Shown: positions 1-64,000 of the stretch, piece after piece
How positions within the stretch are numbered: position 1 is the stretch's first letter
Layout of the letters: every line of letters begins with the position of its first letter
NCBI RefSeq assembly: GCF_000346505.1
Contig: NZ_ANOH01000141.1
Coordinates: 1-64,000, forward strand
Origin: Aporhodopirellula sallentina SM41
GTDB lineage: Bacteria > Planctomycetota > Planctomycetia > Pirellulales > Pirellulaceae
Length of the DNA stretch: 64,000 nt
Direction: 5' to 3'
Notes under the pieces: generated by a model
Database searches by the model: none
What the model saw: only the letters and a program-made list of their open reading frames with translations
Told to the model about the DNA's origin: nothing
Position numbers and translations under genes: made by a program

Positions 1-552
1 GCCCGACCACAACACGGTCGCGTTGGGATCGGTAACCACCGGTTGATCCGGAGTCACGATCAACGTCACGGGGTCGTAATGACTCGTGATCGCCGCCATC
101 CCGCTGCCTTCGAGCCGCACGTTGAACAAACCGCCGGCTAACATCGCGGTCATGCGTTTCATCATTTTGATGTTGTAGCTCAACGACGTTTCGAACGCGA
201 GCAAGTCATTGCCGTTCACACAGATCGCTTGGTTCTCCAAATTGAGAATCGTGATCTTCTTTCCCGAATCGGCACAAAAGACGGAACCACGACCGCTCAC
301 TTTCGTCAACGAAGCCCCTTCGCCCGAGACGGCTTTCTTCAGCAAATTTCCCACACCGCGAGACAGGATCCCTTCTCGCTCGAAACGCACGTTGCCCGTG
401 TATGCGACCATCGCTCCGAGTTTCGTCCAAACCTCGCCGTTGAGATTGATATCGAGCATGCGATCCGACTCGAGCTCAAACAAACCCTGACCGAGGTCGC
501 GGTCACGTGTCTCTTCCAGGAACGCTTCGAGTGAAAAACGATTGTCGGCCAT
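1..552 (-). CDS. AIM24 family protein (partial, C-terminus outside the window)
   Basis: The reading frame is open from an ATG at 552 down to base 1, so only the first 184 residues are present. The protein begins MADNRFSLEAFLEET and continues with a beta-rich segment (LNGEVWTKLGAMVAYTGNV, then GEGASLTKVSGRGSVFCAD and LAFETSLSYNIKMM). This pattern is typical of the AIM24/TIGR00266 family, whose bacterial members are beta-sandwich proteins of unclear biochemical role; the yeast founder is a mitochondrial inner-membrane protein. No signal peptide is visible. The gene is divergent from the large peptidase gene starting at 930. The family assignment is from motif recognition; the cellular role is unknown. 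Confidence 0.85.
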   Translation of the reverse strand, partial: MADNRFSLEAFLEETRDRDLGQGLFELESDRMLDINLNGEVWTKLGAMVAYTGNVRFEREGILSRGVGNLLKKAVSGEGASLTKVSGRGSVFCADSGKKITILNLENQAICVNGNDLLAFETSLSYNIKMMKRMTAMLAGGLFNVRLEGSGMAAITSHYDPVTLIVTPDQPVVTDPNATVLWSG

Positions 553-613
553 GATGAACTGCGCCTACTCGGTCAAATGAAAATTGGGCAACGAATCAGA
601 CAGCATGTCCGCC

Positions 614-635
614 GGCCAGTTAACCAAAACTGGCC
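614..635. repeat. Perfect inverted repeat in a divergent intergenic region
   Basis: GGCCAGTT (614-621) and AACTGGCC (628-635) form a perfect 8-bp stem with a 6-base loop. A second short inverted repeat, GCCTG/CAGGC (647-651 and 660-664), follows. They lie in the 377-bp region (553-929) between the divergent AIM24 and peptidase genes, which otherwise shows no credible gene. The position suits an operator or a 5' untranslated hairpin of the leftward transcript, but no regulator can be named. Confidence 0.4.
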
Positions 636-929
636 TCGAACAAACCGCCTGCTAATAAACAGGCCGCCAGTCTATCAGGCTGAACGTCACCGCATGACAC
701 CCCATCGGACGCCACGAATTTTGACGTCGGCGATTTCGAGTGAGAACACTCGATCGCCCGTCCGCAAAAAAATCCGCGATGGTTTTGACCAATTCATCGG
801 TCGCATGTTGAATTTCAGCCGATTTGCCCGATCAGGTTTTGCAATTCCGCAGATTCGCCAGCCATAATCAAACAACGCTTCGTCCCCACCAGCTTTCCCT
901 CCCGCTTTGCTCTATCCAATCGCTTGCCA

Positions 930-3900
930 ATGCCATTTCCAGCGTCCTTCTTTTCAATCGGCCGGTGCCTCCTCTTCTGCTTCACGGTTGCCTGCCTCGG
1001 CAATTTGACCGTCCCCTCGAACGCGAGGGCGGATCAGACGCGAACGATCAACATGCGTTTGACCCCGCACTGGATCGACGAAGACCATTTTTGGTTCGAA
1101 CGGACAACTCCCTCGGGCGAAACTGAAATCGTCAACGTTGACGCTGACAGCGGTTCGCTGACGGTCGCAACCGACGAGTCTTCCGGCGCAACCTCGAACC
1201 AAACGAGTGGATTCCGCGGCGGCAAAGCACCAGGTTCCGGTGCGGCGGATGATGACGCAGAAGTCACCTTTGTGAACGCGTCCAAGAAAACCGTGCAAAC
1301 CTATTGGATCGATTCCAGCGGCAAACGAGTGCCGTACGCAAAGTTAGAACCTGGCAAATCGCACGTGCAGCACACCTACGTTGGGCACGCCTGGGAAGCG
1401 GTCGGCGATGACGGAACTTACTTTGGCAACATCGTGGTCAGTCGTTCGAAACAATCTGCCACGATCGAACAAACCTTTCCTCGACCGGCCAATCGATCGC
1501 GTCGACGCGGCCAACGTCGCTCGGTCCCCGATAACGTCCGTGATCAACTCTTAAAGCTTTCCGAGCCTCTCGATCCCGACGTCATGTTGGTGTCCCCTTC
1601 AATGTCACCCGACGGCAAGTTCTTGGCCGCGTGGAAGATAACCCGCGCCAACACGGAACCGGTCTTCACGATCGAATCGTCGCCGGCCGAAGGCGGACGC
1701 GCAAAACTCATCGAGCGCCCGTACGCTTTGCCGGGCGACGAAATGGACCGATACGACCTCGTCGTATGGAACGTTGCCGACGCGAAAACCGTCAACCTCG
1801 AAATGCCAACGATCGACTTCCGTCGACCACGTATTCGATGGAGACGCGGACATGAGATGCTGGTCGAAAAAGTCGATCGCGGACATCAACGTTTTCGACT
1901 GTTTTCAATCAATCCGTCGACTGCAAAGGTACGAACTCCGATCGATGAGTCCACCGACACGTTTATCTGGACTGCTCACGCGGGGAAAGTGCCGCTGGTC
2001 ACTTACCTCGACAACGAAGACGAAGTGATCTACGCGAGCGAAAAGAGTGGCTACCGCCATCTGTATTTGGTCGATCTATCGAGCGACAAAGTGCAATCAA
2101 CCGACACGATGCGTCCGATCACGCAAGGTGACTATCTCGTTCGCGAGATCATCCACATCGACGAATCGGAGCGTTACGCGGATCTCGTTGTCGGTGAATA
2201 CTACGACGACCAAGATCCCTACCACCGCCACCTGATTCGCGTTGGGATTGATGACGGAGAAGTCATTTCGTTGACCGATGGTGACGGCGATCACGAATTC
2301 GAATTTTCAGAGGATCGACGATACGTCATCGTGAACCACAGCCGAGTTGATTCGCCACCGGTGCACGAACTGCGACGTACCAAGGATGGTTCGCTGGTTG
2401 CAACGCTCGCCGAAGCCAAACGGATCGGCGATGAGGCTCCGCCCAGTTTGCCGACCCGCTTTGCCGCAAAAGGACGCGACGGTGAGACCGATATTTGGGG
2501 CATCATCTGTTTCCCCGAAGACTACGATGCCGATCGGGCCGCGCAGTATCCGGTCATCGAAGCGATCTATGCCGGCCCTCATGACTCCCATGTTCCGAAA
2601 CGATATCGGGCCGGGAAATGGTTCGGCGATCTGACTTCGTTGGGTTTCATCGTGGTTCGCATCGACGGCATGGGTACCGCGAACCGATCCAAAGCCTTTC
2701 ATGACGTGTGTTGGCACAACCTCAAGGACGCGGGCTTCCCGGATCGCATCGCATGGATGAAAACGGCCGCCAAAGAACATCCCGCGATGGACCTTTCCCG
2801 TGTCGGAATCTTTGGCACATCCGCGGGCGGGCAAAACGCCTGTGGGGCGTTGTTGTTCCACGGCGACTTCTATCGCGCCGCCGTCGCGTCGTGCGGATGT
2901 CACGACAACCGAATGGACAAAGCCTCCTGGAACGAGCAATGGATGGGCTATCCTGTGGGCCCACACTATGCCGAATCGAGCAACATCGACAACGCCGGAA
3001 ACCTACAAGGCGACCTGCTGCTGCTCGTCGGCGAACTCGACAGCAACGTTCCTCCGGAGTCCACGTTACGTTTGGTCGACGCGTTGATCAAAGAAAACAA
3101 ACGCTTCGATTTTCTCATGATCCCTGGAATGGGACACAGCGACGGAGGCGCGTACGGAAAACAACGCACTCGTGAATTCTTTGTCGAGAAACTCAAACCG
3201 AACTCTCCGCCGTCACAATCTCGCGTCTCCGCTTCGCCAATCGATCCCACAGATCTCACGCCGAGCACCATCGCTGCCGACGCACTGAAACTTTACCGGG
3301 TCGACCGCGATCTGCTGCGTCGTCAACTGCCGTTGTCCATCGATCCGAATCGCCTTCGCCAAACAGAGCTCTTTCTGTCCAAATGGGAAGACGCCGTGTC
3401 GACGCTCGACGAAGCCGAGGCACTCGAACTGCGAGAACAAATCGAAAGTGATCGCGTGCAACTCGCCCGCAACAAGGTGTCTTACCAGCGTTGGCTTTCG
3501 AACGCACCGTTTGTCCAAACCATCATCGAACGATGCGAACCGGATCGCCGAGGCACGCCGGTGCAGTACGCCGAACTCGCCACCGAACTCGAAACACTGC
3601 TGCGTCAACTCGAAGCAGCCATCGATAACGAAAGCTTGACTACCGCCCCGTCAAAGAACATTGTTCGCGAACTCGATTCGACAGTCGCATCGGAGCTGGG
3701 AGGTGTGTTTGGATCGTGGAGACGATTCTACGCCGACTACGATCCCCAGTTCGATTGGTGGGCGAACGACACGGCAACGAAGGTCGAAGAAAAGTTAAAG
3801 CAATGGCGGCCCACTTTCCCCGAGCAGCCCGCGAGCCCGTCGATCTCGCAATCGCCCAACGAACAAACCGCGATGTTCGGCCCCAACTATCCGGATCTAT

Positions 3901-4544
3901 CTCCATTCGAGAAGTCGCAAGGTGCGATCATGCCGGGCATCATGCGTCAGTATCGCGCCGACATCCGATCCGTCAAAAAACATCAGCGATCCGAACGACT
4001 CCGCGGATGGCAAAACGCGTTGGAGTTGCTCACCGCGAATCGGCCTTTCGATTCGTGGCCGAAACACGATCAAGTCGACTATCACCGGCTTCGTGAAGAC
4101 ATCCGCTACCGGTTGGCCGTGCTCGATCTGGCCGACGCGCCGAAGGTGATCGCCAAGTCGTCTGACGGTTCAGGGATTCAGGGAACCGTCGTCGGGCGCG
4201 ATCGATTGCTGCTCGAGTTGCGCCGCGAATTGATCGATCACACGCCCGAAGAACTCATCGCGTTAGCTGAGATGGGTTACGCCAACTGCCGTGCCGAAAT
4301 GGTGCGAGCGTCGCAGGAGATGGGTTTCGGAGATGACTGGCAGGCGGCGGTCGAGAAGATCAAAAACCATGCACGTCCCCGTCGGCCAGCAACCAAACCT
4401 GATTCGAAAGACGGCGAACGATTCGATAGCCTGGCTGCGTCAGAAGGACATGTTGACCGTCGAACCGTTCGCCGAAAAGAGTTGGCGGATGGAAATGATG
4501 AGCCCTGCACGACAATTGGTGAACCCTTTTTTCACGGGCGGTGA
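930..4544 (+). CDS. Secreted S9 prolyl-oligopeptidase-family peptidase with VHL-beta-like insert, N-terminal part of a DUF885 fusion
   Basis: This is the long first frame of a multidomain exported hydrolase. ATG 930 is preferred over an in-frame TTG at 924 because it begins a signal peptide (FFSIGRCLLFCFTVACLG, ending near NARA). Residues about 112-181 (VTFVNASKKTVQTYWID ... GHAWEAVG) resemble the von Hippel-Lindau beta domain. A beta-propeller region and an S9 alpha/beta-hydrolase domain follow, with a credible triad: Ser631 in GTSAGG, Asp704 in GELDSNVPP and His736 in GMGHSD. After about residue 770 the protein continues into the start of a DUF885 domain. From about 4362 onward this frame stops resembling DUF885 and runs out at 4544. 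The rest of that domain is in the +1 frame (4369-5196), so a one-base frameshift is likely and the last 60 or so residues of this frame are probably not native. Confidence 0.85.
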   Translation: MPFPASFFSIGRCLLFCFTVACLGNLTVPSNARADQTRTINMRLTPHWIDEDHFWFERTTPSGETEIVNVDADSGSLTVATDESSGATSNQTSGFRGGKAPGSGAADDDAEVTFVNASKKTVQTYWIDSSGKRVPYAKLEPGKSHVQHTYVGHAWEAVGDDGTYFGNIVVSRSKQSATIEQTFPRPANRSRRRGQRRSVPDNVRDQLLKLSEPLDPDVMLVSPSMSPDGKFLAAWKITRANTEPVFTIESSPAEGGRAKLIERPYALPGDEMDRYDLVVWNVADAKTVNLEMPTIDFRRPRIRWRRGHEMLVEKVDRGHQRFRLFSINPSTAKVRTPIDESTDTFIWTAHAGKVPLVTYLDNEDEVIYASEKSGYRHLYLVDLSSDKVQSTDTMRPITQGDYLVREIIHIDESERYADLVVGEYYDDQDPYHRHLIRVGIDDGEVISLTDGDGDHEFEFSEDRRYVIVNHSRVDSPPVHELRRTKDGSLVATLAEAKRIGDEAPPSLPTRFAAKGRDGETDIWGIICFPEDYDADRAAQYPVIEAIYAGPHDSHVPKRYRAGKWFGDLTSLGFIVVRIDGMGTANRSKAFHDVCWHNLKDAGFPDRIAWMKTAAKEHPAMDLSRVGIFGTSAGGQNACGALLFHGDFYRAAVASCGCHDNRMDKASWNEQWMGYPVGPHYAESSNIDNAGNLQGDLLLLVGELDSNVPPESTLRLVDALIKENKRFDFLMIPGMGHSDGGAYGKQRTREFFVEKLKPNSPPSQSRVSASPIDPTDLTPSTIAADALKLYRVDRDLLRRQLPLSIDPNRLRQTELFLSKWEDAVSTLDEAEALELREQIESDRVQLARNKVSYQRWLSNAPFVQTIIERCEPDRRGTPVQYAELATELETLLRQLEAAIDNESLTTAPSKNIVRELDSTVASELGGVFGSWRRFYADYDPQFDWWANDTATKVEEKLKQWRPTFPEQPASPSISQSPNEQTAMFGPNYPDLSPFEKSQGAIMPGIMRQYRADIRSVKKHQRSERLRGWQNALELLTANRPFDSWPKHDQVDYHRLREDIRYRLAVLDLADAPKVIAKSSDGSGIQGTVVGRDRLLLELRRELIDHTPEELIALAEMGYANCRAEMVRASQEMGFGDDWQAAVEKIKNHARPRRPATKPDSKDGERFDSLAASEGHVDRRTVRRKELADGNDEPCTTIGEPFFHGR

Positions 4545-5196
4545 AGTCATCAGCGTCTCGTTCCCGACACGGCAGATGACCGCCGAACAACAGCGGCAAA
4601 GCCTACGGGGCAACAACGTTACATTCGCCAAAGCGACCGTGCATCATGAATTGATTCCCGGCCACCATTTGCAGGCATTTCAGTCGTCGCGATATCAATC
4701 TCACCGGTCCCAATTCATGACGCCGTTCTGGCTCGAGGGATGGGCCGTTTACTGGGAATTCCTTCTCTACGAGGACGGGTTTCCTCAATCGCCGGAGGAA
4801 CGTCTCGGCTTTCTCGTATGGCGGGCCCACCGATACGCTCGCATCATCTTTTCGCTGCGTTTTCATCTCGGCCAAATGTCGCCGGATCAGTGCGTTGATT
4901 TCCTCGTCGACAACGTAGGCTTCGATCGGATCAACGCCGAAGCGGAAGTGCGTCGCAGCGTCGGACCGAGCTACCCGCCGCTCTACCAAGCCGCCTACAT
5001 GGTCGGCGCAATGCAGTTACTCACGTTGAAAGATCGCTACGTGGCGACCGGCAAACCGGCCAAAACGTTTCACGACGAAGTCATGCAACAAAGCAGCCTG
5101 CCGATCTCGCTGCTCGAAGCGATCGTCTTGGACCAAACGATCCAACAAGACAATCCACCACTCTGGCGATTCGACGAATCGCAGTTTTCGCAGTAG
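4369..5196 (+). CDS. DUF885-family metallopeptidase domain, C-terminal part (frameshifted from the upstream ORF)
   Basis: This frame carries the catalytic half of a DUF885 (putative zinc carboxypeptidase-like) domain: HVPVGQQPNLIRK, then HHELIPGHHLQAF with an H-E-x-x-x-H-H metal site, FWLEGWAVYWE, and a conserved end (PPLYQAAYMVGAMQL). It lacks a signal peptide and the N-terminal half of the domain, which lies in the preceding frame up to about 4367. Reading AAA AAC then skipping one C at 4368 joins the two halves cleanly at VEKIKN-MHVPVG. The start given here is simply the first ATG after the junction. It is unlikely to be an independent gene; it is either a real disruption or a sequencing error in the A5/CC run. 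Confidence 0.75.
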   Translation: MHVPVGQQPNLIRKTANDSIAWLRQKDMLTVEPFAEKSWRMEMMSPARQLVNPFFTGGEVISVSFPTRQMTAEQQRQSLRGNNVTFAKATVHHELIPGHHLQAFQSSRYQSHRSQFMTPFWLEGWAVYWEFLLYEDGFPQSPEERLGFLVWRAHRYARIIFSLRFHLGQMSPDQCVDFLVDNVGFDRINAEAEVRRSVGPSYPPLYQAAYMVGAMQLLTLKDRYVATGKPAKTFHDEVMQQSSLPISLLEAIVLDQTIQQDNPPLWRFDESQFSQ

Positions 5197-5264
5197 TGCT
5201 CTGCAAAAGCAAACGTTCAATCTCCAGTGAACTGCCACAGCCAAAACCAAGGGATAAGGCCGTA

Positions 5265-5326
5265 GCGAAAACCGCCAAGGCTTTCGGTGATTCACGAACC
5301 CTCCCGAAACTCTTGGCGAGTTTCGC
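5265..5326. terminator. Dispersed hairpin repeat at a convergent junction (copy 1)
   Basis: Arms at 5265-5287 and 5304-5326 (23 nt each) are near-complementary, with a core of CGCCAAGGCTTTCGG facing CCGAAACTCTTGGCG. The element sits between the end of the peptidase gene (+) and the end of the metal-binding protein gene (-). The same sequence family recurs at 16340-16401 and, more diverged, at 36699-36781. A bidirectional terminator role is inferred from structure and position; no clear U tract follows. Confidence 0.55.
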
Positions 5327-5370
5327 GACGTTGAAATCACGACGCACTAACACGAAACCGCCCCAGAACA

Positions 5371-6288
5371 CTAGCGACACGCAACGCGAACCGCCGCCGG
5401 CAAACCATCGGGCAACGGATGAAACTCCGGGTGCAGGGCGTGGGCCAGAATTTCGAGACTATCGATCAAACGTGGCCCCGGTCGGCTGAAGTAGGCGGAA
5501 CCGTCGACGATCGAAACGCGATCCGAACGCACACACGAGAGCGAATCCCAACCTGGATAATCACGTAAAATGGGAACATCTTGCAGCGTGCGTTCAACGT
5601 CGTATCCGCAACACGCGATCACCACCACATCGGGATCGGCATCGACTACCTGTTGCCACGGTGTGGTGACTGATCGTTCTCCCGCCTGACCAATCGCCTC
5701 GCGTCCGCCCGCGATCTCGACCAACTCAGGACTCCAGTGCCCGGCACTGAACGGAGGGTCGATCCATTCGAGCATCATCACGGAGGGCCGATCGGTGATT
5801 CCCATAGACCGGTCGGCAACACGACGCACTCGCTCTTTCAATTGACCGACATAGTCCACCGCGGTTTGTCTCGCATCGGCGGCATCGCCGACACGCATGA
5901 TGCAGTCCATCACGTCATCGAGACAGCTCGGTTCGAGATTGATCACCCGCGGTGAATGAGGCAGCGAACATGCCGCATCGCGAACCTCGTCTTCCGCGAC
6001 CGCGCACACATCGCACAACGCCTGCGTGACGATCAGGTCAGGATTCAGTCGCGTCAGCACGTCCATATCGAGCGAATAGAGCGCGGCCTTGGTTTTCATT
6101 CGCTCCCGAACCAGACCGTCAATCTCGCGGCTCGTTGCATCAACCGGAATCAGCGTCTTGGTCACCTTCGGCAGTTCAACGACGTCGGCCGGGTAGTCAC
6201 ATTCGTGGGTCACGCCGACCAATTGGTCACGCAGTCCCAACCCGCAAATGATTTCGGTAGCACTTGGCAGAAGAGAAACAATTCGCAT
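5371..6288 (-). CDS. Cobalamin/iron-type periplasmic-binding-fold protein (BtuF/HemV-like)
   Basis: The 305-residue product begins MRIVSLLPSATEIICGLGL, the hallmark start of the BtuF-like helical-backbone metal receptor fold, followed by LVGVTHECDYP, LNPDLIVTQALCDVCAV and a long bridging helix. Family members bind vitamin B12, haem or ferric chelates for ABC importers. No signal peptide or lipobox is visible and no ABC permease or ATPase lies nearby, so this may be one of the cytoplasmic 'cobalamin-binding protein' homologues rather than a transport receptor. The start is the ATG at 6288. An EboD-like cyclase gene lies 118 bases upstream on the same strand. Confidence 0.8.
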   Translation of the reverse strand: MRIVSLLPSATEIICGLGLRDQLVGVTHECDYPADVVELPKVTKTLIPVDATSREIDGLVRERMKTKAALYSLDMDVLTRLNPDLIVTQALCDVCAVAEDEVRDAACSLPHSPRVINLEPSCLDDVMDCIMRVGDAADARQTAVDYVGQLKERVRRVADRSMGITDRPSVMMLEWIDPPFSAGHWSPELVEIAGGREAIGQAGERSVTTPWQQVVDADPDVVVIACCGYDVERTLQDVPILRDYPGWDSLSCVRSDRVSIVDGSAYFSRPGPRLIDSLEILAHALHPEFHPLPDGLPAAVRVACR

Positions 6289-6406
6289 GAGCGTTTTCGA
6301 GCAGGAGCAAGGTTACGGTGGTGTGCCGATATCGGATCGAGCCGAAAGCCAACTCGAATTTACGGGCACAAAGACTTAACCGACCGATCAATGTCAATAC
6401 GCGACG

Positions 6407-7666
6407 TCAATGAGTGACCGCGCTGAGTTCTCTCAATTTGTCGATGCACGACTTCATCACGTCGATGTCAATTTCGTGCACGTTGATACTCTCGCCGATG
6501 TCGCGCAGCATCGTGACCGTTAACCGGCCGCCGAGATGCTGTCGAAACTCCTCGAGCCCTTTCAGCACCGCGTCACCGTCATCAATCGCCGAGCACCAAA
6601 TCGGGGCGCCGATCGATGCAATCGTGTGGCACACCTCGAGCGCGGTTTCATGAGGCAGTCCAAACTTCCGGGCCGAATACAACGTGTCCAACGCCACCCC
6701 GATCCCGACCGCTTCGCCGTGCCGCAGTTCGTAGCGGGTCATCGGTTCGAGACGGTGCGCCGACCAATGTCCAAAATCCAACGGCCGCGCCTCGAGCGAC
6801 TCGAACGGGTCACCTCCGAGCGTGATGTGATCGAGGTGCAAACGACACGAACGGGCAATCACCTCGGTACAGATCGCTTCATCACGTCGCTGGATCGCGT
6901 CAGCATGATCACGAATGAACCGGAACAACTCAGGATCTTTCAACAACGCAACCTTGATCGCCTCGGTCAACCCAGATCGGAAGTCACGATCGGGAAGGCT
7001 TTGCAAGATCGCGGTGTCGTTGATCACCGCCCACGGAACCGCAAAGGTACCGATCCAGTTCTTTTTGCCAAATTGGTTGACCGCGTTCTTCACCCCCACA
7101 CCCGAATCGGCCTGCGCGAGCGTCGTGGACGGTAACCGAATCAGCCGAATGCCGCGGTGCGCGATCGCCGCGGCGTACCCCGCCACATCCAAAACCGCTC
7201 CGCCTCCCGCGACGACGATATAGCTGCGGCGGTCCATGTCGTGTTCATTGATGAGTTGCAACAGTTGCCGGAGCAGAGCATCCGAATTCTTACAGACCTC
7301 TCCGCCGGGAATCCGGTGCATCGGTGCCGCGAGATCGATTCGGTCGCAATCCGCCATCCGCGCGTGCAACCGAGCCGCAAAGTTCTCTGCATCAGCCGTA
7401 CTTGCTCGGCCACTGCTTGCTTCACGACCGGCGTCGTCGAGATGCGAATCCACCCACAGCAAAACCTTGGCCGGTTGTTTCGCGTCAGTCTCGAGCAAAT
7501 CGGTCAGGACAGCAAAGTCCGCACCGCTGACATCCACCGTTTGTCGAAGCCGGTGCGTGAAGGAGACCACAAAGGGGACATCAATGTTCGTCACGGCTTC
7601 TTTCGTTGCAGCCTCGTTTGTTGCAGCCTCGTTCGTCACAGCGTCGCCTCCACGGATTCGCAACAT
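6407..7666 (-). CDS. EboD-like sugar-phosphate cyclase (3-dehydroquinate synthase superfamily)
   Basis: A 419-residue member of the AroB/sugar-phosphate cyclase superfamily. The NAD-binding segment YIVVAGGGAVLDVAGYAAA and the metal-binding region are conserved. Several stretches match my recollection of the EboD branch better than housekeeping AroB: VNQFGKKNWIGTFAVPWAV, RDFRSGLTEAIKVALLKD and PLDFGHWSAHRLE, where AroB usually has LNFGHTxGHAxE. EboD is part of the ebo cluster linked to transport of a precursor or prenylated product across the envelope in several bacteria. No other ebo genes are next to it. The start is ATG 7666, but the first 22 codons contain a 15-bp tandem repeat (TNEAATNEAATKEAVTN) and may be a recent extension; the conserved protein begins near NIDVPFVVSF. 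True dehydroquinate synthase activity is less likely but not excluded. Confidence 0.75.
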   Translation of the reverse strand: MLRIRGGDAVTNEAATNEAATKEAVTNIDVPFVVSFTHRLRQTVDVSGADFAVLTDLLETDAKQPAKVLLWVDSHLDDAGREASSGRASTADAENFAARLHARMADCDRIDLAAPMHRIPGGEVCKNSDALLRQLLQLINEHDMDRRSYIVVAGGGAVLDVAGYAAAIAHRGIRLIRLPSTTLAQADSGVGVKNAVNQFGKKNWIGTFAVPWAVINDTAILQSLPDRDFRSGLTEAIKVALLKDPELFRFIRDHADAIQRRDEAICTEVIARSCRLHLDHITLGGDPFESLEARPLDFGHWSAHRLEPMTRYELRHGEAVGIGVALDTLYSARKFGLPHETALEVCHTIASIGAPIWCSAIDDGDAVLKGLEEFRQHLGGRLTVTMLRDIGESINVHEIDIDVMKSCIDKLRELSAVTH

Positions 7667-8047
7667 GCCTCGTGGTTGGTTGACTCGAATTTGCTTCCCT
7701 GCGTCTGATCTTTGCGTGGGGACGAGTCTCGATGTTTGACGTCAATAATGACAGGCATGCCGAATGGGATCACGAAAAGGCGATAGGTGGGTGGGATGGA
7801 GGCGGGGGCAGGATGAAAGGAACGATCGCGTTGGCAACGAATGGGGGATCGCTGTGTCAAAGCAATCCTGACGCCCGGGCGTGATGGGTCGCTGCAAATT
7901 CCGGCTTTCGAGCAAACTCGCGGTGCGTTTTCGTTCAGTCCGCGTGGCTAAACGCAACCGGGGATTGATGCCCAGCGTCAGGACGTTACAAACCTGCATC
8001 GAAGTATTGTAACCGCATTTCAACTCGTTCCCAGGGAACACAAAACG
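7667..8047. other. Divergent intergenic region, nothing recognised
   Basis: This 381-bp stretch separates the leftward EboD-like gene from the rightward aldo/keto reductase gene. It should contain promoters for both. I see no convincing -35/-10 pair, riboswitch or small gene. Short open frames here overlap and lack conserved features. Confidence 0.5.
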
Positions 8048-9088
8048 ATGCAACAACGACGATTAGGCGGTAGCGGGCTGACGGTATCGGACATTTGCAT
8101 GGGAACGATGACGTTCGGCGGTTCCTGCGACGAAGCCCTTTCTCACGAAATTTGCGATGTCGCGTTGGACGCCGGGATTAACTTTTTCGACGCCGCGGAA
8201 ATCTACCCCGTCCCGCCACAGAAGGAGACCGTTGGCGTCACGGAAGAAATTTTTGGCTCGTGGTTGGCCAAACAGCCTCGCGACGCGATCACCGTCGCGA
8301 CAAAGATCACCGGCCCCGGTCACGGTTGGTTTGCCCCACCGGTTCGCCACGGACGAACGACCATCGACCGTCACCAAATCCTTCGCTCGTGTGATGATTC
8401 GCTGCGTCGATTGAAAACCGACTACATCGATCTCTACCAAATTCATTGGCCCGATCACGGCATGCCGTATGAAGAGGTCCTCGACGCGTTGACCCATCTC
8501 AAACGCACCGGCAAAGTCCGCGTGATCGGATGCAGCAACGAAACGTGTTGGGGTTTGATGAAGAGTTTGTGGGCGGCGGATTTGCATGACGTCGAACGCT
8601 ACCAAACCGTGCAAAACAATTTCAGCTTGATCAACCGTCGTTGCGAAAACGAACTGGCTCAGGTGTGTCGCCGGGAGAATGTCAGCCTGCTGCCCTACTC
8701 GCCTCTCGGGGGCGGTGTTCTGACCGGTAAATACAACGACGGGCCACCACCGGGGGCTCGGTTCACCGATTACCTCACCTCCGGCGGCGAGCGACAAAAG
8801 CGGATGGCGGAACGTTTCGTCAACGAACGCACGATCGAAACAACTCGCCGTTTGATGAAAATCGCCGAGTCCATCGGCGTTTCCGTAACCGCCCTCTCGG
8901 TCGCCTGGAGCAAGCAACATGATTTCGTCGCCTCGACGATCATCGGAGCAACCACGGTCGCGCAGTTGAAGGAATGCCTCGAAGCCGACGACCTGATCCT
9001 CGACGCCGAGACGCTCGAACGGATCGACGCGATCGAAGTCGAGATTCCTTATCCGATGACCGAAGACGGGCTTCGTCGGTTGAGTTAA
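8048..9088 (+). CDS. Aldo/keto reductase (Tas-like)
   Basis: A 346-residue NADPH-dependent aldo/keto reductase. It starts [20 protein letters not shown], typical of the family. The catalytic tetrad is visible: Asp and Tyr in FFDAAEIYP, Lys in VATKI, and His in [13 protein letters not shown]-binding sequence occurs near the C-terminus ([14 protein letters not shown]). Length and the presence of a YPVPP loop place it near Tas and YghZ-type reductases of soluble aldehydes and ketones. The substrate is unknown. The gene is monocistronic in appearance, with 200 bases before the next gene. Confidence 0.93.
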
Positions 9089-9288
9089 TCCGCATCGATT
9101 GCGGGCAAACCTTCCGTGTGGGGTAAAATCCCGCTCGGCTCGGACAGTATTCCACACGGCGGCATCACCGCATCCGGCAACGAATCCTCGGCCCGGATGC
9201 CGACGCTGTTTTTGGCAAACAATTTGCCAGGTGGGTGCGTACCAGCGGGCCGATCCTCTTTTTTCATTCGTGTTGATGGACCGTCGTG

Positions 9289-10866
9289 ATGCCCGCTGTT
9301 GATCTTTTCCGTTCACGCAATTCGGCCCGTTCAGAACGTTCCGGTCGCCCGATTACGCGCGGTCGAACGGGTGGGCGGATCTCCTACTCGGCCCATTTGA
9401 CTCTCGTGCTGGCGTTTGCGTTGCCGGTTGTGCTTGCCGGACCCGGAATCGTTTCGGCTCAGGACGGCGGAACTGACACGAACGAAGCCACGGAAGCTGC
9501 GACCGAGGGAGGGCCGGTACTGTTCCAACCATCCGGCGGCGACGACTCCTCCGCCACCACGCCGGAGTTCAGCTTTGGCGGCTCCCAACCGTCGACGTCC
9601 AAAATGCCGGCCGCGGATGAGCATGCCGGACACGATCACGCACATGACCACGACAATGGCGAAGCCCCCTCACCGGATCAAATGCGAGATGATCCCGAAC
9701 AACTCAAGGTCGTGTTGAAGGACCTCCCCGAGGAAGTCCAGCCCGAGGCCAAAGCCGCGTGGGACCGATTTAAGAAGCTCGACCAACAACTCGCTGACGA
9801 GATGTTGGAACTGCGACGAACACAGCTTTACTATCGCAACGGATACGACCAAACGCCGTCGGCCATTATCGCGTTTCGCAAGCAACGCAATAAGGTTTGG
9901 GACGTGATGGACGAACAGTTCGACGCGGCCTTGGACCTGATGCGTTACCTGCCTAGCGTCGAGGCGGTCAGCTACGTCGTCACCATGGTGCAGCACCACG
10001 TGGAAAACGACATCTACGACGAGCGGACTTATGAAGGCGCGGCCCGTCTGTTGGATATCGGGCAGAATTTCCGTTTTCTCTACCTGGGACTCGGACGGTC
10101 GGCGGTCACGACCGGAAAATTCGATGTCGCCAAACGTGTTTATGAATCGTTGGCGGAAGAAGATCTCGAAGAAGCCGACTTGAAACTGAAATACCAACTC
10201 GAAGAACTCGAGAAACAATACAAAGAGGAACAGGAAGCAATCGCCAAGACGGATCCCGAGACTCTGCCGCAGGTCGAGTTCGAAACCACCAAAGGCAACT
10301 TCCTGATCGAACTGTTCCCCGATGCGGCTCCATCGTCCGTCGCTCACTTCTTGAAATTGGTCGAGAACGGATTCTATGACGGCCTGGACTTCTCTGTCGT
10401 CTCGCAGAACATCTTGGCCTTGTCGGGTGATTCCAGCGGCGATGGCCGCGGCAACTCGGGGGATTTTCTCGTTGACGAACAAAACCGAGAAGGAGCTCGA
10501 CCGGGCCTCCGCGGATCGGTCGCGATCGCGAAGATGCCACTCGGCGACGGAAAATTCGTTGAGAACTCGGGCAGTTCCCAGTTCGCGATTCTCTATCTGC
10601 CGATTCCATCGCTCAAAGGAAAACAAACCGTCATCGGCCGCGTGATCGAAGGCATGGGCGTCGCGTCTCGATTGCGGCGAGTCGATCCCACGGAGAAGAA
10701 AGAGAAAAACCAAATCCAATTGCCGCCCGACGCGATCATCTCGGCAGAGATCGTTCGCCGCGGACCGGAGTTGCCCGAACCGGTCTACGTCGACATGAAG
10801 GCGGAGATCGAAAAAGCCGTGAAGGCGGGATTGCTCAAGAAAAGAACGCAAACTCCGCCGCAGTAA
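9289..10866 (+). CDS. Exported cyclophilin-like protein with degenerate active site
   Basis: ATG 9289 gives a 525-residue exported protein; a GTG lies just before it. A hydrophobic signal (LTLVLAFALPVVLAG) ends near VSAQ. A low-complexity acidic and His-rich stretch (EHAGHDHAHDHDNGE) and a long helical region with a coiled-coil segment (LKYQLEELEKQYKEEQEAI) precede a C-terminal cyclophilin domain (VEFETTKGNFLIELFPDAAP ... FYDGL). The catalytic FHRVIPGFMxQGGD motif is replaced by FSVVSQNILALSGD, so the active-site Arg and Gln are lost. The domain may therefore act as a scaffold or binder rather than a peptidyl-prolyl isomerase. The N-terminal part has no assigned function. Confidence 0.85.
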   Translation: MPAVDLFRSRNSARSERSGRPITRGRTGGRISYSAHLTLVLAFALPVVLAGPGIVSAQDGGTDTNEATEAATEGGPVLFQPSGGDDSSATTPEFSFGGSQPSTSKMPAADEHAGHDHAHDHDNGEAPSPDQMRDDPEQLKVVLKDLPEEVQPEAKAAWDRFKKLDQQLADEMLELRRTQLYYRNGYDQTPSAIIAFRKQRNKVWDVMDEQFDAALDLMRYLPSVEAVSYVVTMVQHHVENDIYDERTYEGAARLLDIGQNFRFLYLGLGRSAVTTGKFDVAKRVYESLAEEDLEEADLKLKYQLEELEKQYKEEQEAIAKTDPETLPQVEFETTKGNFLIELFPDAAPSSVAHFLKLVENGFYDGLDFSVVSQNILALSGDSSGDGRGNSGDFLVDEQNREGARPGLRGSVAIAKMPLGDGKFVENSGSSQFAILYLPIPSLKGKQTVIGRVIEGMGVASRLRRVDPTEKKEKNQIQLPPDAIISAEIVRRGPELPEPVYVDMKAEIEKAVKAGLLKKRTQTPPQ

Positions 10867-11014
10867 TCCGGTGTCGGTGCCGCAATCGCTTGGCGGATCA
10901 ACGGTTGTTTTCGTGGATGATTCCGAGACAATTTTCGCTTCTCGCTGACCCCCACTGCGAACAAGCGGGTCCTCGCGCTACAATGCCCCGTTTTCTCACG
11001 ACGGGCTGGAACCG

Positions 11015-12028
11015 ATGCCGATCATCGAAGTCAAAGATCTGACCAAGCATTACCGCGTCTATCAGAAGCGTGAGGGACTCGGCGGCAGCATTCGGGGGCT
11101 GTTCAATCGCGAATACCGCGAGGTGAAAGCCGTCGAGGGGATTAACCTGAGCGTCGAGCAAGGCGAGTTCGTTGCGTTTCTCGGGCCCAACGGTGCCGGA
11201 AAAACGACCACCCTCAAACTGCTCTCCGGCGTGATCCAACCGACCAGCGGCACCGCCACGGTGATGGGGTACGTCCCGTGGTTGCGGCAGAACGAATACC
11301 GTCGCCGGTTCGCGTTGGTGATGGGGCAGAAGAACCAATTGTGGTGGGACCTACCGGCGCGAGAATCCTATCGCCTGCATCAACATATTTATGGCGTTGA
11401 TCCGAAAGAGTTCACCGGGCGGCTCGATGAACTCTCCGACTTGCTCGACGTGACCCGATTGCTCGATCAACCGGTGCGTGAACTATCGCTCGGCGAGCGG
11501 ATGAAGATGGAACTGATCGCGGCGCTACTGCACAGCCCCGAGGTCCTGTTCCTCGACGAACCGACAATCGGGCTCGACGTGATCGCGCAGCACAACATTC
11601 AAAAGTTCCTGCGGTACTATCAGGAGAAACGCCAAATCACGATTCTCCTAACGAGCCACTACATGAAAGACGTCGCGGCACTTTGCCGGCGCGTCGTTGT
11701 CGTTGCTCGCGGAACGGTTCAGTACGACGGATCGCTATCGGGCATCGTTGACAAGTTCAGCGGCGACAAGCTGGTCACGTTGCAGTTCGCGGCCTCGGAA
11801 TCACTCAGTCTTCCCAAGACGCTCGGATCGATCGTCAACGAGAACTGGCCCAAGATCCAATACCGGGTGCCGCGCGGCGACGTGCCCCGATTGCTAGCCG
11901 AGACGCTTCGCGATCACGCGATCGAAGACATCGTCGTCGAAGACCCGCCGCTCGAGGACGTGATCGCGGAACTGTTCCGCGAGTCCATGCAGAACGACGA
12001 ATCCACCACCTCTTCAGCCACTTCATGA
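11015..12028 (+). CDS. ABC-2 type exporter ATP-binding protein
   Basis: A 337-residue ATPase of the COG4586 type. Walker A is GPNGAGKTT, the signature LSLGERMKMELIAAL, and Walker B LFLDEPTIGLDV, followed by the H-loop LTSHYMKD. The N-terminal KHYRVYQKREGLGGSIRGLF segment and the C-terminal DPPLEDVIAELF end are typical of ATPases that pair with DUF990-type ABC-2 permeases. No permease is adjacent, but two such permeases lie at 41553-43335. The 3' end overlaps the following ABC-F gene by four bases (ATGA), so the two are translationally coupled. The exported substrate is unknown. Confidence 0.9.
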   Translation: MPIIEVKDLTKHYRVYQKREGLGGSIRGLFNREYREVKAVEGINLSVEQGEFVAFLGPNGAGKTTTLKLLSGVIQPTSGTATVMGYVPWLRQNEYRRRFALVMGQKNQLWWDLPARESYRLHQHIYGVDPKEFTGRLDELSDLLDVTRLLDQPVRELSLGERMKMELIAALLHSPEVLFLDEPTIGLDVIAQHNIQKFLRYYQEKRQITILLTSHYMKDVAALCRRVVVVARGTVQYDGSLSGIVDKFSGDKLVTLQFAASESLSLPKTLGSIVNENWPKIQYRVPRGDVPRLLAETLRDHAIEDIVVEDPPLEDVIAELFRESMQNDESTTSSATS

Positions 12029-13896
12029 TCACACTGGACAATATTTCGATCGGGTTTCGCGGTCCGCAACTGCTCGATGACGTCACCGTTCGCATCTCGC
12101 AGGGCGACCGCATCGGGCTACTCGGACGCAACGGCGCCGGCAAAACGACCCTGCTGAAGATCCTCGCCGGAGACATCACGCCGGATCACGGTAGTGTCGT
12201 CCCCGACGCGGGCAACCAACTCCGCGTGGCTCGTTTGACGCAGGACGTTCCCAGCGACATCGACTGCAACGTTCACGATCTGATCATGGCCAAAGCTGAC
12301 GCCATCCCGGGGCTCGCCGGATCGCTCGGGCCGGCCGATCACGCGACCCGGGAGAGTTGGGAAATCGAACAACTCACCGAAGAAACGCTCTCGCGGATGG
12401 ACCTGCGTGGAGACGTCGCGTTCGCTTCCCTATCGAGCGGAATGAAACGCCGCGTGCTGCTCGCTCGAACGATCGCCGCTAAACCCGATCTGCTGCTGTT
12501 GGACGAACCGACCAACCACCTCGACATCCCGTCGATCCTCTGGCTCGAGAATTTTCTCAAGAGTTGGCAGGGCACGCTGATGTTCATCACGCACGACCGG
12601 TCGTTCTTGCAGTCGCTCGCGGATCGAATTTGGGAGATCGATCGAGGTCGCTTGTTCGATTGGACGTGCGACTACCCGACGTTCCTCAAACGCAAAGCCG
12701 CCGCACTCGAGGCCGAAGAGAAACAGAACGCTCTCTTCGACAAACGTCTCGCCGAAGAAGAGGCATGGATCCGGCAGGGCATCAAAGCGCGGCGGACTCG
12801 CAACGAAGGTCGCGTCCGTGCGCTCAAGGCTATGCGGGTCGAACGCGGCGAACGTCGCAACACCGAGGCGACGGCCAAACTGAATTTGCAAACGGCCGCT
12901 CGTGGCGGTGCGTTAGTCGCCAAACTCGAAAACGTTTCGTTCGCCTACGACGATCACCCGATCGTGAACGACTTCAGCACGCTCGTCATGCGGGGTGACA
13001 AGATCGGCATCATCGGCCCGAACGGTGCCGGAAAAACAACGCTGCTGAAACTCATTCTCGGCGGTCTCGAACCGACCGAAGGCTCGATCAAACTCGGCAC
13101 GAACTTGAAGGTTGCCTATTTCGACCAGCTCCGCGACACACTCGATCCCGAATTGACGGTGACCGAAAACGTTGGCGGCGGCAGCGACAAGGTGGCCGTC
13201 GGCGATAAAACGAAACACATCGTCGGCTACCTGCAGGACTACCTGTTCACGCCCGATCGTGCTCGCACGCCCGTCAAATTCCTCTCCGGTGGCGAACGCA
13301 ACCGTGCCTTGTTGGCCAAATTGATGACGCAGCCCGCCAACGTCATCGTGCTCGACGAACCGACCAATGACCTCGATGCCGAAACGCTCGAAATGCTCGA
13401 GGAACAACTCGTGAACTTTGACGGCACGTTGTTGATGGTCAGCCACGACCGAACGTTCCTAAACAACGTCGTGACCAGCACCATCGTTTTCGAACATGAC
13501 GAAGCCCCCGGCACGGTCAATGAATACAACGGCGGCTATGACGAATGGGAGGCCGCTCGGGCGAACCGAGTCCACGCCGCTGCGAAAGACGAATCGAATC
13601 CACGCAGTAACAAAAGCAAAAACCAATCCGCCAAAGCATCGCGTGAAAACACCGATACCAACAAACCCGATCGGCTGAGTTACAACGAACAACGAGAACT
13701 CAAACAACTGCCCGGCAAGATCGAAAAACTCGAAGCCAAAATCGAAAAACTGCACGCCGAGATGGCGGATCCGGATTTCTATCAATCCGGAGGCGAAGCC
13801 ATCGCGGCGACCTCGAAAGTTCTTCGCGATGCGGAGTCTGAACTCGAAACCGCGTACGCGCGGTGGGAAGAACTCGAGGCGCGGGGATCGGTATGA
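12025..13896 (+). CDS. uup: ABC-F ATPase, Uup-like
   Basis: A 623-residue soluble protein with two tandem ABC domains: Walker A GRNGAGKTT and GPNGAGKTT, and Walker B LLLDEPTNHLD and IVLDEPTNDLD. The first signature is LSSGMKRR and the second LSGGERNR. Between them is the linker with EEAWIRQGIKARRTRNEGRV, which is characteristic of Uup. The C-terminal Lys-rich coiled coil (KIEKLEAKIEKLHAEM) corresponds to the Uup DNA-binding tail. It has no membrane segments. ABC-F proteins act on ribosomes or, for Uup, have been linked to transposon excision and ribosome biogenesis. It overlaps both its neighbours by four bases. Confidence 0.9.
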   Translation: MITLDNISIGFRGPQLLDDVTVRISQGDRIGLLGRNGAGKTTLLKILAGDITPDHGSVVPDAGNQLRVARLTQDVPSDIDCNVHDLIMAKADAIPGLAGSLGPADHATRESWEIEQLTEETLSRMDLRGDVAFASLSSGMKRRVLLARTIAAKPDLLLLDEPTNHLDIPSILWLENFLKSWQGTLMFITHDRSFLQSLADRIWEIDRGRLFDWTCDYPTFLKRKAAALEAEEKQNALFDKRLAEEEAWIRQGIKARRTRNEGRVRALKAMRVERGERRNTEATAKLNLQTAARGGALVAKLENVSFAYDDHPIVNDFSTLVMRGDKIGIIGPNGAGKTTLLKLILGGLEPTEGSIKLGTNLKVAYFDQLRDTLDPELTVTENVGGGSDKVAVGDKTKHIVGYLQDYLFTPDRARTPVKFLSGGERNRALLAKLMTQPANVIVLDEPTNDLDAETLEMLEEQLVNFDGTLLMVSHDRTFLNNVVTSTIVFEHDEAPGTVNEYNGGYDEWEAARANRVHAAAKDESNPRSNKSKNQSAKASRENTDTNKPDRLSYNEQRELKQLPGKIEKLEAKIEKLHAEMADPDFYQSGGEAIAATSKVLRDAESELETAYARWEELEARGSV

Positions 13897-14714
13897 CGAA
13901 AACCGATCGCTCTTCGCAGCCTCAGTCGTCTGATAGCGAATCGAATTCGTGGTACGACCACCCTCAGTATTTCGACATGGTGTTTCGTGACGAAACGCCC
14001 AACGAAGTCGCGTTCTTCGAAGACGTGTTCGAACGGTACGTCAAACGGAAGGTAACGCGTCTTTACGAACCGGGCTGCGGCAGCGGTCGGTTGGTCGCAG
14101 CCATGGCGGCGAGAGGATACGACTTGGTCGCGTTGGACAATAACTCAGCCATGCTGGCTTACCTGCGCAAACGATTGTCGCGGCGAAAACTGCCCGGCGA
14201 ATTGGTGCTCGGCGACATGACCACGCACCAGTGTCGGCCTCGCGTCGACGCGGCGATGTGCACGTTCAACACTTTCCGTCATTTGACCGATGCCGAATCG
14301 GCCGAGCGGCACCTGCGCAGTGTCGCCGCGTCGCTACGCAAAGGCGGCGTGTACATTCTTGGGTTCCACTGCATCCCGCTCGACGCCGATCCCGATTGCA
14401 CCGAACGGTGGAAGGCATCGCACGCGGGAACCGACGTCAGCGTTACGCTGCGGGTTGTCGACTTTCAACGGCGAACCCGTTTGGAAACGTTACGGGTTTC
14501 CATCAAAGCGACCAAACCGAGCGGCAAGGTCGAACGGTTCCGCAGCGAGTTCCCGTTGCGACTCTACACGCCTTCGCAAGCCAAGTCGCTGCTCGCGAGC
14601 GTCGAGGATGTTTTCGAAGTCGCCGGGATCCATGATTTCGACTGTGACGTCGACATCGACCGCGTGATCGACGAAGACCTCACCGACGCCGTCTTCATCC
14701 TGCGAAAACGCTAA
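13893..14714 (+). CDS. SAM-dependent methyltransferase (class I), paralogue A
   Basis: A 273-residue protein. ATG 13893 overlaps the stop of the ABC-F gene (ATGA), which decides the start. It opens with WYDHPQYFDMVF, then the SAM-binding motif I LYEPGCGSGRLVAAMAARG, an acidic post-motif (LVALDNN) and FNTFRHLTDAESAERHL. A second gene at 58265-59143 has the same order of motifs (YDHPKYYDLVF, EPACGTGRLMYALARKG, FNTINSFRHV), so the two are paralogues. The substrate is unknown. Both paralogues are coupled to an unrelated upstream gene by an ATGA overlap. Confidence 0.85.
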   Translation: MTKTDRSSQPQSSDSESNSWYDHPQYFDMVFRDETPNEVAFFEDVFERYVKRKVTRLYEPGCGSGRLVAAMAARGYDLVALDNNSAMLAYLRKRLSRRKLPGELVLGDMTTHQCRPRVDAAMCTFNTFRHLTDAESAERHLRSVAASLRKGGVYILGFHCIPLDADPDCTERWKASHAGTDVSVTLRVVDFQRRTRLETLRVSIKATKPSGKVERFRSEFPLRLYTPSQAKSLLASVEDVFEVAGIHDFDCDVDIDRVIDEDLTDAVFILRKR

Positions 14715-14854
14715 TGACCCGCGATGCATCGCGAATCCGCCTGCCTCACCCGCTCTAGGGGGTGACATGCACGCGTTAGGCAAAACCACCGGGGATCGTT
14801 TATATTCGTCGCTCGGTGTCCCCCACTTCCCCTCTTTTCAAACCGAGTCAAGCG

Positions 14855-15685
14855 ATGGATCGATTCCCTGTTAAAACGGACCGTGGTTCGTCCCGGATTT
14901 TGCCGCTCAATGCTTTCGCAGCTACCGCCATCCTGGCGTTGATCGTCGGGTGTGGGGGCGGCGATGCGAAACCCGCCCCCGAGACACCGACGGCTGAAAC
15001 CGCCACCCCGGATACCGCGTCCGCCGAACCGGCTCAAAAATCATTGACCGAGGGCATGATGTTGCCCGACGATGTCGCCTTGCCCAGCGGCGAGGCCCCC
15101 GATTCGGAGGCCCCTGCAACCGAAAATGATGGCCCGAAAGGACTGCAGTTGCCCGACGATCTGCAGACCACGGTCACACCGAGAACCGCCGTCCAATTGG
15201 TCAGCACCGAAACCGAAGAATCGCCCGTCGATATCCGATACGGAACCTGGGACGAGATCAGCCGGGAGGTCGCCAAGTCGGGATCGATCACGGTGGTCGA
15301 TCTCTGGTCACTCGCGTGTGTGCCATGTTTACGCGAATTCCCACATCTCGTCGAATTGCAGCGACAACATCCTGACCGAATCCGAGCGATCGGAGTCAAC
15401 GTGGACTTCGACGGCCGCGAACGCTATCCGGCGAAATCCTACGCGCCGCGGGCGGAAGTGTTTCTAAGAGCCGTCAAGGCAACGTTCCCGAACTACCTCT
15501 CACAAACTCCTAGCGAAGAAGTCCTGCAATCGGCCGAGGTCGCGTCCCTGCCCGCCGTGCTGGTCTTTGACGCGAATGGGAAACTCGCTGCGCGATTTAG
15601 TGAAGGCACCGCCGACGGTGGGTTCAACTACGAAAACGATGTCGTCCCGTTGGTTCAAAATTTGCTGAACCAACAAACCGACTGA
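14855..15685 (+). CDS. Thioredoxin-fold (TlpA-like) lipoprotein
   Basis: ATG 14855 is chosen over an upstream in-frame GTG (14816) because it puts the lipobox LIVGC at residues 29-33. The mature protein starts with a Pro/Ala/Glu-rich linker that contains two related segments (MMLPDDVALP, LQLPDDLQTT). It then has a thioredoxin domain with a redox-active CVPC in VVDLWSLACVPCLREF and a cis-Pro region near SLPAVLVFD. This fits a periplasm-facing thiol-disulfide reductase or electron carrier anchored to a membrane. The partner is unknown. The gene is followed by a DUF151 gene after 148 bases. Confidence 0.85.
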   Translation: MDRFPVKTDRGSSRILPLNAFAATAILALIVGCGGGDAKPAPETPTAETATPDTASAEPAQKSLTEGMMLPDDVALPSGEAPDSEAPATENDGPKGLQLPDDLQTTVTPRTAVQLVSTETEESPVDIRYGTWDEISREVAKSGSITVVDLWSLACVPCLREFPHLVELQRQHPDRIRAIGVNVDFDGRERYPAKSYAPRAEVFLRAVKATFPNYLSQTPSEEVLQSAEVASLPAVLVFDANGKLAARFSEGTADGGFNYENDVVPLVQNLLNQQTD

Positions 15686-15782
15686 CGCGTCAGCACGAAA
15701 TATCCCGAGTTGTCCGACCGTCACGCCAATCAATTTGCAGAAGACTTCGTCCGCCGAGGCACTTCTGGCCCGATTGACGCAG

Positions 15783-15788
15783 TATACT
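15783..15788 (+). promoter_or_regulatory. Candidate -10 element
   Basis: TATACT lies 46 bases before the DUF151 gene start, at a sensible distance for a short leader. No good -35 hexamer is seen 16-18 bases upstream, so this is a weak call based on the -10 match alone. Confidence 0.25.
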
Positions 15789-15833
15789 GTCCTTAGACCG
15801 ATCTTCTGACCGCTATCCTTTGACGGAATATTT

Positions 15834-16268
15834 ATGAGCGTCGAAATGCAACTCGCTCGGATCATCATCTCCGAGCTGACTGACAATCAGGTAATCTATC
15901 TAAAGGAAGTCGAAGGCGATCGTCAGTTTCCGATCATGATCGGGATCTTCGAGGCAACCAACATCGATCGTCGCGTCAAACAAGACTACGTGCCCCCACG
16001 TCCGTTGACGCACGACCTAATCGTCTCGGTCGCCGAATCGCTCGATGCCACGATCGAACGCGTCGTGATCAGCGATCTGTCCGAACACACCTATTTCGCT
16101 CAGTTGCACCTGAAGACACGGTCGGGTGAGTCGATCGAGGTCGACGCGAGGCCGAGTGACGCGATCGCGGTCGCAGTCACCTATGACCCACCCCTGCCGA
16201 TCTTTGTTTCCGAAGACGTCCTGTCCGACGCCACGGGCACATCGATCGATGGCGGAGAATCCATCTGA
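15834..16268 (+). CDS. Bifunctional nuclease family (DUF151) protein
   Basis: A 144-residue protein matching the DUF151/BFN fold: VYLKEVEGDRQFPIMIGIFEA-type core (here VIYLKEVEGDRQFPIMIG), the PRPLTHDL motif, and DARPSDAIAVAV near the C-terminus. Members of this family bind or cleave nucleic acid in some organisms, but the physiological substrate in bacteria is unsettled. No signal peptide is present. The protein is a single-domain member of usual length. The gene ends in a convergent junction with a strong hairpin (16340-16401). Confidence 0.9.
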   Translation: MSVEMQLARIIISELTDNQVIYLKEVEGDRQFPIMIGIFEATNIDRRVKQDYVPPRPLTHDLIVSVAESLDATIERVVISDLSEHTYFAQLHLKTRSGESIEVDARPSDAIAVAVTYDPPLPIFVSEDVLSDATGTSIDGGESI

Positions 16269-16339
16269 CCGACGCATGTTGTAATGGTTCAACGTCGCTA
16301 CTGCTGCGTCACGATCAAAGATGAGGGACCAAGCGCGTA

Positions 16340-16401
16340 GCGAATGTCGCCAAGACTTTCGGTAATTCACCACCCCACCCGAAAGTCTTGGCGAGTTTCG
16401 C
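16340..16401. terminator. Dispersed hairpin repeat at a convergent junction (copy 2)
   Basis: Arms at 16340-16362 and 16379-16401 pair at about 21 of 23 positions; the shared core is CGCCAAGACTTTCGG against CCGAAAGTCTTGGCG. The element lies between the DUF151 gene (+) and the phosphatase gene (-) and is the same family as 5265-5326. A bidirectional terminator is the simplest reading. Confidence 0.6.
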
Positions 16402-16492
16402 TTCCGAAAAACGGGGCGTTGACGCACCACTGGCCAGATCGCGTGACCTCGATCCGCGAGAAACCAGTCATGGCGTATTCTCTTTCGACCGT

Positions 16493-17047
16493 TCAGTCCT
16501 GCTGGCGTTCTCGCTCGAGCCCCTCGACGAATTCCCTCACCACCGTTCGCTGAGTCAGCTTTGGATTGATGTGAGGACGTTTACTCAGCAGCAGAGCTTG
16601 AGCGTCTTCGGGCGTCATGTTTCGGTATTGGATCAACCAACAGATCGCGACCGTGGCACTGCGAGCCCGCCCGGCTTTGCAATGGATATAAACGATATCA
16701 CCTTTGCTGACGTGTTCTTGAACGAACTCGACGCCTTGCCGGATGTTGTCAATCGTTGGGTGCGTGAAGTCAACCGTCGGAATGTGCAACTGCACGATTC
16801 CATGGCGACCGTATTCTTCAACCGGCCCGCCGTATTCTTCACATGTATTGACGACCGCCCGGACCCCCAACGCAGCCAGTGCGTTGACGTCGCGGGTGAA
16901 TGGCCGTGCCCCCACGATGACAAACTCGTCGATGAAGTCCCACCAGTTTCGGACCTTCAAAAACCGACCGAGCATCATGTTCCAAGCGAGGGTCGGGTAA
17001 AACACCGTCCCGGCATAGGCCCGGTCATAGAACGAACGTTTCTTCAT
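16493..17047 (-). CDS. PTPMT1-like dual-specificity phosphatase (probable phosphatidylglycerophosphate phosphatase)
   Basis: A 184-residue protein with the Cys-based phosphatase signature HCKAGRARS in YIHCKAGRARSATVAICWL and the upstream general-acid region VDFTHPTIDN. The N-terminal GTVFYPTLAWNMMLGR segment resembles the mitochondrial phosphatase PTPMT1. A PTPMT1-like enzyme from Rhodopirellula baltica has been reported to dephosphorylate phosphatidylglycerophosphate, the last step in phosphatidylglycerol synthesis. This gene is a good candidate orthologue. Its start overlaps the panC stop by four bases, so the two genes are co-transcribed. Alternative: a protein-tyrosine phosphatase. Confidence 0.85.
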   Translation of the reverse strand: MKKRSFYDRAYAGTVFYPTLAWNMMLGRFLKVRNWWDFIDEFVIVGARPFTRDVNALAALGVRAVVNTCEEYGGPVEEYGRHGIVQLHIPTVDFTHPTIDNIRQGVEFVQEHVSKGDIVYIHCKAGRARSATVAICWLIQYRNMTPEDAQALLLSKRPHINPKLTQRTVVREFVEGLERERQQD

Positions 17048-17877
17048 AAGATTCGGTTGTCGATCAAGCGTGTGCGTCCAACGTGTGCGGCGACCAGTGC
17101 GACCGCTCGCTGTTCAATTTTGCTGAGCGGTTCGAGAGTGTCGGCATCAACCACGACGGCGTAGTCGACTTTGTCGCATTTCATGAGTTCCGCCTTCATC
17201 GTTTGCTCCAACGATTCCACGTTTCTCTCACCGGCATCGAATGATGCGGCGGCCCGGTCAAGGGCACGCGAAAGCGACAATGCGGTTTCGCGTTCGCTTT
17301 CGCTGAGATAACGGTTCCGGCTGCTCATCGCCAAACCGTCTGCTTCGCGAACGATCTCACACGGCACGATCCGGATCGGCATGTTGAGATCACGAACCAT
17401 GTGTTCGACGACTCGCAGTTGTTGATAATCCTTCTGCCCAAAAAACGCCGCGTCAGCTGGGATGATCTGAAACAGCTTCGTCACCACAGTGGTAACACCC
17501 CGAAAGTGCTCGGGCCGCGATTCCCCCTCGAGTCGTCCAGCGACCGGCGGAGGACTGACGAACGTCCCAAATCCCTCCGGATACATGACTGAATCGGTCG
17601 GCAAGAAGACAGCCTCGACGCCCTCGCTGCGCAACATCTCGAGGTCGTCCTCGAGCGGACGGGGATAGCGGCTGAGGTCTTCGCCCGCGGCGAATTGAGT
17701 CGGATTGACGAAGATGGTCGTCACACAGCAATCGCATTCCGCGTTGGCCCGTCGAACCAAGGACAGGTGCCCCTCATGGAGCGCTCCCATCGTCGGCACG
17801 AGCCCCACGGTCCGGCCGCCACGCTGCTGGCGGCGACACCACTCTCGCATTGCCTCGATATCACGAAAGGTATCCAA
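17044..17877 (-). CDS. panC: Pantoate-beta-alanine ligase
   Basis: PanC joins D-pantoate and beta-alanine with ATP to make pantothenate, the coenzyme A precursor. The 277-residue protein has the nucleotide-binding VPTMGALHEGHLSLVRRA, IFVNPTQF, FFGQKDYQQL and the AMSSRNRYLS motif. The start is a TTG at 17877: no ATG or GTG lies between it and an in-frame stop just upstream, and the resulting N-terminus (MDTFRDIEAMREW) aligns with the usual PanC start. It is the first gene of a two-gene operon with the PTPMT1-like phosphatase, possibly linking CoA and phospholipid metabolism. Confidence 0.96.
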   Translation of the reverse strand: MDTFRDIEAMREWCRRQQRGGRTVGLVPTMGALHEGHLSLVRRANAECDCCVTTIFVNPTQFAAGEDLSRYPRPLEDDLEMLRSEGVEAVFLPTDSVMYPEGFGTFVSPPPVAGRLEGESRPEHFRGVTTVVTKLFQIIPADAAFFGQKDYQQLRVVEHMVRDLNMPIRIVPCEIVREADGLAMSSRNRYLSESERETALSLSRALDRAAASFDAGERNVESLEQTMKAELMKCDKVDYAVVVDADTLEPLSKIEQRAVALVAAHVGRTRLIDNRIL

Positions 17878-18209
17878 AACGCATTTTTGTCCGGTTCAAA
17901 GGGGATGGTCAATCGCCGCCAATGATAACGTCTTCCACGCCATCTTCGATACCGACCGGACCTGCCGATGGCGACAACGCCAGCGGCTTTTCCTCGCCCC
18001 CCGACCGGCCAAACTCTCGGCGAGCTCGGGCTACGGGAAATCGGGAACTCAACGCATCGAAAAGGGTGAATATCTCGCCGAAGGCTCTCATCGCTTCCAT
18101 CTTCTGATCGATCTGTAATAAGCTAACGCGCAAGATTGTTCACGAATCCAACCACCGAGCGCAACTCCCCAACCCGCGTTCTTGACATCCATTCGGCAGG
18201 GACGAAGCC
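17878..18209. other. Divergent intergenic region with a partial dispersed-repeat arm
   Basis: This 332-bp gap separates panC (-) from the nucleoside transporter (+). Around 18008-18048 a stretch (CTCGGCGAGCTCGGGCTACG) resembles one arm of the hairpin repeat family found at convergent junctions. A leftward open frame at 17909-18133 overlaps that repeat-like stretch and is not called as a gene. Confidence 0.4.
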
Positions 18210-19583
18210 TTGAGTGACTTTTCATCGCGCGCGACATGCCTGCTCGGCCTCGCCGTCTTTATCGCACTGGCGTGGCTCGTTAGCACCGATCGCCGCCGCT
18301 TTCCCATTCGCGTCGTCGTCGGCGGATTGTTGCTGCAGATGGTGCTCGCCTATCTGATCCTGCAAACCACTCCGGGAGAATGGTTGTTTCGAAAAATTGG
18401 AGAGGGATTCGAATCAATCATGAGCAACGTCGATGTCGGCAGCGGTTTCCTATTCACCGCCGCCGGGCATGACGTGCCATTCGACGCACTTCTCATTCGA
18501 ACCTTCGCCTTCGGAGTCCTGCCGACCGTTATCTTTTTCTCATCGCTGATGAGCGTTCTCTACTACCTCGGGATCATGCAAAAACTCGTCGGAGCGATGG
18601 CGTGGGTGATGAAGTTCACGCTCGGAACGAGTGGCCCCGAAACGCTCGCCGCGGCAGCGAATGTTTTCGTCGGACATACCGAAGCGCCTTTGGTCGTACG
18701 TCCTTATCTCAACCAGATGAGCCGCAGTGAATTATGCGCGATGATGACGGGTGGATTTGCAACCGTCACGGGCGGATTGCTTGGCGCGTATGCCGGAATG
18801 GGGATCGAAATCAGCCACCTGCTGACGGCATCCGTAATCAGCGCGCCCGCGGCATTGTTGATCGCTAAAGTAATGGTGCCCGAAACGAGCGTTCCTGCCG
18901 AAAACCATACCGAATTGGCCAATAGCGTCGATCAAACATCCGCCACCCCAGTCGACGTGAAAACCGACAAAGACGCTGACTCAGTATCAGGGAGGGTCTC
19001 CACGAACTCGGACTCCCTCACCATCGAACTCGAACGTGAGAATGTCAACCTCATCGGCGCCGCAGTCGAAGGGGCCAGCGAAGGGATGAAACTCGCAATC
19101 AACGTCGCCGCAATGTTGATCGCTTTCCTCGCTTTGATCGCATTGGTAGACACGCTGTTGGCAACCATTTGTGAATCGATCGGATGGGTATCCGCAAACG
19201 GTACGCCCGCGATCAGTCTCGGCGTCATCCTTGGCTACTTGGGTTGGCCGATCGCATGGTTGTTAGGCATCCCAGCAAACGAGTGTCTGGTTGCGGGACG
19301 ATTGATCGGTTTGAAGACCGTCGCCAATGAGTTCGTCGCCTATCAACAACTCGGCGAGATGATGAAGTCGGATTCACCACCAATCAGCGCCCGCACCGGC
19401 CATGTGCTCACATACGCGTTGGCGGGATTCAGCAACTTTGCTGCAATTGGCATCCAAGTCGGCGGCGTGGGAGGTCTCGCCCCAAAACGCAAAGCAGAAC
19501 TCGCCCAACTCGGACTCAGAGCCATGTTCGGAGGATTGCTCGCCTGCTGCATGACAGGCGCGATCGCAAGCTTAATGATGTAG
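18210..19583 (+). CDS. Concentrative nucleoside transporter (CNT family)
   Basis: A 457-residue polytopic membrane protein. CNT signatures are clear: VFVGHTEAPLVVRPYL, the segment GMGIEISHLLTASVISAPAA with AKVMVPE, and ECLVAGRLIGLKTVANEFVAYQ near the end. CNT carriers import nucleosides using Na+ or H+ gradients. About 70 residues of hydrophilic sequence (about 230-285) separate the N- and C-terminal membrane halves. The start is TTG 18210 (MSDFSSRATCL); no in-frame ATG precedes the first membrane helix. It ends at a convergent junction containing a terminator. Confidence 0.9.
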   Translation: MSDFSSRATCLLGLAVFIALAWLVSTDRRRFPIRVVVGGLLLQMVLAYLILQTTPGEWLFRKIGEGFESIMSNVDVGSGFLFTAAGHDVPFDALLIRTFAFGVLPTVIFFSSLMSVLYYLGIMQKLVGAMAWVMKFTLGTSGPETLAAAANVFVGHTEAPLVVRPYLNQMSRSELCAMMTGGFATVTGGLLGAYAGMGIEISHLLTASVISAPAALLIAKVMVPETSVPAENHTELANSVDQTSATPVDVKTDKDADSVSGRVSTNSDSLTIELERENVNLIGAAVEGASEGMKLAINVAAMLIAFLALIALVDTLLATICESIGWVSANGTPAISLGVILGYLGWPIAWLLGIPANECLVAGRLIGLKTVANEFVAYQQLGEMMKSDSPPISARTGHVLTYALAGFSNFAAIGIQVGGVGGLAPKRKAELAQLGLRAMFGGLLACCMTGAIASLMM

Positions 19584-19658
19584 GAATGTCACTAGAAGTC
19601 GATGCCCAAACTTCATTCCTTTCCGGCGACATCAACGCAGGCGACCGCGCATAAGAAA

Positions 19659-19680
19659 AGCGGAGATGAAATTCTCCGCT
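19659..19680 (-). terminator. Intrinsic terminator between convergent genes
   Basis: AGCGGAGA (19659-19666) and TCTCCGCT (19673-19680) form a perfect 8-bp stem with a 6-base loop. On the minus strand it is followed by TTTTCTTAT, a good U tract, so it should terminate the gene at 19718-20077. It may also act on the transporter transcript from the other side. Confidence 0.75.
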
Positions 19681-19717
19681 CTTCGTTCTATATCGGATGC
19701 CCCAGAAGAGAAACGTC

Positions 19718-20077
19718 TCAGTCCATCAATTGTTCTAGGACGCTCAGTGCGTTGCGTGCATCTTCGACGCCGCCCATCTCTTCAACCAATTTCTTCGCAT
19801 TAAGAAGCGAGTCCAACGAAACTTCGCTTGCCGCGCTGGTGCGTGGTCCGCGACGAGTCGCCTTCTTGACTGCCTTCTTCGAAACAGCTTTGCGACCACG
19901 AGTCGTCTTCGACTTCTTTGAGTTCGATTTGACCGTGCTGACAAATTGAGCCGTCACGTCGATCCCTTGAGCCTTCATCGCTTCTGCAACTTCCAATGGC
20001 TTCGCCTTCGGGTTTGCTGAGCAGTAGTCGCGGATGGCTTGGGACTTGTTGACTCCGCCGCTTTTCTTTTTGGCCAT
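19718..20077 (-). CDS. Small basic protein with HTH-like N-terminus, hypothetical
   Basis: A 119-residue protein beginning MAKKKSGGVNKSQAIRDYC. Residues 10-55 (SQAIRDYCSANPKAKPLEVAEAMKAQGIDV) look like a small winged or helix-turn-helix unit seen in planctomycete hypothetical proteins. A Lys/Arg/Ser-rich linker (SKKSKTTRGRKAVSKKAV) and an acidic helical tail (NAKKLVEEMGGVEDARNAL) follow. This layout suggests a DNA- or RNA-binding protein, perhaps nucleoid-associated, but that is inference. ATG 20077 is preferred over upstream starts because the conserved-looking sequence begins there. A promoter (20171-20198) and a terminator (19659-19680) flank it. Confidence 0.8.
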   Translation of the reverse strand: MAKKKSGGVNKSQAIRDYCSANPKAKPLEVAEAMKAQGIDVTAQFVSTVKSNSKKSKTTRGRKAVSKKAVKKATRRGPRTSAASEVSLDSLLNAKKLVEEMGGVEDARNALSVLEQLMD

Positions 20078-20170
20078 GTTATCTTTCTGTCTGTGGGTTG
20101 GAAGGGTCTGCGTCGATTTCGCATTCATGCTGTCGCGCAATCATCCCTCATTTTTAGATGAACTGTGGTT

Positions 20171-20198
20171 AAAATAGGCAAACGACAGGATTTGTCAA
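20171..20198 (-). promoter_or_regulatory. Sigma70-like promoter for the small basic protein gene
   Basis: On the minus strand TTGACA (20198-20193), a 16-base spacer and TATTTT (20176-20171) form a perfect -35 and a 4/6 -10. The predicted transcript would have a leader of roughly 85 bases before ATG 20077. The surrounding region is AT-rich compared with the rest of the window. Confidence 0.6.
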
Positions 20199-20232
20199 TT
20201 GCATATAAATGCAAACCACCTTCAAACCAATC

Positions 20233-22248
20233 CTACATACGGTCACACACCCCAATACCGAGCAACTTTAAGCCTTGCTTGATCACCCGACCGGTCAATA
20301 CGACCAACGCCAACCGGGTCTTAAGAATGGTCGGATCGGTGTTACCGAGAACCCGACACGCGTCGTTAAACGTGCTATACGCCTTCGCAGTATCAAAAAG
20401 GTAGTCGCATAGCTGATTCGGGGTATAAGCAGCGATTGCGTTGTCGATCGCCTCTTCAAATCGAATCAATGCGATCGCCAAGGCACGTTCTGCGGGCTCT
20501 CGCAGTTGGATATCGGGGGTGGAAATGTTTTCGCCGATCCATGACTCGATATCCGCGATACCTTGCTCCTCAGCGACACGTCGCAAAATGCTTTGCGTGC
20601 GTGCGTAGGAATACTGCATATAGGTCGCCGTATTGCCTTCCAGGGCAACCATTTTATCAACATCAAACCGATAATCGCTGGTTCGATGATGAGACAGATC
20701 GGCATACTTGATCGCCCCCATCCCTACCACTTCAGCGATTTGGTTCTGCTCTTCTTCCCCCATAGGCGGGGACATGTTTGACAATCGTTCAGGGTTGCAG
20801 ACAACATCCTTCGCGCGAGCGACTGCATCGTCGAGCAAGCTTTCGAGCCCAATCAGCGATCCGCTGCGTGTCTTCATCGGACGTCCATCTTTTCCGAGCA
20901 CAGTACCGAATGACACGTGCACGAGTTCGATATTCTCCATACCGAGCGGACCCGCCATCGCAAAGAACTTCTCAAAGTGTTCGCTCTGACGAGAATCCAC
21001 GACGTAAAGAATTCGATCGCATTGAAACACCTCGTTGCGATATTGGAGGGTCGCCAAATCCGTCGTCGCATACAAAAACGCACCATCACGTTTTTGAATG
21101 ATCATGGGGCTATCAAACCCATCTAAAAAGACACAAACGGCACCGTCGCTCTTGGTCGTTAAGCCGAGCTTGTTGAGCATCTCAACGACTCCGGGCAAAC
21201 GATCGTGATAGAAACTCTCGCCGAGCGTATGGTCGAACGTCACACCGAGCCGGTCGTAAATTCGGTTGATTTCATCCTTACAATGCGGCAGGAACTTTTC
21301 CCACAACGCGCGATTCTCGGCGTCACCTTCGTGCAGTTTGGCCGTTTCGCGCAAGACCGCTGCCGGAACGTCTTCGTGTTCCGCAGCGAGTGCAGCTAGT
21401 TTCGCGTCGTTGTCGACGTCGGCAATCTTTGCTTGTGTGGACGCAATGTCCGACTTGATCGATTCGAAACGACGGCGTGCCGCATCGGCCGATTTGCGTG
21501 CTTTCTTTTTCTCTTTCGCGGTAGCCTTCTCGTCGCTCTCGATCGCCTTCGCGGCCGCGTCTTCCGTCTCGGCGTGAGATTCCGCTTCGGCTAGTTTTGT
21601 ATTGAGCTGTGGCAGTGACGCTTTCGCTTTTTGATATTCGATCAACTGGTTGGTCAATCGATACAAACTCGCCAGTTCCGGAACCGGGTTGGCAGCCACG
21701 ACGTCGGGATCACCAAAATGTTTGTAGCCATAGATAATGATTCCGAACTGCGTTCCCCAATCGCCGAGGTGATTGTCGGTAATCACCTCGTGACCGACGA
21801 ACCGTAACGTTTCCGAAAGGGCGTGCCCGATCACCGTGCTGCGGATGTGCCCGACGTGCATCGGCTTGGCGACGTTAGGACTCGAGTAGTCAATGACGAT
21901 TTTCTCGGGTTGCTCAGTGGTAGCGACACCAACTCGCTCGTCCCCAATCATCTCAACAATGGTCGATGACAAAAATTCGTCGCGCAGTTTGATATTGATG
22001 AACCCCGGCCCGGCGACGTCAGGCGTTTCGCATACATCCTCGATTTGCAGTGCGTCGACCACCTTGGTCGCAACGTCACGCGGTGCCTGCCCGATCTTTT
22101 TACCCAGTGGCATGCACGCATTGGATTGATAATCGCCGAACTTTGGGTCCGCCGCGACACGAATCATTCCGGCGAAGTCTTCAGGTTGGTCGGTCAGTTC
22201 ATTCAACGCGGCGTGGAACCGCTTCCGGAGTAGCGCGGATAGATTCAT
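20233..22248 (-). CDS. argS: Arginyl-tRNA synthetase
   Basis: ArgS charges tRNA-Arg with arginine. ATG 22248 gives 671 residues starting MNLSALLRKRFHAALNEL. The class I HIGH motif appears as HVGH at 131-134 (SSPNVAKPMHVGHIRST). DGAFLYATTDLATLQYR, MKTRSGSLIGLESLL and the C-terminal anticodon-binding domain (YAHARTQSILR-type, here YSYARTQSILRR) are all present. Residues about 205-300 form a Lys/Ala/Glu-rich coiled-coil insertion (AKEKKKARKSADAARRRFES) that makes the protein about 100 residues longer than typical bacterial ArgS. rsfS lies 200 bases upstream on the same strand. Confidence 0.96.
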   Translation of the reverse strand: MNLSALLRKRFHAALNELTDQPEDFAGMIRVAADPKFGDYQSNACMPLGKKIGQAPRDVATKVVDALQIEDVCETPDVAGPGFINIKLRDEFLSSTIVEMIGDERVGVATTEQPEKIVIDYSSPNVAKPMHVGHIRSTVIGHALSETLRFVGHEVITDNHLGDWGTQFGIIIYGYKHFGDPDVVAANPVPELASLYRLTNQLIEYQKAKASLPQLNTKLAEAESHAETEDAAAKAIESDEKATAKEKKKARKSADAARRRFESIKSDIASTQAKIADVDNDAKLAALAAEHEDVPAAVLRETAKLHEGDAENRALWEKFLPHCKDEINRIYDRLGVTFDHTLGESFYHDRLPGVVEMLNKLGLTTKSDGAVCVFLDGFDSPMIIQKRDGAFLYATTDLATLQYRNEVFQCDRILYVVDSRQSEHFEKFFAMAGPLGMENIELVHVSFGTVLGKDGRPMKTRSGSLIGLESLLDDAVARAKDVVCNPERLSNMSPPMGEEEQNQIAEVVGMGAIKYADLSHHRTSDYRFDVDKMVALEGNTATYMQYSYARTQSILRRVAEEQGIADIESWIGENISTPDIQLREPAERALAIALIRFEEAIDNAIAAYTPNQLCDYLFDTAKAYSTFNDACRVLGNTDPTILKTRLALVVLTGRVIKQGLKLLGIGVCDRM

Positions 22249-22448
22249 CGATACAACGCAAAGTGTTGGGTGAGAGAGTGAGCTTGGCTCATGAATGGAT
22301 AAACGACTCGGCAACGCGATCGCTTTGCCGCGTGAGAGATCCCGCGGAAATGGACTCGGCGGGAGTCGAATCGACGTTTGCCAGGCAAACGTTGGACGGG
22401 TAGATGCTTCGCGAGCCTACAGTGACGACGCGGAGAGAACCGCTGTCG

Positions 22449-23009
22449 TTATTCGTTCGGAGTCAATCCGAGGTCTTCGAGCGGGACCGAAATGCCGTCA
22501 GCCCACAACGATTCGAGGTCGTAATACTCGCGGGTGTCTTCGTCAAAGAGGTGAACGACGAGACTGCCGTAATCGAGAACGATCCAACTGCTTTCTTGAT
22601 AGCCTTCGATTCCCATGCGGCGATCGCCCATGCCTTTTTCGAGGGCATCATCGATTTGTTCGCTAATCGCGTGCAATTGACGGCGGCTCGTTCCGGTCGC
22701 AATCACAAAGAAATCGAACTCAGCGGATTGGCCGCTGATGTCGAGAACGAGGACGTCGCTGCCGTTGTTTTCCAACGCAACCCGCGCCGCTTCGGTGGCG
22801 AGCTTTCGTGCCTCCTCAATCCCGTGCGGGCGGATGGCCCGCGTCGGAGTTTCCATCGGATTGTCGCGAGGGGAGTATTTTTCGGCTGCGGCGGCTTGAT
22901 CCGGGCTAACAGCGTCTTCGGGCGACTCAGAATTTTCGGGGGGGTGATCAGACAATTCGAACGTGCTTTTGCTACTAAATTGGACATATTGATCGGCCCC
23001 GACACTCAC
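22449..23009 (-). CDS. rsfS: Ribosome silencing factor RsfS
   Basis: RsfS (Iojap family) binds uL14 on the large subunit and blocks subunit joining. The core is at the C-terminal end: ARKLATEAARVALENNGSDVLVLDISG, DFFVIATGTSRRQLHAI, EGYQESSWIVLDYGSLVVHLF and YYDLESLWADG. The longest frame starts at GTG 23009 and adds a 51-residue acidic, Pro-rich N-terminus; ATG 22856 (METPTRAIRPHG) would give a protein closer to the usual length. The longer start is listed but is not certain. It lies between the guanylyltransferase gene and argS, all leftward. Confidence 0.9.
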   Translation of the reverse strand: MSVGADQYVQFSSKSTFELSDHPPENSESPEDAVSPDQAAAAEKYSPRDNPMETPTRAIRPHGIEEARKLATEAARVALENNGSDVLVLDISGQSAEFDFFVIATGTSRRQLHAISEQIDDALEKGMGDRRMGIEGYQESSWIVLDYGSLVVHLFDEDTREYYDLESLWADGISVPLEDLGLTPNE

Positions 23010-23071
23010 GCCGGGCCGACTGAGACGCTCTCAGTGTATCGCATCCGGGAATTGTGTCACCAAGGCACCGA

Positions 23072-24142
23072 TTACATCAGGTCGGTCATTTTCCGGCGAT
23101 CGAGTTCCGCAACCGCTTCGCGGACCCGCTCCTCGCTGCTCCGAGGAGCCACCAGGGTCGCATCCGGAGTCTGCACGACGATCAGATCTTCCGTGTCGAT
23201 GGTCACAATCGTGTGGCCAGGCCGCGCGTGAATGATGCAGTTTTTGGAATCGATACCAATATGGGATCCGACGACCGCGTTGCCGTCTTCGTCGTGAGGG
23301 TGCAGTCGCGAAACCGCCTGCCACGATCCGACGTCATCCCAATCGAACGGAGCTTCGATCACGACGACCTCGTCATGACGCTCCATCACCGCGTAATCGA
23401 TTGACTTTCCGTCAATGGCTTCGAATTCGCGTTGGAGGGTTTCATCAAAGCCATCCGTTCCGATCACGTCGGCGATCTTTTGGATGTGCGAATACATTTC
23501 CGGTTCATGCTTTTCCAACGCATCGAGGATCGTTTGTGCACGCCACAGGAAGATGCCGCTGTTCCATAAGAATGTTCCGGCCTCGACGTATTCTTTAGCC
23601 GTCTTTGCGTCGGGTTTCTCACGAAAGCACTCAACGGTGAACGCATCGTGCTCGGGAAGTTTCTCGCCCTGTTGGATATAACCGAACGATTCGGCCGGGT
23701 ATGAGGGCCGGATGCCGAACGTGATGATCGCGTTGGGATGCTGTTCGAGAATCTTCTGCCCGCGCTGGACTCCCTCGGCAAATCGATCGTGTTGTTCGAT
23801 CACGTGATCCGAAGGACAAACCAACATCATCGCATCAGGATCTTTCGCGGCCACCAATGCAGCGGCCAACCCCACACAAGGAGCCGTGTCACGACGACAA
23901 GGTTCGCCGACGACATTGCAGGCGGTCAGTTCGGGCAATTGTTCAGTGATGGGACTGACGAGAGCTTTGGAGGTAATCACGTAAGTCTGGTCAGCAGGCG
24001 ACACCGCATCGAGCCGGTCTCGGGTGGCCTGAATCATCGAACGTTCGCCCGCCAAGGGCAGCAATTGTTTTGGTGTCGCTCGTCGAGAGGCGGGCCAAAA
24101 ACGCGTGCCACTACCGCCGGCCATGATGATCGCGTGAAGCAT
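23072..24142 (-). CDS. manC: Mannose-1-phosphate guanylyltransferase
   Basis: The 356-residue enzyme makes GDP-mannose from mannose-1-phosphate and GTP, feeding surface polysaccharide or glycan synthesis. The nucleotidyltransferase signature is AIIMAGGSGTRFWPASRRATPKQLLPL, with VCPSDHVI, ESFGYIQQGE, FREKPDAKTA, FLWNSGIFLW and DWDDVGSW in the expected order. It lacks the isomerase domain of bifunctional ManC/AlgA proteins. It is 48 bases after the octahaem cytochrome gene's 3' end in the same direction, so it may be part of the long leftward operon. Confidence 0.93.
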   Translation of the reverse strand: MLHAIIMAGGSGTRFWPASRRATPKQLLPLAGERSMIQATRDRLDAVSPADQTYVITSKALVSPITEQLPELTACNVVGEPCRRDTAPCVGLAAALVAAKDPDAMMLVCPSDHVIEQHDRFAEGVQRGQKILEQHPNAIITFGIRPSYPAESFGYIQQGEKLPEHDAFTVECFREKPDAKTAKEYVEAGTFLWNSGIFLWRAQTILDALEKHEPEMYSHIQKIADVIGTDGFDETLQREFEAIDGKSIDYAVMERHDEVVVIEAPFDWDDVGSWQAVSRLHPHDEDGNAVVGSHIGIDSKNCIIHARPGHTIVTIDTEDLIVVQTPDATLVAPRSSEERVREAVAELDRRKMTDLM

Positions 24143-24190
24143 ATTGATTCTGTGCTGATTCTTGAAAGGAGATTGTTAAGGAGGACGCCC

Positions 24191-26557
24191 TTATTGGTTC
24201 TTCATGTGTTCTTCGAGCATCCTTAATGCTGTCCGGAACAATTCCACGTCGGGCTCTAATTCCACTGCACGTTGTAATTGCTTTCGCGCCGCAGGCAAAT
24301 CACCGGACAAATATAAAGCTAGCCCATACCGATATTGCAGGTCGGCAATTTCAGGGGCGAGTTTCGCGTCACGATCGAGCAGCGGCAGTTCCTCGCGTCG
24401 GAGCTGGGTGACCTTCTTCTCAACGCCCGCGATCCCGTCCTCTCCGCCGACCGCGTTTAAGACCTCTTGCACCGACGGATCTTTGCGTGACATCGGAATA
24501 AGACGATCGAGCAACGCCGCGAGGTTCGTTCGCGGTCCGGTGGTCCCCGGTTCGACCCGCATCGCATTGCTATAAGAACGAATCGCCTCCGCCCACTGGC
24601 CACGCTGTTCGCTCAGCATCGCCCAACCCATGTGCGCACCAGCCCGATCGGACGCGTACATGAATTCATCTTTGACGTCGCTGAGCACCTGATCAAGCTC
24701 TCTCCGCTTGGTCCCCGACAATCGCTGATACGCGTTCCCGTTAACGATCCCCCGAGCCGCTTCGCTGCGGACCAACCGCGACGAATGTGACAGCAACGGG
24801 TAGAGCTTCTTCTGCACCTGCCCCGGATCCATCGCACCACCGCCTCCGAGCATGCCGATCGCGCGAGCCGCCGACGCGAGCAGGATCGGATGCAACGCTT
24901 CCGGATCCCTTTCGTTCTCATCGATCAATTGCTCCGCCGCATCAACCGCTTCGACGTGCCCCTGCATCACCAACTCGTCGAGCGCCGTCGCCCGAGCAAT
25001 CACTGGCGTTAAGGCCTGTTTCGGATCGGTATTCGATCCGGCAATCAACTTCAACGTCTTGCGAACACCCGACCGATCACCGCGTCGCAGTGCGGCGATG
25101 GCCTCGGCATAGTGCGGTGGCTTGAGTCGCTGCTCGCCATACCATTTGTCGCACGCCTCATCGCACCACTGGTCGGTTTTCTCAATGACTTCACTGACCT
25201 TTTCATTGCCCTGCGAAGCGGCAAGCAGCCAGTCTTGATACAGTTTCAAATCGTCCGAGACTTCCGCCGGCAACGTGTCACGCAGGTCTTCAACGTGGCA
25301 TCCGCTGCATGCGTTAGGCGTCTTCAACTCCACCGACAAATCGGGCCGTGGAATGCGGAAGCTATGGTCGCGCCGTGGATCGACCGCCATGTAGGTCGTG
25401 TGAGGCATGTGGCAATTGACGCACATCGCCCCTTCACTACCAACGGGATGATGATGGTGTGACGGCACATCGTATTTACCGGCGGCGTGTTGATGGCAAG
25501 AGGTACACGTTTCGTTGCCGGGGTGTTTGAGCTCGAGCGAGTGAGGGTCGTGGCAATCGGTGCAACGAATACCCTGATGATACATCTTGCTTTGTAGAAA
25601 CGATCCGTAAACATAGACTTCGTCTTTGATCTGTCCGTCATCGTGATAGGTGTCGCCGCGCAGCAACTCCAGGTTGTAGTGGTCGCAGTACGCCGCGCCG
25701 GGACTCATCTTTCCATCAAGAACACCGCGTCGGCTGTGGCATGGTGCACACGTTTCAATCTGGGGCGTGGTGTCTTCCGTCTTCAGATTCACGAGCGCAT
25801 AACCGCGATGCCGGTCCCAAAACAACGAACTCCGGTTGGCCAACTCAACGTGCAAACTCGCCGGACCGTGACAGGCCTCGCAACTGACGTCTATCTCTGA
25901 AAACGTTGTGTGGTATCTCTGAGTCGCGACGTCATAATTGCGTTTTAGATCGGTGCTGTGACACTCGGCACACATCGTTTGCCAACGCTGTGCGATCCCG
26001 GTCCAGTGCAGCGGATCATCCGGTTCCAACTTTTCGCTAACATCCGGTGGTCGTAGATAAAACCATTCCTTGCGGTTGGTGTCCCAACTGATTCGCAGGA
26101 CTTGAACCCGTCCGACTTCATCCTCGGCCGCGTCTTCGGGCCGCTCAAACTCGACCATGTATTGCTGCAACGGGTCGACGCCAAAAACGTACTTGACCTC
26201 GAAGTGCTCCATCTCGCCGGTCGGTCCTTCGGTATAAACCATGAACTTCTTGCCGTCGCGATACAAACGACTTTCGATACCGTCGTTCACAAACGTGACG
26301 TCATTGAAATCGCCCAGCACGGTTTCGTCCGTCGCTAGGTCCATCGCCATGTCATGATGCGAACCGGTGAACGCCTGCGTTTCGGTTTCGTGACACTCAA
26401 CGCAGGCATCACGGCCCACGAAGGAGGCGACGGCATCTTCCGGAAGGGCACGAAGATAGTCGGCCATCACGCCGCCTGCGACGAGAACGCCTACTGCGAC
26501 GACGGCGATCAACCACGGATGGCGGGCGACAAAAGATCGATTGGTTGGGTGGGACAT
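24191..26557 (-). CDS. Octahaem c-type cytochrome with helical-repeat C-terminus
   Basis: A 788-residue exported protein with an N-terminal membrane anchor (WLIAVVAVGVLVAGGVMADYL). Eight CxxCH haem sites are visible: CVECH, CAECH, CEACH, CAPCH, CTDCH, CTSCH, CVNCH and CSGCH. The order resembles the cytochrome c554/doubled-CxxCH group found in planctomycetes. The second half has no haem and is built of alpha-helical repeats, HEAT-like at about 550-640 and TPR-like at the end (YRYGLALYLSGDLPAARKQLQRAVELEPD). A periplasmic electron-transfer or redox-scaffold role is likely; no substrate can be named. It follows the GTPase/TolQ operon with an 11-base gap. Confidence 0.9.
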   Translation of the reverse strand: MSHPTNRSFVARHPWLIAVVAVGVLVAGGVMADYLRALPEDAVASFVGRDACVECHETETQAFTGSHHDMAMDLATDETVLGDFNDVTFVNDGIESRLYRDGKKFMVYTEGPTGEMEHFEVKYVFGVDPLQQYMVEFERPEDAAEDEVGRVQVLRISWDTNRKEWFYLRPPDVSEKLEPDDPLHWTGIAQRWQTMCAECHSTDLKRNYDVATQRYHTTFSEIDVSCEACHGPASLHVELANRSSLFWDRHRGYALVNLKTEDTTPQIETCAPCHSRRGVLDGKMSPGAAYCDHYNLELLRGDTYHDDGQIKDEVYVYGSFLQSKMYHQGIRCTDCHDPHSLELKHPGNETCTSCHQHAAGKYDVPSHHHHPVGSEGAMCVNCHMPHTTYMAVDPRRDHSFRIPRPDLSVELKTPNACSGCHVEDLRDTLPAEVSDDLKLYQDWLLAASQGNEKVSEVIEKTDQWCDEACDKWYGEQRLKPPHYAEAIAALRRGDRSGVRKTLKLIAGSNTDPKQALTPVIARATALDELVMQGHVEAVDAAEQLIDENERDPEALHPILLASAARAIGMLGGGGAMDPGQVQKKLYPLLSHSSRLVRSEAARGIVNGNAYQRLSGTKRRELDQVLSDVKDEFMYASDRAGAHMGWAMLSEQRGQWAEAIRSYSNAMRVEPGTTGPRTNLAALLDRLIPMSRKDPSVQEVLNAVGGEDGIAGVEKKVTQLRREELPLLDRDAKLAPEIADLQYRYGLALYLSGDLPAARKQLQRAVELEPDVELFRTALRMLEEHMKNQ

Positions 26558-26568
26558 GAAGTATGGGG

Positions 26569-27264
26569 TTAGCGTTTGGTCGCTTCGGGATACTGCTGCA
26601 GCAACAAACGGGTGGCTTGGAGCCTCATGCGGTAGATCAGTTCACTGACCGCCTGAGATTGTTCAGAGGAATTCAGCGACGAATCGGTTGCTTGCGTGTG
26701 TTTCGTTTCGTTGTCAGACGCCTGCACTAGAGGAACGAGTTTCTCTAGCATTCTCGACGTCTTCAATAATGATTCGGCCGTCTGTACGAAAGCCGAGCGT
26801 GTTTGGGTTGACCGAATCGCGTTCGCCTGATGGCCGCGTCCGTTTGCGGGTTTCGCGGCATTTTCGATCCCGAGCGGATCACCCGAATCGGGGTCGAGGC
26901 TGGATCCGTCAAGCACGCTGCCTTGGCTGCGAATGACGTCGAGCACGTCGCCGAGCACTCCCGGAGGAGCGTTCGGGGCTTCGCCCTGCAACGCCTCGAA
27001 AATTTTCTGCTCCGCCTCCGGATCCGGCATCGGCGCGATCGGATCGGGAATCGGTGTTATCGGATTGGGAGACTCTTGGCCCTGCGTCCCAGGAGACTCC
27101 GATTGCGTCGGTACCGGCACAGTGTCGGTTGGCGGTTTAGCCTGACCGTTTGCGACCATCGTCAACAACATGACCGTCATCAATGCCAGCCGGCAACAAC
27201 GCCTTCGCGACCGAGTGGATGCTCGCTCGACGAAGAGCGATCGAGAACACAGAGATTCGCTCAT
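26569..27264 (-). CDS. Secreted or membrane-anchored hypothetical protein of the GTPase/TolQ operon
   Basis: A 231-residue protein with an N-terminal hydrophobic segment (LALMTVMLLTMVANGQA) that could be a signal peptide or a single membrane anchor. A Pro-rich stretch follows (PITPIPDPIAPMPDPEAEQK), then a mostly helical C-terminal region (TAESLLKTSRMLEKLVPLV ... SELIYRMRLQATRLLLQQY). No known family was recognised. Its start overlaps the end of the TolQ-like gene by four bases. Because no ExbD/TolR gene is present, this protein occupies the position where such a partner would be expected, but it does not look like ExbD. Confidence 0.8.
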   Translation of the reverse strand: MSESLCSRSLFVERASTRSRRRCCRLALMTVMLLTMVANGQAKPPTDTVPVPTQSESPGTQGQESPNPITPIPDPIAPMPDPEAEQKIFEALQGEAPNAPPGVLGDVLDVIRSQGSVLDGSSLDPDSGDPLGIENAAKPANGRGHQANAIRSTQTRSAFVQTAESLLKTSRMLEKLVPLVQASDNETKHTQATDSSLNSSEQSQAVSELIYRMRLQATRLLLQQYPEATKR

Positions 27265-28151
27265 GAGGGTTTTCGTGTGCGTGTGCGAGGCTGGGGACGA
27301 GACTGCGGGAGAGGTTGATTGGCCGCGCGTGGGTCCGTCGGCACGGCGGGCGGCGGCGTTCCGGTCGATTCCGGCGTAGCGACCTTGGTTCCCTTGAGCT
27401 GCGCGGGAGCGACCGGCATGATTCGTCCGGACGGGTTGCCGGCAACGTTTCCCTGTCCCGCACGACGTCGCAGCGGCGAAAGAGCTCGCTCGGTTTGACG
27501 CGTCACCTCCGACAATAGTTCATCGACGCGGGCACGCAAAACGCCCGACGCGGCCAAAGCCGGGATGGCGACAATAAGACCGCCTACTGTCGTCACCAAC
27601 GCTTGATAGATCCCTTCGGCGAGATCGCCCGCACCGGCCGAACCCTGCGTCGCGGCAACCTGGCGAAACGCGAAAATCATGCCTGTCACCGTGCCGAGCA
27701 AACCCACCATCGGCGACAAATTCGCGATCATCGATAGATAGTCAATCCGTCGGTGCATTTGGGCCGACCGGTCGATCAACGCGTCTTCCACGGTTTTCTC
27801 CATTTCCGACCAACCGAATTCCCGATTTGCAAGTGCCAACGAGATTACCCCGGCCAACACACTCGGTCGATTACGAAGCGCATTCTCCGCCTCCGACCAA
27901 CGCGACTCACGCAGCGCCGCGGCGACTTCGCCGGACAAACCATCAGGAACGATGTCGGCTCGCCGCAACGAAATGAACTGGTCAATGACCAAGTACAATG
28001 CCGCGATGCTCAGCAACACGAGGATCAACAGAATTACGATCCCGGGCCAACCGCCACTGGTAACGATCTCCCAAAGCGAATCCGTTTCTCCGGGAGGCAC
28101 GGTGGTTTGAGCCAACCCAGTCAATAAACAATCCGTCGCAGCCCACGTCAT
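27261..28151 (-). CDS. MotA/TolQ/ExbB proton-channel family protein
   Basis: A 296-residue inner-membrane protein. ATG 28151 overlaps the upstream GTPase stop (ATGA) and is preferred over the longer open frame. A first membrane helix (WPGIVILLILVLLSIAALYLVI) is followed by a cytoplasmic loop and the conserved channel helices IANLSPMVGLLGTVTGMIFAF and ALVTTVGGLIVAIPALAAS. Relatives assemble with ExbD, TolR or MotB to turn proton or sodium flow into mechanical work. The C-terminal 70 residues are Pro/Arg-rich and cytoplasmic. No ExbD/TolR-type gene is adjacent. Confidence 0.92.
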   Translation of the reverse strand: MTWAATDCLLTGLAQTTVPPGETDSLWEIVTSGGWPGIVILLILVLLSIAALYLVIDQFISLRRADIVPDGLSGEVAAALRESRWSEAENALRNRPSVLAGVISLALANREFGWSEMEKTVEDALIDRSAQMHRRIDYLSMIANLSPMVGLLGTVTGMIFAFRQVAATQGSAGAGDLAEGIYQALVTTVGGLIVAIPALAASGVLRARVDELLSEVTRQTERALSPLRRRAGQGNVAGNPSGRIMPVAPAQLKGTKVATPESTGTPPPAVPTDPRAANQPLPQSRPQPRTRTRKPS

Positions 28152-30121
28152 TTCGCATCCTCCGAAACCACCGGCGTGTCCCTCGCCTCGTTTGTTTTCG
28201 CCATGCGTCCGATCGACAGGAGAAACTCCGCATCGGCCAAGATCGGATCGCTCCATCGCAACCTCAACACACCGTCACGCTGCAGCGTTTCGATCATTGC
28301 ATCATGCTGCGTCCGCAACGATCGGGCGATCCTTTCAATCCGCCGGCGTCCCTGACACACTGACAAAACGATCATTGCAAAAATCGCCATCGGCAACAAA
28401 GACAACAAGACGCTCGTGAACAGCATCCCGGCACTCGGATGCGGAAACCGCTGCAACCAATCATTCGCGTGCTCAGCCGAGACAGCGACTTCGACCGCTT
28501 CGGTCGTCGCGGGTTCGCTGCCGCCGGCCAGGTTGCCGATCGCGACATAGCTCGCATCGAGATAGTTGTGGTACAACGCGACGAGCGGCCCGGCCATCAA
28601 CGCCCAAAAGATAATGGTGCCAATCAACCCGGCTAAGAACGCGAACGTTCCCGAAACACCTTCGCGGGCGATCGTTTCTTCAAACGCCGCTTGTGAACCT
28701 TCCTGCAACGCGTCGACTCCGGCGAGCGTCGCCACGGGCGAATCATCGTCAACAACTTCGCCCAGCGTTGTCCCCGAACGATGCAACCCGTTCAACTCGC
28801 GACGAAAACGCGACGCCATCGGCCCGAGTCGTTCGGTGACAGCAGTCGAGGCCCGTTGCCGCAAACCGTTTCGCAGGTCCAACGCGGATTCATGGCCGCC
28901 GCGGATATTTTGCACGCTCGTGTAGACCGCACCGACGAGCGAAGGGATCGATCCGGAAAACGACAGCAGCACGCGATCCCACGCCCCATGCGTTAGGTTC
29001 AACACCGACAAAACGGTGCGATAAGGGAACCAAATCGCGGCTGTTTCGGACAACAACGACAACCGCAACCGACTGCGAATCGCTGCCTTAAGCGGTATCT
29101 CACCGCCGAGCAGTGTGCTCGCGATTTGAGTCGGCAGGCGACGGGCCTCGGCGTCGAGTCGGTCCACCGCTGCGGTTAACTCAGGCAGTTGGCTCGTTAA
29201 AACCGACCCGACCGCTGCGGTGAATCTCGCGTCCAAAGCCGACAACCGAGTCGAGCGTCGGTGATCCCCGCCGCCCGATTCAGCCAACGCTTCGGAAATC
29301 GCACCGGCAATTTCCTCAGCGGCCTGCTTTCCGATTTCCTCTTCGCCTCGAGGATCGATTTCGAAATCACGAATCATTACCGCCGAAGCGATGCTGCTCT
29401 GCGGTGCCACCGATCGCAAGCGAGAGACCAACGTCTCGATGTCCGCTGTCAAATCATTATCGACATCCGCCCGCTGCGCGGTGCCCGATGCCGGCGTGAA
29501 TTCATCAACGCCGACCATGTTTACGACCGGTATCACGATCGTTCCTTCGGACGCCGAAGCGAGCCCAGTGACACGTTGGCTGCGGAGCTGATCGCGGCGA
29601 ACCACCAGTACCAAAACCGATGCGAGCGAAAGTGCGCGTTCGGCCACTCCAGCGATCGCACGACGGTCGTCGGTCGATCCAGGAGCGTCGACGATCAAAT
29701 ACGGGCCACCAATCGACTGCATCTTGGACGCGTCGCAGACGAGATATCGTTCGTGCCGGGTATCGAGATCCGATGGCGGTTTGGGGCCGACCCAGGTGAG
29801 TTTCTCGGTCGCTTCATCAAGGTTATTGCCGCTGCGGATCGCCGCCGCGATCGCGGGGTCACCCACCAATTGTCGGGCGAGCCATGATTTGCCTTGACCG
29901 GTCGTTCCCACGATAGCCACGACCGTCGCGTTGTCGGCGCGATCGGCAATCACCATCGAGCGAGCCTCATGATGGTGCCGACAAAGCTCAACAATCTCGA
30001 TCCCCGCGTCACTGTCGCCGAGCACCCGAGTCGCCGCCCGTTGCACACGCTGGGTGAACTGTTCTCCGGCATCGCTCACGCTGACTTCCATCCCACGCGG
30101 CAGAGCATCGCTTACGCTCAT
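28148..30121 (-). CDS. Dynamin-like P-loop GTPase with membrane segments (GTPase 1)
   Basis: A 657-residue protein. The G1/P-loop is GTTGQGKS at 72-79, G3 is DAPGS at 145-149, and a G4-like NMVGVD lies at 201-206. A long helical middle domain follows. Two hydrophobic segments, about 492-516 (FAFLAGLIGTIIFWALMAG) and 566-588 (LFTSVLLSLLPMAIFAMIVL), flank a short extracytoplasmic loop. This arrangement resembles bacterial dynamin-like and YjdA/LeoA-type GTPases, though the family is not certain. It overlaps both neighbouring genes by four bases, pairing it with GTPase 2 upstream and the TolQ-like channel downstream. Confidence 0.8.
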   Translation of the reverse strand: MSVSDALPRGMEVSVSDAGEQFTQRVQRAATRVLGDSDAGIEIVELCRHHHEARSMVIADRADNATVVAIVGTTGQGKSWLARQLVGDPAIAAAIRSGNNLDEATEKLTWVGPKPPSDLDTRHERYLVCDASKMQSIGGPYLIVDAPGSTDDRRAIAGVAERALSLASVLVLVVRRDQLRSQRVTGLASASEGTIVIPVVNMVGVDEFTPASGTAQRADVDNDLTADIETLVSRLRSVAPQSSIASAVMIRDFEIDPRGEEEIGKQAAEEIAGAISEALAESGGGDHRRSTRLSALDARFTAAVGSVLTSQLPELTAAVDRLDAEARRLPTQIASTLLGGEIPLKAAIRSRLRLSLLSETAAIWFPYRTVLSVLNLTHGAWDRVLLSFSGSIPSLVGAVYTSVQNIRGGHESALDLRNGLRQRASTAVTERLGPMASRFRRELNGLHRSGTTLGEVVDDDSPVATLAGVDALQEGSQAAFEETIAREGVSGTFAFLAGLIGTIIFWALMAGPLVALYHNYLDASYVAIGNLAGGSEPATTEAVEVAVSAEHANDWLQRFPHPSAGMLFTSVLLSLLPMAIFAMIVLSVCQGRRRIERIARSLRTQHDAMIETLQRDGVLRLRWSDPILADAEFLLSIGRMAKTNEARDTPVVSEDAK

Positions 30122-32376
30122 TTCTTGATCCCCGAGGAACGCGGCAAGAGTTTGTTCAGTTCGCTAACGAATTCATCACGAACACGATACACCGGCATCG
30201 TCGGGCCGCTCGTTTCGCTGCGCGCGATTCGCGAGGCGGGTAAGGTGACTTGATGGTTGGCGACCCGCACCTTCATCGGTGGATCCGGGCGTGCCACACC
30301 AAGTTCGTCACAGAGGACCGCGAGGAAATCCGCGAGCTGCTGCCGCGCCGCCTGCTGACCGACTTCACGTGCACCTTGATTTCCCGCCCACATCGCCGCG
30401 AGTGCTCCGAGCCCCGCCGCGGCGAGCAATTCCGGGATCGACGCAGCGAGAATGAAGCTATGCCCAAAGTCGACAGGGATCATCAACGCCGCACCAAACG
30501 CGGCAAAGATCGTCGCCAAAGGAGTCAGCCCGTGAGCCAACTTCTTATGCATCGGAATCTCCGACCACATCATCCGAATTGCCTCGTCGAGTCGTCTCGG
30601 ATCGAGCGTCGTAAAATCGTCCTGTTCGAAACGTGTCACCGCTCGCTGAATGGGCGGCAACAACAACTCCGCATCGTTCACAAAACCACGTTGGTTCGAA
30701 ATCGTGACCGTGCCCTCTTCATTGGGCTCTTCCAACGACAAACCCGAATCGTCAATTGAATGTTTGCCCGGTGACGCTTCGGTTTGGTGATCCCGGTAGT
30801 GAGACAACACGACCGTTCCACCGTGTCGTTCGATTTCGGCGAGCAAACCTTCCGGTGCGATCAAGCCACCATACTCGCCGCTGCGGAAACGACCTTTAAT
30901 GTCGTCGGCCGCCTTCTGCGAAAGAGCCGACGGGGTGAGCGAACGCATGAAGTCGCCGGCGCCACCGACGAACCGACGGATCGTGGAATTCAACCGCACA
31001 CCCCAACGCGCATACCAAGGCGCGGTCGCGGCAAACGATTCCGATAATTGACGCAAGATCCGTTCGCTCTGATGCAGCCGCAGCTCCATGACTTCGCCAC
31101 CGATCTTGCGATGCGCGAAGAACTCCAACGACGCGTCCAACAGCACCTCGTGACACTCGCGGGTTTTCGCAAACGAAGCGTCCGCGTTTCTACGAATCGC
31201 ATCGAGGCCGCGATCCCAAATCACCTTCTCCAAGTTAATCCGCAACGCGCGATGGAGCTGTGAAAACAGCACGCCACGATCGAGCTTCAACGGCAACGAT
31301 TCAAGGAAACGCCCTTCATCGATGGAGGCCGGCGGGTTTTCATCCGGGTTCGGCGAAACCTCAAAGAACACAGGCAACGGCTCAGACTCCTGCGCCGTTT
31401 CGCTCGATTCCACTTTTCCGGTCGACGAATCCATCGGATTAGCTAACCGACGATCACTCGCCTCGTCTTCTCTGTGCGGGATAAACGGGCGGCTCGCCGG
31501 CACGTCGTAATCGTACGCAGCGTAAATCGACGCCACGCCGTGTTTCTGGCTCAACGGCGAAAATGTCTCGTGGACTTGATCCGGTGTTTGCCGCGGCCGG
31601 ACTTTGTTTACCGCCAACATCCGCGGAACCCCGGGCATCAAATCCGACGCGATCCGCATCAGATCAGCCAACGTGGTATCACGCGACGAAGCCGCATCGG
31701 TCACGATCAGAAACGCCGAACACAACGTGGCCGCGCGTCCGAGCAATTCCTTGCGTTCTTTGGGTGACCCTAATCCGAGTTCTTCATCAGAAACGATATC
31801 CGGACAATCCAACAAACCGACACCGAGTTCGTCCAACGCCGGATCGGTCGCGAGCAAAGCCACGGAGAGTTGCGAGTGATCGCCGCTACGATTGTTGTAC
31901 TGAGAGGCAGCCTGGTCTGGATTTTCCGAAAGGTCTTCGGGCGGGTGTCCGAGCGAATCGCCGATGCGAGAAACCAGAAGGCTCCATAACTCAACGTCGT
32001 CCCGCCACGACTGCGGCAACCATAAAACAAAACGGTGAGTTCCCTCGCGGTTGCTCGTTCCCCGCAGCGTCCTCGCCTGACCAGCCGGACTCAGAAACGA
32101 ACTCACCAAACTCGTCTTGCCACTATTGAGCATTCCCGCGACAGCGATCGTTGGCCGATCGACCAAACGCCCGGCGGTATCGAGTCGACGCCCCGCGGTC
32201 AGTGTTTCGGCAACAACCGAAGACTGCATCCGCCGCAACGCCGTCAGATAACTCTCGCGGCCCGGCGTGGGTGCCAACCGGGCAATGGTTGCGCGACGAT
32301 CGTCATCCTCGAGAAGAGCCAGCAGCGCCGGCCAATCGATCTCCGGTTCTTTCGTTGAGCGTCGAAGCGGGAACAT
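30118..32376 (-). CDS. Dynamin-like P-loop GTPase with membrane hairpin (GTPase 2)
   Basis: A 752-residue protein from ATG 32376; a TTG 33 bases upstream would add 11 residues. P-loop GMLNSGKT is at 81-88, G3 DCPD at 190-193 and G4 VNKV near 256-259. A helical stalk-like region (residues about 370-600) leads to a hydrophobic double segment at about 617-665 (LATIFAAFGAALMIP, then LLAAAGLGALAAMWAG), which suggests a membrane-inserted paddle or hairpin. It is distantly similar in layout to GTPase 1, and the two are translationally coupled. Paired dynamin-like proteins in other bacteria often work as heteromers. It is the first gene of the leftward operon. Confidence 0.8.
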   Translation of the reverse strand: MFPLRRSTKEPEIDWPALLALLEDDDRRATIARLAPTPGRESYLTALRRMQSSVVAETLTAGRRLDTAGRLVDRPTIAVAGMLNSGKTSLVSSFLSPAGQARTLRGTSNREGTHRFVLWLPQSWRDDVELWSLLVSRIGDSLGHPPEDLSENPDQAASQYNNRSGDHSQLSVALLATDPALDELGVGLLDCPDIVSDEELGLGSPKERKELLGRAATLCSAFLIVTDAASSRDTTLADLMRIASDLMPGVPRMLAVNKVRPRQTPDQVHETFSPLSQKHGVASIYAAYDYDVPASRPFIPHREDEASDRRLANPMDSSTGKVESSETAQESEPLPVFFEVSPNPDENPPASIDEGRFLESLPLKLDRGVLFSQLHRALRINLEKVIWDRGLDAIRRNADASFAKTRECHEVLLDASLEFFAHRKIGGEVMELRLHQSERILRQLSESFAATAPWYARWGVRLNSTIRRFVGGAGDFMRSLTPSALSQKAADDIKGRFRSGEYGGLIAPEGLLAEIERHGGTVVLSHYRDHQTEASPGKHSIDDSGLSLEEPNEEGTVTISNQRGFVNDAELLLPPIQRAVTRFEQDDFTTLDPRRLDEAIRMMWSEIPMHKKLAHGLTPLATIFAAFGAALMIPVDFGHSFILAASIPELLAAAGLGALAAMWAGNQGAREVGQQAARQQLADFLAVLCDELGVARPDPPMKVRVANHQVTLPASRIARSETSGPTMPVYRVRDEFVSELNKLLPRSSGIKK

Positions 32377-32644
32377 CAATGGGCGATAACTCCAGGCGGC
32401 ACGCGTCAATCACGTGCGACGCCTGTTTCAAATAAATAGGAACGCTGGCGTTGAAGAACGAAACGTTTCTATCATCCCGATTCTTGCGACCGAGCACAAC
32501 CAGACACGCTCATTACAAATTCCGACACCCGCGAGAACGCCTGGGTGAGGATATGCGGTTCGTTTCGAAGGCCTACTGCTCGCAGGCCTCCAACCATCCG
32601 CCCAAACGAGTCATCGGACGAATTTCTCGTCCCGCAAATACGGC

Positions 32645-33301
32645 TCAGTTTAAAACCGCACCTGGTGGCAACGGATCGGCACTGATGATGCGATCGCCCT
32701 GTGCGTCGTATTGTCCTGGATCCAAACGATTGGATTGGTAGGTACGTGGTTGCCATCCGCCGTCTGGTACAACGCCACCGGAATAGCCACCGTCGTACGT
32801 GCCGCCACCGAGATAGGGATCCACGACCGTACCGTCGTATTGCACACCGCCATAAGACGACACACCACAATCACCACCGCACGAGGTTCCGCATCCGCAG
32901 TCGGCAGGCATGCCCACCGAGTATCCGCCATCGACATAACCGCCGTTAGCGTAACCACTGCCGACGCAGCCACCTTGGCATGGTGCCTGGTATGGTGCCG
33001 GAGCGTAGGCCGTTGGGCATTGAGGCGCAGGCGCCCGAGCGACAGGAGGTGCGTAGGTCGGCGCCGGGTTGCGATTGAACAAACCACAACGTGGCGTTCC
33101 ACATCCCGGTGCGGCGGGTGCGCCCGGTGCCGCGTTCGGAGGAGGAGCGAGCGGGTTGATCGCGGTTCCTACCGCTCCGATGCGGCTGCAGAGGCCACAG
33201 CGTGCGCCACGGCCAAAGAAAAAGTTTCGCATTCCACCGCACCCGGTTGCACTGCCCATGACCATCACGAGCGTTACAAGTGTGAAAGATCGGATAGTCA
33301 T
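32645..33301 (-). CDS. Cys/Gly/Tyr-rich lipoprotein, hypothetical
   Basis: ATG 33301 is preceded by AAGGAAAC at proper spacing and starts a lipoprotein signal (MTIRSFTLVTLVMVMGSATGC, lipid Cys at 21). The 218-residue protein then has Cys-rich and Pro/Ala-rich stretches (CGLCSRIGAVG, PAPTYAPPVARAPAPQ) and a Gly/Tyr-rich tail with repeats of GGY and CGCG. No enzyme domain is recognised. The composition is that of a cross-linked surface or cell-wall protein, in keeping with the Cys-rich walls described for Pirellula-type planctomycetes; that is inference. A 343-bp gap with no gene separates it from the GTPase operon. Confidence 0.75.
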   Translation of the reverse strand: MTIRSFTLVTLVMVMGSATGCGGMRNFFFGRGARCGLCSRIGAVGTAINPLAPPPNAAPGAPAAPGCGTPRCGLFNRNPAPTYAPPVARAPAPQCPTAYAPAPYQAPCQGGCVGSGYANGGYVDGGYSVGMPADCGCGTSCGGDCGVSSYGGVQYDGTVVDPYLGGGTYDGGYSGGVVPDGGWQPRTYQSNRLDPGQYDAQGDRIISADPLPPGAVLN

Positions 33302-33560
33302 CAAAGTTTCCTTCAAAAGCAAAGCAAGCGTAAACGTTGGCCTCCGACGGGTGACCACTGAAAAGTAGTGCGCGTTTCGTGTTGTGCAAACGCAACATCG
33401 TTTTTTTTCAGCAACAATTGGTTGTCGCAGTGCAACACACACTCCCTCCGCTTGCGATGCGCCGATACAGAAGCTGGTGTGACAAATCGCTGCACCGGAT
33501 TTAACCGTCGCAAACCCTTCATCTTCTTCATCCTTCCTTCATCAACGTCTGATCGTCGCC

Positions 33561-34931
33561 ATGCTGCACCTTCTGACCCAACATGACGAATCGCGGATTG
33601 CCTCTCCCCAAGGGCAAACGAAGAATCTCCCCATGTCTGGAGCCCCCATGGCCGGAAAAGGAGATGTGTCCCACAACGTGCCCGTGTGTTTAGACGCATC
33701 CAAACCGATCGCGACTCAGAAGGCGAGACGCAGCAACATATGGACACGACATCTATTGATGTTCGCGGTCTGCACGCTCGCCACCCTATCAAACAACACG
33801 GTGAGTCGAGCCGAACCCTCCCAAACACCAGACGAGTGGACGTCGCCAGTCGATCAATTTTTACCAACACCGACATCTCTATTCGATTCGCCAATCTCCA
33901 CGATCAGTCACTCAGACGCGAGTGTCGAACTGCACCCATCCATACCCGCCGATGATACGGGCACCACTGCGGTGTCAACGAAAGCGACAACGCCCCTGTC
34001 GAGCACGCCGTTGGCGATGCCGGCAATGCCTCAATCCTTGTCAACGGATCTACGCAGCGACCGGTTTTGGTTAGTCAACACGCGGCACCTCACGTGCAAT
34101 ACCTGCCGTATGAATTTGAACCAGCCAAACTTTCATATCTATCGATTGGACCGGTGTGGGCGGCGACTTCCTTCGGGACTCGACGACTACCTTGGCTCCA
34201 TGGACACGACGCGGCCTCGCATCATCTATATCCATGGCAACCGCCGCGACGCGCCGACTGCGATCAAGCAAGGTCTTTTTGTCTACCGACAACTCGTCCG
34301 ACATCGCTCCAGTGACCAGCCGATTGATTGGGTGATCTGGAGTTGGCCGAGTGAAGCGGACTCGCTTTTCCTGTCAGACGTTCGCGAGAAAGCTCAACGC
34401 ACCAACGCGCAGGGTCTCTATCTGGCATGGTTGCTTCGCGAGCACGTCGTTCGCTCGCAGCCGAGCGGATTGATCGGGTTCAGCTTTGGCGGCCGCGTGG
34501 TTTCGGGTGGCTTGCACGCGTTGGCGGGCGGAACGCTCGGTCGTCGCACAATCGGTGAACCACCGATCACCGGTGCCAACATCGATGTCGGACTGCTCGC
34601 TCCGGCGGTCGATTCGACTTGGCTGAGCTCCAATGGCTATCACCGCTTCGCGACGCAGAACATGAACCGCATGGTGATGCTGTACAACCACCGCGACATC
34701 GCACTGAAATACTTCAAATTCGTTGCGGGCAACTCCAAAGCGAAGGCACTCGGTCACGTCGGCCCTCGGTATCTCGCGCCACGATACGACGGCACTCCCC
34801 TTCCGGTACGCGCCCGCGACTGTGCCCAAACGGTCGGCAATCATCACAGCGAAAAACGATACTACGAACGAACCTGCTACGCCGGTCGTGAAATGGCCTC
34901 ACTGATCGATTCCGTCATGCGAGTCGACTGA
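33561..34931 (+). CDS. Exported alpha/beta-hydrolase-like protein
   Basis: A 456-residue protein. A hydrophobic segment near residue 65 (LLMFAVCTLATLSNNTVSRA) is probably a signal peptide, so the true start may be one of the ATGs at 33633 or 33648. After a Ser/Thr/Pro-rich linker comes an alpha/beta-hydrolase core: RIIYIHGNRRDAPTA and IGFSFGGRVVSGGLHALAG, with the nucleophile-type G-x-S-x-G. The substrate is unknown; the family resembles DUF900-like secreted hydrolases. It begins a rightward trio with two hypothetical genes. Confidence 0.7.
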   Translation: MLHLLTQHDESRIASPQGQTKNLPMSGAPMAGKGDVSHNVPVCLDASKPIATQKARRSNIWTRHLLMFAVCTLATLSNNTVSRAEPSQTPDEWTSPVDQFLPTPTSLFDSPISTISHSDASVELHPSIPADDTGTTAVSTKATTPLSSTPLAMPAMPQSLSTDLRSDRFWLVNTRHLTCNTCRMNLNQPNFHIYRLDRCGRRLPSGLDDYLGSMDTTRPRIIYIHGNRRDAPTAIKQGLFVYRQLVRHRSSDQPIDWVIWSWPSEADSLFLSDVREKAQRTNAQGLYLAWLLREHVVRSQPSGLIGFSFGGRVVSGGLHALAGGTLGRRTIGEPPITGANIDVGLLAPAVDSTWLSSNGYHRFATQNMNRMVMLYNHRDIALKYFKFVAGNSKAKALGHVGPRYLAPRYDGTPLPVRARDCAQTVGNHHSEKRYYERTCYAGREMASLIDSVMRVD

Positions 34932-35111
34932 TCCGCGAAAGCGAATCGTTAAACTCTGCCCAGCCCGAACGACCGCGACGACGCGGCGCACATGCAACGT
35001 GTGCTCGATCGCTTTGACTGACAAATCCGCTAACACATCGCCGATGACTACCGGTGTGCGGACGGATGCCGCTGTCGATACCGACCCTACCAAGACGGAT
35101 GCGATTGCAGG

Positions 35112-35762
35112 ATGCGATTGAATACGATTCTCAAATTGCGAACGGTTCTCCTAGTCTCCGTTCTCGCCACCGGAGCTTGTGCGTCGGATCTCCAGGCAGG
35201 TTTTCCCTGGCAAGGTCCCTGGCCGTGGTCGAAATACGAAGGCTCGCGCCGCGTTGATGTAATCGGACCGCTCGGCAATCGTTTGCCCGAATCGTACCGC
35301 CGAAAATACAATCGCCCGACCTACATCGGCGGAAAGATTGCGTCGAAGGTCGAACCGTCGAGCCAAGAGGCGATCGCGTTCCAACGCGCCGAAGAACTCG
35401 GCCTGTACGACAACAACGGTGTCAAAGGGGCACTCAACGGCAAGCACTGCCCCCCGCAGCGTGTCGAACAACACTACTTCTATCCCAAACCGTGGGAAGT
35501 GCTCGCTGTCGGTCCCCGCAAAACGCCAATGCGAAATGATCGCAGCAACTCGGAATTCTCATCAGACGCGGGTGCGGAATTGCTCCCCGTCCCACAGTTC
35601 GAAGAGCCAAACGAGCACGGCGATTACTCGCCAAAAGGCGGATACTTTGGCGATCCGGAGCTGAACGCCAGCGAAGACTCATTCGAACTGCCGCAGCCCG
35701 TTATGGTCGATCCACTCGAATCGGACCTCGAACTGCCAACGCCGGGTTCCAATAGCGAGTAA
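35112..35762 (+). CDS. Secreted hypothetical protein
   Basis: A 216-residue protein with an N-terminal signal (ILKLRTVLLVSVLATGACA). The mature part has WQGPWPWSKYEG and a Tyr/Pro-rich middle (VEQHYFYPKPWEVLA), then an acidic C-terminus (ELPQPVMVDPLESDLELP). No family was recognised. The start region is a 13-bp tandem duplication (GGATGCGATTG twice), giving two ATGs in different frames, 35099 and 35112; only 35112 yields the signal peptide. Confidence 0.7.
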   Translation: MRLNTILKLRTVLLVSVLATGACASDLQAGFPWQGPWPWSKYEGSRRVDVIGPLGNRLPESYRRKYNRPTYIGGKIASKVEPSSQEAIAFQRAEELGLYDNNGVKGALNGKHCPPQRVEQHYFYPKPWEVLAVGPRKTPMRNDRSNSEFSSDAGAELLPVPQFEEPNEHGDYSPKGGYFGDPELNASEDSFELPQPVMVDPLESDLELPTPGSNSE

Positions 35763-35809
35763 CTTAGAAGGCGTCCTCGTACGTCGCCTCCTTCGTATTC
35801 GCTATCGCC

Positions 35810-36676
35810 ATGACCTCGCATCCATCCGCGTCGAGCGCTCTTTCTGATCGAGCAAACGGTTCACATGGCGTCGCGGACACGAATCCCTACGCCAGCCCAC
35901 CGGCACCGGCGGATGAGAATTGGGTGCAACAATCGTCTCTCGGGGACGAACTGCAGCCGACCGCAAACGATCTTCTTTTACCGGGTGGTGACGAGCGTTT
36001 GTGGGCGGTTGTCCCCATCAAGCACATGCCGTTTCGCGAACTCCGGCCGCTGACTCGAAATCTCTTTGAGTATCTGCTGGTTCTGTTTGTCTTTAAATTA
36101 CTGCGTGTCCCCAATCGTCCATCTTGGGCATCGGCACTGCTCGACCAGCGTGAGATCAGCGAACAGGACATCCCTGAACTCTTTGTTGCGGACTTCGACA
36201 AAGCACGAAGTGAAGCGACCGCACTCGGCTTTGTCGACCCTCACTATGTTTCGTCGCCAACCGTCGGGCCTCGCATGAGCGTCGAGATGTTGATGACGAC
36301 TCCGGATGGACGCGTTCAATTGTCGTTCCACCGTTTGGTGACGATCGATGGATTCGCCCGATTGGACGAAACCCGACGGGGACTCCACAGCCTCCTGGCG
36401 GGCGACCGCAACCTCGTCACGATGGGCAACATGCCCACGCCCCGGCCGAGCGAATGGCAAACCGTGACGCGGATGCGAACCAAGTCGTTCGAAAAGCTTC
36501 TCGAACGTCATCGCAAACAACTCGCCGAACATGCGTCCCGCCCGATCGAACCGAGTCGAATCGTGGAAGAATCAATGCGCGAAGATCACCGACTGATCCA
36601 AGACGTGATCGAACGCGGCCTACTCCGGGAAGCGAACGGGAACGATATCCTGAATATCACCCAGCGTTATGGTTGA
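35810..36676 (+). CDS. Hypothetical protein
   Basis: A 288-residue protein. The first 60 residues are Ser/Ala/Pro-rich (GVADTNPYASPPAPADEN) and the rest is a mixed alpha/beta region with one possible membrane-contact stretch (LFEYLLVLFVFKLLRVP). No catalytic motif or known domain is visible. Codon use matches its neighbours. It follows the secreted hypothetical gene by 47 bases and ends at a convergent junction with mfd. Confidence 0.65.
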   Translation: MTSHPSASSALSDRANGSHGVADTNPYASPPAPADENWVQQSSLGDELQPTANDLLLPGGDERLWAVVPIKHMPFRELRPLTRNLFEYLLVLFVFKLLRVPNRPSWASALLDQREISEQDIPELFVADFDKARSEATALGFVDPHYVSSPTVGPRMSVEMLMTTPDGRVQLSFHRLVTIDGFARLDETRRGLHSLLAGDRNLVTMGNMPTPRPSEWQTVTRMRTKSFEKLLERHRKQLAEHASRPIEPSRIVEESMREDHRLIQDVIERGLLREANGNDILNITQRYG

Positions 36677-36698
36677 TCGATGCCAGGCGTTTCTGTTA

Positions 36699-36781
36699 GC
36701 AAGACTCGCCAGAGTTCAGACGGTTCAACACTTCGCCGCGTCACACGGGTTCAGGCACGACCGAAGTCTGGCGACTCCGGC
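36699..36781. terminator. Dispersed hairpin repeat at a convergent junction (copy 3, diverged)
   Basis: Arms at 36699-36719 and 36761-36781 pair at about 16 of 21 positions around the shared core ACTCGCCAGA/TCTGGCGAC. It lies between the hypothetical gene (+) and mfd (-) and is a diverged relative of the repeats at 5.3 and 16.3 kb. The longer loop makes a terminator role less certain. Confidence 0.45.
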
Positions 36782-36803
36782 TACGGGATAGCGGGATAGA
36801 CTG

Positions 36804-39800
36804 TCAACCGATCCACAACGCGGCACGGGCTAGCTGTAACCAGGCCTCTCCGGTTGGGTTGCTCATGTCGAAATCTTTTGTCGGGATGTAGGCTTTGCGA
36901 GAGTCGACAATCCGCACTTGAACCGACGCCTTTTCGACGAGCTGTTCTAGCCGACGGCGATTGCTGTACTGCAAGACAATGAACCGGTCGTTGCTGGTAA
37001 TCGACTGAATTCCCCATGCCGCCGCATCGAGTCGCAACTCGGCGAGCTGGACCATTCTCGCCGCCGCGTCCGGGATCGGACCGAAACGATCCTTGAGTTC
37101 CTCTTGGAACTGAGCGATTTCGTCAGCGTGGTTGATGCGTGTCATCCGGCGATACAAATCAATTTTGTGACGCAGGTCCGGAACATAGTCGTCCGGCAAG
37201 TACGCTTCGATCGGCAAATCGATGTCGACGTCCGCAGACAGCTTCGGCGGCAGCTTTTTCGCTTGCCGAACCGCGTCCTCGAGCAATTGACAGTACAGCT
37301 CGTATCCCACCGCAGCGATGTGGCCACTTTGTTGACTGCCGAGCAGGTTCCCGGCACCACGGATTTCGAGGTCACGCATCGAGATCGCGAACCCGGCACC
37401 CATCTGCGAGTACTCCTCGATCGCCCGCAAGCGTTTGCTGGCTTCCGGCGTTAAGTGTTTGTTGGGCGAAACGAGCAGATAGCAATACGCCTGATGTTTG
37501 TATCGCCCGACACGTCCTCGGAGTTGGTGCAGGTCGCTCAGCCCGTACCGGTTTCCCTCATCGATAAACATGGTATTTGCGTTGGGGATATCCAAACCAC
37601 TTTCGATGATCGTTGTAGCGAGCAACATATCGAACTTGTGATCAATGAAGTCAACCATCACCTGTTCGAGTTCGCCTTCCCCCATTTGACCGTGACCGAT
37701 TCCGATGCGTACTTCCGGCACGACCTCGTTGATCTTGGCCGCGAGGTCCTGCATGTCGCCGATCCGATTATGGACGAAGTACATTTGACCGCCCCGGTTT
37801 AATTCGCGAACGATCGACGCCCGGATCATTTTCGGATCCCATCGTGTGACTTTGGTTTCCACCGGCATGCGTTCCGCCGGCGGCGTTTCCAAGTTACTGA
37901 TATCGCGGGCCCCCACGAGCGCCATGTGCAACGTTCGCGGTATGGGAGTCGCCGAGAGAGTCAACACGTCCACGTTGGTGTGACGTGTTTTCAAACGTTC
38001 CTTGACCGCGACGCCGAAGCGTTGTTCCTCGTCGATAATCACCAATCCCAAGTTATTAAAGTCAACATCCTTGCCCGCCACGCGGTGTGTGCCGACGACA
38101 ATATCAACCTTTCCACGGCGTAGGTCTTTGACCGTCTCGCGTTGATCGGCGGGAGCACAAAAGCGTGACATTTTGCGGATCTCGACCGGGAACTCCGCCA
38201 TCCGATCGCAGAACGAATGATAGTGTTGTTCGGCGAGCACGGTCGTTGGAACCAAGACCGCAACCTGGTATCCCGACGTGACGGCTTTGAACGCCGCCCG
38301 CATCGCGACTTCCGTTTTGCCGAAACCCACGTCACCACAGATCAACCGATCCATCGGTTGGTGCGATTCCATGTCCGCCTTGATGCTCTCGATCGCTGTT
38401 AACTGGTCGGGGGTTTCGAGATACGGAAAGCTGGCGTCGAATTGCCGTTGCCATTCGTTGTCCGGGTCAAACGCGATCCCACGCCGGGTGGCTCGTTTGG
38501 CCTGCAGTTCCAACAACTCGTCCGCCATGTCGGTGACCGCCGCTTCGGCCGCCTTGCGTTGACTCGTCCACGAGATACCGCCGATCTTTGCCAACCGCGG
38601 ACGCGTCTTGGTTCCACCGACGTATCGTTGAATCAACTGAATCCGAGTCGCCGGGACGTGAATTTTGGTCCCGCCGTCGAACTCAATCGTCAGGTGTTCT
38701 TGATGCTGGCCGTTCTTTTCGATCGAGTTGAGCCCGCGATACAAACCGATCCCATGCGAAAGGTGGATCACCAAATCGCCAGGTGTCAGCTGCAGAAAAC
38801 TGTCGATCGGTTTGCCGCGCACCCGCGAACTAACCCGCCGCACCGGGCTGCGGTGAAACAACTCCGCACCGGTTAACACCAACACCTCAGCACCTGACAA
38901 TCGGAACCCGCCGCTGAGCGAAGCGACCGTCATGTGCAATCGCCCCGACGTTGCCGCGTCGGTGTCACTGAGCAAATCCGTCAACCGTTGTCCGTCGGCA
39001 GGCGTGTCGCCCACGACGATCACTTCATGGCCGGCCGCGACACTGTCGACGCGGGTTTTGGTTTCGTCGAGCGACGAGGCAAAACTGTCTGCACCGGCGG
39101 TGTGCAAATCGACGAGATCCTCGTCTGCGGCGTCGGCGATCTGAGCGCCGGTGACCACGCGATGGCCGCGCAGTTCGGCGAGCAGTTCGGGCATCGTGAC
39201 GAAACGATCCGTTCGCGCAACACGCGACAGCAACGCTTGGCTCGTCGCGGCACATTCGGCCGGGTCGACCAACAACACCACCGTGTCACTGGGCAGGTAG
39301 TCGACGATCGTTGATTCCGCGCCGCCGTTTTCCTCGGCAATCGGCAACTCGGAATCGAAGTCGTCCGAACCGAGGTCCGGTTTGCCTCGCTTCTTCTTTC
39401 GCCCTTTTGTCGGCGGCGGTTCGCTGTCGTCTTCCAGGCTCGCTTCGTCGAAGCCGTCATCAACGAGATTGTCCAAGATCATCTCGCTCGAGACCCCGTC
39501 GGCTCCGATCGCGGCGATCTCGACGCTATCGAGCGTCTCGCTGCTCCGCTGCGTGGCGGCGTCGAAACGACGGATCGATTCGATCTCGTCTCCAAACCAC
39601 TCGATCCGAATCGGCGTCGTTTGGTCCGGTGAATGGATGTCAAGCAAACCACCCCGCGAGGCAAATTCCCCCGGCACGTGGACCGCCGTCGTTGCGGCAA
39701 AGCCTGCCTCGCTGAGCCAACGACGCAGATCCTCCGGCGCGACTTCATCACCGACGCTGAGTTTGCGGGTCGCACGCGTGAGCCGATCGGCCGAAGGGAC

Positions 39801-40316
39801 GCGTTGAATCGCCGCCCCGATATAGGCGGTCACGACGAGCGGTTCGGGCGAGTCGTTGTCGCGACCACGCAGCGACTGCAGCACCTGCAACCGGGCCGCG
39901 TAATCGGCGTCACGAATCGATGCACCGGTCCCATCGCCCGCCGAAAGAGGCAACGCCACGACGTCTTCGATCCCGAATGCGCGGACGTCGCCCGCGACGA
40001 TGTCAGCGTCCACAGCCTGGGGCAACAACACCAAAACGTGTGGCGTGTGGCGAGTCAGCGTGGCCGCGAGCAGACCACGGATGCCTCCCCAAACCCCCGA
40101 AAACGCCAACGGTGAATCGCGATCGGACCGGGCAATCGCCTTGCCGACTCCGGCGAACTCGTCCAACACCGAGGGAACGTCGTGCAACGAACGCAATGAA
40201 AGTTTGCGTTTTTTCCCGCGCGTTTTTCTAGCCTTGGGCTGCTGTTTTGATGTTGGTTTCGTCTCGGATGGCACGCTAGGCAGCCTTCGAATGCGGTCGG
40301 CGGTGGCGGTGTGCAA
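36804..40316 (-). CDS. mfd: Transcription-repair coupling factor
   Basis: Mfd removes RNA polymerase stalled at DNA lesions and recruits UvrA. The C-terminal helicase has [16 protein letters not shown] (Walker A), [10 protein letters not shown] (Walker B/DEEQ), [17 protein letters not shown], and [18 protein letters not shown] with the QLRGRVGR motif. The RNA polymerase-interaction domain ([19 protein letters not shown]) and the UvrB-like N-terminal region ([19 protein letters not shown]) are present, giving about 1170 residues. There is no ATG at the expected start; TTG 40316 ([11 protein letters not shown]) is chosen, since the longer open frame would run antisense through the oxidoreductase gene. 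GTG 40274 is an alternative. The middle contains an acidic insert ([18 protein letters not shown]). Confidence 0.95.
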
Positions 40317-40391
40317 GCTGAAAACGTATCTTGATCGCTCGAACTCGCCTAGTTCATCTCGTTTCCCACACCCACTGTATTGAAAGAATTC

Positions 40392-41432
40392 ATGAGCATC
40401 GGAATCGGTATCGTCGGAGCAGGCATGATCTCCAATTTTCATGCCAAAGCGATCGCAGACACCAATAACGGAAAACTGATCGGCTGTTACGACCGCAACG
40501 GCGAGCGTGCCGAACAGTTCGCCTCGGCCAACGGATGCCGCTCTTACAGCACTCTCGATGAAATGCTGGCCGACCCCGATGTTCAAGCCGTCGCGATCTG
40601 CACGCCCAGCGGTGCGCACCTCGAACCGGCCGTTGCTGCCGCGAAAGCCGGCAAACACGTGGTCGTCGAAAAGCCGCTCGAAGTGACCAAAGAGAAATGT
40701 GACGAAATCATCGCCGCCTGTGACGCTGCCAACGTCAAACTCGCCGCGACGTTCCAAAGCCGTTTCCACGAGTCATCTCAGTTGATGAAGTCGGCCGTCG
40801 ACGCGGGGCGTTTCGGCAAAATCACCTTGGGAGACGCGTACGTGAAGTGGTACCGCAGCCAAGAGTATTACGACAGCGGTGCGTGGCGGGGCACATGGGC
40901 CCTCGATGGTGGCGGGGCGTTGATGAACCAAGCCATCCACAGCGTTGACCTGTTGCTATGGTTGATGGGTCCCGCCAAACGGGTCCACGCGATGATGGAC
41001 ACGATGACCCACGAGCGGATCGAAGTCGAAGACATTGTGATCGCGAACATCCAATTCGAAAACGGTGCGTTGGGCGTGATCGAAGCCACCACGACGGCGT
41101 TCCCCGGTGCACTCAAACGTGTCGAAATCGCCGGCAGTGAAGGCAGCGCGGTGCTGGAAGAGGAAGACCTGACGCAGTGGACTTTCGCCAGCGAAACCGA
41201 TGAAGACGCGTCGATCCGTGAACGCATGGCGGGCAAAACCGAAACAGGCGGCGGAGCAGCCGACCCTGCCGCGATCGGACACCACGGCCACACCGAAGTC
41301 TTCAACGACTTCATCGAGGCGATCGAAAACGACCGTGAACCGTTGGTCAACGGCGTCGAAGGCCGACGCAGCACGGAGTTGATCTGCGCGATCTACGAGA
41401 GTGCTCGATCCGGCAAGACCATCGAACTGTAG
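40392..41432 (+). CDS. Gfo/Idh/MocA family oxidoreductase
   Basis: A 346-residue NAD(P)-dependent dehydrogenase. The Rossmann start IGIVGAGMISNFHAKAI, the ICTPSGAHLEPAVAAAKAGKHVVVEKPL motif with the catalytic-site Lys, and the C-terminal alpha/beta domain (WALDGGGALMNQAIHSVDLLLWLMG with the His) are clear. Members oxidise sugars or inositols; the substrate here is unknown, but planctomycetes carry many such paralogues for degradation of algal sugars. ATG 40392 is chosen over an upstream in-frame TTG at 40380. It is divergent from mfd. Confidence 0.93.
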   Translation: MSIGIGIVGAGMISNFHAKAIADTNNGKLIGCYDRNGERAEQFASANGCRSYSTLDEMLADPDVQAVAICTPSGAHLEPAVAAAKAGKHVVVEKPLEVTKEKCDEIIAACDAANVKLAATFQSRFHESSQLMKSAVDAGRFGKITLGDAYVKWYRSQEYYDSGAWRGTWALDGGGALMNQAIHSVDLLLWLMGPAKRVHAMMDTMTHERIEVEDIVIANIQFENGALGVIEATTTAFPGALKRVEIAGSEGSAVLEEEDLTQWTFASETDEDASIRERMAGKTETGGGAADPAAIGHHGHTEVFNDFIEAIENDREPLVNGVEGRRSTELICAIYESARSGKTIEL

Positions 41433-41552
41433 ATCGTTGTTGTTCCGTTTGTAGCGGTTCCGTTCGTAACTGTTCCGTTCGTTGCGGTTGGCAACGAACG
41501 CAGCCCACCTCTCGAGTCTTTCGTTCCACGTCACGCGAGCGTCCTGACCTTC

Positions 41553-42473
41553 ATGTCCACCTTACCGGTCGCTGATTCTTCCATACCGAACCACGCGCCG
41601 ATCGGCGTGATGGGGCGTCTGCGGATATGGAAGATGATCTTCGCCACCGCGTTTTCGGAACGGTTGGTGTATCGCGGCGATTTCGCGTTGGGGACGTTGA
41701 TGCGTTTCCTGCCGATCGTCACGCAGATCTTCTTGTGGTGGGCGATCTTCGATTCCATCGGACAAAGCAACACCGCGGGGACGGAGTCGGGGCAACCGGC
41801 CGGCGGCGAAGCGGTCTCGATCGGCGGATATGGTTTTCGCGAGATGGTCGCGTACTACCTGTTGACGATGATCGCCCGTGCGTTCTCCAGCATGCCGGGG
41901 CTCGCCTCGGGAATCGCTCAGCAAATTCGTGAAGGCGAAATCAAACGCTACCTGATCCAACCGATCGATTTGATCGGTTTCCTGTTGCTTAACCGCATCG
42001 CACACAAATGCGCGTACTACGCCGTCGCGATCGCTCCGTTTGCGTTGGTGTTTTACCTATGCCGTGATTACTTCGTTGACGGGTTCCCGCCGCTGCATCT
42101 GTTCCTGTGCTTCGTCGCGTCACTCTTGATGGGTTTTCTGATCGGGTTCTTTTTGGAAGCGTCGATCGGCATGATCGGGTTCTGGTTTCTCGAGGTCTCC
42201 TCGCTGCTGTTCCTCTATATGTTGTTCAGTTTCTTTCTCTCCGGTCATATGTTCCCGCTGACGCTGTTGCCGGATTGGATCGAACCGGCGGTGAATTTCT
42301 TGCCGCTGAAGTATCTCGCGTATTTCCCCGCCGCCGTGTTCCTCGGCAAAATCCCAGAGGACGAACTCGCGATGGAAATGGGGATCCAGTTTGCATGGTT
42401 GGTGTTTTTCATTGTTCTCTGCCGGTTCGCATACGCACGCGGCGTGGCACGTTACAGCGGATTCGGGGGCTGA
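41553..42473 (+). CDS. ABC-2 type transporter permease (DUF990-like)
   Basis: A 306-residue polytopic protein with about six membrane segments, a start like RIWKMIFATAFSERLVYRGDF, and the family feature IREGEIKRYLIQPIDLIGF, which lies in the loop after the second or third helix of COG4587/COG3694 permeases. It is followed after four bases by a related permease, so the two probably form a heterodimeric exporter. The ATPase that fits this permease type is at 11015-12028, about 30 kb away. The substrate is unknown. Confidence 0.88.
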   Translation: MSTLPVADSSIPNHAPIGVMGRLRIWKMIFATAFSERLVYRGDFALGTLMRFLPIVTQIFLWWAIFDSIGQSNTAGTESGQPAGGEAVSIGGYGFREMVAYYLLTMIARAFSSMPGLASGIAQQIREGEIKRYLIQPIDLIGFLLLNRIAHKCAYYAVAIAPFALVFYLCRDYFVDGFPPLHLFLCFVASLLMGFLIGFFLEASIGMIGFWFLEVSSLLFLYMLFSFFLSGHMFPLTLLPDWIEPAVNFLPLKYLAYFPAAVFLGKIPEDELAMEMGIQFAWLVFFIVLCRFAYARGVARYSGFGG

Positions 42474-42477
42474 GAAC

Positions 42478-43335
42478 ATGTGGTCTGAATTGAATCGCTA
42501 TCGCCGCGTGTTTTTCACGTTCGCGCAGAACAGTTTGGTTCGCGACATGACGTTCCGCACCAACTTTGTGATCGAGTGCTTGAGCAGTCTGGGTTGGACG
42601 TTGATGAACGTCGGCTTCTACCTGATCATTTTCGAACATACCAAGTCGATCGGCGCCGACAGCGGTTGGGACCGAGAGAAGTTCTTTCTGTTTCTCGCCA
42701 CGACCTGGTTCATTAATTCGCTCGTCCAAGCGTTCTTCATGCCGAACGCGGAAGAGTTCAGCGAACTGATTCGTACCGGCGGGCTGGATTTCGCCTTGTT
42801 GAAACCGATCGATACGCAGTTTCTGATTTCCTTCCGCCGGGTGAGCTGGAGTTCGCTCGCGAACTTCGCCGCCGGAATTGTGATCGCGGCGGTGTCGCTC
42901 TGGAAACTCGCCAATCGCGAGGTCGATCCCTACGTTCCGACGGCGATGTCGTGTTTGCTGTACGTGTTCTTTTGCGGGTGCGGGGTCGCGATCATGTACA
43001 GCCTGATGATCTGCCTGTCGGCAACGAGCATTTGGTTGGGACGCAATCAAACGCTCTACAACTTTTGGTTCTACATCACCAACTTCAGTCGTTATCCGAT
43101 GGAGATCTACAACCGGGGATGGGGACAAGCACTCTATGGTCTGTTCACTTTTGTGATCCCCGTTTTAGTCGTCGTGAACGTCCCCGCTCGCCTGATCGCG
43201 AGGCCTGTCGAACCGCGCAGCGATTCGGAATGGTGGCTCGTCGGTTGGACCATCGTCGCGACGCTCCTGAGCGTGCTGGCAAGTCGATGGGTGTTCCGAA
43301 CCGCCCTGGGCAGCTACCGCAGTGCCAGTTCGTAA
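42478..43335 (+). CDS. ABC-2 type transporter permease (DUF990-like), second subunit
   Basis: A 285-residue polytopic protein beginning MWSELNRYRRVFFTFAQNSL. It contains the same family loop (LIRTGGLDFALLKPIDTQFLISF) and the C-terminal membrane helix ends with VFRTALGSYRSASS, as is usual in COG3694-type subunits. ATG 42478 is chosen; an upstream frame extends into the previous gene. The short spacing suggests co-translation with the first permease. Confidence 0.88.
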   Translation: MWSELNRYRRVFFTFAQNSLVRDMTFRTNFVIECLSSLGWTLMNVGFYLIIFEHTKSIGADSGWDREKFFLFLATTWFINSLVQAFFMPNAEEFSELIRTGGLDFALLKPIDTQFLISFRRVSWSSLANFAAGIVIAAVSLWKLANREVDPYVPTAMSCLLYVFFCGCGVAIMYSLMICLSATSIWLGRNQTLYNFWFYITNFSRYPMEIYNRGWGQALYGLFTFVIPVLVVVNVPARLIARPVEPRSDSEWWLVGWTIVATLLSVLASRWVFRTALGSYRSASS

Positions 43336-43410
43336 AGCCAACTTCGCCGCGTCTGTGGTAGACTGCAACGCATTCTTTTTCTTCCAATTTCTCCTGTAAC
43401 GATTGAAACC

Positions 43411-43863
43411 ATGCCTCGCTTTCAAACGATTTTTATCGCACTTGTTTTGACGACGTTGGTCGGTTGTGCCCCAACGCCACGCGGAGGACGTCCCGGGCCC
43501 GAAGACCCTGATGCTCCGAAAGAGTTCACGACGACAGAATCAGGATTGAAGTACAAAATCCTGCGTCGCGGCAATGGCGAGAAACCGAAACCGATGAGCT
43601 TCGTCACGGTCGACTACGCCGGGTGGCTCGACAGCGGCGAGGAGTTCGACAGTTCTTACAACCGCCGAGAGCCGACCAAGTTCAACCTTAGCAGCGTGAT
43701 CGCCGGTTGGACCGAGGGCCTGCAGTTGGTCAGCGAAGGCGGCATGATCGAACTGAAGATCCCGTCGGAACTTGGATACGGGCCCGCGGGCATGCCAGGT
43801 TCGATTCCTCCCAACGCAACGCTTCACTTCAAAGTCGAACTGCACGACGTCCGCGGCGGTTGA
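43411..43863 (+). CDS. FKBP-type peptidyl-prolyl isomerase lipoprotein
   Basis: A 150-residue lipoprotein: signal MPRFQTIFIALVLTTLVGC with the lipid Cys at residue 19, a short Pro-rich linker, then an FKBP domain (VTVDYAGWLDSGEEFDSSYNRREP, FNLSSVIAGWTEGLQLVSEG, IPSELGYGPAGMPGSIPPNATLHFKVEL). Active-site residues (Tyr and Asp at YAGWLDSGEEFDSS, Trp in GWTEGL, Tyr in LGYGPAG) are present, so isomerase activity is likely. It would act on envelope proteins. It is followed by the complex repeat at 43981-44129. Confidence 0.93.
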   Translation: MPRFQTIFIALVLTTLVGCAPTPRGGRPGPEDPDAPKEFTTTESGLKYKILRRGNGEKPKPMSFVTVDYAGWLDSGEEFDSSYNRREPTKFNLSSVIAGWTEGLQLVSEGGMIELKIPSELGYGPAGMPGSIPPNATLHFKVELHDVRGG

Positions 43864-43973
43864 TCGAAATTCGACCTCGGTCGGCCTCTGTGAAATCGAA
43901 ACGCCCCGCCCCGACCGCAGACGTAGCCTGACTCGCTCCGGCTTGTCGATTTAATCAAGAGTCAACCTGTTTC

Positions 43974-44129
43974 GTTTAACCGCAATACCGTTCAATGAAG
44001 CACCGGGTTGTGGCGCTTTCGATTAACCGGTAGCCGTAGGCGACGCTTGACGGAACACAACCTACCCTTCGGGCACGGGTTAGAGGAAAATTGAACGGTA
44101 TTGCGTTTAACCGGTAGCCGTAGGCGACG
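43974..44129. repeat. Composite inverted and direct repeat at a convergent junction
   Basis: A perfect 16-bp inverted repeat (CGCAATACCGTTCAAT at 43981-43996, its complement at 44090-44105) encloses a 23-bp direct repeat copy (44023-44045, starting TTAACCGGTAGCCGTAGG). The second identical copy of that direct repeat is at 44107-44129, just outside the right arm. Further GGTAGCC-like pieces continue to 44161. The element fills the 324-bp gap between the FKBP gene (+) and the CehA-like gene (-). It is likely a mobile or recombining intergenic element, possibly also a terminator. Confidence 0.7.
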
Positions 44130-44187
44130 TGCGGTGGCAAGTAGGTAGCCTTTGGCTGCGCGTTAAACGATAAATCAACAGCCCGGC

Positions 44188-46011
44188 TCATCGCGCGTTC
44201 GCTTTTTCGAGCTTCGCTTTCCAATACGTCCTCGCGGCGCGAATGAACGGGGCATATCGGGCGAGGTTCACGTTTCGTTGTGACCGCAGATGCTGCTCGT
44301 AGTCGCCCAACCACGTTTGAAAGAACTCAACGCTTCCTCGCGAAATGCGGCGTTCCCCCTCGATGTCGAAATACCACGGCGCCGTTGTGGCGGCGCGGAA
44401 GTGGTCTTCGAATAGCGTCACGACTCGGATCAACGCCCATCCGGGTTCGTCCACATTGATGGGCGGAATCTTGCCGCCGGCCTTGGCGTATTCGTCGAGT
44501 TTGGCGGAATAGTGAATTTTGCCGTTGTGGATCACCTCGAGATAATCGACCGGATCGCGAACGGTCAGCGTCAACTCCGGCGTCACACGCATCGGAACGC
44601 CCGTGGCCCCCTCAAAAACGTGCCCGGGCAGCTTCCCTCCCAACGTCGCCTGCAGAAGTGGTCCGTTGGTCGCAAAACTGTGTCCCGCCCACGCGTTGTC
44701 CCACCACTGTTCGCGTGATGTCACCGGGCTGGGTATTGACCGAACATTCTCATAGGTTGACTCCGCCGCGTATGGACCGGCGACGTACAAACGGTTGTAC
44801 CCGACCGGATGCAATCCGCCGCCATCGCCGCTGCCCGCCAACGGGGCCATGCGGAACCCGGCGTCGAGCGTTTCCCAGTAAATCTGTTCGGCTTCGCGTC
44901 CGAGCAAGATCGCCGGACGTGGTGTCGCGGTCGAAAACGGTCGACCGTTCTTCGTTTGAAGCAACTTGCGATCCAATCGCAACCAATCCCCAAGCACGAA
45001 GAACCCGTCGATCTGTCCGCTCGCTAACATCACCGGCATTGACCACGCGAACGGGTCTTCGATCGCGACCTTCGGCTCGGCCGCTGCGGCGTGATTCTCC
45101 GGTGCGCGCAGAATCTCCGGTGCGTCAGTTGGTTCTTCCCCACGTCGCCGCTTCGCGAGATTCGCCAATCGATAAAACGCAGCCAGCGTCAGATCATTCG
45201 ATTCCTTCGAATCGCTCGCCGATGGCTGAGGAAGGTCGTGATAGAACACCAACCCCGCAACGGCATCGGCGGATGAGTCGATGAACATCGGTTCGGTAAG
45301 TTTGGGCAACTCCTTGCGGTTGCGACGCGCACGCAGTTGTTCGAGCTCTTCCTCCGTAACGATATGCGATGAAGACCGAGAATCGTTTTCTCTCGCAGTA
45401 TTATCCCTCGCAGTGTTATCCCTCGCGGCGTTCACAATTGCAACGTGCAGATCTTCCGCGGACATTCGTATCGGAAGGTTTTCCTTCGACGGCGGAACCA
45501 AACAATCGCCGCTCGTCCAACCCTGCTCCCGCATCGACAGGATGCGAGGGACGATCAGTGTGGTTTCATCTTCGCTCGTCTTTTCGATTTCGAAATTTCC
45601 GGCGATCACGCGAGACTCCGGCCCCCGGGTGACTCGAAATTCATACGGTCCTTCGTGCAAATTTACCTTGGCCTCGCCGTCGACGACGAATCCATAGCCC
45701 GTGTCTACCGAGGTTCTCCCCGCGAGGGGCCGTTTGACGGCTCGCGAAGCCAACCGTCCGTTCGCCCGGATCATTTGCGGCCGTGTCAGCTCGATTCGTG
45801 CGGATACGGGCTCTCCGGTGGCTTCATCCACCGCGAGAAACGTCAACGTGCCCTCCGCGGCATCGGCCACTGAAAAAAATCCGATCAGAAACGCAAACAG
45901 TATTCCGAATCGATCGCGTGCGAATCCGTTAGTTGGGGCAGGCCACTCGGTATTTGGTTTGGCGTTTGCTACAGTGTGCCGACTGCTGTTCGGACTGCCG
46001 TTTTGACGCAC
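44188..46011 (-). CDS. CehA/McbA-like exported protein with degenerate metal site
   Basis: A protein of about 607 residues with a signal region (FGILFAFLIGFFSVADA). The layout matches planctomycete CehA/McbA-type metallohydrolases of the PHP superfamily: an Ig-like N-terminal domain (LTFLAVDEATGEPVSARIEL), GWTSGDCLVPPSKENLPIRMSAEDLHVAIV, PLAGSGDGGGLHPVGYNRLYV and ATNGPLLQATLGGKLPGHVF. The usual metal ligand motif G-D-x-H-x-H is here GDCLVPP, so both His residues are lost and catalysis is doubtful. The start is uncertain: GTG 46011 is listed; a GTG at 46080 would lie back-to-back with the J-protein start. A small repeat (ARDNTARDNTAREN) sits at about residue 200. Confidence 0.6.
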   Translation of the reverse strand: MRQNGSPNSSRHTVANAKPNTEWPAPTNGFARDRFGILFAFLIGFFSVADAAEGTLTFLAVDEATGEPVSARIELTRPQMIRANGRLASRAVKRPLAGRTSVDTGYGFVVDGEAKVNLHEGPYEFRVTRGPESRVIAGNFEIEKTSEDETTLIVPRILSMREQGWTSGDCLVPPSKENLPIRMSAEDLHVAIVNAARDNTARDNTARENDSRSSSHIVTEEELEQLRARRNRKELPKLTEPMFIDSSADAVAGLVFYHDLPQPSASDSKESNDLTLAAFYRLANLAKRRRGEEPTDAPEILRAPENHAAAAEPKVAIEDPFAWSMPVMLASGQIDGFFVLGDWLRLDRKLLQTKNGRPFSTATPRPAILLGREAEQIYWETLDAGFRMAPLAGSGDGGGLHPVGYNRLYVAGPYAAESTYENVRSIPSPVTSREQWWDNAWAGHSFATNGPLLQATLGGKLPGHVFEGATGVPMRVTPELTLTVRDPVDYLEVIHNGKIHYSAKLDEYAKAGGKIPPINVDEPGWALIRVVTLFEDHFRAATTAPWYFDIEGERRISRGSVEFFQTWLGDYEQHLRSQRNVNLARYAPFIRAARTYWKAKLEKANAR

Positions 46012-46081
46012 CCTCAGGCACCGGCGGCAATGACCTGTTTTTTCGCACCTGCGACGTTTCCTACTTTGTTGACGATTCACT

Positions 46082-47065
46082 GTGGCCGAAGACCTTTATC
46101 AAACGCTTGGAGTTTCTCGCGACGCGGACAAATCCGATCTGCAAAAAGCCTATCGCAAACTGGCGCGAAAATACCACCCGGACATGAATCCTGACGATAA
46201 AGCCGCTCAGGAAAAATTCAAACGCGTCCAGGAAGCCTACGAGGTTTTGGGCGACGAGCAAAAACGGGCAGCCTACGATCGCTACGGACCCGACTTCGAA
46301 AAAATCCGCGGTGGCTATCAGCCTGGCGCCGCCGGCGCAGGCGGTGGACCGACGTTTGACGGATTGGACATGGAAGAAATCTTCCGAGCCGCCGGTAAAG
46401 GTGGCGGCGGCGGAGGAGGCGGATTCGAAAACGGATTCAACGATTTCTTCGAACAGATCCTCGGTGGCGGTGCCGGATTCGGCGGCCGCGGAGGAGCTCG
46501 TCGTGCTCAACCGGCGCCGCCTCAACGTGGTTCGAACGTCCGTTACGAATTGTCGATCCCGTTCGAAAAAGCAGTCCTCGGTGGCAAGGCGGAGTTCTAT
46601 CCGACCGGTACCGGAAAGAACGAAAAACTGTCTGTCACCATTCCGGCGGGGATCGAAGACGGTGCCAAGATCCGCTTGCGCGAACAAGGGCAGCAGATCC
46701 CTGGGGGAACGCCCGGCGATTTGATCCTGACGATCAAGATCGATCCGCATCCGTACTTCGAGCGCAAAGGCAAAAACCTCGAACTCGAACTGCCGATCAC
46801 GATCGGCGAAGCCGCTTCGGGCGCGAAGGTCGATGTGCCGACGCCAAAGGGAACTGTCACCCTTTCGATCCCGCCACGCAGTCGCAGCGGCAAACGGCTA
46901 CGGCTCAAAGGCCAAGGAGTCCAATCGGCCAAAGGCGACCCAGGCGATTTGATCGTCGAATTGCTGATCCAACTGCCCGACACCATTTCGGACTCCGGCA
47001 TCGAACTGCTCAAGCAATTCGAAAGCGAAAACTCGTTCGAGCCTCGCGCGGGATTGAAGTTCTAA
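46082..47065 (+). CDS. CbpA-type J-domain protein
   Basis: A 327-residue DnaJ-family co-chaperone. The J domain is at the start (AEDLYQTLGVSRDADKSDLQ) with the HPD motif in KYHPDMNP. A Gly/Phe-rich linker follows (GGGGGGGGFENGF), then the C-terminal substrate-binding beta domains (GSNVRYELSIPFEKAVLGG ... IPAGIEDGAKIRLREQGQQ ... VPTPKGTVTLSIPPRSRSG). There is no zinc-finger CxxCxGxG region, so it belongs with CbpA (DnaJ class II) and not DnaJ. The start is a GTG at 46082 giving MAEDLYQ. It is divergent from the CehA-like gene with essentially no gap to that frame. Confidence 0.93.
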   Translation: MAEDLYQTLGVSRDADKSDLQKAYRKLARKYHPDMNPDDKAAQEKFKRVQEAYEVLGDEQKRAAYDRYGPDFEKIRGGYQPGAAGAGGGPTFDGLDMEEIFRAAGKGGGGGGGGFENGFNDFFEQILGGGAGFGGRGGARRAQPAPPQRGSNVRYELSIPFEKAVLGGKAEFYPTGTGKNEKLSVTIPAGIEDGAKIRLREQGQQIPGGTPGDLILTIKIDPHPYFERKGKNLELELPITIGEAASGAKVDVPTPKGTVTLSIPPRSRSGKRLRLKGQGVQSAKGDPGDLIVELLIQLPDTISDSGIELLKQFESENSFEPRAGLKF

Positions 47066-47079
47066 AGCGTTTTGAGAGC

Positions 47080-47103
47080 TGACGTAGCCGATCGGATACG
47101 TCA
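47080..47103. terminator. Palindrome at a convergent junction
   Basis: TGACGTA (47080-47086) and TACGTCA (47097-47103) are perfectly complementary; the middle CCGATCGG is itself palindromic. The element fills the 74-bp gap between the J-protein gene (+) and the sulfatase gene (-). It could be a bidirectional terminator or a protein-binding palindrome; no U tract is visible. Confidence 0.45.
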
Positions 47104-47139
47104 AATATCAAATCGCTCCTACTAGCCTGGCCCGATGAA

Positions 47140-48588
47140 TCACTCGTTCGTCGGCGATAAATTCTCTGCCGCTGCGGCGTACGCGTTGTGGCCGGTCGAC
47201 TCGCCTTCGAGAATCGGCTGTTGATCGGCTGGGATGAACGCCGCGTGCTGAGATAGGATTTCGGCGTACTCCGGGTTGGCGGCGAGGTTGGTCCATTCAT
47301 GAGGATCGCTTTGCAGGTCATACAACTCACGCGAGCCATCGACATACTCGATGAAACGAAATCGTTCCGAGCGAACGGCGACGTTGCCGCGGCCGAACGT
47401 CGTGATCGCGGGATGATTCCACTTTTCGCTTTCTCCCGTCATCAACGGCACCAAACTGTCGCCCTCTTGCCCATCGTCGACAGGCAATCCCGCCAACTCG
47501 AGCAACGTCGGATAGACATCGATCAACTCAGCCGGTTGAGTGACACGGCGAGCCGGAACGGTGCCCGATCGACTGCCCGGCCCGGCGATGATCAGCGGCA
47601 CTCGCGATCCGTCTTCCCACAACGACCGCTTTGCCCAACGTTGCTTTTCGCCGAGATGGAATCCATGATCGGAAAACAAAACTACGATCGTGTTTTCGGC
47701 ATGTGGTCCTGACTCGAGCGCGTCGAGCACCATGCCGACGCAGTGATCGACAAACGTGACTGATGCCAGATAAGCCTGCACCGCGTGTGCCCACTGGCCG
47801 GCTTCGGTAACCCATTGATGCGTGGGACTGACGTGCATTCGGTTGGTTAAGTCGATTGCGTATTGGCTCAGATCGTCGCGGTCATCATCACGGACCTCCG
47901 GCAACCGAATCTTTTCGCGTGGGTGCATGTCGAACCACTTTTGTGGCACATACATCGGCACGTGCGGTCGGTAAAAACCGACACCCATGAAAAACGGCTT
48001 TTCGTGTTCCTTGCTGAGCTCTTCTGCAGCCCAACGTGCCGAACGCACATCGGGCATATCCTCATCACGATCGGGGAACGCACCCCAATCCCAAAGCGGA
48101 TGCCCGTGCGGCTGCGATATCTTCTTTTCCGGTCGAGGCCCGAACCCGCCGACGCGGTTGTATTCCTGAAAGAAACGCTTTCCGCCTTTGTGGAAAATCT
48201 TGCCGCTCGCCATCGTGTGATACCCGTTGGCCGCAAAGGCCTCCGGCATCGTCAAAACTCCTTCGAGCGCCGGAGCCGCCTTCAGATCCGGTGACAAGAA
48301 ATAGATTCCGGTCGTGTGTGGATAACGACCGGTCATCATGCTCGCCCGAGACGGATTGCACACCGGCGACTGACAGTGCGCATTCTCGAATAAAACACCT
48401 CGCGTCGACAGACGATCGATATTCGGCGTGATCGCCTGAGGATGACCGCCGAGACAGCCGACCCAATCGTTGAGATCATCGATCGAGATCAACAACACGT
48501 TCGGCCGATCGCTCGCAAAGACGGACGTTGTCGGTAACAACCCCGCAGCCGATAGCAAACAAAGCGTCAACGTTAGCATTCGAATCAT
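47140..48588 (-). CDS. Secreted sulfatase, iduronate-2-sulfatase type
   Basis: ATG 48588, preceded by GAGAGGA, gives 482 residues with a signal peptide (MLTLTLCLLSAAGLLPTTSVFA). The sulfatase N-terminal metal motif PNVLLISIDDLNDWVG and the formylglycine site CNPSRASMMTGRYP are intact, as are FMGVGFYRPHVP and VVLFSDHGFHLGEKQRWAKRS. The last of these is typical of iduronate-2-sulfatase-like enzymes that desulfate polysaccharides. Planctomycetes carry many such genes for breaking down sulfated algal glycans. A second sulfatase gene lies just upstream on the same strand. Confidence 0.94.
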   Translation of the reverse strand: MIRMLTLTLCLLSAAGLLPTTSVFASDRPNVLLISIDDLNDWVGCLGGHPQAITPNIDRLSTRGVLFENAHCQSPVCNPSRASMMTGRYPHTTGIYFLSPDLKAAPALEGVLTMPEAFAANGYHTMASGKIFHKGGKRFFQEYNRVGGFGPRPEKKISQPHGHPLWDWGAFPDRDEDMPDVRSARWAAEELSKEHEKPFFMGVGFYRPHVPMYVPQKWFDMHPREKIRLPEVRDDDRDDLSQYAIDLTNRMHVSPTHQWVTEAGQWAHAVQAYLASVTFVDHCVGMVLDALESGPHAENTIVVLFSDHGFHLGEKQRWAKRSLWEDGSRVPLIIAGPGSRSGTVPARRVTQPAELIDVYPTLLELAGLPVDDGQEGDSLVPLMTGESEKWNHPAITTFGRGNVAVRSERFRFIEYVDGSRELYDLQSDPHEWTNLAANPEYAEILSQHAAFIPADQQPILEGESTGHNAYAAAAENLSPTNE

Positions 48589-48655
48589 GGCTAGTCCTCT
48601 CATGGATCCCTCTCAATCGATGTAAACAGTCAACGTGCCGACCTGCGCAATCCAA

Positions 48656-50068
48656 TCACCCGCGTCCATTTGGCTTTCGCTTTTGCGGCGCGGACTTGGC
48701 CTTTCGTCTCCCACCCATGTGGTTTAGCGCTTCCATCTCGGTCGCCTGACCGCGGTCCGAACAATGTTCCATCCACTGCTCGAGTTCCGCTCGCAACTTT
48801 GCCATCACGGCAGCATACTCTGGATTCTCCGCGAGGTTATGCATCTCGTTCGGGTCTTCGACAACGTCGTAAAGTTCGATCTCCGGTCGATGGGTGTAGC
48901 GGTGAACCAAACGCGCCGCATCTTTGTCGCCCGATTCCGCCTTCGCGATCCAACTTTGGAAGAGTTTCGAACCGGTGCACATGTTTTGGAACTCAACATC
49001 CGGAGAGAAGTTCCAAATGTATTTGAATCGTTCTGATCGAACCGAGCGGATTCCGAAGTGGTCCGAACCATCGTTGATTCCGCGGGTCGTCATCTCCCCA
49101 AAAACAAATTGTTTGTGTTCCTGTTTTCCAGCAAACACAGGCAGCAGACTCTTGCCGTCCAGTACCGGGGCAACTACACCGCCGGCCGCCTGCACAAAGG
49201 TCGGCAGCAGGTCAACGTATTCCACCATCGCCGGGTTCACTGCACCGGGTTCAATCTTGCCGGGCCAGCGTACGATCATTGCCGACTGCAGTCCGTTGTC
49301 GTAGCAGGTCCATTTGGCAAACGGCATCGAGTTCCCTTGCTCGCTGACCACGACCAACAACGTGTTGTCCGTCATGCCGTGTTTGTCCAATAGGTCCATC
49401 GCCTCGCCGACTTGACTGTCGAAGTACGTGATTTCGGCGAGGTATCGTGACATCGCCTCGCGCGTTTCCGGTGTGTCAACGTGATACTCGGGCAACTGCA
49501 CTTCGCCCGGCGGATACGCCGACGCGTCGCCTTTGTCCCATGGCGTGTGAGGTTCATTGGAACAGAGCAGCAGACAGAAGGGCGTTTCGTTCTGGTCGCA
49601 CTCTTCGATGAACGCGTCGACTTTGCCAAAGTCAGGATTTTTCCCTTGGGGAATTGTCTCCCAACTGAACACAGACCGGGGCGCCACGTGCGACTTGCCG
49701 CTGTGTGCGACTCGGTACCCGAGATCGCCGAGGTATTGAACGACCGATGGTGTTCCTTTGGCGACGTGAGTGTGGTTGGGATACGCGCCGGTTTTGACCG
49801 GATACTGTCCGGTGTAAATATTGTGCCGGGTCGGCGAACACATCGCTGCGGCTTGGAAGCAGCGGGTGAACCTCATTCCCTGTGTCGCGAGTTTATCGAT
49901 ATTAGGCGTCTTGGCCTGACCGCCGTAACAGCCGATGTCGGAATAAGTGCAATCGTCCGCGATGATAAAAACGATGTTCGGTTTGCTATCGCGGAGCGGG
50001 GCGTCGTCAGCCGCATATGCGACCGACGTCAGCAGCGCAGCGGCCAATACCAAGGCGTGTGATTTCAT
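48656..50068 (-). CDS. Secreted sulfatase, heparan N-sulfatase-like
   Basis: ATG 50068 (MKSHALVLAAALLTSVAYA) is chosen over the longer frame because it begins a clean signal peptide. The 470-residue enzyme has KPNIVFIIADDCTYSDIGCYG, the formylglycine motif CSPTRHNIYTGQYP, VAHSGKSHVAP and LLCSNEPHTPWDKG. The overall pattern is closer to N-sulfoglucosamine sulfohydrolase-type sulfatases than to its neighbour. The C-terminus is basic (GGRRKAKSAPQKRKPNGRG). The pair probably acts on sulfated polysaccharides outside the cytoplasm. Confidence 0.92.
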   Translation of the reverse strand: MKSHALVLAAALLTSVAYAADDAPLRDSKPNIVFIIADDCTYSDIGCYGGQAKTPNIDKLATQGMRFTRCFQAAAMCSPTRHNIYTGQYPVKTGAYPNHTHVAKGTPSVVQYLGDLGYRVAHSGKSHVAPRSVFSWETIPQGKNPDFGKVDAFIEECDQNETPFCLLLCSNEPHTPWDKGDASAYPPGEVQLPEYHVDTPETREAMSRYLAEITYFDSQVGEAMDLLDKHGMTDNTLLVVVSEQGNSMPFAKWTCYDNGLQSAMIVRWPGKIEPGAVNPAMVEYVDLLPTFVQAAGGVVAPVLDGKSLLPVFAGKQEHKQFVFGEMTTRGINDGSDHFGIRSVRSERFKYIWNFSPDVEFQNMCTGSKLFQSWIAKAESGDKDAARLVHRYTHRPEIELYDVVEDPNEMHNLAENPEYAAVMAKLRAELEQWMEHCSDRGQATEMEALNHMGGRRKAKSAPQKRKPNGRG

Positions 50069-50444
50069 GACGTGCTGTGGGGAAGCAAGGAGGGCGGCGA
50101 CAATCGACGCGAAACATCGAGAAGATCCGTTCGAGGAAACCAGATCGCCGGAGTGCAAAGAGTATAGAGGATTGCATCGCACGTCGCACAACGCAGGACA
50201 GCGTGCGTGTTAGACGCGGACCGTGCACCACGCGTCCATGCGCTGGACGGGCCGCGAATCTCTACCCGGCGGCGTTTCTTTCGCTAAGAAACGATCGCAA
50301 ACTTATCAGCCGCCGGCGTCCGCCGCGGTTCCCATCGGACAACCGGAACGAACGATCTTTGGCAAATGCGTTTGTCGACGTTGTCAGTTGCAGCCAATGA
50401 CGCGAGTGCCTGCGGGTCATCCGCCTACGCTCATCTATCTACGT
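50069..50444. other. Intergenic region, nothing recognised
   Basis: This 376-bp stretch lies between the leftward sulfatase start and the end of the leftward coiled-coil gene. It must contain the sulfatase promoter, but I see no convincing -35/-10 pair, no inverted repeat and no conserved small gene. Confidence 0.45.
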
Positions 50445-51836
50445 TCAACTGCCTTCGCTGTCACCGACGAGGCCGAGTTCGGCGAGCCAACGACGGCCCG
50501 TTTTGGCGGGAGCGGCGTTGTCGCGTTTTTCACGCTGCAACTCTTCGAGACGTTCCTCGAGTTCTTGAGCCCGCTTGGCGAGTTCTTGTCGTTCGCGTGA
50601 TAGTTTTGCTCGTTCGAGCGAAGCCTCAATCTCCGCTTGACGGAACTTGTCTTCCCAGTCGTTCTTCAACTGTTGCAGACGCTCGCGTTCTTCCATCACG
50701 AGTTCGTCCGAATCGATCATGCTAGCGATCGCTGCCGCACCGATGGCGGTACCGTCATCACGTGTTCCGGATTGATTTTCGAGCAGCATCCGCAACTCGC
50801 CAATTTCCTCGTCACGCTTTAGCAAACTTCGTTCGGCTCGTTCAGCACGCTCGACCAACGACTCGACAAACTCCTGCGGAGTCGGAAGTGGTTCCGGTTC
50901 AGCCGCATCGCCCACGCCTTCACTGGCAGCAACAACCGCCTTGCCTCCTCCGTTGGACGACAGCGAACTGACAAACTCGTCCGCGTCGAAGGTGTCCTCT
51001 TCCATCTGACGCATGATCAGAGCTTTGCGTTCCTCCCATGACAACGAATCATCATTGCCGCTGCTCGCCTTGACGGTTTGGCTGACGTTGGATTCGGCAA
51101 CCTGCGCCGCCAGCATTTCGTTCTGATGGCGTAGCTCTTCGTTGGTACGCCATGCTTCATCGAGCGTCGACTGAAGATGCAGGTAGTCTTCTTGCAGAGC
51201 GGTATGTTCGGGCGACAGTCCGGCGGGCGGGTCCGCGTCCGCATTTTCACCTTGGCCAATCCCTGGACATTCCACGCCGTGCATTTCCCAGCCATCGAGA
51301 CGTCCATCGAGCTGGTCGAACCGTTGCAATAGAGTCTGCAGTGACTCGAGGATCACGACGGAGGTTTCCTCCATCACGCTCGCGTTCGTGGCGGGAGCGT
51401 TCGAAACGTGCTCCGGATCTTCGGCGAAGACTTCACCGTCATCTGCCAATTCGAGTTCTTCGGTGAATGACTCGTTGCGATCGAGGTACATTGCCTCTTC
51501 GTGTTGCGCGACATCCTCCGTCGGCGTGACATTCTCAGACTGCACGGCATCCGCATCCTCAGCGACCGTGTCAACAATCTCCATGATCGTGTCAACATCG
51601 TCAGCGATTGCGTCAACCTCGTCCGCAATGATGTCAACATCGTCGGCGTACGTGTCGGCGCAGACCGCATCGTCGAGGTTCGTCAAATCCGACTCTGCGT
51701 TGCCGGACTCTTCCGCCGTAGCGATCTCGCTCACCGTATCAGCGAGCGGCGTCGAAAGTGCGTCGGATTGTTTTGGCGCACCGATAGACTTTTTGGGCTG
51801 CTTGCGGCGACTCCTTCTTCGACTCGAACGTGACAT
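50445..51836 (-). CDS. Acidic coiled-coil protein, hypothetical
   Basis: A 463-residue protein. It starts with a short Arg/Lys-rich segment (MSRSSRRRSRRKQPKKS), then becomes strongly acidic. Residues about 65-98 form a 7-residue repeat (DDVDIIA-DEVDAIA-DDVDTIM-EIVDTVA-EDADAV), a natural heptad. Two coiled coils follow: a central one (LQEDYLHLQSTLDEAWRTNEELRHQ) and a long C-terminal one (RERQELAKRAQELEERLEELQREK). No enzyme domain is visible. A structural or scaffolding role is inferred only from the coiled coils. The gene is divergent from the xseB operon across a 271-bp gap. Confidence 0.75.
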   Translation of the reverse strand: MSRSSRRRSRRKQPKKSIGAPKQSDALSTPLADTVSEIATAEESGNAESDLTNLDDAVCADTYADDVDIIADEVDAIADDVDTIMEIVDTVAEDADAVQSENVTPTEDVAQHEEAMYLDRNESFTEELELADDGEVFAEDPEHVSNAPATNASVMEETSVVILESLQTLLQRFDQLDGRLDGWEMHGVECPGIGQGENADADPPAGLSPEHTALQEDYLHLQSTLDEAWRTNEELRHQNEMLAAQVAESNVSQTVKASSGNDDSLSWEERKALIMRQMEEDTFDADEFVSSLSSNGGGKAVVAASEGVGDAAEPEPLPTPQEFVESLVERAERAERSLLKRDEEIGELRMLLENQSGTRDDGTAIGAAAIASMIDSDELVMEERERLQQLKNDWEDKFRQAEIEASLERAKLSRERQELAKRAQELEERLEELQREKRDNAAPAKTGRRWLAELGLVGDSEGS

Positions 51837-52107
51837 ACCGTGCGACTAGCGTGCAAATGATGGTGGATGGATCGGCGACTCAATCGCCTCAAGCAATCAC
51901 GAAGGCGGCTTCCGTCAGTGTGCCCGGATCTGTTCGGATTGCTGGCCTTCGTGTTATAGTCCCGTCAGCGCCGATTCCCGGTTGCCCGCGATCAAGTTCA
52001 ATAACGACTCGCGGATGCATCGGCGGGAACGGGCATTCAGGCCTACCGAAAACGTAGGTTACAAAAGTATCCCCCGCAAATAACGTTTAAGTCTGCAGAG
52101 CGTCCGT

Positions 52108-52548
52108 TTGGCCAAAAAGAAGACCGCCGCGAGGCCCGACCAATCCGCTGAAACCTCCCAACCGGATTCTTCGGTCGAAAAGCCCGATTTCGAAGCAACT
52201 CTGTCTGACATCGAATTGATCGTGAGCAAGCTCGAGAGCGGGGAGCTGTCGCTCGACGAATCGCTGCAGCAATACGAGTCCGCCGTGGGGAAAATGCGGC
52301 AATGTTACGAGTTACTCGAGGTCGCCGAACGACGCGTCAGCATCCTGTCCGGGTTCGACGCCGAGGGAAACCCGATCACCACACCGCTCGACGACGACGG
52401 TGACGGCGACGGAAATGATGCGGAATCGCTGAAGAACAAACAACAAAAACGCGGCCTCCGACGGGGCGTTTCCCAAAACACGGCCTCCGACGCCGGTGAC
52501 GAAGACGATGACGGTGACGATGACGCGGATTCGGAGGATTGGTCATGA
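52108..52548 (+). CDS. xseB: Exodeoxyribonuclease VII small subunit
   Basis: XseB forms exonuclease VII with XseA, degrading single-stranded DNA. The core DFEATLSDIELIVSKLESGELSLDESLQQYESAVG is diagnostic, followed by a second helix (MRQCYELLEVAERRVSIL). Usual XseB is about 80 residues; this one has 146 with an acidic Asp/Glu-rich tail (DAGDEDDDGDDDADSEDWS). The start is TTG 52108 (MAKKKTAAR); no ATG precedes the domain. It overlaps ispA by four bases. The xseB-ispA-dxs order is the same as in Escherichia coli. xseA is not in this window. Confidence 0.93.
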   Translation: MAKKKTAARPDQSAETSQPDSSVEKPDFEATLSDIELIVSKLESGELSLDESLQQYESAVGKMRQCYELLEVAERRVSILSGFDAEGNPITTPLDDDGDGDGNDAESLKNKQQKRGLRRGVSQNTASDAGDEDDDGDDDADSEDWS

Positions 52549-53579
52549 TCGATGTGGCTGAACTGCTGCGGCCCTACCGCGAAGTGATCGAAGGCGAACT
52601 CGACCGCGCGTGCCGGTTTCCGGAGGGCTGTCCCGAAAAGCTCGCCGAGGCGATCCGGTATGCAGTGCTCGCCCCGGGCAAACGTTTGCGTCCGGCACTG
52701 GTGATGATGTCCGCCGAGGCCTGTGGCGGTTCGCGCGAAGACGCGTTCGCACCCGCAGTCGCGGTGGAAATGATTCACGCCTATTCGCTGATCCATGATG
52801 ATTTGCCGGCGATGGATGACGACGATCTGCGACGAGGTCGCCCGACGACTCACATCGCCTACGGCGAAGCCACCGCGATTTTGGCCGGCGACGCACTGCA
52901 GTCGCAGGCGTTCGCACATCTCTACTCGCGTATTTCTGACCCCATTTTGGCTTCCCGGTTGATGGGTGAACTCGCGATCGCCTCGGGAGCATCCGGTTTG
53001 GTCGGTGGCCAAGAGGACGACCTCGCGGCAGAAACGATTGAATTGAGCACTTTTGAATCACCCTCGCTCGCCCAAAAACATCTCGAGTCGATCCACCGCC
53101 GCAAGACCGGCGCGTTGTTCATCGCTTGTGCGAAAATGGGAGCCATTGCGGCGGGAGGCAGCCAGGAGCAAGTCGATGCGTTGGCGAGATTCGCCGATGC
53201 GTTCGGTTTGGCCTTCCAAATTACTGACGATGTGCTCGACTTTACCTCCGACGCGGAAACCCTCGGCAAACGTACCGGGAAAGACAGTGGGCGGGGAAAA
53301 TTCACATTCCCTGACCTGATGGCCGCTCAGCGAGACGAAGAATCTCGAGTAGAATTAGGGCTGGCGGTAAACCCCCATGATGCCGATCTAAGGTCTGGTC
53401 GCAGCGAATATGACGATTCCGAGACCACCACGCGAACGGACATCGACGTCGGGATCGCGTTGGCTCGAGAACAAGCTGCGGCACTCATCCAGTCCGCACA
53501 TGATTCGATTGAGTTATTCGGCGCGGCGGGACAGCGGTTGGGGCTAATGGCGGACTATCTACTGGAGCGAACCTCATGA
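52545..53579 (+). CDS. ispA: Polyprenyl (farnesyl) diphosphate synthase
   Basis: A 344-residue prenyltransferase making farnesyl or a similar diphosphate from IPP and DMAPP. The first Asp-rich motif is DDLPAMDDDDLRRGRPTTH and the second is QITDDVLDFTSDAETLGKRTGKD. GKRLRPALVMMSAEA and the conserved HRRKTGALF are also present. A short insert rich in Asp/Ser/Arg (residues about 265-290) is unusual. ATG 52545 overlaps the xseB stop (ATGA) and is preferred over TTG 52539. Product chain length cannot be fixed from sequence alone. Confidence 0.93.
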   Translation: MIDVAELLRPYREVIEGELDRACRFPEGCPEKLAEAIRYAVLAPGKRLRPALVMMSAEACGGSREDAFAPAVAVEMIHAYSLIHDDLPAMDDDDLRRGRPTTHIAYGEATAILAGDALQSQAFAHLYSRISDPILASRLMGELAIASGASGLVGGQEDDLAAETIELSTFESPSLAQKHLESIHRRKTGALFIACAKMGAIAAGGSQEQVDALARFADAFGLAFQITDDVLDFTSDAETLGKRTGKDSGRGKFTFPDLMAAQRDEESRVELGLAVNPHDADLRSGRSEYDDSETTTRTDIDVGIALAREQAAALIQSAHDSIELFGAAGQRLGLMADYLLERTS

Positions 53580-55492
53580 CGAACAATCCTTCTCAACCGA
53601 CCGGACCGAGACATCCGTTGCTCGCTTCGCTCCCCGACGCCACGCCGCTGGCGGAGATGACTTCCGAGAAGCTCGACAAGATGGCTGTCGAGATCCGCGA
53701 CGTGCTGTGCAACCTGTTGGCCACCCGGACCGCTCACTTTGCATCGAACCTGGGCGTCGTCGAATTGTGCTTGGCTTTGCACGCGGAGTTCGACTTCCGC
53801 CGCGATCGTTTGATCTGGGACACCGGCCACCAAATCTATCCTCATAAACTGGTCACCGGCCGGTACTCGCAGTTCGAAACGATCCGCACTCGCGGCGGAT
53901 TGATGGGATATCCCAACCCAGCCGAGAGTGTTTACGACCTGTTCATGACCGGTCACGCGGGCAGCAGCGTTAGCACCGCGGTCGGTCTGCGAAGCGGCGA
54001 CATTCTGACCGGTCAACCCGACCGCCGAACCGTCGCGGTGATCGGGGACGGGGCGTTCCCGAGCGGGATCGTGTTCGAAGCACTCAACAACGCCGGCGCG
54101 TCAAAGGAAAATCTGACCGTCGTCCTGAACGACAACAAGATGTCCATCTGTCATCGCACGGGAGCGGTGGCGAGTTATCTCGATCGGCTGCGTAACAATC
54201 CGTTTTACACAGGGTTGAAAAACGAAGTCGTCCGGTTGCTCGACCACGTGCCCATGTTCGGTGACCCGGCGGAGCGTTTGCTCGCCCAAATGAAAGAAGG
54301 CGTCAAAGCCGGCCTGCACGGCGGAATGCTGTTCGAAGAACTCGACATTCGCTACATCGGCCCGATCGATGGCCACAACATCGCGTTGCTTCGCAAGTAC
54401 ATGAAACTGTGCCAAGAAGCCGAAGGCCCTGTGCTCTTGCACGTCGTGACGGAAAAGGGACACGGATACAAACCTGCCGCCGAAGATCCAGTCTTCTTCC
54501 ACACTCCGCCGGCGTTCGAAGACCGTGGCGGCACGCCGGTCACCCGAGGCAGCGAAGGACGCCCCCCATACACAACGCACGCCCGCGACGCGATCGGCGA
54601 AGCGATGAAGCGGGACGACCGCGTGACGGTGATCACCGCCGCGATGTGCCAAGGCAATAAACTCGAACCGGTCCGGGAACAATTCCCCGAACGATTCTTT
54701 GACGTCGGGATTTGCGAATCACACGCGGTCGCTTTTGCCGCCGGACAATGCAAAACCGGCATGCGTCCGATCGTTGATATCTACAGCACGTTCTTGCAAC
54801 GCAGCTACGATCAGATCTTCCAGGAAGTCGTGCTGCAAGATTTGCCGGTGGTGTTCATGATGGACCGGGCCGGCCTCACGGGCCCCGACGGTCCAACACA
54901 CCATGGCGTTTATGACATCGGATACATGAGGTTGTTCCCCAACCTCGTGCTGATGGCTCCCGGCTACGCGGCCGAGCTCCCGATGATGCTCGACGCATGC
55001 TTGGAACACGATCACCCGACTGGGATTCGCTATCCGAAAGCCTCCGCGCTCGAGTTCGAACACACGCCGGCGCCGATCGAGATGGGCAAAGCCGAGTGGA
55101 TTCGCGAAGGCGAAGACGGCACGATCGTTGCCTACGGGGCGATGCTCGAACAAGCACTCGACGCGGCCGAACAGCTCGAAGGTGAACTCAGCGTTGGGGT
55201 TGTTAACGCTCGCTTCGTCAAACCGATCGATCATGAAATGGTGGCCAAATCCATGGCCGACGGTCGCTTTGTCGTAACGCTCGAAGAGGGAACAACCGTT
55301 GGCGGTTTCGGCTCGGCGTTTCTCGAATCGGCAGCGGATCAGCGCCTCGACACACGGCAAATTCACCGACTGGCATTGCCGGACGTCTTCGTCGAACACG
55401 GCGATCGGTCCGACCTGTTGGCTGACGCGTCCCTCTCGGCAGACGGCATCGCCAGCACATGTCGCAACGCAGCAAGCAACGTGAGCGTGTGA
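53576..55492 (+). CDS. dxs: 1-deoxy-D-xylulose-5-phosphate synthase, divergent
   Basis: DXS condenses pyruvate and glyceraldehyde-3-phosphate with thiamine diphosphate, the entry step of the MEP isoprenoid pathway. The 638-residue protein has HFASNLGVVELCLALH, WDTGHQIYPHKLVTGR, a GDGAFPSGIVFEALNNAG cofactor region, GPIDGHN, DVGICESHAVAFAAG and DRAGLTGPDGPTHHG. Some usually strict positions differ: GDGAMT is GDGAFP, NDNEMSI is NDNKMSI, and the usual Y-P-R-G is Y-P-K-A. It overlaps ispA by four bases and its stop overlaps the NAD kinase start. DXS is the best call; a related thiamine enzyme is possible. Confidence 0.87.
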   Translation: MTNNPSQPTGPRHPLLASLPDATPLAEMTSEKLDKMAVEIRDVLCNLLATRTAHFASNLGVVELCLALHAEFDFRRDRLIWDTGHQIYPHKLVTGRYSQFETIRTRGGLMGYPNPAESVYDLFMTGHAGSSVSTAVGLRSGDILTGQPDRRTVAVIGDGAFPSGIVFEALNNAGASKENLTVVLNDNKMSICHRTGAVASYLDRLRNNPFYTGLKNEVVRLLDHVPMFGDPAERLLAQMKEGVKAGLHGGMLFEELDIRYIGPIDGHNIALLRKYMKLCQEAEGPVLLHVVTEKGHGYKPAAEDPVFFHTPPAFEDRGGTPVTRGSEGRPPYTTHARDAIGEAMKRDDRVTVITAAMCQGNKLEPVREQFPERFFDVGICESHAVAFAAGQCKTGMRPIVDIYSTFLQRSYDQIFQEVVLQDLPVVFMMDRAGLTGPDGPTHHGVYDIGYMRLFPNLVLMAPGYAAELPMMLDACLEHDHPTGIRYPKASALEFEHTPAPIEMGKAEWIREGEDGTIVAYGAMLEQALDAAEQLEGELSVGVVNARFVKPIDHEMVAKSMADGRFVVTLEEGTTVGGFGSAFLESAADQRLDTRQIHRLALPDVFVEHGDRSDLLADASLSADGIASTCRNAASNVSV

Positions 55493-56439
55493 TGACACCT
55501 CCGACCGACGGCGACGAACCAGCCCGCACGGCACCCCACTCCGACAGCAACTCGAACGCTCCACACGAGGAGCGACTCGATTGGTGCCAATGCGGAGAAA
55601 CGCCTCGGATCGTTGTCATCGGGACGCCCGAAAGACAACGCGTTCAGTCGGCTTGGCGACGATTGCGTCCGGTGGTCTCGGGCAGCGCGAAATTGGTCGC
55701 CGAAGACTTTGCATTCGATTACCAATTCACCGGCGATGACGCCGACTTGGTGATCGTGCTCGGCGGGGACGGCTCGATCCTGCAGTCGGCCCGGCAAATG
55801 GGGGCGCACCAAATTCCTGTGCTCGGCATCAACTGCGGCCGACTCGGCTTCCTCGCTGCACTCTCTCCGGAAGACTTCCTCGACGCGTGGCCAAAAGTCT
55901 GCGGCGGCGACTTTGCCGTGATCGACCATTTGATGTTGAAGGTCGAAATCGTTCGCGGCGAAAAGGTCATCGCCGAACAACTCGCGCTCAACGAAGCCGC
56001 GGTGTTGTCGGGACCGCCGTTTCAGATTCTCGACATCGACTTCTACACCGATGGTGAACTGGCAACGCAGTACCGTTGCGACGGTTTGATCATCGCGACC
56101 CCGGTCGGTTCCACCGCCCACAGTTTGTCAGCAGGCGGCCCGATCGTTCGTCGGCACTTGCACGCGATCATTATCTCGCCGATCAGCCCCCACACGCTGA
56201 CGTATCGGCCCGTGGTCGAGTCGGCAGACACGTCGTTGGAGTTCACCGTCACCGAGCCACAGGAAACGACGTGCATCCTGGTCGACGGGCGTATTCTCGG
56301 CAAACTCGAAGATGGCGACCGGGTACGCGTCAACCGAGCACCGGTATCCTTCCGGATGCTGCGCGTGCCGGGACAGAACGATTACCGTACGCTGCGTGAG
56401 AAACTCGGATGGGGCGGTTCGGTAAACCTGAGACATTGA
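55492..56439 (+). CDS. nadK: NAD kinase
   Basis: NAD kinase makes NADP from NAD and ATP. The 315-residue protein has the phosphate-binding LVIVLGGDGSILQSARQ, LGINCGRLGFLAAL, NEAAVLSG and the C-terminal IIATPVGSTAHSLSAGGPIV. ATG 55492 is chosen because it overlaps the dxs stop (TGATG); an ATG at 55459 inside dxs would add 11 residues. A poorly conserved Asp/Ser-rich N-terminus of about 40 residues precedes the fold. NADPH supply fits a MEP-pathway operon. Confidence 0.92.
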   Translation: MTPPTDGDEPARTAPHSDSNSNAPHEERLDWCQCGETPRIVVIGTPERQRVQSAWRRLRPVVSGSAKLVAEDFAFDYQFTGDDADLVIVLGGDGSILQSARQMGAHQIPVLGINCGRLGFLAALSPEDFLDAWPKVCGGDFAVIDHLMLKVEIVRGEKVIAEQLALNEAAVLSGPPFQILDIDFYTDGELATQYRCDGLIIATPVGSTAHSLSAGGPIVRRHLHAIIISPISPHTLTYRPVVESADTSLEFTVTEPQETTCILVDGRILGKLEDGDRVRVNRAPVSFRMLRVPGQNDYRTLREKLGWGGSVNLRH

Positions 56440-57125
56440 TCGACATTCTTTGGCAATGCGATGTCGCGGTGGCCGTCGACAAACCTGCCGGGTTGAGCAC
56501 GACGTCACCGCCCGGCACGGACTCGCTTGAGTCTTGTTTGCGTCGCCAACTCGGACGGGAAAACGATTACCTCACCGCGGTCCACCGGCTCGATCGCGAC
56601 GTCAGCGGAGTGGTGCTGCTGGCGTTAACGAAAAAATCGGCACGGTTGCTTTCGCAGCAATTCGCCGCTCGACGCGTTCGCAAAACTTACCTGGCATGGG
56701 TGAACGGCAACGTCGCCCAAACACAATCATTTCCGCAGGATTCGCCCAACTCAACGATCCGATGGACCGACCACGTTCGGAAGTTGCCTGACGTCGCCCG
56801 CGGCGAAATCTGCTCGCCCGAAACACCGGGCGCGAAGAAAGCAGAGACGGAAATCGCCGTTGTTCACTACGACCGGAATGCCGATTGCACCTTGTTGCGG
56901 TTGTCACCGCTAACCGGTCGAATGCATCAACTGCGATTGCAAACGGCGTCGCGGGGACACGCAATTTTGGCAGACCCGATCTACGCAGCGCCGACCGAAA
57001 CCCTGCCGCAACATTCCCAATGGCGGTTCGACACGATTGCCCTCGCCGCTACCAAGTTGACGTTTCATCATCCACGCACCGGTGTGTTAACGGAAGTCCA
57101 GTGCGATCGGTTAACTGAAGTGTGA
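56409..57125 (+). CDS. RluA-family pseudouridine synthase
   Basis: A 238-residue RNA pseudouridine synthase with the catalytic HRLDRDVSG motif (TAVHRLDRDVSGVVLLAL), the family start VAVDKPAGLSTTSPPG and LTGRMHQLRLQTASRGHAILAD. There is no S4 domain, so it is the short RluA type acting on rRNA or tRNA. The start is uncertain: ATG 56409 overlaps nadK by 31 bases; TTG 56436 would overlap the stop by a few bases. The RNA target is unknown. Confidence 0.87.
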   Translation: MGRFGKPETLIDILWQCDVAVAVDKPAGLSTTSPPGTDSLESCLRRQLGRENDYLTAVHRLDRDVSGVVLLALTKKSARLLSQQFAARRVRKTYLAWVNGNVAQTQSFPQDSPNSTIRWTDHVRKLPDVARGEICSPETPGAKKAETEIAVVHYDRNADCTLLRLSPLTGRMHQLRLQTASRGHAILADPIYAAPTETLPQHSQWRFDTIALAATKLTFHHPRTGVLTEVQCDRLTEV

Positions 57126-57156
57126 ACGATGCGTCCCCCCATTCACGAACGAATCC

Positions 57157-57639
57157 ATGTCGACTCACACCGCCCCACAGCCTCCCACTTCGACGCACGC
57201 CGCCGATCTTCCGGATCCCGACGTGAACCCGGGGCGTGATGTCGTGATTTTTGACGGCCAGTGCAACGCATGCGGTCTCGCCGCGAAACGCTTGCACCAA
57301 CTCGACCGGTTCGGTGACCGACTCTCGTTCATCTCCTTGCACGACCCTCGCGTCTTACAGTGGTACCCGAACCTCACGCACGATGATCTCATGGCGCAGA
57401 TGTATGTCGTCGATACCGATGGTCGTCAACATGGCGGCGCAGACGCGCTGCGTTACCTGTCGCGACGACTGCCGATTTTGTGGGCGTTCGCGCCGCTGTT
57501 ACACATCCCGGGAACCGCCGGTTTGTCTCACTGGCTCTACGGCATCGTCGCCCGTAATCGCTACTGGGTTTCGCGTCGCTTCTTCGGCACGAAAGACGTC
57601 TGCGACTCCGACGCCTGCTCGATTCACTTTCGCAAATAG
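57157..57639 (+). CDS. Thiol-disulfide oxidoreductase, DCC family
   Basis: A 160-residue DUF393/DCC protein. The family motif D-G-x-C-x-x-C is present as VVIFDGQCNACGLAAKRL, together with the middle AQMYVVDTDGRQHGGADALRYL and the helical end LLHIPGTAGLSHWLYGIVARNR. The first 20 residues are Pro/His-rich and probably disordered. Family members are thioredoxin-fold proteins proposed to act in thiol redox; the partner is unknown. It follows the pseudouridine synthase by 31 bases. Confidence 0.9.
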   Translation: MSTHTAPQPPTSTHAADLPDPDVNPGRDVVIFDGQCNACGLAAKRLHQLDRFGDRLSFISLHDPRVLQWYPNLTHDDLMAQMYVVDTDGRQHGGADALRYLSRRLPILWAFAPLLHIPGTAGLSHWLYGIVARNRYWVSRRFFGTKDVCDSDACSIHFRK

Positions 57640-57707
57640 TTCGCTCGGCCCTGCATGCCCGTGACGATCCGTCGACAGTACGTCGCCGGCCCATTACAAC
57701 ATGGGCT

Positions 57708-58268
57708 ATGAACGAAACACCCCAATCCGGCGAATCGGGACCGGCTCTTCCCGATGTTGAAACCGCCGCGGTGATGCTCAAAGCCGCCGTGGGTCAAATC
57801 GAATTTGCGCGGCAATACACCCTCGAATTGCTCGCCGCGACGCCACAGTCGCGTTGGTATGAAATCCCCGAAGGCAGCGTCACTCACATCGCTTGGCAAG
57901 TCGGACACCTCGCGGTCAGCCAATACGGGTTGCTGCTGTTCCGCATCCGCGGCCGCCAACCCGAAGACCTCGATCTCATCCCGGGCCGGTTTCGCAAAAC
58001 GTTCGGCCGCGGAGGTAAACCTCCCGCGACCGCCGATGGTCAACCGAGCCCCGAAGAGCTTCTCGCGAAACTCGGCGAAGTCCATCAACAGGCAATGACC
58101 GAGATCACATCGATCGATCCGGCGACACTGCTCGAGGAAGTCGACATGCCTTACGCCGTTTATCCATGCAAACTCGGTGCGATCCTGTTCTGCCCGATGC
58201 ACGAGTCCATCCACGCGGGGCAAATCGGCGTGACCCGCCGTCACCTCGGCTTGGAGTCGGTGCGATGA
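57708..58268 (+). CDS. DinB-family protein
   Basis: A 186-residue four-helix DinB/YfiT-like protein. Likely metal-binding His residues are in THIAWQVGHLAVSQY and MHESIHAGQIGVTRRHL. The helical core (LKAAVGQIEFARQYTLELLAA) fits the fold. Relatives include metal-dependent thiol transferases and bacillithiol-type enzymes, but many DinB-fold proteins have no known activity. It overlaps the next methyltransferase gene by four bases. Confidence 0.88.
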   Translation: MNETPQSGESGPALPDVETAAVMLKAAVGQIEFARQYTLELLAATPQSRWYEIPEGSVTHIAWQVGHLAVSQYGLLLFRIRGRQPEDLDLIPGRFRKTFGRGGKPPATADGQPSPEELLAKLGEVHQQAMTEITSIDPATLLEEVDMPYAVYPCKLGAILFCPMHESIHAGQIGVTRRHLGLESVR

Positions 58269-59143
58269 AGAAACGCCCGGCGAAAGAGGCTTCCGACGAG
58301 GAAGTTTACGAAGACGGTTTGCGTGTGATCGAGGAATCGATCTACGACCACCCCAAGTACTACGACCTCGTTTTCGGTGCCGATGTCGCGGCGGAAACCA
58401 AGTACATCTTGGACTGCCAACACGTCTTTGGAACCGGCGAACCGGGATGGTTCTTTGAACCGGCCTGCGGAACAGGGCGTCTGATGTATGCGTTGGCTCG
58501 CAAGGGGCATGACGTATGCGGTCTCGATCTAAACTCGAAAGCAGTCACGTTCTGCAACGATCGGTTCCGCCGGAAAGGCTATCCCGAAACCGCGATTTGC
58601 GCCGACATGTGCGACTTCTCTCGAGCGGATTTCAAAGGCATCTTTCCCAAATCGCGTAAAAAGGCCGGCCCGGTCGAGGTCGCGTTCAACACCATCAATA
58701 GCTTCCGTCATGTCGGCAGCGAAAAGGACGCACGGGCGCACTTGGAATGCATGGCGGATGTCGTCCGTCCCGGCGGGCTGTATCTGCTCGGCGTTCACTT
58801 GACCCCAACGAGCGTCCCGCCGAGCGAAACCGAAAGCTGGTCAGCACGTCGCGGACATCTCGCGATCAACACACACATGTGGACGGTCGACCGAGATAAA
58901 AAGAAACGTCTCGAACGCTTCGGCATCCGCTTTGACGTTCACACACCAAGCGGAAGTTTTCGGATCAACGACGAACTGCGCCTCCGCAGTTACACCCCCC
59001 TGCAAATGCAGCGTTTGATCGACCACAGCGGCAAATGGGAATGCATCGCGACCCACGATTTCGGATACGAAGTCGACAACCCGATCGAAGTCGACTCCTC
59101 CACCGAAGACGTCGTCTACGTCCTGCAGCGCAGGAAAAACTAG
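58265..59143 (+). CDS. SAM-dependent methyltransferase (class I), paralogue B
   Basis: A 292-residue protein. ATG 58265 overlaps the DinB stop (ATGA). It shows YDHPKYYDLVFGADVAAE, motif I FFEPACGTGRLMYALARKG, the acidic turn VCGLDLNSKAV and VAFNTINSFRHVGSEKDARAHLE. It is clearly related to the gene at 13893-14714 along its whole length. The substrate is unknown. The 398-bp convergent gap that follows contains several repeats. Confidence 0.87.
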   Translation: MKKRPAKEASDEEVYEDGLRVIEESIYDHPKYYDLVFGADVAAETKYILDCQHVFGTGEPGWFFEPACGTGRLMYALARKGHDVCGLDLNSKAVTFCNDRFRRKGYPETAICADMCDFSRADFKGIFPKSRKKAGPVEVAFNTINSFRHVGSEKDARAHLECMADVVRPGGLYLLGVHLTPTSVPPSETESWSARRGHLAINTHMWTVDRDKKKRLERFGIRFDVHTPSGSFRINDELRLRSYTPLQMQRLIDHSGKWECIATHDFGYEVDNPIEVDSSTEDVVYVLQRRKN

Positions 59144-59199
59144 GACACGCGTTCATTCGCACATTCGAATTGCGGTTGCCATCCGAAGTGACGATCCCC

Positions 59200-59447
59200 C
59201 ACGTAGCTCGGTCTTTCCACGACCGAGACCACGAGAGGCTGGAAGTTCAACGATGTGCCCGGCGTGTTGGAATCAACACCGTATCGTCGTGCGGAGCATG
59301 ACCTACCACCGGTGACAACAAGTGAGCCGAAGTGCGTAAGCACTCGGGTTGTCGGCCTGTTTGGTCGGGTAGATCGGTTAGCATATCAACCCGAGGCCTT
59401 ACGGCCATTCGGCTCACGTAGCTCGGTCTTTCCAAGACCGAGACCAC
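59200..59447. repeat. Direct and inverted repeats at a convergent junction
   Basis: A 33-bp direct repeat (59200-59232 and 59415-59447) differs at one base; each copy contains a hairpin (CTCGGTCT with AGACCGAG at 59422-59429 and 59435-59442). Between them a longer imperfect inverted repeat has arms at 59323-59351 and 59387-59416, with cores such as CTCGGGTTG and CAACCCGAG. The elements fill the 398-bp gap (59144-59541) between the methyltransferase (+) and CrtI-like (-) genes, where no gene is seen. The hairpins could serve as a bidirectional terminator. Confidence 0.65.
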
Positions 59448-59541
59448 ACACGCTCACGCTCGCACACAACCGCAGCGTTCGATGAACGACGCCCCGCTCT
59501 GCCTTCAACGCAACAACCCCAACCCGATGGCTCCGTCTTCG

Positions 59542-60939
59542 CTACGAATCCATCAAACAATGTCGATTCGCCATGCTGATGCCGCTGACGATTGCGCCGA
59601 CGATTCCCACGAATCCTTGGTCTGTTCCGCAGAGATACAAATTCGGCAAATGGGTACAACCATCGAGTTGCTTTTCCGGCGCCCCGTAAACGGCTCCGTT
59701 GTCGTGGAACGTGAACCGCCGGATTGTTTTCGGCGTGAAAACGTCCGTGGCGACAACGTTCGATCGGAAGTCTGGCATGAACCGAACCGCGGAAGCCACC
59801 GCGGCATCGTACTGCGTTACTTTCTCCGCCAGATACTTATTCTCGGGTAACTCGCACCAACGGTCATGGTTCGCGAGCGTCGTGATCCGCACGACTCCGT
59901 CGGGCAACTCGCCCTCATCCGAGTCGTAGATGTAATTGTTCGGGCTGCAGATCACTCCGGTTCGGGCGTCACACAACGTATCGTCCGGACGTCGCCAGTG
60001 GAACTTATCCGAATCGTTGTAGAACACGATCGTGCGGTCAAAACCGAGTTCTTTCGGGTCACGATCGAGAACGCTGATCGATTCGATAAACGACAATTTG
60101 CCCGCCCGCGCCACTTCGGGCGTGGTGATGTCATCGCACATCCTCATCGTCTCGATGTTGCCTGCCGAAGACAAAATCCGTTTGCCTTCGATCTGAGTAC
60201 CGTCATCGAGCACGACGCCGACGGCGCGACCGTCTTCGACGTGGATTCGCGATACACCGTGACGCAGTTTTAACTCACCGCCGAGTCCACGGAACTTTCG
60301 CACGAGGTTCTTCAGAATCACCCGCACGCCTTTGTACGGGCGACCGAAACCTTCGAGGTAGCAGGCCCGAAACATGATACAGAATTGGCCGAAGTCCATA
60401 TCGTCTTCGCGGGCGTTGCCGTACCACATCAACGGGCAGAGCAACATTTCGATCAACAACGGTTCGCTCAGGTGTTCGGCCAACACTTCTCGTGCGCTGC
60501 GCATGAACTCAGGCGAACCACCGTCCATGTCGGAGTAATCGAGAAGCGAACCGCAGAGCGTTCGGAAGCCGTCGATCTGGTCGGGAAACCGAGACGCGAT
60601 CTCGCTTTCGAGCAGTTCGATGTCGTTGGTGAAATCGAGCGATACGTCGGGAAACCGGATCGACGAACCGATCTGTTCGGCGAGTTTAAAATCCTCCCAA
60701 CCGAAACGCAGTTGCCGGATCAATTTCGCGAGCGGGCCACGTTTGTCGCCTTTGCGGGCGAAGTTCGTCATCGCGTGCAAGCCGACGTCGTAGTCACGGC
60801 CTCCCATTCGATAGAACGAATTCAGGCCGCCGATCGTGTAGTGTCGCTCGAGAATGCAAACGCGTTGGTCGAAGTGGGCCAACCGAATACCGGCAGCCAA
60901 CCCGCTCATGCCCGCGCCAATGATGATCGTATCGTACAT
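59542..60939 (-). CDS. CrtI-like FAD-dependent oxidoreductase (phytoene desaturase superfamily)
   Basis: A 465-residue flavoprotein. The N-terminal dinucleotide-binding motif is YDTIIIGAGMSGLAAGIRLA, followed by ERHYTIGGLNSFYRMGG and YDVGLHAMTN, and near the C-terminus the FAD-binding segment LPNLYLCGTDQGFVGIVGAIVSG. These are features of CrtI/phytoene desaturase-like oxidoreductases that desaturate or isomerise long polyene or acyl chains. Because the gene lies after ACP and ketosynthase genes, the substrate may be an ACP-bound or lipid acyl chain rather than a carotenoid; that is inference. A second family member begins at 63424. Confidence 0.85.
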   Translation of the reverse strand: MYDTIIIGAGMSGLAAGIRLAHFDQRVCILERHYTIGGLNSFYRMGGRDYDVGLHAMTNFARKGDKRGPLAKLIRQLRFGWEDFKLAEQIGSSIRFPDVSLDFTNDIELLESEIASRFPDQIDGFRTLCGSLLDYSDMDGGSPEFMRSAREVLAEHLSEPLLIEMLLCPLMWYGNAREDDMDFGQFCIMFRACYLEGFGRPYKGVRVILKNLVRKFRGLGGELKLRHGVSRIHVEDGRAVGVVLDDGTQIEGKRILSSAGNIETMRMCDDITTPEVARAGKLSFIESISVLDRDPKELGFDRTIVFYNDSDKFHWRRPDDTLCDARTGVICSPNNYIYDSDEGELPDGVVRITTLANHDRWCELPENKYLAEKVTQYDAAVASAVRFMPDFRSNVVATDVFTPKTIRRFTFHDNGAVYGAPEKQLDGCTHLPNLYLCGTDQGFVGIVGAIVSGISMANRHCLMDS

Positions 60940-61057
60940 GGAGAAACGAGGTGAAAGGTTGCGGACGCGACGTGGCGCGGAAATCGCGGCAGGATTCGCC
61001 TCGACGGAAACCGCCTCGACCGGAATTCGCGTGAACGTTGACCTGGGCTCCTCTCGC

Positions 61058-61309
61058 TCAGATATCCTTCATCTTGGGCTCGAGGTAGGTCACCGTCGAG
61101 TGCATGCTGGCCAGGTTGCCGTAATCCTCTTCCGGAATTTGGACCCGATGACGTTTGCGCAATTCCATCACGATATCGAGGAAATCCATCGAATCGAGTT
61201 CGAGTTGGTCTCGAAAGGGTTTCTGATCATCGAGGCCGTCGAGATCTTCATCGGGAGAGATGTCTTCGAGGATATCAATGATTTCGTCGCGGATTTCAGC
61301 GGGGGTCAT
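61058..61309 (-). CDS. Acyl carrier protein
   Basis: ATG 61309 gives an 83-residue protein (MTPAEIRDEIIDILEDI) of normal ACP length; the frame upstream is not needed. The phosphopantetheine site is the Ser in ELDSMDFLDIV. Asp/Glu-rich helices surround it. It is separate from a housekeeping AcpP context and sits between a ketosynthase and a CrtI-like gene, so it is probably a dedicated carrier for this pathway. Confidence 0.92.
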   Translation of the reverse strand: MTPAEIRDEIIDILEDISPDEDLDGLDDQKPFRDQLELDSMDFLDIVMELRKRHRVQIPEEDYGNLASMHSTVTYLEPKMKDI

Positions 61310-61550
61310 GGACGCGGTTGGGGGTGAGGAAAACGGAAGGTTCAAATGGACGGGGAGTTCAGGCGAAAACCCTCAAATCGTGGGAGAGTCTCCCAGCAAA
61401 GCGATAGTTTCGACGCCAAGACGCAAACGCACAAGGCCATACGCCGGGTAGTTTTCGTCAACCCTGCCGGAGCGAAAGCCACCCCGCATGCGGGACGCTG
61501 ACCTCCAGGCGGCGTCGACCGGTAAGGCCCCCCGTGCGTCGAAGCGGGGC

Positions 61551-61604
61551 TGAGCATTGCCAACAGCCTGAGCATTGCCAAAAGCCCGAGCGTTGCCACC
61601 AGAC
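61551..61604. repeat. 18-bp tandem repeat, three copies
   Basis: Three copies of an 18-bp unit (TGAGCATTGCCAACAGCC and two variants) run from 61551 to 61604 in the 338-bp gap (61310-61647) between the ketosynthase and ACP genes. A leftward open frame crosses it and repeats a Leu-rich hexamer, but I do not regard it as a gene. Nothing else is recognised in this gap. Confidence 0.6.
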
Positions 61605-61647
61605 CGATGGCCGGGTGCCGATAGCCGCGGCAAAATCGGTCGGGAGA

Positions 61648-62907
61648 TCAAAGCCGGCCGATAATGACAACCGAGTTGATCCCGAGCATCCCGAACGAAT
61701 TGTTGAGGATGTAATCGACGCGAGGCTTTTCCTGAGGATCGTTCAGGACCAACCCGGGCAGATCGCAATCCGGGTCGAGTTCATCGACGTTGATCGTCGG
61801 GTGAACCACGCCGTCGTCAAACGCGGCCAAATTGCCGGCCAACTCGAGAGCCCCGGCTGCACCCATGGCGTGACCGATGTAGCTCTTCGTGTTGTTGATC
61901 CGCACGTTGCTCGACTCGCCGAAAATACTCCGCAGCGCCTTGCACTCCTGCGAGTCGCCGCTCATCGTGCCGGTCGCGTGGGTGCTGAGAATGTCGATCT
62001 GTTTGGCTTCCAACCCTGCTTTGTCGAGAGCCATTTGCACGCACTGTGCCTGGCGTTCCGGGTTGGGGAGCACGAAGTCGGTCGCGTCGGTGTTCATCGC
62101 GTAGCCGACGAGTTCACCGTAGACTTCCGCCCCGCGGGCCTTGGCGTCACTGAGCCGCTCGAGGGTGTAAAGGCAACCTCCCTCCGCGACGACGATGCCG
62201 TTCCGTTGTTTATCGAACGGTCGCGAGGCGGCGGATGGGTCGGCGTGCGTCGCCAACGCGTTCTGGCTGTTGAAGCTCGCGAAGATCCCGAACGTGTGGA
62301 TGCTCTCGCTGGTTCCGCCCGCAATCGCGACATCGCATTCGTTCAGACGCAGCATCTGTGCCCCCTGAATGATCCCCGCGTTGCCCGCCGCACAGGCAGC
62401 ACCGATGGTGTAGTGGGGCCCGGTCACGCCGAGATTCAACGCGATCTCGCCCGCCGGATTGTTGGCGACGGTTCGCGGGTTGTGGTGGTGCGACCAACAA
62501 CTCGTGTCGTAATCGAATCCCTTGATTACAAAAATCTCGTTTTCAGTTTCCACGTTGCCGTGTTCGGTCACACCCACGTAGATGCCGACACGTGATTTGT
62601 CAACGTTTTCCCACTCGATACCCGAATGCGAGATCGCTTCGTTGGCCGCGTAAACGCCGACGCTACCAGCGCGGGTTCCCCGGCGGATGTCCTTCTTGGA
62701 CTGGTATTTTTTGTCGTCGAAATCACAAATTCCCGCGAGGGTTTCGCCGAAATATCGAATCTCGTACGGCTGGACACCGCTGCGTTTCTCCAACAACGAT
62801 TGGCGAAACGATTGCCAGTCGTTTCCGTTGGGAGCCGTCAACCCGATGCCCGTGATGACAATCCGCTGTTCGTCGGGAAGCTTCGATGCCAAATTGGGTG
62901 CGATCAC
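61648..62907 (-). CDS. Beta-ketoacyl-ACP synthase (FabF-like)
   Basis: A 419-residue condensing enzyme. The active-site Cys is in TIGAACAAGNAGII, with His in STHATGTMSGD and Lys and His in NNTKSYIGHAMGAAGALE, the full C-H-H set with the Lys. It begins IVITGIGLTAPNGNDW. The start is GTG 62907. It is likely a specialised KAS II-type enzyme rather than the main FabF, since it is beside its own ACP and CrtI-like oxidoreductase. Chain length and substrate are unknown. Confidence 0.92.
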   Translation of the reverse strand: MIAPNLASKLPDEQRIVITGIGLTAPNGNDWQSFRQSLLEKRSGVQPYEIRYFGETLAGICDFDDKKYQSKKDIRRGTRAGSVGVYAANEAISHSGIEWENVDKSRVGIYVGVTEHGNVETENEIFVIKGFDYDTSCWSHHHNPRTVANNPAGEIALNLGVTGPHYTIGAACAAGNAGIIQGAQMLRLNECDVAIAGGTSESIHTFGIFASFNSQNALATHADPSAASRPFDKQRNGIVVAEGGCLYTLERLSDAKARGAEVYGELVGYAMNTDATDFVLPNPERQAQCVQMALDKAGLEAKQIDILSTHATGTMSGDSQECKALRSIFGESSNVRINNTKSYIGHAMGAAGALELAGNLAAFDDGVVHPTINVDELDPDCDLPGLVLNDPQEKPRVDYILNNSFGMLGINSVVIIGRL

Positions 62908-63423
62908 GTGTTATTTAACCGAGAGTGGTGATGAATTGAGCCACAAAACCTACCGTTTCAGAGCCGAATACTCAACGCCCCGCTCGCTGGGATGCCGCGA
63001 ATCTCGCGCCCCTTTTGGTGCGTCCCCGCGACGAAGAACGAAAAATCCCTACACTGTGTCATGGGCAACGTCATCGGCAACGCCGTGTCGTGTCTTTGGC
63101 ACCGGGGTATCGTGTCATTGGTGTCGCGACACCGAGAGCGGGCCGCCATGAACGGGTCGCGGTTTCGTGGCGAAATTGCGGTGCCCAGGTACCTCCCTGA
63201 ACTAGCTCTGAGAGCTGATCATCCGGTGGTCGTTGGCCCCGATTGTCCCGCGTTGACCGCGAGAAAGCCGACCGGCCGATCCGTTTTCACAGTGGACTCC
63301 ACCCGACGTCAAACCACAGGCTCGACGTCAAACCGCAGGTCGACGGCCCCATCCGTTGTCCCGGCGACCGACGCCAGGCGATCCGCCCTCACGCACCTCC
63401 AACCCGATCGATTTGAAAAGCAC
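62908..63423. other. Divergent intergenic region with a short tandem repeat
   Basis: This 516-bp region separates the leftward ketosynthase gene from the rightward CrtI-like gene. A 19-bp imperfect tandem repeat (63304-63322 and 63323-63340, CGACGTCAAACC core) is visible. Several GTGTC-type words recur around 63055-63140. No credible gene is seen; promoters for both sides should lie here. Confidence 0.45.
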
Positions 63424-64000
63424 ATGGCCAAGGATTTTCTCAAAGGAATTGCCGACGAGTACGACGTTGTTGTGATCGGCAGCGGCCTGGCCGGAATGAC
63501 GTCGGCGAATATTCTCGGCCGTGCGGGTCACCGGGTCCTGTTGCTCGAACAACATTACAAGCTCGGTGGGCTGGCAACCTGGTTCCTGCGTCCCGGCGGC
63601 CACACGTTCGACATTTCGCTGCACGGGTTCCCACACGGCATGGTGAAGTCGTGCCGACGGTACTGGAGCCGCGACATCGCCGATCGCATCGTTCAACTGA
63701 AAAACATCCGGTTCGATAACCCACAGTTCTCGCTGACGACGACGTTCAACCGAGACGACTTCACGCGGCTGCTGACCAACCGATTCGGGATCGCCGAACC
63801 AACCGTCAACGAGTTCTTCGACACCGCCCGCGGGATGAACTTTTACGACGACCAAACAACGACCACCCGGCAACTGTTCGATCGCTTCTTCCCCGGCCGC
63901 GACGACGTTGTGCGTCTGCTGATGGAACCGATCACGTATGCGAACGGGTCGACTCTCGAAGACCCCGCGATCACGTATGGGATCGTGTTCAGTAATTTCA
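63424..64000 (+). CDS. CrtI-like FAD-dependent oxidoreductase (partial, C-terminus outside the window)
   Basis: The first 192 residues of a second phytoene-desaturase-superfamily protein: [40 protein letters not shown] and [15 protein letters not shown] 63424 gives [16 protein letters not shown]. It is related to the gene at 59542-60939 but divergent from it. Together with ACP and ketosynthase it suggests a pathway that modifies an acyl or polyene chain; more genes may follow beyond the window. Confidence 0.85.

Follow-up and report, generated by a model that had tools for sequence, protein, structure and literature searches.

Most bacterial dynamin-like proteins are reported to be paired, and the Campylobacter proteins taken singly to show negligible GTP hydrolysis (PMC6104087). 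The two unlike dynamin-like GTPases of Campylobacter jejuni, Cj-DLP1 and Cj-DLP2, come from adjoining genes, and LeoA/LeoBC of enterotoxigenic E. coli are likewise tandem dynamin-like proteins. BDLP and the mitofusins share a long helical region together with C-terminal hydrophobic segments and closing helices. The Planctomycetes are a phylum with unusual membranes, whose division proceeds without FtsZ.

The window, by which we mean the whole stretch of 64,000 nucleotides that was analysed from Aporhodopirellula sallentina SM41 (contig NZ_ANOH01000141.1), contains adjoining minus-strand genes for two unlike proteins of this appearance, G1 and G2. A preliminary description had reported four leftward genes overlapping by four bases each, and the ORF map of the window verifies all three junctions (30118-30121, 28148-28151 and 27261-27264); a fifth gene, absent from that description, begins 11 bases past the fourth. 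The features, with the evidence for each, are:

30118..32376, minus strand: G1, putative dynamin-like GTPase 1, 752 aa (ORF, alignment, structure model, Foldseek)
28148..30121, minus strand: G2, putative dynamin-like GTPase 2, 657 aa (ORF, alignment, structure model, Foldseek)
27261..28151, minus strand: ExbB/TolQ-family channel subunit, 296 aa (Pfam, relatives, tree)
26569..27264, minus strand: short secreted-like protein of no known family, 231 aa (ORF, locus comparison)
24191..26557, minus strand: multihaem cytochrome c / TPR protein, 788 aa (ORF, Pfam)

The start of G1 was taken as the ATG at 32376, as in its nearest relatives (the ORF could open with a TTG at 32409), and that of ExbB as 28151, which is backed by close relatives such as L059 and L060 (a longer ORF opens at 28256). 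The cytochrome/TPR gene probably shares a transcript with the upstream genes.

The distribution of G1 and G2 is that of an obligate pair, strictly co-inherited in the genomes examined. Out of 196 genomes of the order, the two profiles recover the identical 18 at E<=1e-10; Fisher's test gives 8e-26, or 5e-14 when genera are counted (10 of 102), neither value being corrected for kinship. One genome, G144, has two copies of each. Loci were collected via G1, keeping the best 80 of 103 relatives; the occurrence of G2 without G1 was covered by the 196-genome order set and by a 392-genome sample of the phylum, the latter with profile A1 for G1. G2 lies immediately behind G1 in 59 of the 74 loci with room, and all 17 genomes in which the genes lie apart still have both (19 handles less one double and G532, which turned out to be paired; some G handles, such as G125 and G591, denote a genome that is also represented by an L locus). 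A tree built from 72 G2 proteins requires at least seven changes between the paired and the split state. Matches short of 1e-10 were found for G1 beyond the 18 genomes by BLAST (G049 and G099), for G2 in G017 and G373, and for the G1 profile seven times in the phylum sample, over short stretches (E 6e-5 to 1e-3). In the order to which Candidatus Thiobius belongs, 147 genomes yield a strong match in that genome alone and one other weak match; given such a near-lone copy, the Candidatus Thiobius gene may reflect horizontal transfer or a stray MAG contig.

Conservation of the four genes together, as first envisaged, holds for G1-G2 throughout, extends to the TolQ-like gene in one clade only, and fails for the secreted-like gene. 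Only 6 of the 81 loci have the latter, in each case with the cytochrome gene next downstream, and a profile built from the six members added no copy in this set of loci; on these grounds we rejected the idea that the fourth protein is a conserved component of the GTPase system. The cytochrome/TPR gene goes with the secreted-like gene and not with the GTPases, and a signal peptide on the secreted-like protein is plausible as judged by eye.

In the window, G1 has the P-loop GMLNSGKT, a switch-I-like GTHRFV, the G3 motif DCPD and, at G4, NKVR, which lacks the Asp; G2 has the P-loop GTTGQGKS, the G3 motif DAPG and a G4 place without NKxD. We aligned 40 representatives of G1 (39 of 75 full-length sequences plus the window; L133 was omitted as partial) and 33 of G2 (32 of 55 plus the window), and the P-loop is present in 40/40 and 33/33, respectively. 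The switch-like Thr is invariant across G1, where G3 reads DCPD in 39 sequences and ECPD in one instead of DxxG; in G2 the G3 Asp is invariant and the PG almost so. NKxD (N/TKxD) occurs at the G4 place in none of the 40 G1 or 33 G2 sequences, so that GTP specificity is putative; GBP and atlastin also lack an N/TKxD motif. One G2 has an N/TKxD-type string elsewhere within residues 150-330. Three distant G2 proteins (L053, L054 and L055) are wholly without GxxxxGK[ST], raising the question of active versus inactive partners. A simple hydropathy scan of the window proteins predicts a C-terminal hydrophobic hairpin at 617-659 of G1 (segments 617-635 and 641-659) and C-terminal segments 493-511 and 571-589 in G2, so that P-loops and two hydrophobic C-terminal segments are found in each, in agreement with the preliminary description of two large P-loop GTPases with C-terminal membrane segments. 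The scan also marks residues 156-174 of G2, within the G domain.

By fold, as judged from structure models, G1 and G2 look like bacterial dynamin-like proteins. The best Foldseek PDB matches of G1 are Drp1, IniA and Fzo1, and all 13 PDB matches at E<=0.001 are of the dynamin superfamily, counting EHD4. Those of G2 are BDLP (7e-9), Fzo1 and LeoA, with LeoA third, and the best 37 of the 50 rows listed all belong to the dynamin superfamily in a wide sense (BDLP, LeoA, Fzo1, mitofusin, Cj-DLP, Drp1, dynamin, IniA, SynDLP, Mx, Mgm1, EHD and GBP). For both proteins, these rows rank above EF-Tu, FtsY and Ras-type GTPases. Query TM-scores among the matches listed are low (G1 <=0.26, G2 <=0.32), and several rows align whole dynamins, again at <=0.32 among the matches listed; given this poor superposition of the stalk, it is chiefly the G domain and the order of elements that carry the fold call, the models having a long helical region, hydrophobic C-terminal segments and closing helices. 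The initial call of dynamin-like GTPases is supported by the fold matches of both proteins and hardly by Pfam, in which Dynamin_N scores 13 bits against a cut-off of 27 for the window's G1 and has no match listed for its G2; family-wide, Dynamin_N matches at E<0.01 number 1/40 in G1 and 2/33 in G2. The G1 and G2 profiles show no clear mutual match (hhalign probability 5.7, E 0.0067). Sequence searches against solved structures returned nothing informative, either with the single proteins or with the profiles, chance-level helical matches ranking first for the G1 profile.

These observations could be read as describing large membrane NTPases of a family of their own, serving for example in signalling or defence and dynamin-like in the G domain only. 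The failure of Pfam to assign the window's G1, the non-canonical G3 (DCPD) and G4, the low TM-scores and the weak PADLOC matches, to LeoA (G2, E 0.0064) and for the channel to ZorA, all fit such a family; it is nevertheless quite improbable in our judgement, since the best fold matches are to the dynamin superfamily ahead of other GTPases and the models include the long helices, C-terminal hydrophobic segments and closing helices.

The third gene encodes a member of the MotA/TolQ/ExbB family (PF01618, E 4e-25; it scores 88.4 bits where the cut-off is 22.9), as had been proposed, and has predicted membrane segments by hydropathy, as do G1 and G2. This TolQ-like protein is an ExbB, orthologous to an ExbB whose gene is elsewhere accompanied by two ExbD genes. 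Membership of Tol-Pal was rejected (TolQ equivalog model, 71.6 bits against a cut-off of 221), as was membership of Zorya (a PADLOC ZorA match at E 0.0085 only). ExbB adjoins G2 in 32 of the 33 scorable members of one clade (n=34: 32 linked, one unscorable and one without; support 100/98 in the G2 tree), and the linkage needs two changes on the G2 tree. That tree omits L280, which lies at a contig end, and L289, which shares its genome with L130 and G125; a length filter removed L066 (G2 in two ORFs) and short pieces. Most simply, ExbB was recruited beside G2 once, in this clade, with one later loss. Pair-bearing relatives outside the clade have ExbB away from G2. Of 178 genomes that lack the G1-G2 pair, 78 have strong ExbB matches (E<=1e-50, near which paralogues may be included), so the channel is not dedicated to the GTPases; and as ExbB is common in pairless genomes of the same family (18/19), it is the retained adjacency, and not co-occurrence within the family, that speaks for a functional link.

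The channel had been thought to be without an ExbD/TolR partner, which is wrong at the scale of the genome. The genome has 10 ExbD matches, all of them on contigs other than the window's, and one of these contigs carries two tandem ExbD genes whose kinship matches (tree; branch support weak for D1, 81/57, and 99/99 for D2), probably the partners of this ExbB. Gene maps followed a longest-ORF rule, and the ExbD and ExbB genes that it hid were recovered by a six-frame count; two ExbD genes lie beside ExbB in 12/12 genomes examined without the pair and in 4/8 with it (16/20 in total). The tandem pair and the ExbD neighbours in relatives refute an orphan channel. In one relative, L278, the gene order is G2-TolQ-ExbD-ExbD (Pfam); the other clade members examined have their ExbD genes away from ExbB.

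It is an even question whether the GTPase pair and ExbB are simply co-regulated neighbours, an ordinary dynamin-like pair for membrane repair, fission or phage-stress tolerance lying next to a housekeeping ExbB that serves its own ExbBD complex. The strong ExbB matches in pairless genomes with their two adjoining ExbD genes, the separate location of ExbB in pair-bearing relatives outside the clade and the matching tandem ExbD pair elsewhere in the window's genome would all be expected of neighbours; the near-universal G2-ExbB adjacency in the clade would not, nor would its retention in 5 of the 6 clade members from which G1 has moved away. In addition, 16 of the 28 loci scored have the nearest possible ExbB start at -4 to +2 bases relative to the stop codon of G2, by a rule that favours small gaps and missed the window's own ExbB start.

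The same adjacency, with the G2-ExbB-ExbD-ExbD order of L278 and the predicted membrane segments of all three proteins, could instead indicate an ion-energised remodelling machine, in which ExbB-ExbD-ExbD acts on or through the dynamin pair and nucleotide hydrolysis and ion flow together shape the membrane across the envelope. We regard this as rather unlikely, for the coupling is proposed from gene adjacency, the ExbD genes lie elsewhere in the clade members examined except L278, and ExbB is widespread in genomes lacking the pair. Equally doubtful is the idea of a single envelope machine, made of the dynamin-like heteropair and ExbB-ExbD-ExbD, in budding Planctomycetes without FtsZ.

We consider it likely that G1 and G2 form a heterotypic dynamin-like membrane-remodelling pair with a clade-specific attachment to ExbB. 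All functions proposed here for G1, G2 and ExbB we infer, among them that the two proteins form a heteromer, that they remodel membranes, that the genes are co-expressed and that there is any contact with the ExbB channel. G1 and G2 would be two obligate subunits of one complex, anchored in the cytoplasmic membrane by their C-terminal hydrophobic hairpins; their G domains probably pair, and nucleotide hydrolysis would tether, fuse or pinch the membrane. G1 is the partner that retains its P-loop, and G2, able to lose it, may have a structural part. The ExbB gene was, most simply, relocated behind G2 in the Rhodopirellula/Rubripirellula/Stieleria clade and has stayed there, its ExbD partners being mostly encoded elsewhere; the cell probably makes the ion-driven ExbBD motor along with the remodelling pair, and both may work at a common envelope site, and a coupling of the pair to ion flow is possible. 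The phylum would thereby gain a new dynamin-like family of an already known kind, made of two strictly co-inherited proteins, and the clade-confined, retained ExbB link suggests that a dynamin-type remodelling system can be combined with an ion-driven envelope motor; in the literature collection that we searched, no report links dynamin-like proteins with ExbB/ExbD. Cultured genera (Rhodopirellula, Rubripirellula and Stieleria) give an experimental handle on the role of the pair.

Compared with described systems, Cj-DLP is among the best Foldseek matches of both G1 and G2, without clear kinship in sequence (G1 profile against 5owv_A, E 0.098, in the P-loop region). In PMC6104087 the Campylobacter pair is reported as cytosolic with a lipid-binding tip, whereas G1 and G2 have predicted hydrophobic hairpins, and the operon as depicted there is without ExbB, whereas the window's G2 adjoins one. 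LeoBC is split over two genes and LeoA is reported as periplasmic in PMC4159319, both unlike G1/G2. Fold matches to BDLP1 of Nostoc punctiforme, mitofusin/Fzo1 and IniA span the G domain and the helical region; G1 and G2 differ from these in lacking an NKxD-type G4, in forming a two-gene system and, for the window's G1, in falling below the Dynamin_N cut-off. With the ExbB-ExbD and TolQ-TolR motors the locus shares a channel of the ExbB family, beside which most relatives examined encode two ExbD proteins; unlike those motors, the ExbB of this clade is joined to a dynamin-like pair and, across the genomes inspected, L278 excepted, is separated from its probable ExbD genes.

Four genes on the minus strand, overlapping by four bases at each of their three junctions, were found by ORF mapping exactly as in the preliminary description, and a fifth follows them:

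30118-32376, minus strand, dynamin-like GTPase 1 (G1)
28148-30121, minus strand, dynamin-like GTPase 2 (G2)
27261-28151, minus strand, ExbB/TolQ-family protein (the channel)
26569-27264, minus strand, secreted-like protein (the fourth gene)
24191-26557, multihaem cytochrome with TPR repeats, its start 11 bases past the fourth gene

The starts at 32376 (G1) and 28151 (channel) are backed by close relatives, and the window's G1 is 89% identical to that of Rhodopirellula rubra (locus L059). The cytochrome gene probably shares a transcript with the four genes upstream. Upstream of G1, 32645-33442 encodes a short envelope-like protein rich in glycine, proline and cysteine, present in only four of 81 loci (the window, L059, L061 and L062).

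A scan of 84,980 species genomes for G1 gave 103 relatives, and the best 80 of these were used; by title they are Pirellulaceae, other Planctomycetes and one Candidatus Thiobius zoothamnicola (L137). Among the window and these best 80 of 103 relatives, G2 stands next behind G1 in 59 of the 74 loci with room for a next gene; where the two are apart (the 15 other loci, plus genomes G125 and G164), G2 lies elsewhere in the genome in 17 of 17 cases. Profile searches (E<=1e-10) of 196 genomes of the order recovered G1 in 18 and G2 in the identical 18, with two copies of each in G144, and in a phylum sample of 392 genomes strong matches to G1 and to G2 fall in the same three. Beyond these sets there are weak matches to G1 (G049 and G099 by BLAST; seven phylum genomes, E 6e-5 to 1e-3) and to G2 (G017, G373), all of them short stretches, the other partner being unmatched in every case. 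On a 72-protein tree of G2, at least seven switches between the paired and the split arrangement are needed. The strongest result here is that the two genes separate often, yet neither is kept alone in the genomes examined.

Several loci deserve separate mention. The two copies in G144 (L054 5307-9154 and 12162-16009) belong to a 6,855-base tandem duplication holding two identical-looking G1-G2 pairs and flanking ORFs, either a recent duplication or an assembly artefact. At L066 4154-5980, from a MAG, an in-frame stop breaks G2 into two ORFs (a pseudogene or a sequencing error). The pair at L137 9800-13713 comes from the MAG of a gammaproteobacterial symbiont, Candidatus Thiobius zoothamnicola, the only one among 147 genomes of its order with a strong pair match; by eye its flanking genes read as proteobacterial, including an rpoD-like gene beside the pair. 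In several Pirellula-group genomes an MnmE-like gene, presumably for a tRNA-modifying GTPase, adjoins G2 (L052 5200-6474, L286 3-1241, L287 6514-7749, L289 2880-4097).

The proposed membership of the dynamin family found backing in structure comparison, but Pfam's Dynamin_N is nearly blind to both proteins. Nothing in Pfam exceeds the cut-off for the window's G1 (Dynamin_N 13 bits against a cut-off of 27), its G2 matches MMR_HSR1 alone, exactly at cut-off, and Dynamin_N matches at E<0.01 one of 40 G1 and two of 33 G2 members. AlphaFold2 models built from family alignments were fair (mean pLDDT 82 for both; pTM 0.76 for G1, 0.66 for G2), and Foldseek against the PDB placed the dynamin superfamily on top: Drp1 (6e-6), IniA, Fzo1, SynDLP and the Campylobacter DLP pair for G1; BDLP (7e-9), LeoA, Fzo1, the Campylobacter pair, Drp1 and IniA for G2. 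Non-dynamins rank lower (EF-Tu, FtsY and small GTPases for G1; eIF5B for G2). Among the matches listed, query TM-scores stay low (G1 <=0.26, G2 <=0.32) and whole-dynamin alignments have large rmsd, so the likeness seen in these models lies in the G domain and in how the elements follow one another; no rigid stalk match was seen. A simple hydropathy scan gave at least one hydrophobic C-terminal segment in 40/40 G1 members and two in 33/33 G2 members.

Across the 40 G1 members the P-loop Gly-Lys is invariant and GTHRFV nearly so, and the usual GTPase DxxG place holds DCPD in 39 and ECPD in the remaining one; at the G4 place Asn is kept, NKxD being absent from all 40. G2 has GK[ST] in 33/33 and DxPG in nearly all, with NKxD at the G4 place in none of the 33, which leaves guanine specificity unproven for both proteins. 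At three distant loci, L053, L054 and L055, G2 lacks a P-loop motif altogether and G1 at the same loci keeps its own. This suggests that nucleotide binding is the constant task of G1 and that G2 is the partner able to turn structural; these loci would represent a split between an active G1 and an inactive adjacent G2.

Pfam places the third protein in the ExbB/TolQ family; curated models ruled out Tol-Pal TolQ and ZorA. Its orthologues form their own clade (branch supports 99/98), including proteins from pair-bearing genomes that do not adjoin G2 (L174, L181, L187, L195). At E<=1e-50 the channel occurs in 96 of the order's 196 genomes (18/18 with the pair, 78/178 without), and within the family in 18 of 19 genomes lacking the pair, so bare co-occurrence is uninformative. 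On the G2 tree, channel-G2 adjacency needs two changes, most simply one gain and one loss; the gain clade of 34 (support 100/98) has 32 linked members, one not scorable and one without the link. G1 has moved away in six tree members of this clade, and G2 and channel stay together in five, including L278, with the order G2-ExbB-ExbD-ExbD. ExbB may be merely co-expressed with the pair, or it may position it or, as the energised membrane-remodelling machine first proposed would have it, energise it.

That the channel has no ExbD partner applies to the window's contig, which holds none of the 10 ExbD matches in this draft assembly of 491 contigs, but not to the genome, since a related tandem ExbD pair lies on another contig, C75, with no ExbB match on that contig. 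In the ExbD tree the C75 proteins fall in ExbD1 and ExbD2 groups (support weak for D1, 81/57; 99/99 for D2) that elsewhere adjoin the channel's orthologues, and the tandem pairs of genomes G113, G180, G184 and G576 join the same groups. Among 20 channel orthologues whose surroundings were fetched (12 genomes without the pair, 8 with it), two ExbD genes adjoin the channel in 16, comprising 12/12 without the pair and 4/8 with it. An adjoining ExbD pair is missing at L247 (cut by a contig end), L248, L249 and L250, the last with the channel behind G2; at L234, vWA and TPR genes also surround the channel. Most simply, the ExbB gene would have parted from its ExbD genes and joined the dynamin-like pair.

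Profile and BLAST searches found the fourth gene in only six of 81 loci (the window, L059, L061, L062, L068, L095). In each of these six the cytochrome gene comes next, and it was found in none of the remaining loci; the fourth gene is best regarded as the cytochrome's companion, not as belonging to the GTPase system. The idea of four genes conserved as one unit holds for the co-inherited G1 and G2, but not for the channel, whose link is confined to one clade, nor for the rarer fourth gene.

Passages of PMC6104087 state that bacterial dynamins are mostly encoded as pairs and that each Campylobacter DLP alone shows negligible GTP hydrolysis. Given the fold kinship and these habits of bacterial dynamin pairs, G1 and G2 would probably assemble into a heteromer at the cytoplasmic membrane, which it would probably tether, fuse or pinch. 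Possible roles are repair, vesicle release, invagination or budding. A passage of PMC4164004 describes the mechanism of budding without FtsZ as unknown. With the pair present in just 18 of the 196 genomes, a general role in cell division across the order was rejected. Directly before G1 there is a sensor Ser/Thr kinase gene in 15/81 loci and a DUF1571 gene in 5/81, both absent in the window, and these neighbours hint at envelope signals. The kinase belongs to the Stieleria/Rubripirellula group (for example L044 12061-14367 and L048 5713-7914); in L048, the sole locus with domains checked, it has a weak Cache-domain match below cut-off.

In the literature searched, no paper linked dynamin-like proteins to ExbB or ExbD, and among the papers listed none described a Planctomycete dynamin system. 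Dynamin-like proteins encoded in pairs are already known from bacteria; G1 and G2, judged by sequence, form a new family of this kind, with unusual motifs and, in ExbB, an uncommon neighbour gene.
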